Origin: Chthonomonadaceae bacterium
GTDB lineage: Bacteria > Armatimonadota > Chthonomonadetes > Chthonomonadales > Chthonomonadaceae
Length of the DNA stretch: 40,826 nucleotides
Direction of reading: 5' to 3'
Assembly: GCA_027450145.1 (NCBI GenBank)
Contig: DAIDKH010000040.1
Span: 1-40,826, forward strand
Shown: positions 1 to 40,826 of the stretch, in pieces
How the letters are laid out: every line of letters starts with the position of its first letter
How positions within the stretch are numbered: the stretch's first letter is position 1
The notes under the pieces: generated by a model
Told to the model about the DNA's origin: nothing
What the model saw: the letters and a program-made list of their open reading frames with translations, nothing else
Databases searched by the model: none
Translations under genes and position numbers: made by a program

Positions 1-1516
1 CGTAGCAAAAGCCTAGGTTACACTGCGCCCGCGAGTGCCCCTGGTCTGCAGCCTTGCGGTACCACGCCACTGCCTGCGCGAAATCCTGCGCAACGCCTCT
101 ACCATAGAAGTAGCAGTCGCCCAATTTAAAGCCAAACTGCGATCCCTTTTCATCGGTAGCCCCTCTACGGTACCATGAAGCGGCCATGAAAAGGTCCTGC
201 GGTACACCACGACCCTCTTCGCAACACCTTGCAAGCGCCATGAACGCCTGTTCTTCATTCTGCTCTGCAGCCTTGGTGTACCAATAAACTGCAGATGAGT
301 AATCTACCGGAACGATGGTACCCCGTTCGTAGCACTCTCCTAAGTGACACTGTGCCCATGCATAACCCTGCACTGCCGACCTAAGATACCAGGTTACGGC
401 CTCCGCCGAATCTTCGGCAACACCAAAACCATGTTCGAATAACGCCCCGAGAATGCTCTGAGCAGGAGCATTACCTTGCTCAGCTGACTTACGTACCCAA
501 GCCACCGCCTGTTCTTCATCCCGAAGTTCACAGCATCCGTGCATAAACCTCAGACCGAGGTGATACTGAGCTTCGGCATGCCCCTGTTCCGCTGACATCC
601 GCAACCACCTTGCAGCCTGTGCGTCGTCTTTTCCTATGTAACAACCAGGATAAAGGTTTGGGTTGGAGTAATAGATTGCCAACTTGAACTGACCCTCAGG
701 ATCGCCGCTATTGGCGGCTTTGCGATACCACTTCAGGGCCTGCCCGTAATCCCGCCCTACAAATTTGCCGTTTGCGTAGCATTCGCCAACTCGGGCCTGT
801 GCAGCGCCATCACCATGCATTGCAGCTTGATAAAGCCAGACGAACTCAAGCTTATTGTCCTTGCCAGGCCCTGAATAATAGGCGCTTAAGATTAGTTGAG
901 CGTTTACGTCACCATGCAATGCAAGATAAAGTTGACTACTAGTTGCTTCAGGTTCCTGCGCCATCTGCAAACGACGATTGCGAATTCCGGGTGCAACAGG
1001 CATCAGCACATCTATCGCCCACGCCGCCGTTTTTTGGTCAACACTGCATTGCCTGGCTAGGCGCTTGATCTGTTGAGCACGCCATGCATCGTTGGTGGAT
1101 TCGGGCCAATTTTCAATTGGGCATGACTTCGCCATGCTACTCAGCAGTGGTACCAACAGGTTTCTCTCCAACGGGTAGTCTCCGCCGCAGAATTCGTTTA
1201 GCAAGGCACCCAGCCTGCAAACGTCGTTGCATAGGCTAGGGTCTTGCACAACCAGTGCGTAGAGAAGTACACCGGGAAGATCACTGAATTGCAAGTTGTC
1301 ACTCGGTTCATACATATTGGCACTCCAGGTACCCTTTTCTGGCTGCAATCCAGAGCGCAGAATTGTCCAATTAGGAGCATATGCGGTAGATCCACAGCGA
1401 TGCTTCTGCAAAGTCGCCCCGTCGGGCGTAACAACGACTGATAAAGACGCCGTCACTGTTGCACTCGCACACAGGTAGGCGCGTTCCGCCTCTAGCGGAA
1501 AGTCTCGCGTCCTCAT
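1..1516 (-). CDS. Sel1-repeat protein, 3' end outside window
   Basis: One open frame runs from ATG at 1516 to the left edge (about 505 codons seen, stop outside). The start is set by GAGG five bases upstream and an in-frame TAA 27 bases before it. Residues from about 212 onward are Sel1-type helical repeats: AVAWYRKAADQGHSRAQ and ALKWYRKAANSGDPEGQ are typical units, and at least eight are visible. Sel1 repeats are solenoid scaffolds for protein binding, so a scaffold role is inferred rather than a reaction. Residues about 75-175 form a separate helical region (LLNEFCGGDYPLERNLLVPLL, then RRL-like and WAIDVL segments) of the kind I recall in front of Sel1 or kinase modules in environmental bacteria. 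No signal peptide or TM is seen, so it is probably cytoplasmic. The partner is unknown. Confidence 0.88.
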   Translation of the reverse strand, partial: MRTRDFPLEAERAYLCASATVTASLSVVVTPDGATLQKHRCGSTAYAPNWTILRSGLQPEKGTWSANMYEPSDNLQFSDLPGVLLYALVVQDPSLCNDVCRLGALLNEFCGGDYPLERNLLVPLLSSMAKSCPIENWPESTNDAWRAQQIKRLARQCSVDQKTAAWAIDVLMPVAPGIRNRRLQMAQEPEATSSQLYLALHGDVNAQLILSAYYSGPGKDNKLEFVWLYQAAMHGDGAAQARVGECYANGKFVGRDYGQALKWYRKAANSGDPEGQFKLAIYYSNPNLYPGCYIGKDDAQAARWLRMSAEQGHAEAQYHLGLRFMHGCCELRDEEQAVAWVRKSAEQGNAPAQSILGALFEHGFGVAEDSAEAVTWYLRSAVQGYAWAQCHLGECYERGTIVPVDYSSAVYWYTKAAEQNEEQAFMALARCCEEGRGVPQDLFMAASWYRRGATDEKGSQFGFKLGDCYFYGRGVAQDFAQAVAWYRKAADQGHSRAQCNLGFCY

Positions 1517-1958
1517 TTCTGCCTCGCATATTGGAGCATATTAAAGAGTGATAGTCGCAGACGCGTACGGGCAGCTGCAGTCGCGGGATTGCCCTAGGCG
1601 GCAGTTTTCACATACTACTCCTGAACCTGTACTTAATCGTGAGCAATGCAATCACCGTATTGCAAAAAGTTGTGACTGCGTAAAGCAAAAGAACTGTTTG
1701 AGACCTGTGAAATATATTAATTGTGATCCCAGCAGGTAATTTCTTCGGAAAAATGCTGAGCTTACACACTTTTAGGATGACGTCGCCAACAACGCATGGC
1801 CGAGCCGAGGGCAAATATGCTTAACAAACTATACCTCGTCGTGGCTAGCTCGAACAGTGCCTCCACGAGTTGTCGTTAGCCGACGAGAAGTTTCCCTTGC
1901 TACACAATGGTGGACGAGACGAGGTTAGCCGCGAATTCACCACGAATTCGGCCACGGC
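1517..1958. other. Intergenic, no convincing gene
   Basis: About 440 bases upstream of the Sel1 gene. It holds a small TGCAAT/ATTGCA hairpin (1647-1664) and short open frames without a Shine-Dalgarno site or protein-like composition. I see no RNA gene, repeat or clear promoter here. Confidence 0.5.
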
Positions 1959-2072
1959 CTATTCCTGGTTGTCACACTTATCCTGCACGGCAAGTACTGT
2001 ACCGATAATAAACGCCGCAGCCAGCCAGATAATTCGGCTTAACAGGTTCTTAATTAATTTAAAGACAGCCAT
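1959..2072 (-). CDS. Possible 37-residue membrane peptide
   Basis: ATG at 2072, TAG at 1959-1961. The product starts MAVFKLIKNLLSRIIW and has a basic amphipathic N-terminus, one hydrophobic stretch at about residues 13-30 (ending AAAFIIGTVLAV) and a short polar tail DKCDNQE. The site AGGCGG lies five bases upstream of the ATG, one mismatch from AGGAGG. This is the layout of a small single-pass inner-membrane protein. I do not recognise a family. It stands alone, so it could be a chance frame; the argument for it is the ribosome site plus the tidy TM layout. Confidence 0.38.
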   Translation of the reverse strand: MAVFKLIKNLLSRIIWLAAAFIIGTVLAVQDKCDNQE

Positions 2073-2540
2073 TGTGTCCGCCTGCAAAAGAGTGAAGCAT
2101 CCTGGCAACCACTCATAGTGCTTACCACCAACGACCTATTCACAAACCAATGAACGCAGCTGAATTATAACGTGATTCCTGCTTATTATCCATACCCTTA
2201 GAGATATTTAAGGATTATTACGGGCTACGTATTGAAGCACTTTTTTACCTCGACGCACCCACGAGAGCGCCACTAAGAAGAATTGCCGGTTTTTTCACGA
2301 TTTTTGAGAAGTGGCCGGAAAAATGCGGAGAATGGTGAGATTTACCTTTATGAGACCACATAAACGTAGGCCGTCAAGTGATGCGTTAGCGGCCAGAATT
2401 CGTTGAACGAAATCGTGAAACCGCTAAAAGATGTGCCTGGTAAGTAGAGAGTAACGCAATGAAAGTACCGGCTACGTCAATACGGGCAGTTATTCACTTA
2501 TTTAGTTTTTAGTACATCCATTTCTCAAGGAGGGGCGTCA
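2073..2540. other. Intergenic upstream of VWA operon, with an inverted repeat
   Basis: AT-rich leader region before the VWA lipoprotein gene. Arms CGGTTTTTTCACGATTT (2287-2303) and AAATCGTGAAACCG (2410-2423) are inverted copies apart from three extra T in the left arm, spaced about 106 bases. I find no clean -35/-10 pair and no gene. Confidence 0.4.
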
Positions 2541-3176
2541 ATGAAATCTACTAGAGGTTGTACCGCACTAATCATATTATCGCTGGCTATAACTGGCTGT
2601 TCCCACGATGGAACTACGGCTTTGCATTCGCCGCCAGATATCTATATTGTTGGAATAGATAGGTCCTCCTCAACCAACCCAATGAGGACAGTACAGATTA
2701 ATCAACTCAAGCAGGTTGTCACAGTAGCGGCAATCAACAACAAGCCCCTTGAGTTCTGGACCTTTGATCACAGAGCTCTTTGCCAGTGGGGAGCGCAAGT
2801 CCCATCCACCCCCGACGCACTTGTGCCAATAGAAGCGAAGACCCTCGCGATGTCTAATGCAAACAACCGACACATAACCCGGCCGGCTTTGATGCTGGAG
2901 CAAATTGCAGCAGACCCGGCCTTTAAACGCGCGAAATCTGTAGACATCCTTATCCTTACCGACGGTGACAACGAGGTACCTACTGATAATCACCTATTTA
3001 CCAAGGAGGCCTCGCTCATAGCGGCACATCCCTCGGTACGCCTGGCGGTTTTAGATATAAATCCGGAAAACCGTCCCACGTGGCAGCAGGCTTTTGGTTC
3101 GCTGCCGGCAAATGACCTGTTGCTTGCAGGTGATACTCAGTCAACCAAGACGGAAGACGGCTTTTTAGGCAGTTAA
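2541..3176 (+). CDS. VWA-domain lipoprotein
   Basis: 211 residues. ATG is preceded by a very strong site, AAGGAGGGG, with suitable spacing. The N-terminus is a lipoprotein signal: basic start, hydrophobic core, lipobox ITGC with Cys20, so the mature protein should be lipid-anchored outside the cytoplasm. A von Willebrand A fold follows: the MIDAS DxSxS appears as DRSSS at about residue 40, and the second metal motif as ILILTDGDNE at about residue 136. VWA domains bind proteins through a divalent metal; no enzymatic domain is present. The next gene starts 21 bases after the stop with its own good site, so the two form an operon and probably act together at the membrane. Function unknown; an assembly or sensing adaptor is a guess. 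Confidence 0.87.
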   Translation: MKSTRGCTALIILSLAITGCSHDGTTALHSPPDIYIVGIDRSSSTNPMRTVQINQLKQVVTVAAINNKPLEFWTFDHRALCQWGAQVPSTPDALVPIEAKTLAMSNANNRHITRPALMLEQIAADPAFKRAKSVDILILTDGDNEVPTDNHLFTKEASLIAAHPSVRLAVLDINPENRPTWQQAFGSLPANDLLLAGDTQSTKTEDGFLGS

Positions 3177-3197
3177 TCGCACCAGAAGGAGAAGATA

Positions 3198-5561
3198 ATG
3201 AGCGAAAATCCTGAACAAAATGGGGCGGCGTCGACTTCCACAGATTATTTGCGAACTGGTAATGTCCCTATGCCGACCCACGCGGTAGTAGCCGACCGCA
3301 CACCGGTTGCCACGCATGAGCGAGGTGCGCAATTGGTGGAGCGTACGTTTCATCGTACCGACGTAAGCCAGGCGCCGCACCGTACTCTCAATAGATTTGC
3401 ACCCACCAATATCGTTCCTGCCAACCTGCGCGGCCTGCCTGAAACTACCAGCAAGCCACCCGAAGACGGATCCGATGTGCAACGCGTATGCAGCTACCCG
3501 GTGCCGGGCGACCACGTGGCAGACCACTACACGCGCGTGATAGAGCAATTAGACCGTCGTAATCCGGTTATGGCTTCCATTCTGCGCGATAAGCTTGAGC
3601 GTATAGCAAAAGCAAAACAGGATCTTATCGATCTGCAGATGCAGTTGCAGATTGAACACCAACGCGCCAACGAGGACGCGGCGAAATCCGCGCGGGAGCT
3701 GGAGGCGAAGATCCTTGAAGTTGAGCGACAGATCGATGAGATTAACAACAACTTCTTTGCCAAGAAGCGTGAGATCTTCGGTAGACGCAGGATATACGCC
3801 GCGGACTACATGGCGGGTCAGGCGCTTGCAGGGATATTTCCGAACCCCGCCGAAGCCTTCGGTCCCATTGCGCGTAACGACAGGCCGCTATTAACTGATA
3901 GCGAGGATACCGCCGCTCTGGAGCCCGCTGTAGCGCCTGATCTCGTCGCCGGTTCAGACGCCGAAGGCGGCGTAAACCCGGCTGTCAACAACCAGTTGAC
4001 CCCGGCGGCATCCGCGCTTATGCCGGTACTACCGGACGGACGCACCAGTGCTCAATCTGATCCTCAAGCCCTGGAGAGACTAGTTGTACCATCCGGTGGG
4101 CTTCAGTCGGCGCCACAACCGGAAGCGGCACCGCCAACGATTGTTCGCCTTCCGCCCGGCGTGCCTCTAGAACCGCAGGACCCCACAGCGATACCCCTCC
4201 CGTTTGATGAAGCCAAGCAACGCGCTCGATCATTGCAGGCGATCGCCGCTGACGAAGGATTTCTACCGGATGGCGCGGCAACGAAAGTGTTAGGGAAAAA
4301 CAAACCATCGAGATTGAACACATTTTTCATTTTTCTAATGACCCTCGTTTGCGGTGCGGTTTTCGCATTCAGTCTAGGTATCATTACCAACCTTGTTAAT
4401 CCGGACATACTGTCGATGGACCCCTCAAAGGAGATGCTTCCATTCGCGATTATGGTGGTCGCGGGCACAGTGCTCTTCTACCTTATGGGCCAGGCTATTA
4501 AAGCATTCGTAGCTCACGCCGCAGAACTTAACCAGAACACCATCACCGCTGGGATTAGCAAGAACCCTTTGGCATTTGCTCAGCGAATCCGATGGTCGGC
4601 TATTTGGGTACTTTGTGTAGGCTTGGCGGGTATGCTGGCCGTCGTGGTGATTGAAGCGAACGTGGAGAGACACGGAATTGCCCACTACTTCCATGAGCAG
4701 TTAATGGGAGGGCTCATCGCACATGGTGCGGGAAACACCGTCTCGAGCATCGGAAATATGACCCTGTGGGCCATAGCGCTCATGGCGGGTATTCCCTTCG
4801 TGTTGTTCCATGCCAGTCATGCGTGGGTTGAAGCTCGGCAGGAAGTAATTAATAGCCATGTTACCAACCTGCAGCAAAAAGAGGTTTACGAAATAGCCAA
4901 CCAGATTCGGCAGGATCGCGTCGAACGAGCGCTCAAAAACCATGAGACACTTCAAGATGCCTGGTTGAAGGCGGAAGACCTGTTAGAAAAGGAGAAAGAA
5001 GCCGCGGTGCTGCGCGAGGCGCAGGAACGAAGAGAACAACTTGAGGCCTGGAAAGAGATTATGCTGGCCCGTAGCGAGGCGACGCCAAGGACTAACGATG
5101 AAAGTGGAATCGACCACGAAGGGACCGAGGCAAACGCAACGACACCCGTTGAAGAAGAGGCAACGCAGTTCTGGCAGGACGACGATAGTTCGTTAAGGCC
5201 CATGGGCACCGTGTGGGAGAGTACGAAACCAGAGTTGCAGGAGAAAATAGCCCGCAGCCTGGTGGACCTGCTGAGCATTAAGTCGGAGTTGGGTATAGCC
5301 GGTACAGAATACAGGTACAAACTGGAGCCGTTTAAAAAGCGGCTTGAGGAACTACGGGCTCAGCGTGTTCAAGAAACGCCAACACTTACACCGGAGGCGC
5401 GAAGAAGGCTGGACGACGCTCGCATGGATTACGAATTTGCCGTACAGCGATTTGATACCTACTACGCTGAGAATGCAGACAAAATCATGGATATCCTAAG
5501 AGGTGGTAAGCGCTCCAGGATTCTGGGGTGGTGGCTACAGAAACCGCTGGACTTGGAGTAG
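3198..5561 (+). CDS. Large four-TM coiled-coil protein, unknown function
   Basis: 787 residues, ATG after AGAAGGAG. I do not recognise a family. Visible layout: a polar, probably disordered region 1-105; a charged heptad-like coiled coil about 115-190; a Pro/Ala-rich linker 210-345; four hydrophobic segments at about 376-399, 413-434, 466-486 and 520-540; a second long coiled coil about 545-625 rich in E, K, R and Q; an acidic linker 630-670; and a helical charged C-terminus to 787. No ATPase, protease or nuclease motif is seen. It follows the VWA lipoprotein in an operon, so a membrane complex with the lipoprotein docking outside and the coiled coils in the cytoplasm is a reasonable inference. 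The operon ends at a strong hairpin, 5608-5648. Confidence 0.88.
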   Translation: MSENPEQNGAASTSTDYLRTGNVPMPTHAVVADRTPVATHERGAQLVERTFHRTDVSQAPHRTLNRFAPTNIVPANLRGLPETTSKPPEDGSDVQRVCSYPVPGDHVADHYTRVIEQLDRRNPVMASILRDKLERIAKAKQDLIDLQMQLQIEHQRANEDAAKSARELEAKILEVERQIDEINNNFFAKKREIFGRRRIYAADYMAGQALAGIFPNPAEAFGPIARNDRPLLTDSEDTAALEPAVAPDLVAGSDAEGGVNPAVNNQLTPAASALMPVLPDGRTSAQSDPQALERLVVPSGGLQSAPQPEAAPPTIVRLPPGVPLEPQDPTAIPLPFDEAKQRARSLQAIAADEGFLPDGAATKVLGKNKPSRLNTFFIFLMTLVCGAVFAFSLGIITNLVNPDILSMDPSKEMLPFAIMVVAGTVLFYLMGQAIKAFVAHAAELNQNTITAGISKNPLAFAQRIRWSAIWVLCVGLAGMLAVVVIEANVERHGIAHYFHEQLMGGLIAHGAGNTVSSIGNMTLWAIALMAGIPFVLFHASHAWVEARQEVINSHVTNLQQKEVYEIANQIRQDRVERALKNHETLQDAWLKAEDLLEKEKEAAVLREAQERREQLEAWKEIMLARSEATPRTNDESGIDHEGTEANATTPVEEEATQFWQDDDSSLRPMGTVWESTKPELQEKIARSLVDLLSIKSELGIAGTEYRYKLEPFKKRLEELRAQRVQETPTLTPEARRRLDDARMDYEFAVQRFDTYYAENADKIMDILRGGKRSRILGWWLQKPLDLE

Positions 5562-5607
5562 ATTAGCAGTTTTCGTGTGGACGATGGGTTTTGCCCCCAA
5601 CGTCACT

Positions 5608-5648
5608 CACCGGGAATTCCTGCCAGGTTACCTCAGGAATTCTCGGTG
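5608..5648. terminator. Bidirectional hairpin between convergent genes
   Basis: Arms CACCGGGAATTCCTG (5608-5622) and CAGGAATTCTCGGTG (5634-5648) pair over 15 bases with one mismatch around an 11-base loop. It lies between two convergent genes. There is no long T-run, so it may be a transcript-end hairpin rather than a classical terminator. Confidence 0.7.
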
Positions 5649-5658
5649 AAGCGATTCT

Positions 5659-6423
5659 TTACGCAGGAAATAGCTCATAAACCACGTCCAGGTAACCTTT
5701 CAGGCGTGTTACCGCCTGGGCATGAAGCTGATAGGCGCGCGACTCAGAAACGGACAACACCGCGCCAATCTCCTTAAAGGTTAGCCCTTCATGGTAGTAA
5801 AGCGACACTACGGTTCGTTCCCGCTCAGGCAGCCTGTCTATAGCCTCCGCAAGTGCCTTACGGCGCTCTCGCAATGCGACACATTCCATAGGCCCCGGAT
5901 CATCATTTGGCACCACGTCTGCAAGCCGCTGCTGCTCGCTGCCAATGCGCAAATCGTCAAGCGATAAAAGCCCTGCGCGTCCCACACTCGTCAGGATCTT
6001 TTCCAGGCGGTCTACTGTAATGCCAAGCTCCGCTGCAACCTCTTCCTCTGTAGCAGGTCGACCCAACTGAGTTTCTAACCGCACGTATGCCTGCTTCAAC
6101 TGCTTCTGCTGGTCGCGCACCAACCGGGGAACCCAGTCGTCGCTTCGCAGCATCTCTAAAATTGCACCGCGCACAAGAGTAATAGCGTATGTCTCAAACT
6201 TGATGCCCCTGGTAGGGTCGTACTGGTCAACGGCCTTTATAAGGCCAACCACTCCGGCACTAATCAGGTCATCGCGCTCTAGTCCACCGGGCAGAGGCCC
6301 AAACAGCCGCCCTGCCGTAATCGATACCAGATGCGCATAACGTTGAATAAGAGAATCACGAGCCTGCTGGCTGCTGCGCGTTTTGTACTCGCGCCACAGC
6401 TGCAGCGTCGAAACCTCGCCCAT
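5659..6423 (-). CDS. RNA polymerase sigma factor, FliA/WhiG (sigma-28) type
   Basis: 254 residues. ATG at 6423 is preceded by GGGAGG with eight-base spacing. Region 2 is seen as YAHLVSITAGRLFGPLP, RDDLISAGVVGLIKAVDQYD then GIKFETYA (residues about 28-80). Region 3 spans about 105-160 (RPATEEEVAAELGI). Region 4 is at about 195-245 (RLPERERTVVSLYYHEGL, TFKEIGAVLSVSESRAYQLH). The length and the GGLERDDLISAG form fit the FliA/WhiG/SigB-like group better than ECF factors. It directs core RNA polymerase to alternative promoters. No flagellar or chemotaxis gene is nearby, so calling it fliA would be unsafe; no anti-sigma factor is adjacent. It is divergent from the YbjQ-like operon, which could be a target, but that is inference. 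Confidence 0.92.
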   Translation of the reverse strand: MGEVSTLQLWREYKTRSSQQARDSLIQRYAHLVSITAGRLFGPLPGGLERDDLISAGVVGLIKAVDQYDPTRGIKFETYAITLVRGAILEMLRSDDWVPRLVRDQQKQLKQAYVRLETQLGRPATEEEVAAELGITVDRLEKILTSVGRAGLLSLDDLRIGSEQQRLADVVPNDDPGPMECVALRERRKALAEAIDRLPERERTVVSLYYHEGLTFKEIGAVLSVSESRAYQLHAQAVTRLKGYLDVVYELFPA

Positions 6424-6540
6424 TGTTTCAACCTCCCTGGATGAGCGATGGCAGCCCGTCGGTCCATGACAGGCCCCGGCCTAACGCCGGATATACACCA
6501 TGTTGCCATTACTCGCATTAAATTGCGAATTGGCCATTAC

Positions 6541-6546
6541 TATAAT
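6541..6546 (+). promoter_or_regulatory. Candidate -10 TATAAT upstream of the 6662 operon
   Basis: TATAAT at 6541-6546 in the divergent region between the sigma factor and the small-protein operon, about 115 bases before the first start codon. No good -35 hexamer is at the right distance. A 9-base direct repeat GCCATTACT occurs at 6505-6513 and 6533-6541, the second copy abutting the -10. Confidence 0.4.
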
Positions 6547-6661
6547 CGGCTTTTCTACCCTACCGTCTTATAGTGATTTTGGCGGATACTGGACCGTGGC
6601 AGGAAATTTAACGATACTTGGCGAAACCTGACCTACCAAATCTCCGTAGAGGATATGGAAA

Positions 6662-7063
6662 TTGAGCGACGACTTTGAGCAACAAGAATGGGTAAAACTA
6701 GGCGTTGCGGCCGCACTTGCCCGTCAGTATTCCGGTGATCAACGGGTCTTCCTACAGAGGCTCGCAGATATGCTCTCCGCGGCGCTTCCAAATGAAACGA
6801 CTGTCGAACATGCCGGCGGCCTGTTCACGCGACACAAACCTGTTAAGCGCATCAACGTTAACCTGGGCACCGATCGCTTTGCTCTTTTTGACCCGGGCTA
6901 CGGCAACCTGGAGGCCACGCGGGTAAAAGTCGTCAGAGGTATCGCACTTAAGACAGAAGCAGTCACAGTTCCTCAGATGCTGGAAGCGGTTAGTGACGCA
7001 ATAGAGTCCCGTGCTCAAAACAGCCAGGCCATTAGAGATGCACTGGCAGAATTAGTAGATTAA
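6662..7063 (+). CDS. Small cytoplasmic protein of unknown function
   Basis: 133 residues, TTG start at 6662 with AGAGG nine bases upstream; the ATG at 6655 is in another frame and closes quickly. No signal peptide or TM. The N-terminal half is helical (LGVAAALARQYSGDQRVFL), the middle is strand-rich (KRINVNLGTDRFALFDPGYG, RVKVVRGIAL), and the C-terminus is helical (VPQMLEAVSDAIESRAQNSQ). It resembles a small alpha/beta helper protein, but I do not recognise a family. The gene following it starts 18 bases downstream on the same strand, so it is the first gene of a three-gene operon with the two YbjQ-like repeat proteins, and it probably shares their process. Confidence 0.75.
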   Translation: MSDDFEQQEWVKLGVAAALARQYSGDQRVFLQRLADMLSAALPNETTVEHAGGLFTRHKPVKRINVNLGTDRFALFDPGYGNLEATRVKVVRGIALKTEAVTVPQMLEAVSDAIESRAQNSQAIRDALAELVD

Positions 7064-7081
7064 CGAAACCGAGGTTCCCAA

Positions 7082-8053
7082 ATGACGGTGATACGCTCCG
7101 GTGGAATGTCGGATGATGAGCAGAATCGCAGGGCACAGGCGAGCAGCCAAAGTATGGAGAATGGTGGCCTGCCGCTCAATGCCATTGACCGGCTGAAAGA
7201 GCAGGCAGCGCGCCAGGGAAAACCCGGTGCACTGTTCACAAGCGACCTCTCGGTCAACGAGATGCTGCTCACGCGACAGGCTGGTTATCTTCCGCTCGGC
7301 CAGGTAATGGGCAGTTCCGTTTACCACATAGGGTACCAGTGGACCGCAAACTATGCCATGACGGGCGGTTTCAACTTCATGACGTACTCTGGCTACGGCA
7401 TGGAAATGGATGTTCTCACTCGTGCCTACTATAACGCACGACATTTGGCCCTGGGACGCATGCAGCAGGAGGCAACTTTACTTGGAGCCACCGGTGTTGT
7501 GGGAGTGCGTCTCGAGAGGAAATCGTACGATTGGGGAACCGGCTTGCTGGAATTTGCCGCGATTGGAACCGCAATCCGGGAAACGGACTCTCTATCGCAC
7601 CCAGGACAACCGTTCATGAGCGATCTCAGCGGGCAGGATTTTTGGGCACTGCGTCTCGCAGGTTTTCGCCCAGTCGGCTTTGCGCTGGGTAACTGCTCTT
7701 ACTTCCAACTTGGCGGCTTCTCATCGCAAATGGCGACGAGTGGCGGATTTTTTGGCGGATCGTGGCGCAACCAGGAGCTTACAGACTTTACACAAGCGCT
7801 CTATGAGGCACGCAGCCTTGCTATGAGCCGCATGCAAACCGAGGCACTTTCAGTGGGAGCAACAGGCATAGTTGGAGCTGACGTAGAGATGAATGCCGAG
7901 CCGCAGGAAGTTGGTGACGAGAATAATCGTCGAATTGCAATGCTCTACCACTACTTTTCGGTGGGTACTGCAATAGCCCCTATTCAGGGCAGACCACCCG
8001 AAGCTGATTTAGCAATGACCGTTTCCCTTTCCGACGTTAAAGGAGCTGAATAA
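7082..8053 (+). CDS. Double YbjQ-like (heavy-metal-binding-domain related) protein
   Basis: 323 residues, ATG after GAGG at seven-base spacing. After a polar lead of about 50 residues there are two copies of one domain: about 51-168 (starts LFTSDLSVNEMLLTRQAGY, contains VMGSSVYHIGYQ, ends ARHLALGRMQQEA, LGATGVVGVRLE and FAAIGTAI) and about 177-300 (starts PFMSDLSGQDFWALRLAGF, ends ARSLAMSRMQTEA, VGATGIVGADVE and FSVGTAI). The segment ARxLAxxRMxxEAxxxGAxGxVGxxxE is the core of YbjQ/DUF74-type domains, which form pentameric rings; metal binding is suggested by name but not proven, and I see no Cys/His metal site. No signal peptide. Its stop overlaps the start of the next gene by one base, implying translational coupling. 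Confidence 0.8.
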   Translation: MTVIRSGGMSDDEQNRRAQASSQSMENGGLPLNAIDRLKEQAARQGKPGALFTSDLSVNEMLLTRQAGYLPLGQVMGSSVYHIGYQWTANYAMTGGFNFMTYSGYGMEMDVLTRAYYNARHLALGRMQQEATLLGATGVVGVRLERKSYDWGTGLLEFAAIGTAIRETDSLSHPGQPFMSDLSGQDFWALRLAGFRPVGFALGNCSYFQLGGFSSQMATSGGFFGGSWRNQELTDFTQALYEARSLAMSRMQTEALSVGATGIVGADVEMNAEPQEVGDENNRRIAMLYHYFSVGTAIAPIQGRPPEADLAMTVSLSDVKGAE

Positions 8054-8874
8054 TGACTTACACACCAGGATCAGAAAGCGGTCTTCCGGAAGCCGCCCGT
8101 CGCCGATTGCAGAATATGCGGTCTGATGCGGGCCATCGAGGCCTATTTACCAGCGACCTTTCTGTGAATGAGTTTCTACTGGTTCGCGCGGCAGGGTTCG
8201 ACCCATTGGGATTGGTTATGGGCAGCTCCATTTACCACATCGGCTTTCAGTTTGCGGGAGCATTTCAGAATCAGGAAATGAACGTGCTAACCCAGGCCAT
8301 GTATCATGCGCGTGAACTGGCCATGACACGAATGGAAGAAGAGGCCGACGTACTGGGAGCAGACGGCATAGTGGGAGTGCGACTTGTAGTAAATCGGTAT
8401 GCGTGGGGAGCCGATATCGCCGAGTTTATGGCCATTGGAACAGCGATTAAGCATCGTCAGGGAGACCACTACCGAACCGTAGACAATCGACCATTCACGT
8501 CGGACCTCAGCGGCCAGGACTTCTGGACACTGCTGCAGGCGGGGTACCGCCCGGTTTCATTGGTAATGGGTACTTGCGTATACCACGTAGCCCAACAGGG
8601 ATTCCTTAAATCTCTTTCGACTATGGGCAGAAACACCGAGATGCAGAATTACACGCAGGGCCTTTATGATGCCCGCGAGTTGGCATTATCGCGTATGCAG
8701 GCTGAGGCGGAGTCGGCACAGGCAGAGGGAATAGTAGGCGCCCAGGTAAACGAGAGCAGCCATGGTTGGGGTAGCCATGTCATTGAGTACTTCGCTGTAG
8801 GCACCGCTATTAAATCCATATCAGATACTCATCAGATAACCACACCCTCGTTGGTACTGCCACTTAACGGCTAA
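8053..8874 (+). CDS. Second double YbjQ-like protein, paralogue of the preceding gene
   Basis: 273 residues. The ATG overlaps the previous TAA by one base (TAATG), so translation is probably coupled. It carries two repeats of the same domain: about 31-133 (GLFTSDLSVNEFLLVRAAGF, VMGSSIYHIGFQ, ARELAMTRMEEEA, LGADGIVGVRL) and about 147-254 (PFTSDLSGQDFWTLLQAGY, VMGTCVYHVAQQ, ARELALSRMQAEA, AEGIVGAQV). In both proteins the first repeat has SDLSVNE and the second SDLSGQDFW, so a two-repeat gene was duplicated as a unit. Together they offer four ring-forming modules, which suggests a mixed assembly. The operon ends at the hairpin 8913-8960. Confidence 0.8.
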   Translation: MTYTPGSESGLPEAARRRLQNMRSDAGHRGLFTSDLSVNEFLLVRAAGFDPLGLVMGSSIYHIGFQFAGAFQNQEMNVLTQAMYHARELAMTRMEEEADVLGADGIVGVRLVVNRYAWGADIAEFMAIGTAIKHRQGDHYRTVDNRPFTSDLSGQDFWTLLQAGYRPVSLVMGTCVYHVAQQGFLKSLSTMGRNTEMQNYTQGLYDARELALSRMQAEAESAQAEGIVGAQVNESSHGWGSHVIEYFAVGTAIKSISDTHQITTPSLVLPLNG

Positions 8875-8912
8875 TTGGTGGTCGATCAGCTGTTGGTCAC
8901 TGTGCATAATAA

Positions 8913-8960
8913 CTGCCTCGCCCTCGTTCCTGTTATCTCAGGCACTAAAGGGCGAGGCAG
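8913..8960. terminator. Hairpin between convergent YbjQ-like operon and aldo/keto reductase
   Basis: Perfect 12-base arms CTGCCTCGCCCT (8913-8924) and AGGGCGAGGCAG (8949-8960) with a 24-base loop. It sits between two convergent genes and can serve both strands. No T-run follows on either side. Confidence 0.7.
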
Positions 8961-8986
8961 TGTGCTTGTGCGGAAGGTGTTACCTA

Positions 8987-9937
8987 CTAGCCTAGGCTGA
9001 ACGCCTCAATCTGTGCTACTTCTTCGTTAGTCAACCGGAAGTTGAGCGCACCAACCATCCCCTGTACCTGTTGCGGACTTCGGAAGCCAACAATTGCGGC
9101 TGTTACGGCCGGGTTGTGCAGCGTCCAGGCGATGGCCACTTCGCCAGGATTTCTGCCGTGCTTGTCACCAATCGTACGCAGCAACTCTACCAACTCAAGA
9201 TTGCGTGCCAGTTTGGGCTGCTGGAACTGGTGACTTCGCTTGCGCCAGTCGTCATCCGGCAGGCTGGCAGCACGCTCGGCCGTCATCTTTCCGCTTAACA
9301 GACCAGCGCCCATTGGCGAATAGACGATTACGCCGATACCGTTCTCCTGGGCATAGGGCAGGATTTCCGGCTCTACACCGCGATCCACAAGCGAATACGG
9401 AGGTTGAAGGGACGTTATCGGAGCAATTGCCGCAGCCCGCTTCATCTGCTGCACGTTGAAATTACTAACTCCAATGTAACGGATCTTCCCCTGCTTCTGC
9501 AGCTCTGCCAGTGTGGCCCAGCCCTCCTCAATGTCGGGGTCAGGATTGGGCCAGTGAACCTGGTACAAATCGATCGCTTCCACATTTAACCGCCGGAGAC
9601 TATCCTCAAGTTCACGACGTAGGGAATCAGCCTTCAAGCAGCCATGGATCTTACCCTCGTCATTCCATAGCAACGAACACTTCGTGAAAACATACGGTTT
9701 GTTGCTGATGCCTTTTAATGCAGAAGCAACTATCTCCTCTGAATGCCCAGTGCCGTACACCGCGGCCGTATCAATCCAGTTAATGCCCGCATCCAGCGCG
9801 GAATGGATTGCGCCAACACTGTCGGCATCATCCTGTGCGCCCCAGGCATACTCCCAGCCAGGACCGCCTATTGCCCATGCGCCAAAGCCGATGGCGGTAA
9901 TTTCCATGTCGCTGTTGCCAAGCTTCCTCTTCTCCAA
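8987..9937 (-). CDS. Aldo/keto reductase
   Basis: The start is taken as TTG at 9937, giving 316 residues from MEKRKLGNSDMEITAIGFG, because AGGAGG lies six bases upstream; an ATG at 9967 would put this ribosome site inside the coding region. The family tetrad is visible: Asp and Tyr in WIDTAAVYGTGHSEE, Lys in FTKCSL and His in DLYQVHWPNPD. The C-terminal nucleotide-binding part has IVGFRSPQQVQG. The enzyme should reduce aldehydes or ketones with NADPH in the cytoplasm; the usual (beta/alpha)8 length fits. The exact substrate cannot be read; sugar-derived aldehydes are likely given the saccharolytic context, but that is inference. Confidence 0.93.
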   Translation of the reverse strand: MEKRKLGNSDMEITAIGFGAWAIGGPGWEYAWGAQDDADSVGAIHSALDAGINWIDTAAVYGTGHSEEIVASALKGISNKPYVFTKCSLLWNDEGKIHGCLKADSLRRELEDSLRRLNVEAIDLYQVHWPNPDPDIEEGWATLAELQKQGKIRYIGVSNFNVQQMKRAAAIAPITSLQPPYSLVDRGVEPEILPYAQENGIGVIVYSPMGAGLLSGKMTAERAASLPDDDWRKRSHQFQQPKLARNLELVELLRTIGDKHGRNPGEVAIAWTLHNPAVTAAIVGFRSPQQVQGMVGALNFRLTNEEVAQIEAFSLG

Positions 9938-10366
9938 AACTGTCCTCCTGTTAGTAGTCCCAACCACAAGTCCTAAAAGTCCAGATCGTCAAACCGACAA
10001 GCGATCACTCTCCGCGAACAAATCGCCGGAACGTCCACCATATCGGATGAAATTTAATCGGAACGGCCCTCAATCTTCGCGTCCGATTGCCACTGATATA
10101 AGGTTAAACTTACGCATAATGCGCGATCCTTGTTCAATATCTTATACACCGTAGTTGCACTTCAAGTTGCTATAGCGCGCATTATTTTGAAATTCGCGCT
10201 ATCGTCCCCGTCGTTTTCGGTCGCCGCGCAACGAATATTTGTGTTTACATCTGTGTCTACAACGGTCATAAAGTTTGCGCATTGTCTGTTCTAAGAACTT
10301 AAGAAACCTGCTCATCCGCGAAAAGGTATAATTGGGGCGACTCAAGAAATCGATGAGGAGGCACAA
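9938..10366. other. Divergent intergenic region with overlapping inverted repeats
   Basis: It separates the aldo/keto reductase and the ACT-protein operon. ATAATGCGCG (10116-10125) is inverted as CGCGCATTAT (10176-10185). The second arm overlaps another hairpin, ATAGCGCG (10172-10179) with CGCGCTAT (10195-10202). The two cannot form together. A -10 for the rightward operon lies at 10327. No gene seen. Confidence 0.55.
10327..10332 (+). promoter_or_regulatory. Candidate -10 TATAAT for the ACT-deformylase operon
   Basis: TATAAT at 10327-10332 places the transcript start near 10339, about 28 bases before the ATG at 10367 and just ahead of its GAGGAGG site. No clear -35 is seen at 16-18 bases, so activation by a regulator is possible. 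Confidence 0.5.
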
Positions 10367-10885
10367 ATGTCACGTCTGGTAGTGATCACTGCAGTGGGGC
10401 GCGACCATCCTGGAATTGTAGCCGCCCTCACTGGCGCGATCTATCACTGTGGTGGCAACCTGGACGATGCTACCATGACGCGCCTGCATGGCGTCTTTGC
10501 TACCATGCTTTCCGTTCAGCTCCCGGGAAACACCGATGCGCTCGATCTGGCACTCCAGCCAATACGCCTCTCGCATGACCTCACCATTACGATTGATGAG
10601 CTCGTCACTCCGCCAGACAACAACATTCCACCGGATCACATTATTACTGTCTACGGTGCCGACAAACCAGGTATCGTGCACTCTGTTGCCAGCGCATTGG
10701 CAGCGGCCAATATCAACATTACCGATATGGACTCGCGGATGGCTGGCACACACGACCAACCAATTTACATTGTCGTTTTTGAAGTATCCGCAAATTCGCA
10801 GGATCTAACGTCCCTGGTGTCCCAGTTACGGGTCGACTTGAAACTGGATATCAATTTCCGCCCTATAGACGAGGAGGCCCTGTAA
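10367..10885 (+). CDS. Tandem ACT-domain protein, GcvR-like
   Basis: 172 residues, ATG after GAGGAGG. Two ACT domains: residues about 3-75 (VVITAVGRDHPGIVAALTGAI, NLDDATMTRLHGVFATMLSV) and about 91-168 (IITVYGADKPGIVHSVASALA, NINITDMDSRMAG, IYIVVFEV). The DHPGIV and DKPGIV turns are the usual ligand-binding positions. Two-ACT proteins of this size include GcvR, which controls glycine cleavage genes, and other amino-acid sensors; no DNA-binding part is visible, so any regulation would be through protein contact. The peptide deformylase gene starts six bases after the stop, so both are on one transcript. The ligand is not known from sequence. Confidence 0.88.
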   Translation: MSRLVVITAVGRDHPGIVAALTGAIYHCGGNLDDATMTRLHGVFATMLSVQLPGNTDALDLALQPIRLSHDLTITIDELVTPPDNNIPPDHIITVYGADKPGIVHSVASALAAANINITDMDSRMAGTHDQPIYIVVFEVSANSQDLTSLVSQLRVDLKLDINFRPIDEEAL

Positions 10886-10891
10886 GCAGGA

Positions 10892-11395
10892 ATGCCCATT
10901 CGTACGGTTGTTATGTATCCAGACTCGAGACTAAAGCAGCGGTGCCAACCTACCGACCCTTGCTCAACAATAACGCGCGACATTGCCCGCGACCTGCTGG
11001 ACACGATGGACAGTGCGCCACCCCGCACCGTAGGAATTGCGGCGCCACAGATAGGTGAGATGTCTCGCGTAATCATCGTTGACACGTCTCGTAACCCAAA
11101 GTACCCAAATTCGCACGGTCTGCTCACTCTTGTCAACCCGGTCATCACAGAGTTCACAGGACGCCAGGTCTTTCGTGAGGGATGTCTCAGTATCCCGGAT
11201 TTCACTGCAAATATTACACGGCATGACGTTATAACCGTATGCGGATCTTCATTGGAAGGTACAACAATCACCGTGACTACATCTGGTTTCGAGTCGGTGG
11301 TAATTCAACACGAAATCGACCACCTCGATGGGATACTGTTTCTAGATCGTGTCACCCACGTGAAGACAGACCTGTTCCGGCGGAAGGGAAACTGA
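10892..11395 (+). CDS. def: Peptide deformylase
   Basis: 167 residues. It removes the formyl group from the N-terminal methionine of new proteins using a bound metal ion. All three family motifs are present: motif 1 GIAAPQIG (residues 48-55, the usual first Gly of GxGxAAxQ replaced by Thr46), motif 2 EGCLS with metal ligand Cys98, and motif 3 HEIDH at 140-144 supplying the two His ligands and catalytic Glu. Length is normal for the family. It lies six bases after the ACT-protein gene; AGGA is directly before the ATG and GGAGG lies further upstream, so translation may be coupled. It ends only 28 bases from the convergent CRTAC1 gene with no hairpin between. Deformylase is normally essential, but a second copy elsewhere cannot be excluded. 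Confidence 0.95.
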   Translation: MPIRTVVMYPDSRLKQRCQPTDPCSTITRDIARDLLDTMDSAPPRTVGIAAPQIGEMSRVIIVDTSRNPKYPNSHGLLTLVNPVITEFTGRQVFREGCLSIPDFTANITRHDVITVCGSSLEGTTITVTTSGFESVVIQHEIDHLDGILFLDRVTHVKTDLFRRKGN

Positions 11396-11423
11396 ACATT
11401 GCGTGCCATTTGCAGAACAATGA

Positions 11424-13142
11424 CTAACTTACCGGTTCGGTGACCGTGAAGTATCGATTCACTGGAGGATTCTCGACACGCGATATGGTACCGCTGGACC
11501 ATCGCACTTCCAAGAAGTGAACAGGTCTGCCGCCGGTACCGAAATGAACCCGCATGTCACTACAAGCCAGGTAACTGCGCGTACTCGTGGCCATTTTGCG
11601 CTGTAGCCCCACATCGCTCATCACGGACACGAGTGCACCGGCTCCATCTGCAGGACTCTTTACACCTTTCAGTTTAACCCCCAACCAACCCCCTTGGTGC
11701 TTTGTGGTGTTTCGCCATAGCCTCACCGCGCCACGATTATCAAAAGTGAGAGCGTCCAAGAGGCCGTCGTTATTGAAGTCACCAATTGCCAACCCTCGCC
11801 CAATCATTGCAGAGTTCATACCTGCGGCAGCAGTGACATCGGCAAACTTACCGTTATGAAGGTTCTGAAACACTATCGGCTCTTGCGCATACGGTACAAC
11901 CGAACCACCAATGACAAGTGTAGGATCGTTGTCGATGTGTCCATTCAATAAGAGGATATCCTGCCAGCCGTCCAGATCAAAATCGGCAAAAGCCGCGCCA
12001 AATGTCGTTCGCGTGCGGGTTGGCAGCGCAATTCCACTTGCGGCGTTTATATTAGTGAACACCGGTACACTTGGCGATTTTACAGGATCGGTCTGGCTCA
12101 CAAATAGACTGGCCTCTTGCCCGGCGAACGTACCGACAATAATTCCGATGCGCCCGTCATTAAAAGGTGTGGCGACATCGACACCCATGCTGCCTGTTGC
12201 GCTGCCGTCCGCGCCAAGCGCAGTACCTGCTTGAAGTGCAATGTCCATAAACCGACCATCCTGGTTGCTCAGTAACATCAGGTCAGGCTCGGTGTCGTTT
12301 GCCACATACAGATCTGGTTTCCCATCGCCGTTAAAATCGTAAAGCGCAAGCCCAAGCGACTTGGACGCGTGGTGCAGGATACCAGTGGTCGCAGAAACGT
12401 TCTCAAAGGTTCCGTCGCCGCGATTGCGCAACAGAACAGGAGGCGCACCTTGAAACTGGTAAGGCGGGCAGTATTGACGGGTGTTATGTGGCCCGCATGG
12501 CAAGTCCAGCGCAGGTGACCAATGAACGTAATTGCCCACGTACAAATCCAGCAGCCCGTCGCCGTTAAAGTCCAGCCACATTGCGGAGGTCGTAAATTGC
12601 GCCACCGAAGTGCCGCTTGCCTTTGTGATATCTGTAAATCTACCGTGGTCATTGCGAAACAGGCGATTGCCGTTTAACGTGGTAATGTAAATATCGGGCC
12701 AGCCATCATTGTTGAAGTCGCCAACAGCTGCTCCAAAGCCATATTCTGTAATATGTAATCCCACGTCCCTGGCCACATCCGTGAATGTTCCATCGCCATT
12801 ATTATGGTAGAGCGCTAGCGCGGGGAGTGGTCCGTGGTAGCCCGGAAGCGGCGCACTGTTGATCAAAAGGATATCCAGCAAACCGTCATTATCAAAATCG
12901 ATAAACCCGCCACCGCCGCCTACGGTCTCTGGCAGATACTTCTTACCGCTTAGACATGGATTGTGGACCCAGTGAATACCCGCACGCTCGGTAACATCCT
13001 CAAACGTGATGGCGGGCCCAGATATTATTCCCGAATGGCGAGGTTTCATTCCGTTGTGCGCGCAGCCTGCACCTACGGCGCTAATCATTGCGGTAACGAG
13101 TGAGCGCCTCGTAATTTTGCATCGATTCACGGTAGTAACCAA
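11424..13142 (-). CDS. CRTAC1-type FG-GAP/VCBS protein with ASPIC/UnbV domain
   Basis: 572 residues. The N-terminus has a twin-arginine start (ITRRSLVTAMISAVGAGC) ending in a lipobox-like AGC, so it is probably a Tat-exported lipoprotein. Six or more calcium-loop repeats of the form DFxxDGxxD follow (DFDNDGLLDILL, DFNNDGWPDIYI, DFNGDGLLDLYV, DFNGDGKPDLYV, DFDLDGWQDILL, DFNNDGLLDALT), predicting a seven-bladed beta-propeller. The last about 100 residues match ASPIC/UnbV (GAGALVSVMSDVGLQRKMA, YLACSDMRVHFGTG, LEVRWSSGTI). Such proteins are common in Armatimonadota, Planctomycetes and Acidobacteria; ligand or surface binding is likely but no reaction is known. It starts 10 bases after the TPR lipoprotein gene, so both are cotranscribed. 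Confidence 0.92.
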   Translation of the reverse strand: MVTTVNRCKITRRSLVTAMISAVGAGCAHNGMKPRHSGIISGPAITFEDVTERAGIHWVHNPCLSGKKYLPETVGGGGGFIDFDNDGLLDILLINSAPLPGYHGPLPALALYHNNGDGTFTDVARDVGLHITEYGFGAAVGDFNNDGWPDIYITTLNGNRLFRNDHGRFTDITKASGTSVAQFTTSAMWLDFNGDGLLDLYVGNYVHWSPALDLPCGPHNTRQYCPPYQFQGAPPVLLRNRGDGTFENVSATTGILHHASKSLGLALYDFNGDGKPDLYVANDTEPDLMLLSNQDGRFMDIALQAGTALGADGSATGSMGVDVATPFNDGRIGIIVGTFAGQEASLFVSQTDPVKSPSVPVFTNINAASGIALPTRTRTTFGAAFADFDLDGWQDILLLNGHIDNDPTLVIGGSVVPYAQEPIVFQNLHNGKFADVTAAAGMNSAMIGRGLAIGDFNNDGLLDALTFDNRGAVRLWRNTTKHQGGWLGVKLKGVKSPADGAGALVSVMSDVGLQRKMATSTRSYLACSDMRVHFGTGGRPVHFLEVRWSSGTISRVENPPVNRYFTVTEPVS

Positions 13143-13152
13143 CCTCTAATTT

Positions 13153-15063
13153 TCACTTTACAGTCAATCTACTTGAACCAGTCAAGCGTGCAGCTTTTTG
13201 CATCGCACCCAGAGCGTAATTAAATTGCCCCAACCGTTTCCAAACTGCCGCTAACGATCCCCACGCTACTGTGTCGTTGGGGTTAGCCCTAAGTACACGC
13301 TGAAACGCGCAGAGAGCTACCCAGTTATCGTGCCGATCTAATGCCTGGCCGCCCAGCTGCCGCCATTCGGTTACGGTTCCCTTGCCAGTACGCATGAGCT
13401 TCATTCGGGACTGCCATTTATCAGCCAGTTGGTGTTGCCAATGGTAAATTCCGTCCTCGTAATGGGCTTCCTGAGCCATACCCAAACGGCTGTAGAGAGC
13501 GGAGAGTTGGGCGGATACATCGCCCCCGTTTACGCGCATATCCAGGTTCAGTGCCTTTAGGAGATCCTGCACTGCACCTGTTGTGTCGCCGGCAGCTGCC
13601 TTCAGTTCACCGATGTGCACCCATGCTTGCGGATTCGAGCTATCCACCTCAGTAGCGGTCTGATAAATCTTCAGAATGGATTTGCTTCCGCCTGAGGGTC
13701 CCGCATTCTGCGACAGGTATTCTGCATCGTGCAAATAGGGTAGAGCACTATTCGGCTCTTCTGTCTCATCGCGTATCGCCGCCTGTTGTACCTCGTGACC
13801 GTCACCGGCATCCAACGCTGCTCGGCAGATGAGCTCATCGATGGGGCCGGTGCCGCGCGGTTCAACGAGTGTCCTAAGTCGGCGTGCAATTTGTTCTGCT
13901 CCCTTTGCGTTGTTCAGGCTTAACCATATCTCCGCCTGGTCTTTTAGAATGCGCACGTTGGCAGGCCATCGTTTAGCCGCGGCATCGACATAGTGGAGAG
14001 CAGTATTTCGCGCGTGCCGGGCAAAGGCGCTGTCGAATATCGCAGTATACAACGCCCGAGCAGTATTGCCGCGGGCCTTTGTAGCTGCGGAGCGCCAGAT
14101 TTTCTCTGCACGCCACGGATCGCCGCTGTGGAAGTACATATAGCCCTGTGTAAGTGCTGCAAGTGCAGCATCATGTTGTTGTTGCGCAACGCCGGTGCGC
14201 GCCTGCCAAATTGCCGGATCATATTCCGCGCTTTGGGGTGCAGCACTGACTATCGCACCCGCACGGACAGCCCTGCCGGCTCTAAGCTGCATTAGTGCGG
14301 CCTGCGCATAACCATCTACAGGGCAATTCTGCATCGCCGTGGCATGCAGATAGTACTTTAATGCCGCACTGTTGTTTCCCTCAAGCTGAAAGGCTCCCGC
14401 TAACAGATATGTAGTCCACACCCCGCTCCCCCCGCCCGACATCAGCTGTTGCAAAACCTTCACGGCTTCAGCAGGATTGCCCTGCAACATCAACGCCTGA
14501 GCCTTAAGTTGCATCGCCTCGGACGAAGGCCCCAATGAGGATAAGACTGCGTCAAGGCCCGACGGATTTCCAGATAGTACTAGCCCACGAGCGACGAGAA
14601 GCTTGTCTGATGAGGAAAGAGATGACAGCAAAGGCAGCATAGTACGGCACATAGCACCCGCGTCCTCAAAATCTCCCAAGCTCAACAATGAGTCAAGGTA
14701 AGCAGAGCGCAGCGGCAACGAGTCTCTATTCTCGGGCAGGCCGGATAAAAGCTGGTTGGCGGCTAGCTCTGGCTCATTAAGCTGTTGATAACACGCTGCA
14801 AGTTTGATCTCAGTCGCTGCAGACCTATCTCCCATGCCAGTGCAAATTGCGAGCTGTTGCGCACAGGAAAAGAGACTACCCTTACGGTACTCGGCATCTG
14901 CAAGCGCTTTACGATCATTCATCGAAGTTGGATGTGGCAACGAAACGTGGGCATCTGTGACGGTAGCACGGTTTGAAAGAGGTGCCGGATGGGTAGCACA
15001 TCCACCCGTTACAAACACACTGGCAACAGCAAAGGTTATGGTTAATTTGTGGTTGAGGCTCAT
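13153..15063 (-). CDS. TPR-repeat lipoprotein
   Basis: The start is placed at ATG 15063, giving 636 residues; an ATG ten codons earlier adds a stretch that spoils the signal peptide, though neither start has a strong ribosome site. From 15063 the protein begins MSLNHKLTITFAVASV and ends its signal with the lipobox TGGC, so it should be lipid-anchored. The rest is helical TPR: YRKGSLFSCAQQLAIC, AACYQQLNEPELAANQLL, LAGAFQLEGNNSAALKYYLHA, WVHIGELKAAAGDTTGAVQDLLKA and WGSLAAVWKRLGQFNYALGAM. TPRs bind protein partners. The adjacent downstream CRTAC1 lipoprotein is the obvious candidate; pairs of a TPR and a CRTAC1 protein are a known association in these phyla. A hairpin at 15103-15138 separates it from the upstream pseudopilin gene. 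Confidence 0.87.
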   Translation of the reverse strand: MSLNHKLTITFAVASVFVTGGCATHPAPLSNRATVTDAHVSLPHPTSMNDRKALADAEYRKGSLFSCAQQLAICTGMGDRSAATEIKLAACYQQLNEPELAANQLLSGLPENRDSLPLRSAYLDSLLSLGDFEDAGAMCRTMLPLLSSLSSSDKLLVARGLVLSGNPSGLDAVLSSLGPSSEAMQLKAQALMLQGNPAEAVKVLQQLMSGGGSGVWTTYLLAGAFQLEGNNSAALKYYLHATAMQNCPVDGYAQAALMQLRAGRAVRAGAIVSAAPQSAEYDPAIWQARTGVAQQQHDAALAALTQGYMYFHSGDPWRAEKIWRSAATKARGNTARALYTAIFDSAFARHARNTALHYVDAAAKRWPANVRILKDQAEIWLSLNNAKGAEQIARRLRTLVEPRGTGPIDELICRAALDAGDGHEVQQAAIRDETEEPNSALPYLHDAEYLSQNAGPSGGSKSILKIYQTATEVDSSNPQAWVHIGELKAAAGDTTGAVQDLLKALNLDMRVNGGDVSAQLSALYSRLGMAQEAHYEDGIYHWQHQLADKWQSRMKLMRTGKGTVTEWRQLGGQALDRHDNWVALCAFQRVLRANPNDTVAWGSLAAVWKRLGQFNYALGAMQKAARLTGSSRLTVK

Positions 15064-15102
15064 TTTTAGTAGTACACAATGCACGATAAACATTAGTGAT
15101 GT

Positions 15103-15138
15103 CTTGGTGGACGTACCGAGGCTGGTTCGCCCACCAAG
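15103..15138 (-). terminator. Hairpin between pseudopilin and TPR genes
   Basis: CTTGGTGG (15103-15110) pairs with CCACCAAG (15131-15138), extendable by CG pairs past one mismatch. It begins 12 bases after the pseudopilin stop codon. It may partly terminate the transcript or protect its 3' end, so the downstream TPR-CRTAC1 genes could be expressed at a lower level. Confidence 0.55.
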
Positions 15139-15150
15139 CAGACCTAACGA

Positions 15151-16029
15151 TCAGCAGGGAGGCCCAGTGTTAGGATCATCTGCGGCTAAGCGCCACCAAA
15201 ACAGCCCAGGCTGCGGAGGATTGGCACACATGTTTCCGTAGGGCAGGCCCACAGTGCTCTTGCCAGCCACGGTTTGATCGCCGCCGGGCCCGGTAGCGTC
15301 ATTGTTGTACCATTTAACGTGACCGTCAGCAAAGCCGATGTTGGAACCAGCGCCATGGGGCGAATAGTAATCATTCCAACGAGTGGCTCTAGTGTACTGC
15401 GGATCCTGTCCCCAGTTAATGTCCATTCCGGCTCTTATGCGTCCAGTTTCACCAAAAACAGCGCGGCTGGCCGGCTGATCGACAGTGGCCTCTGGCTGCT
15501 GGCTAAAATCAGACTGATACCAGTAAGAGATAGGTCGCTGTCTAACGTTATTGGTAAGAGATTCATACGGGTTGCTAGGGTATTGACCGTCGCCCGGATT
15601 GACGCTGGAGTTGTTCGCGCTTGGGCATACCCAGACCTGATAGTTCTTAATGTAGGGTTCCAGCCTGGCTGCAAACGACGCCGACCCATCGGGCCCAATG
15701 CATGGCCACCCCCAGCAGTTCGCATAAGGTACGTTGCTCACCTGCGTCATTGCATTATTGTTGTTCATGTTCGGCGCGCCGTCCACCACGCCAGAGGCAT
15801 TTGTGCCCCCCTGCCAACCAGCGGGTACGTACGTTTCATCGTAATCCTGAACGTACATTAACAGTGCCAGAGTGATCTGCTTGAGGTTGCTTACACAGGA
15901 TATGGCACGTGCCTTTTCGCGGGCTTGCGCAAACACTGGAAACAGAATTGCGGCAAGAATAGCGATAATCGCAATAACAACCAACAGTTCAATCAACGTG
16001 AATGCCTTTTTTCGTCGAACAATTGCCAT
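15151..16029 (-). CDS. DUF1559-type pseudopilin (prepilin N-terminus)
   Basis: 292 residues from ATG 16029, which follows AAGGAGA at ideal spacing; an ATG seven codons earlier has no site. After the basic leader MAIVRRKKA comes [18 protein letters not shown], the prepilin peptidase signal, here with Ala rather than Gly before the cut. The stalk is followed by [19 protein letters not shown], the form typical of Armatimonadota. The C-terminal part ends with [15 protein letters not shown], the DUF1559 signature. It should be processed by a PilD-like peptidase and placed in the membrane or an extracellular pseudopilus. A small membrane-protein gene lies just upstream on the same strand. The role of the large family is not established; surface structures or substrate uptake are proposals. 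Confidence 0.93.
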
Positions 16030-16133
16030 GGGTATCTCCTTGTTAGACATCTACCGTTCGTCACACAAAATTCAACCTGTTACTAGAAGCCGGAGTCAAT
16101 CATCGCAAGCACACCTATCGAATAAAATCACCT

Positions 16134-16367
16134 CTACGGGGCATGTTTTGCACCATTGGAATTTACCAGTGATGGAGCCCGGTTTCCCATTATCGATGTC
16201 CCCATACGCTGCGCTCGCGCTGCCTGATACGACTGCATTTGTTGCGGCGACATGTTGCTGTCGTTAGGATTTAGGGGTCCCAGGGACCGTAGAGCGACAA
16301 AGGCCGCAATGATGAGCAGTACTATTACTACAGGAATCATTATTGCTGGCTTAAGCTGCACCTTCAA
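16134..16367 (-). CDS. Small membrane-anchored protein with YQAxxxQRMG motif
   Basis: 77 residues from a TTG at 16367, chosen because AGGAGG lies six bases upstream; the longer frame to 16451 would bury that site. It begins MKVQLKPAIMIPVVIVLLII, a single N-terminal hydrophobic helix to about residue 26, then a polar tail with NPNDSNMSPQQMQSYQAARA and QRMGTSIMG. No lipobox. The sequence YQAARAQRMG recurs as YQAQQQQRMG in the small lipoprotein at 22347-22610, which also neighbours a DUF1559 gene. It is the first gene of the minus-strand cluster leading to the pseudopilin, so it may be a partner or membrane anchor for that protein. No family recognised. Confidence 0.72.
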   Translation of the reverse strand: MKVQLKPAIMIPVVIVLLIIAAFVALRSLGPLNPNDSNMSPQQMQSYQAARAQRMGTSIMGNRAPSLVNSNGAKHAP

Positions 16368-17031
16368 ACTGTTCCTCCTTTCTAAAATTAGAAATGCAGG
16401 TGCTGCATCCCATGATTTGCCACCACGCAATGAGCAGTGACATATCGACAAGCTGACTCAAGTTTGCTAATCTCACTAGATTAAGTATCTGCAATCGCTC
16501 GCCCGATAGCTGAATAAATCTGAGGTTGAATTAGATGACGCATTGGCATTCCACGTTGTAATTCTATGTTTAAACTGGATGTATTAAACGTGCGCCAATA
16601 TTGCCATTATTTACAGGCCATATTAACAACGCTTCAATTATAGATATCTCGCTTTATTTTGTCAAGCGAAAAGTTGATGAACTACAAATAACGTCAACAA
16701 ACTATACATTTATTAATATAATGTTAACAATTAAGCGCATTATAACCCGCAATTGTCGATTTTATATCTGCCATTACATGCCGTTAAATACCAATATCCC
16801 CATTTGGATAATTAGGGTCCTACAATCCAAAAAGCCTCAATTCACCGAGGATTTAACAACAGCACAGCCACCTGCTTGCAAAACGCCTCAGTAGGATCAC
16901 CGGTATTGACTACCATCGCGCTGCGGCGTATAATCGCATTGACACTCTATGTATACGGCGTTCAGTGCCTTCGCACTATTTAAGCGTTCCAGCGGTGCTC
17001 TTGCTTAGGCGTGTTAATTAAGGAGACCAAC
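16368..17031. other. AT-rich divergent intergenic region
   Basis: Between the minus-strand pseudopilin cluster and the plus-strand oxidoreductase operon. It contains a short palindrome TAATCT/AGATTA (16468-16483), an AT-rich block at about 16620-16760 and the strong rightward promoter at 16906-16934. An open frame of 97 codons at 16601 has no ribosome site and is not believed. Confidence 0.55.
16906..16934 (+). promoter_or_regulatory. Sigma-70 type promoter for the oxidoreductase-MBL operon
   Basis: TTGACT (16906-16911), a 17-base spacer, then TATAAT (16929-16934). This is one mismatch from the consensus at perfect spacing. The transcript would start near 16941, giving a leader of about 90 bases to the ATG at 17032. 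Confidence 0.85.
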
Positions 17032-18108
17032 ATGACTTCAGTTGAGGGAATTGTTCGGCTCGGTATTTTAGGTGCGGGTTCGTTTGCAGCGCGTCGGCAC
17101 ATACCCGATGCAATTGCCAACAAAAACGTTCAACTCACTGGCCTGTGCAGAAGAGACCCAGAGGCACGAACTCGCCTGGCTCATCACTTTAAGCTGGATG
17201 AAAGTATCTTCTATTCTAATTGGAAGGAGATGCTGGACTCTGCTCCACTCGATGCTGTAATCATTGCGACACCTAATAATCTTCACTACGAAATGGCGTC
17301 TGAGGCCATTAATCGTGGGCTCCATGTACTGCTGGAAAAGCCAATGACTATTCGCTCGGAAGATGCGTTGAAGCTGGTGGACCTCGCAGAAGAAAAGAAT
17401 GTTCAAATAGCCGTCGCATTCAATCCACCTCACTGGGCCCACTGCCACCAGATAAAGCGTTCGCTGAAGGATCCAGAGATTGGGGGGCTTGAGAGTGCGG
17501 CAATGTACTGGACAACCCAGGCCGGCGCTGCATTCAAACGAGGGGTACAGCAGCCTACCCCTGCCGGTCATGTGGTTGCACCAACCGAATTCCGTGCAGA
17601 CCCGGATCAGAACGGCGGAGGCTATTTCATTGACGGCGGGTCGCACCTGGTTGCAGCACTGCTATGGACAACGGGCCTTCATGCCGTGCAGGTAAGCGCT
17701 ATCATGGACTACCTGCCAACGGACATGCGGGCATCGCTGTTGATCAAGCTAGATAACGGTGCTATCGCGACCATAAATTGCGTGGGAAATAGTGAGTTTA
17801 AAGGCCGCAGACTGCGTAATGTCTTTGGATGCCAAAATGGCTCCATTACTGTGGTCACCTTTGATTTTGAAACAACGGTAGCAGTGCAGGGTCATGAACT
17901 GCGACGCTTTAAAGAAGCGGACCTCGCTCCGGTACCGGGCCCGCTCGCTGCGCTGGTCAATACCATCCTTGGAAAAGCGGCACCGCTATCATCCGGCAAA
18001 CTGGGTGTGCACGTTGTGGAGGTTGTCGAGGCAGCCTACAGGTCCGCTGCTACTGGTAAGACCATCGATATCTGCTCCCGTTCCGCTGCGGTAGTGGCCG
18101 GCACATGA
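17032..18108 (+). CDS. Gfo/Idh/MocA family oxidoreductase
   Basis: 358 residues from ATG 17032, which follows AAGGAGA; the ATG seven codons earlier overlaps this site. The N-terminal Rossmann fold has the NAD(P) loop GILGAGSFAARRHIP (residues about 11-25). The family lysine is in HVLLEKPMTIRSEDA near residue 103. The C-terminal alpha/beta domain carries GGYFIDGGSHLVAALLWTTG, with the His typical of the active-site region. These enzymes oxidise or reduce sugars and inositols with NAD(P); the exact substrate is not readable. The 4-base overlap ATGA with the MBL-fold gene shows an operon. Sugar metabolism fits the nearby hydrolases. Confidence 0.93.
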   Translation: MTSVEGIVRLGILGAGSFAARRHIPDAIANKNVQLTGLCRRDPEARTRLAHHFKLDESIFYSNWKEMLDSAPLDAVIIATPNNLHYEMASEAINRGLHVLLEKPMTIRSEDALKLVDLAEEKNVQIAVAFNPPHWAHCHQIKRSLKDPEIGGLESAAMYWTTQAGAAFKRGVQQPTPAGHVVAPTEFRADPDQNGGGYFIDGGSHLVAALLWTTGLHAVQVSAIMDYLPTDMRASLLIKLDNGAIATINCVGNSEFKGRRLRNVFGCQNGSITVVTFDFETTVAVQGHELRRFKEADLAPVPGPLAALVNTILGKAAPLSSGKLGVHVVEVVEAAYRSAATGKTIDICSRSAAVVAGT

Positions 18109-18935
18109 AGATTACTATACTAGGTAGTGGTACATCGCACGGCGTACCAATGATAGGCTGCAACTGTGAGGTGTGCACCTCCGCCAATCCCAAGAATCAC
18201 CGCATGCGCCCCTCTATCGCGGTAGAGGGGCCAGGTGGAACTATTCTTATAGACACCACACCAGAGCTTCGACTGCAATCTATTAAAACCGGACTAAACC
18301 ACGTCGACGCAGTGCTTATTACGCACACGCACGCCGACCACATATTTGGGATGGACGATCTTCGCCGATTCAACGATCTTGGAGGGCACGATATTCCCGT
18401 CTACGGCTCGCCTGAGGTGTTGGAGGACATCCAGAGAATCTATCGTTACGTGTTTGTGCAGACGCAGGTTGGTGGAGGGAAGCCACGTCTGCAGTTGCGT
18501 GTTGCGGAAAACATCATGGAGATTTGCGGTCTAAATATCTCATGCTTCACGGTGCTGCATGGAAAACTGGAAGTTCAGTCATACAGATTTGAGGATCCCA
18601 CGACCGGTAAATCGTTCGCGTATGTCACCGATGTTAGCATTATTCCAGAAACGGTTAAGCACTTCCTGAATAACCTTGACCTACTCATTCTGGATGCTGT
18701 GCGATATGAACCACACCCCACCCACTTTGGCCTATACCAAGCGCTGGATGTCATTGCTAACGCTCGGCCGGCTGCCGCACTACTGACCCACTTGTCGCAC
18801 CACTTCGACCACGACCGACTATGCCAGGAGACCCCTCCGCATGTTGAGCCCGCGTTCGACGGACAGATCATCGACCTGTTATCCGTACCTGCTAGTGTTC
18901 CATGCGAAATCACCAACTTACTTAGTTCGTCTTGA
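18105..18935 (+). CDS. MBL-fold metallo-hydrolase, PhnP-like
   Basis: 276 residues, ATG overlapping the previous stop by four bases. It opens MKITILGSGTSHGVP, then a Cys cluster CNCEVC (residues 19-24) as in PhnP and related phosphodiesterases. The metallo-beta-lactamase metal motif is HTHADH at 74-79, followed by GMDDLRRF. Further ligands are likely in TVLHGK, AYVTDVS, LILDAVRYEPHPTH and LLTHLSHHFDHD. The fold binds two metal ions and hydrolyses phosphodiesters; PhnP acts on cyclic ribose phosphates. No other phosphonate gene is close, so phosphonate breakdown should not be assumed; coupling to the oxidoreductase points to a general sugar or nucleotide by-product role. Confidence 0.9.
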   Translation: MKITILGSGTSHGVPMIGCNCEVCTSANPKNHRMRPSIAVEGPGGTILIDTTPELRLQSIKTGLNHVDAVLITHTHADHIFGMDDLRRFNDLGGHDIPVYGSPEVLEDIQRIYRYVFVQTQVGGGKPRLQLRVAENIMEICGLNISCFTVLHGKLEVQSYRFEDPTTGKSFAYVTDVSIIPETVKHFLNNLDLLILDAVRYEPHPTHFGLYQALDVIANARPAAALLTHLSHHFDHDRLCQETPPHVEPAFDGQIIDLLSVPASVPCEITNLLSSS

Positions 18936-18970
18936 TTGGGCTGGACGTTCCTGACTGAACTGTCTGGTAA

Positions 18971-18989
18971 TTCACATCTCGCGTGTGAA
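18971..18989 (+). terminator. Short hairpin after the MBL gene
   Basis: TTCACA (18971-18976) pairs with TGTGAA (18984-18989), followed by ATAGTTCTCTTCCCTT. Weak stem, so only a candidate terminator. Confidence 0.35.
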
Positions 18990-19089
18990 ATAGTTCTCTT
19001 CCCTTCACTCGCTACACGGCGTAGAATAATGGCATACACAAGCCGAGTACAAATACTGGCGGAAACGTGACAAGGCGAGGCAATTTACA

Positions 19090-19305
19090 ATGAACTTTAT
19101 TACACGCCGTTCGATCAATAAAAGCGAAAAATGCTCGATTTGCGGGCGCACTGGTCGGGCCCGAACCCGCGCCGCCGGAGTTGGCTTCCAAGTAGTGGAA
19201 ATCACTTGCGACCGATGCGAATGCCGAGGTAAAGGTCAAAGTGAGGACGTGCGATTCAACGATGTACCGGGAGCAGGCTGGGCCAGCATAATGGCGCTGG
19301 GCTAA
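19090..19305 (+). CDS. Small zinc-ribbon-like protein
   Basis: 71 residues, ATG with GAGG nine bases upstream and a possible -10, TAGAAT, at about 19020. Two Cys pairs are visible: CSIC near residue 15 (KSEKCSICGRTGRARTR) and CDRCEC near residue 40 (VVEITCDRCECRGKG). This is the spacing of a treble-clef or zinc-ribbon fold of the kind found in small nucleic-acid or protein-binding factors. No signal peptide or TM. No family name is certain. It stands between the MBL gene and a convergent hairpin, so it is probably its own transcription unit. Confidence 0.62.
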   Translation: MNFITRRSINKSEKCSICGRTGRARTRAAGVGFQVVEITCDRCECRGKGQSEDVRFNDVPGAGWASIMALG

Positions 19306-19418
19306 ACCACAAACGGTACTACCCGCCTTTCTCGTCGCCATATTAGGTTCGTACCAGGATACGCAATTGGCACTCCTCAACCTGATACGAATAGCCGCGC
19401 GAAAGGCGGTACCAATAA

Positions 19419-19453
19419 CAAGCCGGATGCGCCAAGAAAGCGCATCCGGCTTG
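19419..19453. terminator. Strong convergent terminator hairpin
   Basis: Perfect 14-base arms CAAGCCGGATGCGC (19419-19432) and GCGCATCCGGCTTG (19440-19453) with a 7-base loop. AAATTAT follows on the plus strand. It lies between the zinc-ribbon gene and the convergent [2Fe-2S] gene and can serve both. Confidence 0.85.
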
Positions 19454-19474
19454 AAATTATCAAACGCTAGCTCA

Positions 19475-19690
19475 CTAACGATGGGCCCGTGGTATCACAG
19501 CGAATTCGGTCTCACCGGTCTCCAGCATTTTCTGCAGATACGGCCTGCACAACCCACAGCTTCCACCACAGCCTAGAAGCGCCGTCAGCTGCTCGACTTT
19601 GGTGTAGCCCCTATCCTGCGCTACATGGAGGATCGTTCTAAATGTAAGCGACGTGCACATGCAGGCCCGTACAGGGTGATCGTCAGACAT
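19475..19690 (-). CDS. BFD-like [2Fe-2S]-binding protein
   Basis: 71 residues from ATG 19690, starting MSDDHPVRACMCTSLTF; the earlier ATG lies in the tail of the previous gene. Four Cys have the spacing of bacterioferritin-associated ferredoxin domains: CMC near residue 10 and CGGSCGLC near residue 41, giving C-x-C and C-x3-C-x2-C with LTFRTILHVAQDRGYTKVEQL between. The domain binds one [2Fe-2S] cluster and transfers electrons. It begins five bases after the DUF1559 stop, so it is translated from the same, B12-riboswitch-led transcript. In other bacteria BFD domains appear in iron release, nitrite reductase and opine or sarcosine oxidases. A link to cobalt or corrin reduction is possible but is inference. 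Confidence 0.85.
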   Translation of the reverse strand: MSDDHPVRACMCTSLTFRTILHVAQDRGYTKVEQLTALLGCGGSCGLCRPYLQKMLETGETEFAVIPRAHR

Positions 19691-19694
19691 GGTT

Positions 19695-20471
19695 CTAATC
19701 TCGCGTAAACATATTGTCAACCATCGCGGTCTGGTGAAGCGGGCTCACATGCCCGTCTGCCCAAAGAACTTCAGCTAAGCCGTGCTCTGTAACGGTGGTG
19801 TTGTATCCAGAACCGGCGATGGTCTGGCTGTTATCAACATGCCGAAAGTTCACAGTAGGATTACCGTACCATTGAGACGGCGGATCGATCGCAGGTGTCT
19901 CACTCTCCTGGCCAGTAGTTGAGTCATAATAACCTGAGTCCGCAAACATAATCTTACCGCTGGTGCTACCCAGCGATGCCAGATTCGCTGGGTTGAGCGG
20001 TGGCCATGGATAGGGCGGTAAGTTGTATGCAGGGTTTATGTAATAATCGGACCCCAGGTACCCCCAGTTATAACCGTAACCGTTACCGTCACCGAACTTG
20101 TTTACACCTGTCCAATCCGGGCAGCGTTGAATTTCCACGTTCTTCATATAGGGGTACAGCAGGCCGTCCTGCTTGTCCCACCCTGATGTTGTGCGCCGTC
20201 CAAACCAGTATTGGCTGCAGTATCCCCCAGTACAAGGGTCCGCAATATAAAGCGGAAACGTCTCATCGTAATCCTGAATGTACATCATAGTTGCCAAACC
20301 CAACTGCTTCAGGTTGGATGCACAGGTTATCTGCCTGGCCTTTTCCCGTGCCTGCGCGAAGACCGGAAACAATATTGCTGCCAGTATCGCTATTATTGCA
20401 ATAACAACTAGCAACTCTATTAGGGTGAATGCTGCAGTGCTCGGCCTTTTCCCCGCTCTCAATACTCTCAT
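19695..20471 (-). CDS. DUF1559-type pseudopilin behind a cobalamin riboswitch
   Basis: 258 residues, ATG at 20471 after AAGGAGA. The leader [14 protein letters not shown] is followed by [18 protein letters not shown], again with Ala before the cut, and [19 protein letters not shown]. The middle is rich in Tyr, Gly and Trp ([30 protein letters not shown]) as in secreted beta-rich domains, and the end has [18 protein letters not shown], the DUF1559 end motif. Prepilin processing and surface or periplasmic location are expected. What makes it special is the leader: a full cobalamin aptamer and a terminator precede it with no other gene between. The following gene encodes a [2Fe-2S] protein. Cobalamin-regulated genes usually serve B12 uptake or B12-independent alternatives, so a role in corrinoid capture is inferred. 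Confidence 0.93.
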
Positions 20472-20500
20472 TGTTCCATCTCCTTGTGAAATGTGTGCAG

Positions 20501-20554
20501 GAAATAGAAAACGCCCGTATAACGCCCTGCATCAGCAGGTGCGGTCACGGGCGT
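20501..20554 (-). terminator. Rho-independent terminator in the riboswitch leader
   Basis: Outer stem ACGCCCGT (20511-20518) with ACGGGCGT (20547-20554), inner stem CCTGC/GCAGG with loop ATCA; read on the minus strand it ends in TTTTCTATTTC. It lies between the aptamer and the pseudopilin start, as expected for a ligand-controlled transcription-off switch. Confidence 0.8.
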
Positions 20555-20586
20555 ATGAAGTATTACTAAAGCCATTAGGGGCTTTC

Positions 20587-20614
20587 ATAGTCTCATAAAA
20601 AATGACGAGACTAT
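20587..20614 (-). repeat. Leader hairpin between aptamer and terminator
   Basis: ATAGTCTC (20587-20594) and GAGACTAT (20607-20614), 8-base perfect arms around an AT-rich loop. It is part of the expression platform or a second stop signal. Confidence 0.6.
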
Positions 20615-20664
20615 TGTTAAGCGATCACTTCATCACTCCCTTTTTCCGCGAAGGGCGCAGCGTG

Positions 20665-20782
20665 ATGCTTTGCAGACGGGCATTCGGACTTGGCTTTTAA
20701 ACCTTACCGTAGCGGGACTGTGCCGGATTCTCACCGAGCTTCCCCCGTAATACTGCACGAAAAATTGCAGCCTGCAAATTCT
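20665..20782 (-). ncRNA. Cobalamin (B12) riboswitch aptamer
   Basis: On the minus strand the core reads GGGAAGCTCGGTGAGAATCC, then GGCACAGTCCCGCTACGGTAA, which is the hallmark of the cobalamin aptamer. It is followed by AAGCCAAGTCCGAATGCC, the 3' conserved part. The closing stem P1 is formed by TTTGCAG (20778 down to 20772) and CTGCAAA (20675 down to 20669). The ligand is adenosyl- or another cobalamin; which one cannot be read reliably. A consensus promoter starts the leader about 20 bases upstream and a terminator follows before the pseudopilin gene, so binding most likely turns the operon off. Established knowledge: such switches normally control B12 transport and synthesis genes. Confidence 0.93.
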
Positions 20783-20807
20783 ATATGTTTTTTATACTGC
20801 AGTCACC

Positions 20808-20836
20808 ATTGTACCAAGGTTAGAAACCTATGTCAA
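20808..20836 (-). promoter_or_regulatory. Consensus promoter of the B12-riboswitch operon
   Basis: Minus strand: TTGACA (20836-20831), a 17-base spacer, TACAAT (20813-20808). It gives a start near 20801, just before the aptamer. A palindrome TTGTACCGATACAA lies directly upstream at 20852-20865. Confidence 0.88.
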
Positions 20837-20851
20837 GCTATTTTGCTAGTT

Positions 20852-20865
20852 TTGTACCGATACAA
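20852..20865. promoter_or_regulatory. Candidate regulator operator, site 2
   Basis: TTGTACCGATACAA, arms TTGTA and TACAA. On the minus strand it reads TTGTATCGGTACAA, close to TGTATCGATATA at the start of the GntR-LacI gene (24814-24825). It sits 16 bases upstream of the -35 of the riboswitch operon. Confidence 0.5.
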
Positions 20866-21007
20866 TGTCCGAAAATCCGTCTAGAGACCTACAAAAGCAG
20901 CAAAGATATCGCAATAAATTGCGCCCAAAACGCGCGTCAACAAATGTGGAGTGCGATTGGCCCCTACCCCCGAGATAGGATTGTGGCCAGATTGGATCAC
21001 CAATGAT

Positions 21008-22285
21008 TCACGGAGATTTCTTAAGCTTCCTGTTGTTACTCCAAAGATGGTGCAGGAGCGCTCGTGCTGTCGTCATCTTCCCACGAATGATCTCGTTGTA
21101 GACCTGAACAAGCAGTCGGCCCTTAACAGACTGTCCGCTTAACTGTTTCCGTAATTCGTACCACATTGCCGGCAGTTGTAGATCATCGTCACGCCATTTT
21201 GTGAGACCGTTATCACCTCGCACGAGGGCAGCACGAATGATTTTGAGATCCCTCGTTCCCTGTTCTATTGATGGCTCTATCTGGGTGCCTTCTCCCCAGT
21301 CGTTCCAGGTTACCACCTGCACGGCAGTAGCTCCGCTGTGTAACGCTCGGTCGAGAGTGTGCTTTAGAGTGCTGCCGTTGTCTTCTGCAATGTGACCCCA
21401 GGAACGCCCAACTCCAGCTTGCGCATAGATATCGTTGAAACCAGGGAATGCCGCAGCAATCGCAATGGGCCAATGCCTTGAGCGCGCCAGAAATGACTTC
21501 TGCTGCTCCAGGGCAGCCGCAGTACCGCCGGCCGGAATGGGCCAGTCGAATCCTCCAGACGCAGCGGTAGGCTCACGTCGATCCGACTCTGTAACGTACA
21601 CCGGGGGTGTCTTTAGAACCGAAAATATCTCATTCCACTCTGCATTGTCAAAATATGGCGTACCAAAGCTCAGCAGCAGCGGTCTGCCGTCATATTTTAT
21701 ATAGGCTGAAGATTTGAAGTAATTACTTTGAAGCCACGACATTAATTGCTGCACATGGTGGATGGCAGCACCTGCAGGAAACAGGCCAGCTTTAATCTCC
21801 TGTGGAATGGTGTGGTCTTCGTAGCATAGCGCGAATTTCAAACCTGCCTGTTGAAGCAACGGCACCAACGTGGAAACGTTTCGATTAATAGAAGCATAAT
21901 CGTATAGATTGTCTTTGCCATACCAGTCGATGATTACACCCTGAATGCCTGTCATTTTCATCAACATTATCTGGTACATGATGAGGGCCCTGGCCCCCGA
22001 ATCGTATGGTCCTATCTGCGGGTGATAGTGCGACGCTATTTGCGGCAGGCCATCAGTCTGTACCGAGGGATCGTAGTGGCCCATAGTCCAGTGCCATCCC
22101 CACTTATGAGCAGTGGGATTGGCTTGAAACCATGCCATATAGTGTACGTATACTGGCGGTATGGTTGAGTTAGATCGTGCGGCAGGTGCAGCGGACGCTC
22201 CGCCAGAAGCTCCTGCCAACACTTGAGCCATTACGCCAACGACAGCGAGTCGTGCGATGGATACCCGCGTGGCCAACAATTTCAT
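21008..22285 (-). CDS. GH99/GH71-like glycoside hydrolase, secreted
   Basis: 425 residues from ATG 22285, seven bases after GGAGG. Signal peptide at about 1-33 (MKLLATRVSIARLAVVGVMA, ending ASAAPAA). The catalytic barrel begins PPVYVHYMAWFQANPTA, has GIQGVIIDWYGKDNLYDY, YDGRPLLLSFG and the strong motif VTWNDWGEGTQIEPS near residue 340, which I know from GH99/GH71-like and WbsX-type proteins. GH99 enzymes cut alpha-mannosidic bonds inside chains; for this branch the substrate is unproven. It ends the operon of GntR-LacI regulator, pseudopilin and small lipoprotein, all same strand, which supports a polysaccharide-linked role. A hairpin (22302-22338) lies just before its ribosome site. Confidence 0.85.
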   Translation of the reverse strand: MKLLATRVSIARLAVVGVMAQVLAGASGGASAAPAARSNSTIPPVYVHYMAWFQANPTAHKWGWHWTMGHYDPSVQTDGLPQIASHYHPQIGPYDSGARALIMYQIMLMKMTGIQGVIIDWYGKDNLYDYASINRNVSTLVPLLQQAGLKFALCYEDHTIPQEIKAGLFPAGAAIHHVQQLMSWLQSNYFKSSAYIKYDGRPLLLSFGTPYFDNAEWNEIFSVLKTPPVYVTESDRREPTAASGGFDWPIPAGGTAAALEQQKSFLARSRHWPIAIAAAFPGFNDIYAQAGVGRSWGHIAEDNGSTLKHTLDRALHSGATAVQVVTWNDWGEGTQIEPSIEQGTRDLKIIRAALVRGDNGLTKWRDDDLQLPAMWYELRKQLSGQSVKGRLLVQVYNEIIRGKMTTARALLHHLWSNNRKLKKSP

Positions 22286-22301
22286 CAATTGTCCTCCCGT
22301 G

Positions 22302-22338
22302 GCAATGCGGCTTAAGGTCTCACTCTCAGCCGCATTGC
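22302..22338 (-). repeat. Perfect hairpin before the GH99-like gene
   Basis: GCAATGCGGCT (22302-22312) and AGCCGCATTGC (22328-22338), 11-base perfect arms with a 15-base loop. It lies after the small lipoprotein stop and about 10 bases before GGAGG of the GH99-like gene, with no T-run. It could limit read-through or translation of the last gene. Confidence 0.7.
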
Positions 22339-22346
22339 ACTCCTGT

Positions 22347-22610
22347 CTACCGCTGTTGTTGCGCCTGGCGATGCGATTGTGCCTGCCGCATCAGCATCTG
22401 TTCACCCTGGCCCATTCGTTGCTGCTGCTGTGCCTGGTAGCGTGCGGTGGGCGAGGCATTGGCATTCTGCGGTATTCCACCCGCTGCCGTTGTACCAGGA
22501 GGCGGACTGTTGACAGGCTTGGATCCACCGCAGCCGGCAATTATTAACGAGGCAGCCGCTAAACTGCCAATCGTCACGATCCATTTCACCCGCGAAAATG
22601 TACGCTTCAT
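22347..22610 (-). CDS. Small Q-rich lipoprotein with YQAxxxQRMG motif
   Basis: 87 residues, ATG at 22610, only three bases after the pseudopilin stop and with no ribosome site of its own, so translation is probably coupled. Signal peptide with lipobox: MKRTFSRVKWIVTIGSLAAA, then IIAGCGGS, Cys27 as the lipid site. The mature part has a Pro/Ser linker (VNSPPPGTTAAGG) and a Gln-rich tail: ARYQAQQQQRMGQGEQM, QAQSHRQAQQQR. The motif YQAxxxQRMG is also in the small membrane protein at 16134-16367 next to another DUF1559 gene. A helper or anchor of the pseudopilin is inferred. No named family. Confidence 0.8.
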   Translation of the reverse strand: MKRTFSRVKWIVTIGSLAAASLIIAGCGGSKPVNSPPPGTTAAGGIPQNANASPTARYQAQQQQRMGQGEQMLMRQAQSHRQAQQQR

Positions 22611-22613
22611 GAT

Positions 22614-23405
22614 CTAGTACGCCGAACCAAATTGGTAAGCGCCCGCCACGTAGATGTTAACATACCAGTTAACGCTACCCTTTGGCATCGATTTCACATG
22701 GCCGTCACCGAAAAGGAAGTTGCTGGTGCCATTGTGACGGTACCGGGGCATCATGCTGCAGCCATTCCAGTTTGCATAGGAGGGATAGTTGTTGCTGGCA
22801 ACGTAATCGCAATCATGAGTTGGCAGAGTATCCAGGTGGTCGGGATATGCATAGTTATTCGCAGCGGTGCCACCGCCCTGCGCTGTCCAGTTACCTTCCC
22901 AGGTTTGAAACTGCAGCCAGCTCGAGTTCCCGTCATTCTCGCCCTTCTCGCATACAGCGATAGTTTGCGATGGGGTATCTAACGTCGCCAGTGTTACAGC
23001 ATGGGGCGTTCCGTAGGGCCATCCATCCTGAAAAAGCGAGTAGTTTGCACCGTAAACGCCCGGTTGCGGCACAGGCATTGATGGACAGGTCCATATTCCA
23101 CCGGCGCCACTATACTTGTTGTCGTAGGCATACTTGTTACCGTTTTTTATATACGGTCCAACCATGTCATACCAACGAACCTCGTTACCAGAGCCGTCAT
23201 TGTAATGCAGCATGGGGAATGTCTCATCGTAGTCCTGTACATACATCATCACTCCAAGGCCAATCTGCTTTTCGTTAGAAACGCAGGTGATTTGACGGGC
23301 CTTTTCACGTGCCTGAGCGAATACAGGGAAGAGAATGGCCGCAAGAATTGCAATAATAGCAATTACGACCAACAGTTCAATTAGTGTAAATCCCCGAGGT
23401 TTCAT
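22614..23405 (-). CDS. DUF1559-type pseudopilin
   Basis: 263 residues, ATG at 23405 with AAGGA nine bases upstream. Very short leader MKPRG with the classical Gly before [18 protein letters not shown], then [19 protein letters not shown]. The globular part ([35 protein letters not shown]) ends with [18 protein letters not shown], the DUF1559 motif. Its leader differs from the two other copies, which have longer leaders ending in Ala. It sits between the GntR-LacI regulator and the Q-rich lipoprotein and should be exported. The gene order implies expression under that regulator, with the GH99-like enzyme. Confidence 0.93.
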
Positions 23406-23469
23406 CTATGAAGTCCTTTCTATCACTCACTACCCGAGTTATGGTACAGCGGCAATAACGCCGTCCCTG

Positions 23470-24765
23470 TTACTGCTTCTCAACCACTGAATGCACGGCT
23501 GTCTTACTAAACGTAGATGCGCGGGGTATAAGGTGCGACCTTAACCGCACCTGTAATCCCTGTTTGTCTCCTCGTAGAGCGCGCAACAGAAGCCGTCCCG
23601 CCTCCTCTCCCATCTCTTCCACAGGTGGACGTACGGTGGTGAGGCCAAGAGTACAAGATCGTGAATCGTCATCAAATCCCACAAGGCCGAAATCAGTTCC
23701 ACAGGCAAGTCCTGCATGAGCGGCAGATTCAATGACTACATAGGCAATGTCATCGTTTGGAGCAATGATCCCAGTTCGAATAAGGGGCTCGTTCCGAAGC
23801 TGCTCCATGAGTGTAGGTAGCATCTCGCGCACGCTCTCTGTGCTGGCCTTAACGAGATACGGTGATCTATTGTTTTCGTGCGGAAATAGCTGCAGTATTC
23901 TCTGTGATGCGCGGGAGTGACGCAGCGCACTCCTCACACCTTCCACGCGTTCATCTAGCCATTGTTCCTCGAATGGCCTCAACATCACTATTCGATCATA
24001 GCCGCTGCGTAGCAAATGGGTTGCGGCCTGATACCCTGCGTAGCGGTTGTCGTAATAGACCTGTGCTAATGGGGGCGGAATTTCGTGCCAAGAGAGGTAG
24101 ACAACCGGTATCTCCTCAATATTTACAGCACTAAGCACTTCGTCCGACATATCCCGTGAGTCACATAGGCCAACTACCGCAATGGCGCTTACACCCATGG
24201 TGCGCAGTTCCGCAATGGCAGCCGGCATGGAAACTGCGTTGCCGTCATCGAAGCCGCGGGTATAAGGTCCTAAGCTAGCCGGGTATCTGTCAAAAAAATA
24301 GGAGGATCCGCCTGCCGCCGAAAAGGCCTGCTCAAGGGCACGAATGGCCAATCGTGCCCACATGCTACCCACATCGGCAGAGGCCGACGGATCGATTAGC
24401 GCAGTGGATACAATCCCCAGGCGTAACTCACTGGTAAACGTTGCGCCTGTTGAACTATGCACTACCGCCGTAGATGGGTCAGGCGCACCACTGATGTTTG
24501 CATGAGCCACCGCGAGATCCGAGGTACGAACGGTCTGTGCAACGAACGTGCCTTTGCGGTCTACGGTTTCCAACAGGCCCTCGGTTATGAGGTTCGATAT
24601 TGCTTGTTGCACCGTGGACAGGGCTACGGCATATTCCCTCGCCAGGTTGTGGCGACTGGCCAACATGGCACCCGGTGCGAGTGCGCCAGAAAGTATTCGG
24701 CTGCGTATATCGTTTTCAACTCGCTGATAAGCTGGCGCCCGGCTTATCTTGTTGTCATCGGCCAT
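23470..24765 (-). CDS. GntR-LacI hybrid transcription regulator
   Basis: 431 residues, ATG at 24765. The N-terminal winged helix of GntR type covers about residues 10-80 (YQRVENDIRSRILSGALAPG, LAREYAVALSTVQQAISNLI, EGLLETVDRKGTFVA). From about 110 a LacI-like periplasmic-binding fold follows (LRLGIVSTALIDPSA, PVVYLSWHEIPPP, IIAPNDDIAYVVIESA, FGLVGFDDDSRSCTLGLTTV, RPPVEEMGEEAGRLLLRAL). This is the AraR-like design: a sugar-type ligand releases DNA. A perfect consensus promoter precedes it (24829-24857), and the palindrome at 24814-24825 overlaps the expected start, so self-repression is likely. It heads the pseudopilin/lipoprotein/GH99 cluster. Confidence 0.92.
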   Translation of the reverse strand: MADDNKISRAPAYQRVENDIRSRILSGALAPGAMLASRHNLAREYAVALSTVQQAISNLITEGLLETVDRKGTFVAQTVRTSDLAVAHANISGAPDPSTAVVHSSTGATFTSELRLGIVSTALIDPSASADVGSMWARLAIRALEQAFSAAGGSSYFFDRYPASLGPYTRGFDDGNAVSMPAAIAELRTMGVSAIAVVGLCDSRDMSDEVLSAVNIEEIPVVYLSWHEIPPPLAQVYYDNRYAGYQAATHLLRSGYDRIVMLRPFEEQWLDERVEGVRSALRHSRASQRILQLFPHENNRSPYLVKASTESVREMLPTLMEQLRNEPLIRTGIIAPNDDIAYVVIESAAHAGLACGTDFGLVGFDDDSRSCTLGLTTVRPPVEEMGEEAGRLLLRALRGDKQGLQVRLRSHLIPRASTFSKTAVHSVVEKQ

Positions 24766-24813
24766 TTGTAACCCCGTCTATGCTAGCTGCTGTCATAACA
24801 GAAAAGATACAAC

Positions 24814-24825
24814 TATATCGATACA
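24814..24825. promoter_or_regulatory. Candidate regulator operator, site 1
   Basis: Minus strand TGTATCGATATA, centred on TCGA with half-site TGTATC (one mismatch in the other arm). A second GATACA copy lies at 24806-24811. It overlaps the expected transcript start of the GntR-LacI gene, a typical repressor position. See also site 2 at 20852-20865. Confidence 0.5.
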
Positions 24826-24828
24826 GAC

Positions 24829-24857
24829 ATTATACGCACACAGGTTGTTCTTGTCAA
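24829..24857 (-). promoter_or_regulatory. Perfect consensus promoter of the GntR-LacI gene
   Basis: Minus strand: TTGACA (24857-24852), a 17-base spacer, TATAAT (24834-24829). Both hexamers match the sigma-70 consensus in full. Such a strong promoter fits a gene held down by its own repressor. Confidence 0.92.
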
Positions 24858-25087
24858 GCAAATTGGCTGCACGAACTTTGCAATTGTACGCTCAGTGCGT
24901 GCAGAGCATTGAAGTAATAATCAGCGTCATCAAGTAATGTAAGAATCGCAGCAATCACTTATTTTGCAGGAGCCTTGTACCCAGCCTCAAAGGCTGAAAT
25001 ACTTGCAATCCTAAAGTACAATCCTCGCGCGCTACAGTGGGGTTTACTATAATGTGGTTAGAATAATGGTGAGGTACCTCGCTTACA
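24858..25087. other. Divergent intergenic, -10 for the heptose-rhamnose operon
   Basis: TATAAT at 25048-25053 is 35 bases before the ATG at 25088. No good -35 is seen at 16-18 bases. Nothing else recognised apart from a short GAGCCTTG...CAAAGGCT partial repeat near 24970-24998. Confidence 0.4.
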
Positions 25088-25603
25088 ATGTTTGCAGTAG
25101 TTTATGGAGGAGATTTGGGAACAGTAATAGAAGATTGGATTGAGCTCAAACGATGTCTCGATGACCACGTAATGCACAACCAGACGGTAGTTTCCACGAA
25201 TGGCGTGTTCGATATACTACACGTAGGGCATGTGCGGGTGCTTCAGAGCGCACGAAGCTTGGGTGACCTGTTGGTAGTGGGCATTAATAGCGATGCGTCT
25301 GTAAAGAGGCTAAAGGGTTCTGCACGGCCGTTTGTTCCTCAGAATGAGCGAGCCGAGGTTCTTGCGGCACTGGCGTGCGTTTCCTATGTCACGATCTTTA
25401 ATGAAGATACACCCATAGAGATGCTGAGGGTACTTAAGCCCATGATACACACCAAAGGGGGTGACTACCAGGTGGAGACCATGCCGGAGACCCCTGTAAT
25501 GCGCGAGTGGGGTGGAAAGGTCGTGTCACTTCCGTTCGTTCCGGGGAAGAGTACAACGCGCCTGGCGCAACTAATCGAATTGGCAGGAAAAAAACCGTCA
25601 TGA
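25088..25603 (+). CDS. rfaE2: Nucleotidyltransferase, HldE C-terminal/RfaE2 type
   Basis: 171 residues, ATG at 25088. The cytidylyltransferase-like motif NGVFDILHVGHVRVLQSA (HxGH at about residue 47) binds nucleotide, and GINSDASVKRLKGSARPF matches ADP-heptose synthase domains. The usual reaction moves AMP from ATP to D-glycero-beta-D-manno-heptose 1-phosphate for surface glycan precursors. The about 30-residue lead before the motif is a little longer than common; an internal start is possible, though no better ribosome site is seen. The kinase half of HldE is absent. The stop overlaps the start of the following dTDP-rhamnose reductase type gene by four bases, so both belong to one sugar-nucleotide operon. 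Confidence 0.9.
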   Translation: MFAVVYGGDLGTVIEDWIELKRCLDDHVMHNQTVVSTNGVFDILHVGHVRVLQSARSLGDLLVVGINSDASVKRLKGSARPFVPQNERAEVLAALACVSYVTIFNEDTPIEMLRVLKPMIHTKGGDYQVETMPETPVMREWGGKVVSLPFVPGKSTTRLAQLIELAGKKPS

Positions 25604-26496
25604 GAATTCTGGTTACAGGCGCGAACGGAATGCTTGGCATAGACCTCTGCAACGTATTGAGCGATGCCGGCCACATCGTAACTCGGACGGATATCAACGT
25701 TCGTCCAGGTTTAGAGACTGCAGCATGGGTGCCGCTAGACATTACCGATGCCATGGCGGTGCAGACTGCCGTAGAGTCATGCAAAGCCGAAGCAGTTATT
25801 CATCCCGCGGCATTCACGAACGTGGACGGGTGCGAAAAGGACCCCGACACCGCATTTAGGATTAACGCGCTGGGAACGTGGTGTGTCGCTGCCGCTTGCG
25901 CAAAACTCCAGATACCGATTACCTACATAAGTACTGACTTTGTATTTGACGGAACAAAAACAACACCTTACACAGAATTTGATCCGGTAAACCCGATCAA
26001 CCACTATGGCGCAAGTAAATTGGCAGGTGAACGCATCGTGGAGAGGCTTTGTTATCGCCATTTCATTGTGCGAACACAGTGGTTGAACGGCGCGTATGGC
26101 CGAAGTTTTGCATCTATAATGCTCGACCTTGCTAAAACGCGCACCGAATGGGAAGTTGTAGGCGATCAGATTGGAAGCCCCACGTTTACATTAGATCTTG
26201 CACGAACAATTACAGCGCTTCAATCCAGCAGTTTATACGGAACCTACCATGTGGCGAATCGCGGTGAATGTTCCTGGCATACGTTTGCAACAACAATCCT
26301 GCAGATGTCTGGCATTAAGGGGATTACACTTCACCCTATACCTGCCAGCCAGTGGCCATCTCCCACCCGAAGGCCCGCGTATTCCACACTGCGCCGTTAC
26401 AGCCTAGAGCTGCAGGGCCGCGACGATCTGCGCCCATGGCAGGAGGCACTGGAAGAGTTCCTTAAACACCGAACAGACATTAGTGGGCCCGGGTAA
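25600..26496 (+). CDS. rfbD: dTDP-4-dehydrorhamnose reductase family protein
   Basis: 298 residues from ATG 25600, which overlaps the preceding stop (ATGA); a frame starting at 25507 would run inside the previous gene and is rejected. NAD(P) loop GANGMLGIDL, then PAAFTNVDGCEKDP, STDFVFDGTKTTPY and the catalytic Tyr-Lys in NHYGASKLAGER. These are typical of RfbD, which makes dTDP-L-rhamnose from the 4-keto sugar. The C-terminal part GTYHVANRGECSWHTFA and RRPAYSTL agrees with RfbD rather than a general epimerase. The other three rml genes are not in the window, so the exact nucleotide sugar is not certain. Confidence 0.9.
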   Translation: MRILVTGANGMLGIDLCNVLSDAGHIVTRTDINVRPGLETAAWVPLDITDAMAVQTAVESCKAEAVIHPAAFTNVDGCEKDPDTAFRINALGTWCVAAACAKLQIPITYISTDFVFDGTKTTPYTEFDPVNPINHYGASKLAGERIVERLCYRHFIVRTQWLNGAYGRSFASIMLDLAKTRTEWEVVGDQIGSPTFTLDLARTITALQSSSLYGTYHVANRGECSWHTFATTILQMSGIKGITLHPIPASQWPSPTRRPAYSTLRRYSLELQGRDDLRPWQEALEEFLKHRTDISGPG

Positions 26497-26497
26497 A

Positions 26498-26517
26498 GGC
26501 TTTACAACAGCAAAGCC
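26498..26517 (+). terminator. Short hairpin after rfbD
   Basis: GGCTTT (26498-26503) and AAAGCC (26512-26517) begin one base after the stop codon, followed by GAGTTTCG. A weak terminator; the GH4 gene downstream may still be reached by read-through. Confidence 0.45.
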
Positions 26518-26582
26518 GAGTTTCGAACTATTACATTGCTCTGCCTCACCTTCTGTGGCAGAAGCATACGAGGACATTTACA

Positions 26583-27881
26583 TTGCCTAAGATCACCTTC
26601 ATTGGCGCGGGAAGTACTGTTTTCGCCAAAAACTTAATGGGCGATATTCTCTCATTTCCCGAGCTTGCGGATTCGCATATCAGCTTGATGGATATAGATG
26701 GCGATCGTCTCAGCACTTCTGCGGTAGTTGCCCACAAAGTCGCGGCTGCAGTTGGCGCTCGTCCTACAATTACAACGCATACCGATCGCCGAGAGGCCCT
26801 GGAAGGTGCCGACTACGCCATCAATATGATTCAGGTTGCTGGCTACAAACCTGGGACTGTAACGGACTTTGAGATACCCAAGAAATACGGCCTGCGACAA
26901 ACGATAGCCGATACGCTGGGTATTGGCGGTATTATGCGCGCCTTGCGAACCATCCCCGTCATGCTTTCCATGGTAAAGGATATGGAGGAGGTTGCTGCAA
27001 AAGGAATTACGTTCCTTAACTACGTAAACCCTATGGCGATGAACACCTGGGCAGTCTCGCGGGCTAGTAAGGTGCCAGTGGTTGGGCTTTGCCATAGTGT
27101 GCAGGGCACAGCAGAGCAGCTTGCACATGATATTGGCGTTCCTATCGGCGAGATAAACTATCTGTGCGCGGGAATTAACCACATGGCGTTCTACACCAAG
27201 TTTGAGCGCAACGGTGAAGACCTTTATCCGCTAATTCGGCAGGTAGTAGCGGAAGGGCGAGTTCCAAACTGGAATCGAGTACGCTATGAAATGTTGACGC
27301 GGCTCGGTTATTTCGTAACGGAGTCCTCAGAGCACTTTGCTGAGTACTGTCCATATTTCATCAAGTCTGGCCACCCCGAGCTAATCGACAGATTCAACGT
27401 TCCCCTTGACGAGTATATTCGCCGATGCGAAAACCAGTTGGCTGGCTGGCACAAGATGAAAGCAGAATATGAGGGCGAGGCACCCATCGAAGTTCATCGC
27501 AGTCATGAATACGGCTCCCTTATCATTCACTCATTGGAAACCGGACAACCCCGAGTCGTGTACGGCAATGTGCCTAACCGCGGGCTTATTGATAACTTGC
27601 CCCAAGACTGCTGTGTTGAGGTGCCAGTTCTGGTTGACAAATCAGGGTTGCAACCAACACATATCGGGGCTCTGCCGCCGCAGCTCGCAGCACTCATGCA
27701 GACAAACATTAACGTTCAGGCACTCACGGTTGAGGCCGCGTTAACCGGCAAGAAGGAACATGTCTATCATGCCGCAATGATGGATCCGCATACAGCAGCC
27801 GAATTAACTCTGGATGACATATTCGCTATGGTTGACGAGCTCATCGAGGCTCACGGAAGTTACATACCGGAGCTTCATTAA
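26583..27881 (+). CDS. Family 4 glycoside hydrolase (alpha-galactosidase/glucosidase type)
   Basis: 432 residues. TTG start at 26583 with GAGG nine bases upstream. NAD loop ITFIGAGSTVFAKNLMGDIL is at the very N-terminus. The metal and catalytic positions of GH4 are visible as CHSVQGT (about residue 175) and CAGINHMAFY (about 203), with NYVNPMAMNTWAV. GH4 enzymes are unusual: they use NAD and a divalent metal and cleave by oxidation-elimination. The form NYVNPMAMNT and CHSVQGT fits MelA-like alpha-galactosidases and alpha-glucosidases; substrate is not fixed. No signal peptide, so it acts on imported oligosaccharides in the cytoplasm. Lies 86 bases after rfbD on the same strand; its transcript ends at the hairpin 28020-28057. 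Confidence 0.93.
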   Translation: MPKITFIGAGSTVFAKNLMGDILSFPELADSHISLMDIDGDRLSTSAVVAHKVAAAVGARPTITTHTDRREALEGADYAINMIQVAGYKPGTVTDFEIPKKYGLRQTIADTLGIGGIMRALRTIPVMLSMVKDMEEVAAKGITFLNYVNPMAMNTWAVSRASKVPVVGLCHSVQGTAEQLAHDIGVPIGEINYLCAGINHMAFYTKFERNGEDLYPLIRQVVAEGRVPNWNRVRYEMLTRLGYFVTESSEHFAEYCPYFIKSGHPELIDRFNVPLDEYIRRCENQLAGWHKMKAEYEGEAPIEVHRSHEYGSLIIHSLETGQPRVVYGNVPNRGLIDNLPQDCCVEVPVLVDKSGLQPTHIGALPPQLAALMQTNINVQALTVEAALTGKKEHVYHAAMMDPHTAAELTLDDIFAMVDELIEAHGSYIPELH

Positions 27882-28019
27882 CTGCGCTATCTTGACTCAT
27901 CGACGTGGCGGGCACACATCACACGGCGCATTGTTGTATCAACAGCACAATCTTTATTTAATTAGCATTATGATTGAAAGATACAATGCCGTCCGTCATT
28001 AAGCAATTGAGAACCTGCT

Positions 28020-28057
28020 TAGCTGACCTAACATTTTAACTAATGCAAGGTCAGCTA
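28020..28057 (+). terminator. Hairpin after the GH4 gene
   Basis: Perfect 10-base arms TAGCTGACCT (28020-28029) and AGGTCAGCTA (28048-28057), loop 18 bases. No T-run follows. It separates the GH4 gene from the downstream membrane-protein pair. Confidence 0.65.
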
Positions 28058-28142
28058 CGCAATAACCAACACAAAAATACTCGATTGGTACAGCTTAGCC
28101 CAAGTTTTGGTATTTTATGACTTATTAGTGGAGGCTACGTGT

Positions 28143-28739
28143 ATGACGAATAAATGTGGCGTCGCACCCAAGGACACGATTACCAATATCATCCTGTTCT
28201 TTATCATTGTCCTCCTCGTTGTGTACGTTGCAGAACATCAGGCTGAACGAAGGTTCCTATCCGCCCAGAGTACCTTTAGTGCTCCGATTGTATTCGGGCG
28301 TTCCAAGGCACTAATAACGCCAACTAGCCCAGTCGTTGCTCCTCTCATTCGTGCCGCGCGAATTGAGCGCGCAGACCTGCGAAAATTGACTTACACAAAT
28401 CGAAAAATCATGCGGCTAGTTCTGACCGGAAGGCCATATGATGTCGCCATAAATCGACGGTTGTTACACGCGATACCCCACAACGCCCCGTTCTCACTAC
28501 GAGCGAATAATATTTCCTTTCAGTGGTTAAAGCGATTGGTCAAGCGTGCTAACCCTGGCGAGACGACAATGACGTTCTTCGACGAACCAGTTCGGTTGTC
28601 CAGTGCTCACAACGGCTATACCGTGAGTATCTGTCTCTCTGGATTGACATATTTGAACGCGGTCGGTAATGCCACTCCTACCTTAGTGGAAGCGGCATTG
28701 AAGCGATATTCGTTTCTAAATGAAGGGCTGCCTCACTAG
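28143..28739 (+). CDS. Single-TM protein of unknown function, paralogue A
   Basis: 198 residues from ATG 28143, eight bases after GGAGG; an ATG twelve codons earlier has no site. Short cytoplasmic start MTNKCGVAPKDTITN, then a TM helix at about 16-32 (IILFFIIVLLVVYVAEHQ). The rest is outside the cytoplasm, basic and strand-rich: FSLRANNISFQWLKRLVKRA, TVSICLSGLTYLNAVGNATP and KRYSFLNEG. The segments SFQWL, CLSGLTYLN and RYSFLNEG have counterparts in the following gene (AFRWL, YLSGRVYLY, RYRFLTSD), so they are diverged paralogues. Layout recalls pseudopilin-like or minor secretion components, but no prepilin cut site is present. Function unknown. Confidence 0.78.
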   Translation: MTNKCGVAPKDTITNIILFFIIVLLVVYVAEHQAERRFLSAQSTFSAPIVFGRSKALITPTSPVVAPLIRAARIERADLRKLTYTNRKIMRLVLTGRPYDVAINRRLLHAIPHNAPFSLRANNISFQWLKRLVKRANPGETTMTFFDEPVRLSSAHNGYTVSICLSGLTYLNAVGNATPTLVEAALKRYSFLNEGLPH

Positions 28740-28865
28740 ATGTACCATTACTTTGGAGAATTTCGTCCGATCACCCAATAGATTGAAATATCTGCGAGGC
28801 AGGAGTCTACATAGAATAGCTTCTGACCAGCGAGCAGAACGACTTCGGACCGTTGACTTGTACTA

Positions 28866-28879
28866 GCCTCAGTTGAGGC
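28866..28879. promoter_or_regulatory. 14-base palindrome before paralogue B
   Basis: GCCTCAGTTGAGGC is a palindrome with 6-base arms, 22 bases upstream of the GTG start. Possible operator or small hairpin; nothing in the window identifies its protein. Confidence 0.35.
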
Positions 28880-28900
28880 CGGTGTGTAGGAGAAAACAGC

Positions 28901-29683
28901 GTGAAATCCGCACCACTTAATGGAAAAGCCGTCGTAGCCTACCTAGGGTTAGCTGCCCTGTTAATCGCCGTGGTAGGTGCGTCGTGGTGGTTGAAGCCGG
29001 CCAACAAGCCACAAAAAACTATGGGGCTTCCTCTATTTAAGTACCGGTTTGACGGGGCTAGTCCTGGGGACCCGCCAGTGCAGCAGCTTGTTATTGCTGC
29101 TGGTACCATGCGAACGCGGCTTAGGCTGTTGGCTAAAAACAGGAAGCCAGCAATGCTTAAGCTACTCGATCCACAGTCAAGCGAGACTGCCAGCCTCGCA
29201 AGCATGCTCAAGAGACTTCCTTCAACACCGCCTGTGCGAATGTCCGCCGACGGTCTCGCTTTTCGTTGGTTGCCACGGGCATCGCGAACCGCTGACTATT
29301 CCGCAACCGGTAGCGTTACCTTACATCATAAGGGTGCCGAAATCAAATCAGACGCGAGCACCGCGTATAAGGAAGGTGAAGGAAGGGATCTCGCATTAGC
29401 CATCTCATTAAACCAGGGGTATTTGCACTCTATAGTGTATCTCAGCGGCCGCGTGTATCTATACCAGGAAAATGAAAAGGCGCCAGGAAAGCACGACCTA
29501 CAGGTCTACCATCGATATCGATTTCTAACTAGTGACCCAGCCGCGAAGCGATTCCCCATGACGCGCAACGCCGCAGTACTTCTGGGTCCCATTAGGCCGA
29601 TTGGCTTTCCAGAATCCATTCCGAAGCAGGTTGGCGCATCTCCCCTGCATACGCCTCCATTAAGTGCAAAGCCTCCGCGGTAG
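28901..29683 (+). CDS. Single-TM protein of unknown function, paralogue B
   Basis: 260 residues, GTG start with AGGAG nine bases upstream. TM helix about 10-31 (AVVAYLGLAALLIAVVGASWWL). The outer part contains VRMSADGLAFRWLPRA, SVTLHHKGAE, LHSIVYLSGRVYLYQENE and VYHRYRFLTSDPAAKRFP, matching paralogue A in order and spacing, plus a Pro-rich C-terminal tail (GASPLHTPPLSAKPPR). The gap from paralogue A is 161 bases, so it may have its own promoter. The last 92 bases overlap the 3' end of the convergent YkgJ gene, so that part of the tail is encoded opposite another protein. No family recognised. Confidence 0.77.
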   Translation: MKSAPLNGKAVVAYLGLAALLIAVVGASWWLKPANKPQKTMGLPLFKYRFDGASPGDPPVQQLVIAAGTMRTRLRLLAKNRKPAMLKLLDPQSSETASLASMLKRLPSTPPVRMSADGLAFRWLPRASRTADYSATGSVTLHHKGAEIKSDASTAYKEGEGRDLALAISLNQGYLHSIVYLSGRVYLYQENEKAPGKHDLQVYHRYRFLTSDPAAKRFPMTRNAAVLLGPIRPIGFPESIPKQVGASPLHTPPLSAKPPR

Positions 29684-30038
29684 GCAGGACGCGTTCAACC
29701 TTGTCGATCGGGCACGGCATCCATTCCACATGCCCCATCAATCTGCACATAAGCGGGCGAACGGAATAAATCATACACGACTCGGTTTCCATGTCAAAGT
29801 ACCGACACATTGCAACAGTAACACCATCACCAAGGTCAACCGTTTTGTCCTGATGTTCGACTCGTCGCAATGCCTCAAGTTCGTCACCGGATAGTGTCTC
29901 AATGTGCCTGGAAACTGCGGCCCATTCGGTTGGTGCAAAAGGCACCTCGCTTGAGCAGCGTAAACTGCATTTTCTGCAGCCGTTGCAAGGACTGAAGTTA
30001 AGCTTTGTTGTGACCGCGAGATAGAGAGGCTCACTCAA
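29592..30038 (-). CDS. YkgJ-family cysteine-cluster protein
   Basis: 148 residues. The TTG start overlaps the TGA of the cyclase-STAND gene (TTGA), so translation is coupled. An N-terminal cluster CNGCRKCSLRC supplies Cys18, 21, 24 and 28; further Cys follow in AMCRYFDMETESCMIYSVRP, LMCRLMG and MPCP. The string C-x-IYxxRPxxCR is the YkgJ signature; the family is thought to bind zinc or an Fe-S cluster, and no reaction is established. It is the last gene of the SpoVR operon and its 3' end overlaps the convergent paralogue B by 92 bases. Confidence 0.85.
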   Translation of the reverse strand: MSEPLYLAVTTKLNFSPCNGCRKCSLRCSSEVPFAPTEWAAVSRHIETLSGDELEALRRVEHQDKTVDLGDGVTVAMCRYFDMETESCMIYSVRPLMCRLMGHVEWMPCPIDKVERVLPTAEALHLMEAYAGEMRQPASEWILESQSA

Positions 30039-32710
30039 CTTTGCATCCAGTCCAAAAGGCCTGGTCCGCAGGAAAGCGCGGAGTCTACCATAGCCTCCAA
30101 ATCGGCCTCACGTCCCTGTTTTAAGAGTTGGGTAAAGCTTGATTGGCCTAGACGTTCTTCCACCATTCTTGTAGTAGCATCGATCAACAAACGCTCTCTG
30201 GGCGTTCGAGCGTTGGGGCTGGCTTCTGTCCGCAGGCTTGCCGCGCCAAATAGCTGGGCAGCAACTGCCAGTTCACCGGTATGGGCAGCAAGTACAGCAA
30301 TTATGTAAAATGACCAGGCATAACTGCCAATGGCGCCTACTTGCCTCCTTATCCGCAGCGACTCACGCGCATGGCGCCAGGCATCTGTTGTTCTACCTAG
30401 AGTTATCTCCGCGGCAGCGAGGTTGTTAAGACAGACGGCGGTGGCGAGTGGATTGCCTATTTGGCGCCATTCAGCCAGGGCGTGATGCAGCAAATTTGCT
30501 GCGGCATCGTCCTGATGGTCGTTCCACAAAGCCTGCGCCAAATTCATTCGATTGGCGGGTAGACGTTGGTCCGAGCTAGATGTTTTCTGTGCGGTTAGCT
30601 GCTGTACGCTGTCTTCCAGAAGTGTAATGGCTTCCGCCGTATTCCCGGCAAAGGTCATGATTACGCCTAAATTACCCTGTGCACTGAGCGCAGAATAGGC
30701 CCTATCAACCTGGCGATATATATCTAGCGAGCGCCTCATCAGTGCCTCAGCAACGTCATAGGCCTCACAATGCACTGCCAGTGAGGCCCCTTCAGATAAG
30801 ACCTCCGCTAGCAGCTTGTCTTCTGCGCGCTGGCTCTGTTGGGCTACCTCAATTTGAGCGTTAATCCATCGCCGGGCCTCCTGTACCATTCCACGGTTTA
30901 ACCAGTAAATGGTAAGCGCCGATGCCAGATTAAGTCCATAGTCCTGATGCTGTGGCTGAAGCCCCAACATGAGGGCACGGCGAAGGTTTGGAAGTTCCTC
31001 GTCAATCTCGGCGAACCAGGAAGACGTTTTAGGTCCATAGGCCAAATTATAGTTTTTGTCTATCCATTGCGAATACCACTGGAGATGTCTCTTCTCCGCT
31101 TCTGCACGCATTCCGCTCTGTTCCAGCCGCTGCTGAGCGAATACCTGAACAGTTTCGAGAAGGTTGTATCGTTCGTCTCTGGGTTCATAATTCACCATGG
31201 ATTTGTCGACGAGCATTGCAAGTCCATCGACAACGTCCAGGCTATCGATCTCGTCGTCAGTACAAATAGACTCAACAGCAGTAAGCGTGAAGCCTCCTTG
31301 AAACACTGCCAGTCGGTTTAGTAGTACCTGCTCGCGTTTTCCTAGAAGGCCGTAGCTCCAATCCACAAGCGCATAAAGCGTGCGATGATGTGGAGTGGAG
31401 GGTTCCTCAGGCGCCGCCAGGAGCTGGAACCTGCGATCCATCTCTCTATCCAGTTCACGAATAGATAACTCGGACAGGCGCGCGGCTGCAAGCTCAATTG
31501 CAAGCGGAATGCCGTCAAGGCGCCTGCACACGGAGACGATTGCCGCGTTTGTCTCTACCGACTCGAGCTGCAGGCGATGCTGTGCGTGGGCTCGGTCGAT
31601 GAGAAGGCGGCAGGCATCAAACCCTAGCACAGCTTCCCTGTCCCATATGTCCCGGGTTGGCGGTAGTTGCAAGGTAGAGACCGAAAATATCTGTTCACCA
31701 GGTAGACCGAGGGACTCTCTACTTGTACAAAGTACAGACACCCCACAGCACTGCTGCATGATACGATCAATCAAAACGGCGGCTTCGTCCTTAAGGTGCT
31801 CGCAATTGTCAACTATCATAAGCACTTCCTGATTCCGCAACGCCTTCATGAGAGCAGTCTCATACGTTTCAGTGAGGGTAGGCACAACGCCAAATGCCGT
31901 GGCAAAGATCTGCGAAAGAAACTCGGCATCGTGCAACGAGGCCAGTGAGACCATGCGCACACCGTGGGCAAACCAATCTGCATTCTGCATGGCGCTCTGA
32001 AGCGCCAACCTCGTTTTACCAACACCACCAAACCCTACAAGAGTTACCAGGTTCTGAGTTCCACTTTTTCGGAATCGCTGCTGAAGCTCGGCTAATTCAG
32101 ATGCGCGTCCAATAAACGTGGAGGTGTGGACGGGTAGACTGAGCGACGCTGGCAACACCGTGACAACTGGCGGGAATACGTGCCCAAGAAGGTCGTGGCT
32201 AACCTGCCACACCTCCTCAGGTGGTGAAAGATCGCGAAGCCGCACCGAACCCAGCGATGTTACTCGAAACCCATCGGGAAGCGATGCGCGTAAATCCAGG
32301 ATATCGAGGCCAGCGGCCAGAATTTGGCCTCCGTTTGCAGCGCGAACGAGGCGCGACAGAAGATTTATTGTTCTACCCATGCTCTGCAGGCCAGTAGAGG
32401 CTTCTGTTGCACGAAAGATTGCCATGCGCAGAGAAATAGAGGCCGTAAATTCTTCCGTGAGGCCTTCCCTAGCGCGCATCATGCACTGTGCCTGCACGGC
32501 CGCCTCTGCAGCATCCGCTGCGGACTTAAATGCCGCGCAGATACCATCTCCCAACGTGTGCAGAATGGTACCGCCATGGGCCCGCACGGCCTCCTCAAGC
32601 CGCGAGTCGTGCCAATGCAGCACACCCTCCATGAGCGCAGGGAACTGCTCCCAGTGGCGGCTGCTGCCTACCATATCCGTATAAAGATAGTGTTGACTGT
32701 CGTCTACCAT
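30035..32710 (-). CDS. Class III cyclase domain fused to STAND/NB-ARC ATPase and TPRs
   Basis: 891 residues, ATG at 32710 four bases downstream of the SpoVR stop. N-terminal nucleotide cyclase homology domain, residues about 6-170: metal Asp12 in YLYTDMVGSSRHWE, Asp55 in ILHTLGDGICAAF, and GRTINLLSRLVRAANGGQIL with the transition-state Asn/Arg region. The usual Lys before the GDG loop is His51. Then an AfsR/NB-ARC ATPase from about 200: FIGRASELAEL, Walker A GFGGVGKTRLA, Walker B VLMIVDNCEHL, then RLDGIPLAIELAAARL and winged-helix region. From about 570 TPR-like helices (NLRRALMLG, MNLAQALWNDHQ, VCLNNLAAAEITLG). No C-terminal DNA-binding domain. It should be a signal-integrating ATPase switch; cyclase activity is uncertain. 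Confidence 0.9.
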   Translation of the reverse strand: MVDDSQHYLYTDMVGSSRHWEQFPALMEGVLHWHDSRLEEAVRAHGGTILHTLGDGICAAFKSAADAAEAAVQAQCMMRAREGLTEEFTASISLRMAIFRATEASTGLQSMGRTINLLSRLVRAANGGQILAAGLDILDLRASLPDGFRVTSLGSVRLRDLSPPEEVWQVSHDLLGHVFPPVVTVLPASLSLPVHTSTFIGRASELAELQQRFRKSGTQNLVTLVGFGGVGKTRLALQSAMQNADWFAHGVRMVSLASLHDAEFLSQIFATAFGVVPTLTETYETALMKALRNQEVLMIVDNCEHLKDEAAVLIDRIMQQCCGVSVLCTSRESLGLPGEQIFSVSTLQLPPTRDIWDREAVLGFDACRLLIDRAHAQHRLQLESVETNAAIVSVCRRLDGIPLAIELAAARLSELSIRELDREMDRRFQLLAAPEEPSTPHHRTLYALVDWSYGLLGKREQVLLNRLAVFQGGFTLTAVESICTDDEIDSLDVVDGLAMLVDKSMVNYEPRDERYNLLETVQVFAQQRLEQSGMRAEAEKRHLQWYSQWIDKNYNLAYGPKTSSWFAEIDEELPNLRRALMLGLQPQHQDYGLNLASALTIYWLNRGMVQEARRWINAQIEVAQQSQRAEDKLLAEVLSEGASLAVHCEAYDVAEALMRRSLDIYRQVDRAYSALSAQGNLGVIMTFAGNTAEAITLLEDSVQQLTAQKTSSSDQRLPANRMNLAQALWNDHQDDAAANLLHHALAEWRQIGNPLATAVCLNNLAAAEITLGRTTDAWRHARESLRIRRQVGAIGSYAWSFYIIAVLAAHTGELAVAAQLFGAASLRTEASPNARTPRERLLIDATTRMVEERLGQSSFTQLLKQGREADLEAMVDSALSCGPGLLDWMQS

Positions 32711-32713
32711 TGG

Positions 32714-34174
32714 TCAGGAACTCATTGGTTCCTGATGAAACTCCTCGCCATCGTGCGTGAATACGGTTGGTTTATCGTCAACTATCGTTTGCAAGTGAAC
32801 CGGCCGCCCCCAAATTTGAGCGATATAACGAAGCGTTCGGGCGCTATAATCCTCATCCAGCGGTTTGCCATCAAACGCATGCACTAGCAGCAGTTCACCA
32901 CGACGCAGGTAATCGCCATCCTCAACGTCTATTATCGGTATGCCAAAGTTGGTCATACCGTCCAGTATGGTATCGCGCACGTGGCGCCAATCCTTGTCGG
33001 TAACAACCCAGGCAGGTTCGCCGTTCACCTCCTGCTTGCGGTAGGTATACATATCCAGCCGGTGAACAAGCCCTTGAGTAAGATATTTTCGCAGGAACGA
33101 GACATCGTTATCATCTCGGCGAACGTCAAAAATTTTGCGCGTTCCTTCCCCCGTCGGGCGGGTTAACGGCTCATCCTGCCAATCAGTCTCGTCAAAATCC
33201 ACATCGGGATCACCGTTCCACCTGCGTTCTATATCTCTAAACATATTGTATCCCACGTAGTATGGATTAATGGACATAGACGAACCGGGTGACAGCACCG
33301 AAGAGTGAAGTTTACGGAATTCTAGATGCTCTTCTGCGGTAAGCGGAAGATTGGTGAGAATACGCTCGTGCCAAAATGAGGCCCATCCCTCGTTCATGAT
33401 CTTCGTTCTCATTTGAGGAATGAAATAGATCATCTCCTCGCGGATCATGTTGATAACGTCGCGCTGCCAACGCGCAAGGTCTGGCGCATAGTCGCGCAAA
33501 AAGCCCAAAAGGTCACGATCAGGCTGAGGAGGGTTCTTCCTCGTGCTGGGCACGGCCGGCCCTTCCGGTGCGGTGGTGAGGTACCACAGATCATCGAACT
33601 CGGTTGAGGCAGGCGCCTTGCTAGCCACCACCTCTTCGTCGCTGCGGCTCTCTTTCTTTTTACCAAACGAAGCCGTAAGGCCGGTATCGAAGTGATACTC
33701 TATTGAAAGTACTGCATCGAGAAATGCTTCCACTTTATCCCGACCAAACTCGTCCTCATACTTTCGAATACGGTTAGAGTGCAGCCGCACCTTTTCAATC
33801 ATGTGCCGATCGGTTTGATCGAAGTAGACGTTGTTTTTAAAAAAGTCGTTGTGCCCAAGTACATGCGCAATCACGAATTTGTGAGACAACATAGAGTTGC
33901 TGTCCATAAGGAAAGCCTGGCACGGGTTCGTATTGAATACGATTTCGTAGATTTTCGCCATGCCGTACTCGTACATGGTCTTTTGTTGATGGTAATCGCG
34001 ACCAAACGTCCAGTGCGAAAACCGGGCGGGAAGACCATAACTACCCAGTTCGTAGATGATGTAGTCTGGCACGACTTCGAAGTTCGTGGGGTAGCAATCG
34101 AGACCGTAATCCACTGCGGCCTGTGTAATGATGTCAATCCATCGGCGAAGTTCGGTTTGGTCAGTTAGGTTCAT
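32714..34174 (-). CDS. SpoVR family protein
   Basis: 486 residues from ATG 34174, five bases after GGGAGG; the ATG seven codons earlier overlaps that site. Family marks: DYGLDCYPTNFEVVPDYI, GLPARFSHWTFGRDYH, YEIVFNTNPCQAFLMDSNS, VIAHVLGHNDFFKNN, NEGWASFWHERIL and YYVGYNMFRDIERRW. SpoVR was found in Bacillus spore cortex formation and YcgB is its E. coli relative, usually beside yeaG/yeaH-like genes; those are not here. Spores are not known for Armatimonadota, so a stress role is more likely. The cyclase-STAND gene begins four bases after its stop and the YkgJ gene overlaps that one, giving a tight three-gene operon. It is divergent from dnaK. Confidence 0.95.
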   Translation of the reverse strand: MNLTDQTELRRWIDIITQAAVDYGLDCYPTNFEVVPDYIIYELGSYGLPARFSHWTFGRDYHQQKTMYEYGMAKIYEIVFNTNPCQAFLMDSNSMLSHKFVIAHVLGHNDFFKNNVYFDQTDRHMIEKVRLHSNRIRKYEDEFGRDKVEAFLDAVLSIEYHFDTGLTASFGKKKESRSDEEVVASKAPASTEFDDLWYLTTAPEGPAVPSTRKNPPQPDRDLLGFLRDYAPDLARWQRDVINMIREEMIYFIPQMRTKIMNEGWASFWHERILTNLPLTAEEHLEFRKLHSSVLSPGSSMSINPYYVGYNMFRDIERRWNGDPDVDFDETDWQDEPLTRPTGEGTRKIFDVRRDDNDVSFLRKYLTQGLVHRLDMYTYRKQEVNGEPAWVVTDKDWRHVRDTILDGMTNFGIPIIDVEDGDYLRRGELLLVHAFDGKPLDEDYSARTLRYIAQIWGRPVHLQTIVDDKPTVFTHDGEEFHQEPMSS

Positions 34175-34301
34175 CTCACCCTCCCTCACGCTCAAAATAG
34201 GCAGAACGTGACCCTCTACACGCCATTATTGGCAATGGAAGCTGCCATTTAGTATCAATACCATACGACTGACCGTTGAACGGTGTTTGCCACGTGGAAC
34301 C

Positions 34302-34361
34302 GACACTACCATCTTATCGTAAATTGACAATAGGATACTAAAGTGGTATCATGATAGTGTC
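34302..34361. promoter_or_regulatory. Inverted repeat flanking the dnaK promoter
   Basis: GACACTACCAT (34302-34312) and ATGATAGTGTC (34351-34361) are inverted with one mismatch over 11 bases, centres 49 bases apart. The arms enclose the -35 and overlap the -10 end. Candidate HspR or other repressor operator; it does not look like the CTTGAGT-N7-ACTCAAG HAIR box of actinomycetes. A nested GATAC/GTATC pair lies inside. Confidence 0.5.
34324..34352 (+). promoter_or_regulatory. dnaK promoter
   Basis: TTGACA (34324-34329), a 17-base spacer, TATCAT (34347-34352). Transcript start near 34359, about 57 bases before the ATG at 34416. Housekeeping-type promoter flanked by an inverted repeat, as expected for a repressor-controlled heat-shock operon. 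Confidence 0.8.
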
Positions 34362-34415
34362 AATAATTACGGCATCAACATTAGGTTAAAAAGCATATTT
34401 GCGGAGGATTTACAC

Positions 34416-36275
34416 ATGGGCAAAGCAGTGGGCATCGACCTGGGCACCACAAACTCAGTCGTGTCTGTGATTGAGGGAGGCGAACCTACCGTTATCGCCA
34501 ATGCCGAGGGCAGCCGGCTGACACCTTCTGTTGTTGGTTTCAACAAGAGTGGTGAGCGACTGGTTGGGGCCAATGCGAAAAGGCAGGCGATTATTCATCC
34601 AGATCGCACCATCATTAGCATCAAACGAAAAGTGGGCACTTCCGAGAAGGTTACGATCGACTCCAAGAGTTATTCACCGGAAGAGATTTCCGCAATGATT
34701 CTGCAGAAGCTTAAGGCCGATGCCGAAGCGTACCTGGGGCAGCCTGTTACTGAGGCGGTCATTACCGTACCGGCCTACTTCAACGATGCTCAGCGTACGG
34801 CAACCAAAAACGCAGGTGAAATTGCCGGGCTCAAGGTCCTGCGCATCATTAACGAGCCGACGGCAGCAGCGCTTGCCTACGGTCTCGACAAAAAACATGA
34901 AGAGAAGGTTCTTGTTTTCGACCTTGGCGGTGGTACCTTCGACGTTACAGTCCTTGAGATTGGCAAAACCGAGGACGGTGGTACCGTTCTCGAAGTTTTA
35001 TCGACCAGCGGCGACACCCACCTGGGCGGTGACGACTGGGATCAGCGGATCGTAGATTATGTTGCCGACGAGTTCAAAAAAGAGACATCTATCGACCTAC
35101 GGAAAGATAGGCAGGCCCTTCAGCGGGTTCGAGAGGCCGCGGAAAAGGCAAAGATTGAGCTTAGTAGCGTTACGCAGACAAACATCAATCTGCCCTTCGT
35201 CTCCAGCACGCCAGATGGTCCAGTTCACCTGGATGTTAACCTGACTCGCGCCCGTTTTGAGGAGATCACGCGCGACCTGGTGGATCGTTGCGCAAAGCCC
35301 TTCGAGGCCGCTCTTCGAGATGCGAAACTGTCTGCAGGTCAGGTAGATGAGATTGTACTCGTTGGTGGTTCTACGCGAATGCCGATGATACAGGATCTTG
35401 TACGCAAGCTGGGAGGCGGTAAGGAACCCAACAAAACTGTCAACCCCGACGAGGTTGTCGCTGTTGGCGCTGCCGTACAGGCAGGTGTACTTTCTGGTGA
35501 TGCGGGTTCTGCGGGTACAAACATCCTCTTGCTGGATGTAACGCCCCTCTCTCTTGGTATTGAGACACTGGGCGGAGTAATGACAAAGCTCATTGAGCGC
35601 AACACCACGATCCCAACTCGAAAGAGTGACGTATTTAGTACGGCAGAGGATGGCCAGAGCAGCGTACATGTGAAAGTATTCCAGGGTGAGCGCGAGATCG
35701 CTGCGCACAACAAAATGCTGGGCGACTTCCAGCTTACCGGTCTTCCACCGGCACCGCGCGGTGTACCGCAGATTGAGGTTGCGTTCGACATAGACGCTAA
35801 CGGCATCGTGAGCGTGTCTGCCAAGGATAAGGGTACCGGCCGAGAACAAAAGATCACGATTACCGGCTCTAGCAACCTTAACAAGGATGAGGTAGAGCGC
35901 ATGGTGCGCGAAGCCGCAATGCATGCCGAAGAGGATAAGAAACAGAAGGAAATCGCCGAGGCAAGGAACCGTGCAGAGTCGATGATCTATCAGACCGAGA
36001 AGACGATTAAAGACCTGCAGGATAAGGTGCCATCTGACCTGAAGCTGGATGTGGAAAACCACATCACCAACCTTCGCGCGGCGCTTAACAACTCGGCACC
36101 GGTTGAAGAGTTGACGCCACTCATTGAGGCACTGGAACAGAGCACGTACAAACTCTCGGAGATTCTGTACCAGCAGACCGCAGCAGAAGGCGCCGGCAGC
36201 CCGGACGGTACTGCGCCGCAGGATGAGCACACGTCAGCACCAGATGACACAGTGCTCGACACCGAGTTCAAGTAA
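34416..36275 (+). CDS. dnaK: Hsp70 chaperone DnaK
   Basis: 619 residues, ATG after GGAGG. ATP-dependent folding chaperone of the cytoplasm. Phosphate loop 1 [17 protein letters not shown] at the start, [31 protein letters not shown], phosphate loop 2 [18 protein letters not shown] and adenosine-loop [16 protein letters not shown]. Linker [17 protein letters not shown] leads to the substrate domain, then a helical lid and a variable tail that ends DTVLDTEFK rather than the common EEVK. Length is near the usual 610-640. It leads the operon dnaK, dnaJ, hspR; grpE is missing between dnaK and dnaJ and must lie elsewhere. Promoter 34324-34352; a terminator-like hairpin follows it. Confidence 0.98.
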
Positions 36276-36292
36276 ACGCAATACCGTGCTTC

Positions 36293-36326
36293 GCAGGAGA
36301 AGTACCTGTGAAAGGGCTTCTCCTGC
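36293..36326 (+). terminator. Terminator-like hairpin between dnaK and dnaJ
   Basis: Perfect 10-base arms GCAGGAGAAG (36293-36302) and CTTCTCCTGC (36317-36326), then TCTTTATTT. It begins 18 bases after the dnaK stop. It should reduce read-through so that DnaK exceeds DnaJ and HspR. Confidence 0.82.
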
Positions 36327-36356
36327 TCTTTATTTGTGTGCGGGGAGATTACTGCA

Positions 36357-37406
36357 GTGAGCGGAATGGACTACTACAAAATCCTGGGGGTAGACCGAAA
36401 GGCGTCGGACGAGGATATTAAAAAAGCCTACCGACGCAAGGCGCGAGAGTGCCATCCTGATCTTAACCCTCACAACAAAACTGCAGAGGACCAATTTAAA
36501 CGCATTCAGGAAGCGTACGACGTGCTGTCGGATCCCGACAAGCGCAGCAAATTCGACAGGTATGGGGAATTCTGGCAGCAGGCCGGTATGGGTGCACCAC
36601 CGCCGCCGCCACGGGGAGCTTCCGGTTCACGACAGGCTCAGGCTCCCGGCTTTATAGACTTAGATAACCTGGGCAACCTGGGTATGGACGACATATTCAG
36701 CATGTTCTCAGGTGGGCGCTCAACACGCGCGCAGAGCCATAGTCCTTTTGGTTCCGGTTCGGCGTCTCCCGCAGAGGATGTCGCCTTCAGTGTGGACATC
36801 ACGTTAGAGGAAGCCTACCGGGGCGTTCACAAAACGCTAAACCTTACCGTCGAGGACGTGTGTCCCACCTGTAAGGGGACAGGTTTCAAAAAGCCGGCGG
36901 GCCGCTCTGGATCTCAGGAGCGCTGTACCCACTGTAAAGGCACCGGCCGCCTGGAGACCCCCAGAACTATACAACTTAATGCGCCCGCTGGCGCCTGGGA
37001 CGGTATGAGGAGCCGGCACCAGGGAGCTGGCCCAATGGATGTAAATCACAAGCGCGCTGATCTATACGTTGTCCTGCAGGTGCTTCCACATCCCAAATTC
37101 GACCGGAATCCTGAAAATCAGGATCTTCAGTTTGAAATGAACGTACCGTACACAGTAGCCGCCCTGGGTGGCGAAGTGACCGTTGAGACGCTGGATGGCC
37201 AGAAGCGGCAGCTGGTCGTTCCGCCAGGTATTCAAACAGGACAGAAACTGCGAATGGCAGGACAGGGCATGCCAGGTTTGCGTGAACGGCCAAGAGGCGA
37301 CATGTACGCGCAAGTACGGGTCGTCGTGCCTAAAGATCTGCAGCCGCGGGAGATGCAGCTGCTGCGTGAGATTGCCGCGATTAGGGGTGACGCCGTAAAA
37401 CAGTGA
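36357..37406 (+). CDS. dnaJ: DnaJ-type co-chaperone with reduced zinc domain
   Basis: 349 residues from GTG 36357, nine bases after GGGGAG; an ATG three codons later also fits. J domain at about 4-66 with HPD at 33-35 ([13 protein letters not shown]), which stimulates DnaK ATPase. A Gly/Pro/Ser linker follows ([15 protein letters not shown]). The cysteine domain has only two CxxCxGxG units, CPTCKGTG (169-176) and CTHCKGTG (190-197), instead of four, so one zinc site remains. The C-terminal client-binding domains include [33 protein letters not shown] and [20 protein letters not shown]. It is intermediate between DnaJ and CbpA. hspR follows 65 bases later on the same strand. Confidence 0.94.
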
Positions 37407-37471
37407 GGCACACAACCTCATGGATAACGGCACGCCGTGAGTTGTTGGCTCATGGCCGGAGGAGTTGATTG

Positions 37472-37819
37472 ATGGCTGCGCATGATAGAACTGAACCAGT
37501 CTATATGATAGGGGTTGTGGCTGAGCTAACCCATATGCACGCTCAGACCATCAGGCTATATGAACGGTTGGGTCTGGTAACGCCGCAGCGCCGCAATAAA
37601 AACCGGCTATATTCTGAAACTGATGTGGAGCGACTTCGAAGAATTAGACGCCTGACGCAGGAGATGGGCGTAAATCTGGCTGGCGTACAGGTTATACTTG
37701 ATCTGCTTGAGCGCCTGGAGCAACTTCAGGTTGAGCGTGATACCCTTCATCAGCGAAGCCAATTCATAGAGGATAGAATACGGGAGTTTATGGCGCAGAA
37801 TGGTGGGCAGTTTCCCTGA
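37472..37819 (+). CDS. hspR: HspR, MerR-family heat-shock repressor
   Basis: 115 residues from ATG 37472, seven bases after GGAGGAG. MerR-type winged helix: PVYMIGVVAELTHMHAQTIR, LYERLGLVTPQRRNKNRLYS, ETDVERLRRIRRLTQEMGVN, LAGVQVILDLLERLEQL, then a coiled coil QVERDTLHQRSQFIEDRIRE. HspR sits after dnaK and dnaJ in many bacteria and represses the operon, with DnaK as co-repressor. The frame closes at TGA 37817-37819, but the same frame stays open for 57 further codons to TAA 37991-37993 and looks coding; see the next entry. The terminator 38045-38074 follows. Confidence 0.95.
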   Translation: MAAHDRTEPVYMIGVVAELTHMHAQTIRLYERLGLVTPQRRNKNRLYSETDVERLRRIRRLTQEMGVNLAGVQVILDLLERLEQLQVERDTLHQRSQFIEDRIREFMAQNGGQFP

Positions 37820-37993
37820 CTCACTACGTTAGAACCGCTGCCGCCGGGCCCCGATGCTCCTGAACTTCTCTCCGCTCCCCTGCCCGGCTCCATTCTAAAG
37901 CTGCTCTCGCCGGCTCCCATCATCCTGGGCCCAATTGAGGAGCCGGACGCGGCAGTCAAACCTAAAAAACGCAGCCGCAAAACGACGTTGTAA
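37820..37993 (+). pseudogene. In-frame C-terminal continuation of hspR after TGA
   Basis: Same frame as hspR, 57 sense codons then TAA. The translated part starts LTTLEPLPPGPDAPELLSAP, continues with a hydrophobic LPGSILKLLSPAPIILGPIEE and ends with the basic KPKKRSRKTTL. Pro/Leu-rich then Lys/Arg-rich composition is not what random sequence gives. No start codon or ribosome site of its own is seen. It may be the lost tail of a longer HspR (recent nonsense change), a UGA read-through product, or a sequencing error at one base. The stop context is TGAC. Confidence 0.55.
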
Positions 37994-38044
37994 CATACGC
38001 AATGGAACCGTGTTGCTTGCTTAGGAGTCGCCCTCTGTTTATCG

Positions 38045-38074
38045 ATAGCCGCAATCGTAAAGCAATGCGGCTAT
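38045..38074 (+). terminator. Terminator of the dnaK-dnaJ-hspR operon
   Basis: Perfect 9-base arms ATAGCCGCA (38045-38053) and TGCGGCTAT (38066-38074), loop 12, followed by GATTGGTTTC. It is about 50 bases after the TAA that ends the hspR continuation, and so would fit a longer hspR frame too. Confidence 0.75.
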
Positions 38075-38097
38075 GATTGGTTTCGCTGCTTTCGCAT

Positions 38098-38125
38098 GCA
38101 GGGCGGGTCTGTGTTGTCGCCCTGC
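38098..38125 (-). terminator. Terminator of the EAL gene
   Basis: GCAGGGCG (38098-38105) and CGCCCTGC (38118-38125), 8-base perfect arms, 25 bases after the EAL gene stop on the minus strand. No T-run. Confidence 0.6.
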
Positions 38126-38149
38126 GCTACAGCAACTGCAGTGCGCGAC

Positions 38150-39304
38150 CTAAGCCGCCTTGTAATATGGCCTGAGGCACTGCACGTTAACAACCTGCTG
38201 TGGAGGATTTGCGGGACGCGCGAAGTAGAAGCCCTGCAGATAATCTGCTCCTGCATCCACGCACACCCGTACCTGTTCCGGCGTCTCCAGCCCCTCCATA
38301 ATCACCTGAATGCCCAGATCTTTCGCGATCTTTACGACATGGTGTAGTTCTGCTTGAACTGCCTCGTCGTGTACGGCATTCACCACGATGTCACGATCTA
38401 TTTTCACAAAATCTGGATGCAGCTCACGAAGATACTCGATCGAAGTGTGTCCAGCTCCCATATCGTCCACGGCCGTACACACCCCACGCGACCTGTAGTA
38501 GTCGAGAACCAACTTGAGATGGGCCATGTCGTTAATGCGCTCGGTTTCAACAATTTCGAAAACCAGAGAATTAAGGTTAACGTCGTACTCACTGGCCGCG
38601 CGCATCGTCGTTCTCAGGCATACCTCGGGATCATAGATAGTGTTAGGCAGGAAATTGATGAAAAACCTCTGGTTGGTAGTGCGATAGGGTGCGGCATTTC
38701 GGATAGCGCATTCCCTCGCCCGTTGATCTAGTTGGTGCTGCAAATGAAGCTTTTCACATGCCTCAATGATGGGCCACGCGCCAATAACCTCGTCGGTGCC
38801 GGGCTTGCGAGCACGCAGCAACATTTCGTACGCGAAAACCGATCCGTCCTTTGTGCTCACAATGGGATGCAGCATACTAAAAAGCTGATCATTCGAGAGT
38901 ACCGGGCGTACCCATTCGTATTTCATGCGCTCAAGAAAATGCGAAAGGGGCCGGCAGCGTGCTGCGGCGCGCACCAGTGTCTTCTCCGTGACCTCGTCAT
39001 TGATCACTGCGGCGCCAACTGACCGTTGGGTAATCTCACTCAAGTCGTTCGAGAGCGCGTTTGCTACGGCTTCCGGGCTAGCATTAACCAGGATTGAGCC
39101 GGAGGTGTGTTTGGTAAAGGACAGCAGTTTTGCCGTCAACACGTTCTCAACGACGGCCTCCGCGTCGTGATCATAGGGCATGAGAAGCAGCGAGGACTTC
39201 TCTCCCCAGGGCGCTGGTGGCACTATGTCGCACAGAGCGCAACCCTCGGCGGTAGCAGCGCATACGCCCGGCGGCTTCACATTCGTTCGTCTACACTCGT
39301 GCAC
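38150..39304 (-). CDS. EAL-domain cyclic-di-GMP phosphodiesterase
   Basis: 384 residues from GTG 39304, which follows AGGGAG about ten bases away; the open frame extends to a GTG at 39373, but a -10-like TACAAT (39332-39327) and this ribosome site argue for the shorter form. EAL signature in order: YEMLLRA (residue 160, EAL reads EML), FFINFLPN (Asn 217), FEIVETER (Glu 250), AVDDMGAG (Asp-Asp 280-281), FVKIDRD (Lys 301), MEGLETPEQ (Glu 337) and YLQGFYFARP (Gln 357). All metal and catalytic residues are present, so it should hydrolyse c-di-GMP. The N-terminal about 125 residues are a likely sensor with Cys at 4, 15, 22 and 25 (GVCAATAEGCALC). No TM. Regulates surface or motile behaviour generally. 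Confidence 0.92.
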   Translation of the reverse strand: MHECRRTNVKPPGVCAATAEGCALCDIVPPAPWGEKSSLLLMPYDHDAEAVVENVLTAKLLSFTKHTSGSILVNASPEAVANALSNDLSEITQRSVGAAVINDEVTEKTLVRAAARCRPLSHFLERMKYEWVRPVLSNDQLFSMLHPIVSTKDGSVFAYEMLLRARKPGTDEVIGAWPIIEACEKLHLQHQLDQRARECAIRNAAPYRTTNQRFFINFLPNTIYDPEVCLRTTMRAASEYDVNLNSLVFEIVETERINDMAHLKLVLDYYRSRGVCTAVDDMGAGHTSIEYLRELHPDFVKIDRDIVVNAVHDEAVQAELHHVVKIAKDLGIQVIMEGLETPEQVRVCVDAGADYLQGFYFARPANPPQQVVNVQCLRPYYKAA

Positions 39305-39508
39305 AATCGTATATCTCCCTGGCGGTATTGTAGCGATAGTTAAGGCGCGCAGGTTCACGAAAACGAAATACACACCAGCAAAACCGTAACGCGCGTTAAA
39401 GATAGTCGGCAGAAACCGTCTCAGGCTTAATACATGGAATTACCGCAAATTGCAACACTTCGAGGCAGGCGCACGGGTTTTTGAACACTGAGTGAGGGTT
39501 GATATGCT

Positions 39509-39655
39509 TTGAAAGAGCGGATGGCGTTACAAACCTGCGAGATCACCGAGGAAGAGCCCATCACTCTGTGGTCTCGGATTTTCCATAGTATGCCGTCAAA
39601 TACGCGAGGGCCGGAAACCTGTATACCTGACGAGGTGTTAGCAGCGTCCTACTAA
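39509..39655 (+). CDS. Possible small protein, 48 residues
   Basis: TTG at 39509 (or ATG at 39521), TAA at 39653-39655. GAGGG lies ten bases before the TTG. The product starts MKERMALQTCEITEEEPI, is polar, and ends SMPSNTRGPETCIPDEVLAASY. No TM, no family recognised. It could also be the remnant of a larger gene or a chance frame. Confidence 0.28.
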   Translation: MKERMALQTCEITEEEPITLWSRIFHSMPSNTRGPETCIPDEVLAASY

Positions 39656-39692
39656 CTCCGGCAGTGGTTCATCAAATAGCTCACGAACACGC

Positions 39693-39734
39693 GAGCATGC
39701 ATCGCTCTCACACTGAAGAGTTCGGTGCATGCTC
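39693..39734. terminator. Hairpin downstream of the GH127 gene
   Basis: GAGCATGCA (39693-39701) and TGCATGCTC (39726-39734), 9-base perfect arms, 24-base loop, about 67 bases after the GH127 stop on the minus strand. Candidate terminator. Confidence 0.55.
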
Positions 39735-39800
39735 ATCGTGATAAACCGACTTCAACCAGCCATTGTGACTCGCGTAGGCCATTTCGACCAGGGACGGGGG

Positions 39801-40826
39801 TTACACCTGTGGCAGCCACACGCGCATAGGACCTGCTTCGCGGTTCGCCCACGCGTAGTAAGGCACAAGCACCACCTCTGCGGGTACGGCGGGTTCAGAT
39901 CGGCGGACATCGCTGTAGAGAGGCTCGTTAGCCGACGGCTTCGGTACCACCGCTGCCGTTACTGATAGGGTGGCAACGCCTTCCAGTCCGCTGTTTGTGC
40001 TATTCACCTGGACGACCGCATTGGCAGGCAGGCGCAATGTGCGCACATCGTGCAGCGGTTGATCCACCTGTTCGGCGCAATAGACCACGGCGCCGCGTTG
40101 TATGGCCGTTTGGTGGTAGTTTGAGCTCACATAGGGGTGAGAGGTTAGCAGCTGAACTGTTTGCGGTAGATGGAGGTCTATGGTATCGCCACACGCCGCC
40201 TGAACGTCGACGTAGGCTCCGGCATCTACCTCACGTGTAACTCCCTGGTGCGTGATTTTCGCCCCTGTAGCCCATACAGGAATCCGCAAGGCAAGAGTAA
40301 CGGTGCCGTTAGCCTCCACCACGCGAATGGCGACATCCGGCTGCCAGGGCATGTCTGCTTTCACGGCTAGCTTTACACTGCCTTCGCCATCGGGTACTTC
40401 CACGTCCATATCGGCGTACATATGCAGCCACAGCTTGCCACTGCCCTCTGAGGCAAAGTAGCCCGGCAGTTGGGCAAGCAGACGCGCTACGTTTGGCGGA
40501 CAGCACGCGCACCCAAACCAGGCGCTTCGCCGGTGTGTACCATCGTTCTCCAGCGGATTTTCGTAGAAGTAGTGCTCGCCATCCAGGGCCAGCCCGGGCA
40601 GCACCGCGTTGATGATCGTATGCTCCATTACGTCGGCAAACCGATGCTCCCCGGTAAGGTGCAGCATTCTAAACTGCCACATGACACTGCCTATTGCCGC
40701 ACAGGTCTCCGTATATGCTCGGTCATTTGGCAATTCGTATTTTGCGCCAAAGGCCTCGCCCTCGTAACGCGAACCGGCGCCGCCCGTAACGTACATCTGG
40801 CTTCCCACGAAACTCTGCCAGAGGTT
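39801..40826 (-). CDS. GH127 beta-L-arabinofuranosidase-like enzyme, 5' end outside window
   Basis: The frame is open to the right edge and continues there as NLWQSFVGSQMYVTGGAGS, so the start lies outside; about 340 C-terminal residues are seen. Marks of GH127 (former DUF1680): YELPNDRAYTETCAAIG with the catalytic/metal Glu and Cys, MLHLTGEHRFADVMEHTIIN, HYFYENPLENDG and the zinc Cys motif WFGCACCPPNVARLLAQLPGY. The rest is beta-sandwich: LALRIPVWATG, RGAVVYCAEQVDQP, VLVPYYAWANREAGPMRVWLP. These enzymes remove L-arabinofuranose from plant glycans or glycoproteins. No export signal can be judged. It agrees with the saccharolytic genes nearby. Confidence 0.94.
   Translation of the reverse strand, partial: NLWQSFVGSQMYVTGGAGSRYEGEAFGAKYELPNDRAYTETCAAIGSVMWQFRMLHLTGEHRFADVMEHTIINAVLPGLALDGEHYFYENPLENDGTHRRSAWFGCACCPPNVARLLAQLPGYFASEGSGKLWLHMYADMDVEVPDGEGSVKLAVKADMPWQPDVAIRVVEANGTVTLALRIPVWATGAKITHQGVTREVDAGAYVDVQAACGDTIDLHLPQTVQLLTSHPYVSSNYHQTAIQRGAVVYCAEQVDQPLHDVRTLRLPANAVVQVNSTNSGLEGVATLSVTAAVVPKPSANEPLYSDVRRSEPAVPAEVVLVPYYAWANREAGPMRVWLPQV

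Follow-up and report, generated by a model that had tools for sequence, protein, structure and literature searches.

The locus raises the question of whether the heat-shock repressor HspR of a Chthonomonadaceae bacterium ends at the in-frame TGA that closes its annotated frame, or whether part of its translation continues through this codon into a second, C-terminal segment.

The hspR frame and its conserved TGA

The window (the whole stretch of DNA analysed, 40,826 nucleotides, contig C40) comes from a genome of 4.14 Mb in 168 contigs and carries a dnaK-dnaJ-hspR cluster on the plus strand, composed of dnaK (34416..36275) as the first gene, a dnaJ-type co-chaperone gene (36366..37406) directly upstream of hspR, and hspR itself. 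This gene order is kept in those family loci that extend far enough. The short form of hspR (37472..37819) starts with ATG at 37472 and encodes a 115-aa protein with a MerR-type HTH and a coiled coil, which ends with GGQFP before the TGA at 37817..37819 (context TTT CCC TGA CTC); its score against the NCBIfam HspR equivalog NF047375 is 108.9 bits, above the cut-off of 105. The first-pass annotation stated that the frame stays open beyond this TGA, and we confirmed a tail of 57 codons (37820..37990, plus strand; LTTLEPLPPG...LLSPAPIILGP...KPKKRSRKTTL) until TAA at 37991..37993, the second and real end of the hspR frame. The operon terminator that was placed soon after this TAA could not be recovered, as a scan of the window gave no clear intrinsic terminator directly 3' of it. 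No Pfam match was obtained for the tail alone. An open frame of 57 codons by itself means little, because the chance of an open frame is 0.23 after shuffling of the window tail, and because 18% of 152 sampled genes in the family show at least 44 open codons past their stops.

As a comparative test, we searched the related genomes for orthologues using HspR without its tail as the query. An hspR orthologue was identified in 13 of the 17 Chthonomonadaceae genomes (65-98% identity), representing nine genera and including the complete genome of the cultured Chthonomonas calidirosea T49 (single contig, 3,437,861 bp; PMC4959169). The TGA is located at the identical codon in all 13 orthologues, where a GG(K/Q/E)FP-like motif immediately precedes it, and is followed in every case by an in-frame homologous tail made up of LDxLEPLPPG and a middle part that is rich in Pro and contains PPxxLPPP; most of the tails also have a basic end. 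A common end of the orthologues without any shared tail had been named as the result that would refute the significance of the open frame; the end is indeed common, yet the tail is shared. Eleven tails are complete, with 44 to 66 codons, and the other two are cut off by the contig end at 34 and 6 codons. Among the complete tails, the second stop varies (TAA in 2, TAG in 6 and TGA in 3). The contrast between a constant first stop and a variable second stop is telling, because TGA accounts for only 32% of the stops of the 152 sampled family genes.

The sequence context of the TGA is also conserved. The context CCN-TGA-CTN is found in 13/13 hspR genes but in none of 49 TGA-ended genes of the family sample, and the codon that follows is CTG (8 orthologues), CTC (3) or CTA (2), giving Leu throughout. 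The UGA-C stop context, which had been described as one of the leakier ones, is thus conserved in all 13 genes, although the leakiness itself is taken from the literature. The preference for CTN over the TTR Leu codons is statistically weak (P about 0.02-0.09, not corrected for kinship), and beyond the requirement for Leu the preference for C at position +4 is likewise only weak. Note that the 13 genomes of the comparative set are mostly metagenome bins and that kinship among the sequences limits the use of simple probabilities.

Selection on the tail

The pattern of substitution indicates that the tail is evolving as protein in the hspR frame, under purifying selection. Within genera, the tails are 70-79% identical in amino acids, with 33-54% identity at the third codon positions. 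Between the window genome (G000) and the relative G001, the protein identity of the tail is 79%, and the identities at codon positions 1, 2 and 3 are 75, 89 and 37%, respectively, with a dN of 0.16 and a saturated dS; for three species of genus g3, dN is 0.17-0.22 and dS ranges from 0.9 to more than 2. When the substitutions were redistributed at random, 25.5 +/- 2.6 of the 57 residues were expected to be identical, as against the 45 observed, a value reached in none of 5000 randomisations. Frame 0 carries no stop in a total of 662 tail codons; the other sense frames (+1 and +2) score much lower and are interrupted by stops in most tails. Between genera, the identity of the tail falls to about 36-43%, below that of the HspR body.

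Among the 10 window genes that are also present on the G001 contig, only hspR carries a conserved tail after its stop, the only other frame conserved past a stop being that of the following gene. At window positions 30035-34195 (minus strand), an 891-aa cyclase/ATPase-like regulator is encoded in the same frame as a SpoVR-family gene and within a few bases after it; this SpoVR gene ends with TGA in the window and with TAA in G001.

Outside the family, a profile of the long form of HspR found matches in 260 of 291 Armatimonadota genomes. Among the best matches, which alone were listed, a strong match running through one TGA into the tail was obtained only for the 13 Chthonomonadaceae and for none of the 247 other matching genomes, whose listed matches end near residues 90-130, apart from a few weak extensions through one or several stops, which differ in kind. 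The HspRs of the sister families within the order are tailless. In the large family f14 and its neighbours (loci L099-L107 and L114-L118), HspR carries an ordinarily translated tail, DExLLPVPxIxxRRKxDI, which may be a functional counterpart of the readthrough tail. As both tailless and tailed HspRs exist as ordinary proteins in the phylum, it is suggested that one gene makes both in Chthonomonadaceae, which appear to encode the two types in a single gene.

Probable decoding of the UGA

Readthrough of the UGA, one of the explanations raised by the first-pass annotation, is supported by this comparative evidence. We estimate at about 0.82 the probability that the hspR TGA is a site of programmed UGA readthrough, from which a short and a long HspR would be made; the estimate rests on sequence comparison, without expression, proteomic or ribosome-profiling data. 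Under this model, most ribosomes would terminate at the TGA to yield the 115-aa HspR, while a minority would decode UGA and go on in frame to 37990, yielding an HspR of about 173 aa with a Pro-rich, hydrophobic, basic and presumably disordered tail. For the ribosome paused at Pro-UGA-C, we infer that tRNATrp would at times enter instead of RF2, and that readthrough is probably performed by this near-cognate tRNA, with Trp as the most likely residue inserted. Among the stop codons of E. coli, TGA is the leakiest and is read mainly with insertion of Trp, and Pro or Gly at positions -1 and -2 increases readthrough (PMC11126739). Since E. coli readthrough drops from 18 to 42 C (PMC11126739), the direction of any effect of heat is uncertain. 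For C. calidirosea T49, the predicted peptide spanning the stop is YGGEFP, followed by W or another residue and then LDNLEPLPPGRPLPELLPPPLR, and a peptide predicted from the tail is SLAPPPIVLPSPAK.

In the oriented family sequences, the region 3' of the hspR TGA showed no conserved RNA stimulator. An unusual tRNATrp was also considered and rejected: the copies from five genomes (G003, G007, G008, G009 and G012) carry a CCA anticodon and an anticodon stem of five positions, whose top pair is G-U in G007 and G009, and nothing resembling a 4-bp stem was detected in them; for the window genome, no tRNATrp matched the pattern used. Global reassignment of UGA was rejected as well, for its share among the sampled genes marks TGA as an ordinary stop in this family. 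A search for viral contigs gave no match.

Among the alternatives, the insertion of selenocysteine at the UGA, by which the long HspR would be a selenoprotein made with SelA, SelB and tRNASec, merits serious consideration, as the machinery exists in the family (tRNASec and SelA each in 12/17 genomes, SelB above cut-off in 14/17) and genuine selenocysteine UGA codons are present in FDH genes of several members. However, SelA and tRNASec are both absent from G006 (95% complete), G012 (96%) and G008 (87%), in which the SelB homologues have lost their GTPase motifs, and all three genomes retain CCN-TGA-CTN together with the tail, to the extent that their sequences reach. Past the hspR TGA there is no conserved hairpin (alifold 0.0), while the FDH control gave the GUCGUCGGUCUGGCGAC stem-loop, and the third codon positions past the hspR TGA diverge freely. 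A Cys codon replaces the TGA in none of the 13 orthologues, while FDH-type genes occur both with and without TGA. The absence of a gene from draft genomes is never absolute, but the three double absences concur. Given the three genomes without SelA and tRNASec, the lack of a SECIS and the lack of Cys forms, we reject selenocysteine as a general explanation and retain it only as an improbable one. The SelB homologues in the genomes without SelA and tRNASec are full-length but decayed (L048, 7742-9688; L046, 5135-7021; L047, 4521-6365; all on the minus strand): the GTPase motif GHVDHGKT is changed to GAANHGKT, GSEASALL and GDVEQGKT, and the C-terminal winged-helix part is conserved. These homologues are perhaps a repurposed RNA-binding protein.

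Even less probable is that the tail forms a small ORF of its own, which would be expressed by termination-reinitiation or by internal initiation and never fused to HspR. CTG, the codon after the TGA in most orthologues, might serve as its start, but the CTC and CTA of the remaining five are not start codons, it is exactly at this codon that conservation sets in, and no conserved ATG, GTG or TTG is found near the tail start in the 13 orthologues.

We give very little credence to the view that the tail is the remnant of a longer ancestral HspR, left by a fresh nonsense mutation, by decay or by an assembly error. Tailed HspRs do exist in the phylum, as the ordinary translated tails of f14 attest. 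The first-pass annotation had kept open both a fresh nonsense mutation and a sequence error, and both are excluded by the presence of the same TGA and tail in 13 separate genomes of nine genera, with saturated synonymous divergence and with the finished genome of the isolate C. calidirosea T49 among them; decay is refuted by the strong purifying selection on the tail. A +1 frameshift at CCN-UGA-C in the style of the RF2 gene is as hard to sustain: CCC or CCU followed by UGA C looks slippery, like the RF2 site CUU UGA C, but the +1 frame is interrupted in 13/13 tails, in several within a few codons (GAC TCA CTA CGT TAG in the window), and it shows no protein conservation, in contrast to frame 0. 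That the conserved tail DNA is part of an antisense gene can be dismissed with similar confidence, for the one antisense frame that is open in G000, G001 and genus g3 (62-81% identity among close relatives) carries stops in G006, G007, G008 and G012 and, in all pairs tested, shows lower conservation than sense frame 0.

Possible function and comparison with known systems

With programmed readthrough as the preferred reading, the tail may be considered for its function. AlphaFold modelling from an 11-sequence alignment predicted the HTH and the coiled coil with confidence and left the tail unstructured at low confidence (pLDDT 43-64), in line with its predicted disorder; the nearest solved structures to the predicted HspR include MerR-family folds. 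For mycobacterial HspR, DnaK is reported to bind to the C-terminal region, and the C-terminal tail functions in degradation (PMC10415612). By analogy with mycobacteria alone, and with binding only inferred, the Chthonomonadaceae tail could confer DnaK-responsive or turnover control on HspR, a proposal that we regard as tentative and somewhat short of even odds. The long HspR would then be the DnaK-responsive or unstable form and the short HspR would not, and the ratio of short to long HspR might tune the feedback onto the HAIR operator of its own operon.

This operator, CTTGA-N11-TCAAG, lies across the -35 region of the dnaK promoter in G007, G008, G013 and G014 and is degenerate in the window and in G001. 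In the window, the sigma70-like dnaK promoter (34323..34352, plus strand; TTGACA-17-TATCAT) is overlapped by the degenerate HAIR-like operator (34323-34343, plus strand; ATTGA-N11-TAAAG). About 70 nt at this promoter (window 34311-34380) are identical to G001, with diverged flanks, and this segment also carries a second inverted repeat, TTGACA...TGTCAA, beside the degenerate site. As a separate observation on the same operon, the DnaJ-type protein encoded at 36366-37406 has two CxxCxGxG motifs instead of four, that is, half a zinc-finger domain, and scores 22 bits with Pfam DnaJ_CXXCXGXG against a cut-off of 32.7, falling also under the cut-off of TIGR02349.

It is more doubtful, and in our judgement unlikely on present grounds, that the level of readthrough is itself a regulated signal, following temperature, RF2 activity or translation accuracy, by which the ratio of short to long HspR would link chaperone expression to the ribosome's state. 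If true, this would be a translational recoding sensor within a bacterial heat-shock circuit.

Apart from such regulation, fixation of the UGA and of the tail behind it extends over the whole family, in a central stress regulator, and standard gene calling would omit about one third of the long HspR in all its members. The existence of two HspR forms is a clear prediction, testable in the cultured and sequenced C. calidirosea T49.

In viruses and animals, functional and evolutionarily fixed readthrough is well documented. To our knowledge, fixed readthrough is hardly known for ordinary bacterial chromosomal genes, selenocysteine and pyrrolysine apart. In the open-access literature, we found no precedent for readthrough in Armatimonadota or for programmed readthrough in bacterial genes, and a 2016 review described regulation of RF2 via same-frame readthrough as unknown in any organism (PMC5009743).

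Like the animal readthrough genes (those of Drosophila, and mammalian MDH1, VDR and OPRL1), hspR combines a conserved leaky stop with coding selection downstream and a C-terminally extended form, but it is bacterial, terminated by RF2 and encodes a heat-shock repressor, and no downstream RNA stimulator was found. It shares with bacterial selenoprotein genes (such as formate dehydrogenase) an in-frame UGA with coding conservation on both sides, in a family that has the machinery; unlike them, it has no SECIS and no Cys homologues and persists without SelA and tRNASec. With the +1 frameshift site of prfB (RF2), it shares a conserved leaky UGA-C in a regulatory gene and a choice between termination and elongation; in hspR, in contrast, readthrough stays in the same frame, lies near the 3' end and would give two products. 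In-frame stops are widespread in bacteria and mostly short-lived (Belinky et al. 2021, PMC7918605); these resemble hspR in a dN/dS below 1 around the stop, but most of them arose recently and do not persist over long times, whereas the hspR TGA is fixed in nine genera. A further likeness is to the HspR of Mycobacterium and Streptomyces, likewise a MerR-type repressor encoded inside the dnaK operon, with HAIR operators and a disordered C-terminal tail. There, however, the tail, which serves in DnaK co-repression and as a handle for degradation by Bpa, is always translated, whereas in Chthonomonadaceae it stands behind a conserved UGA. Programmed readthrough is a known process, and its use in a family-fixed stress regulator on a bacterial chromosome appears to be new.
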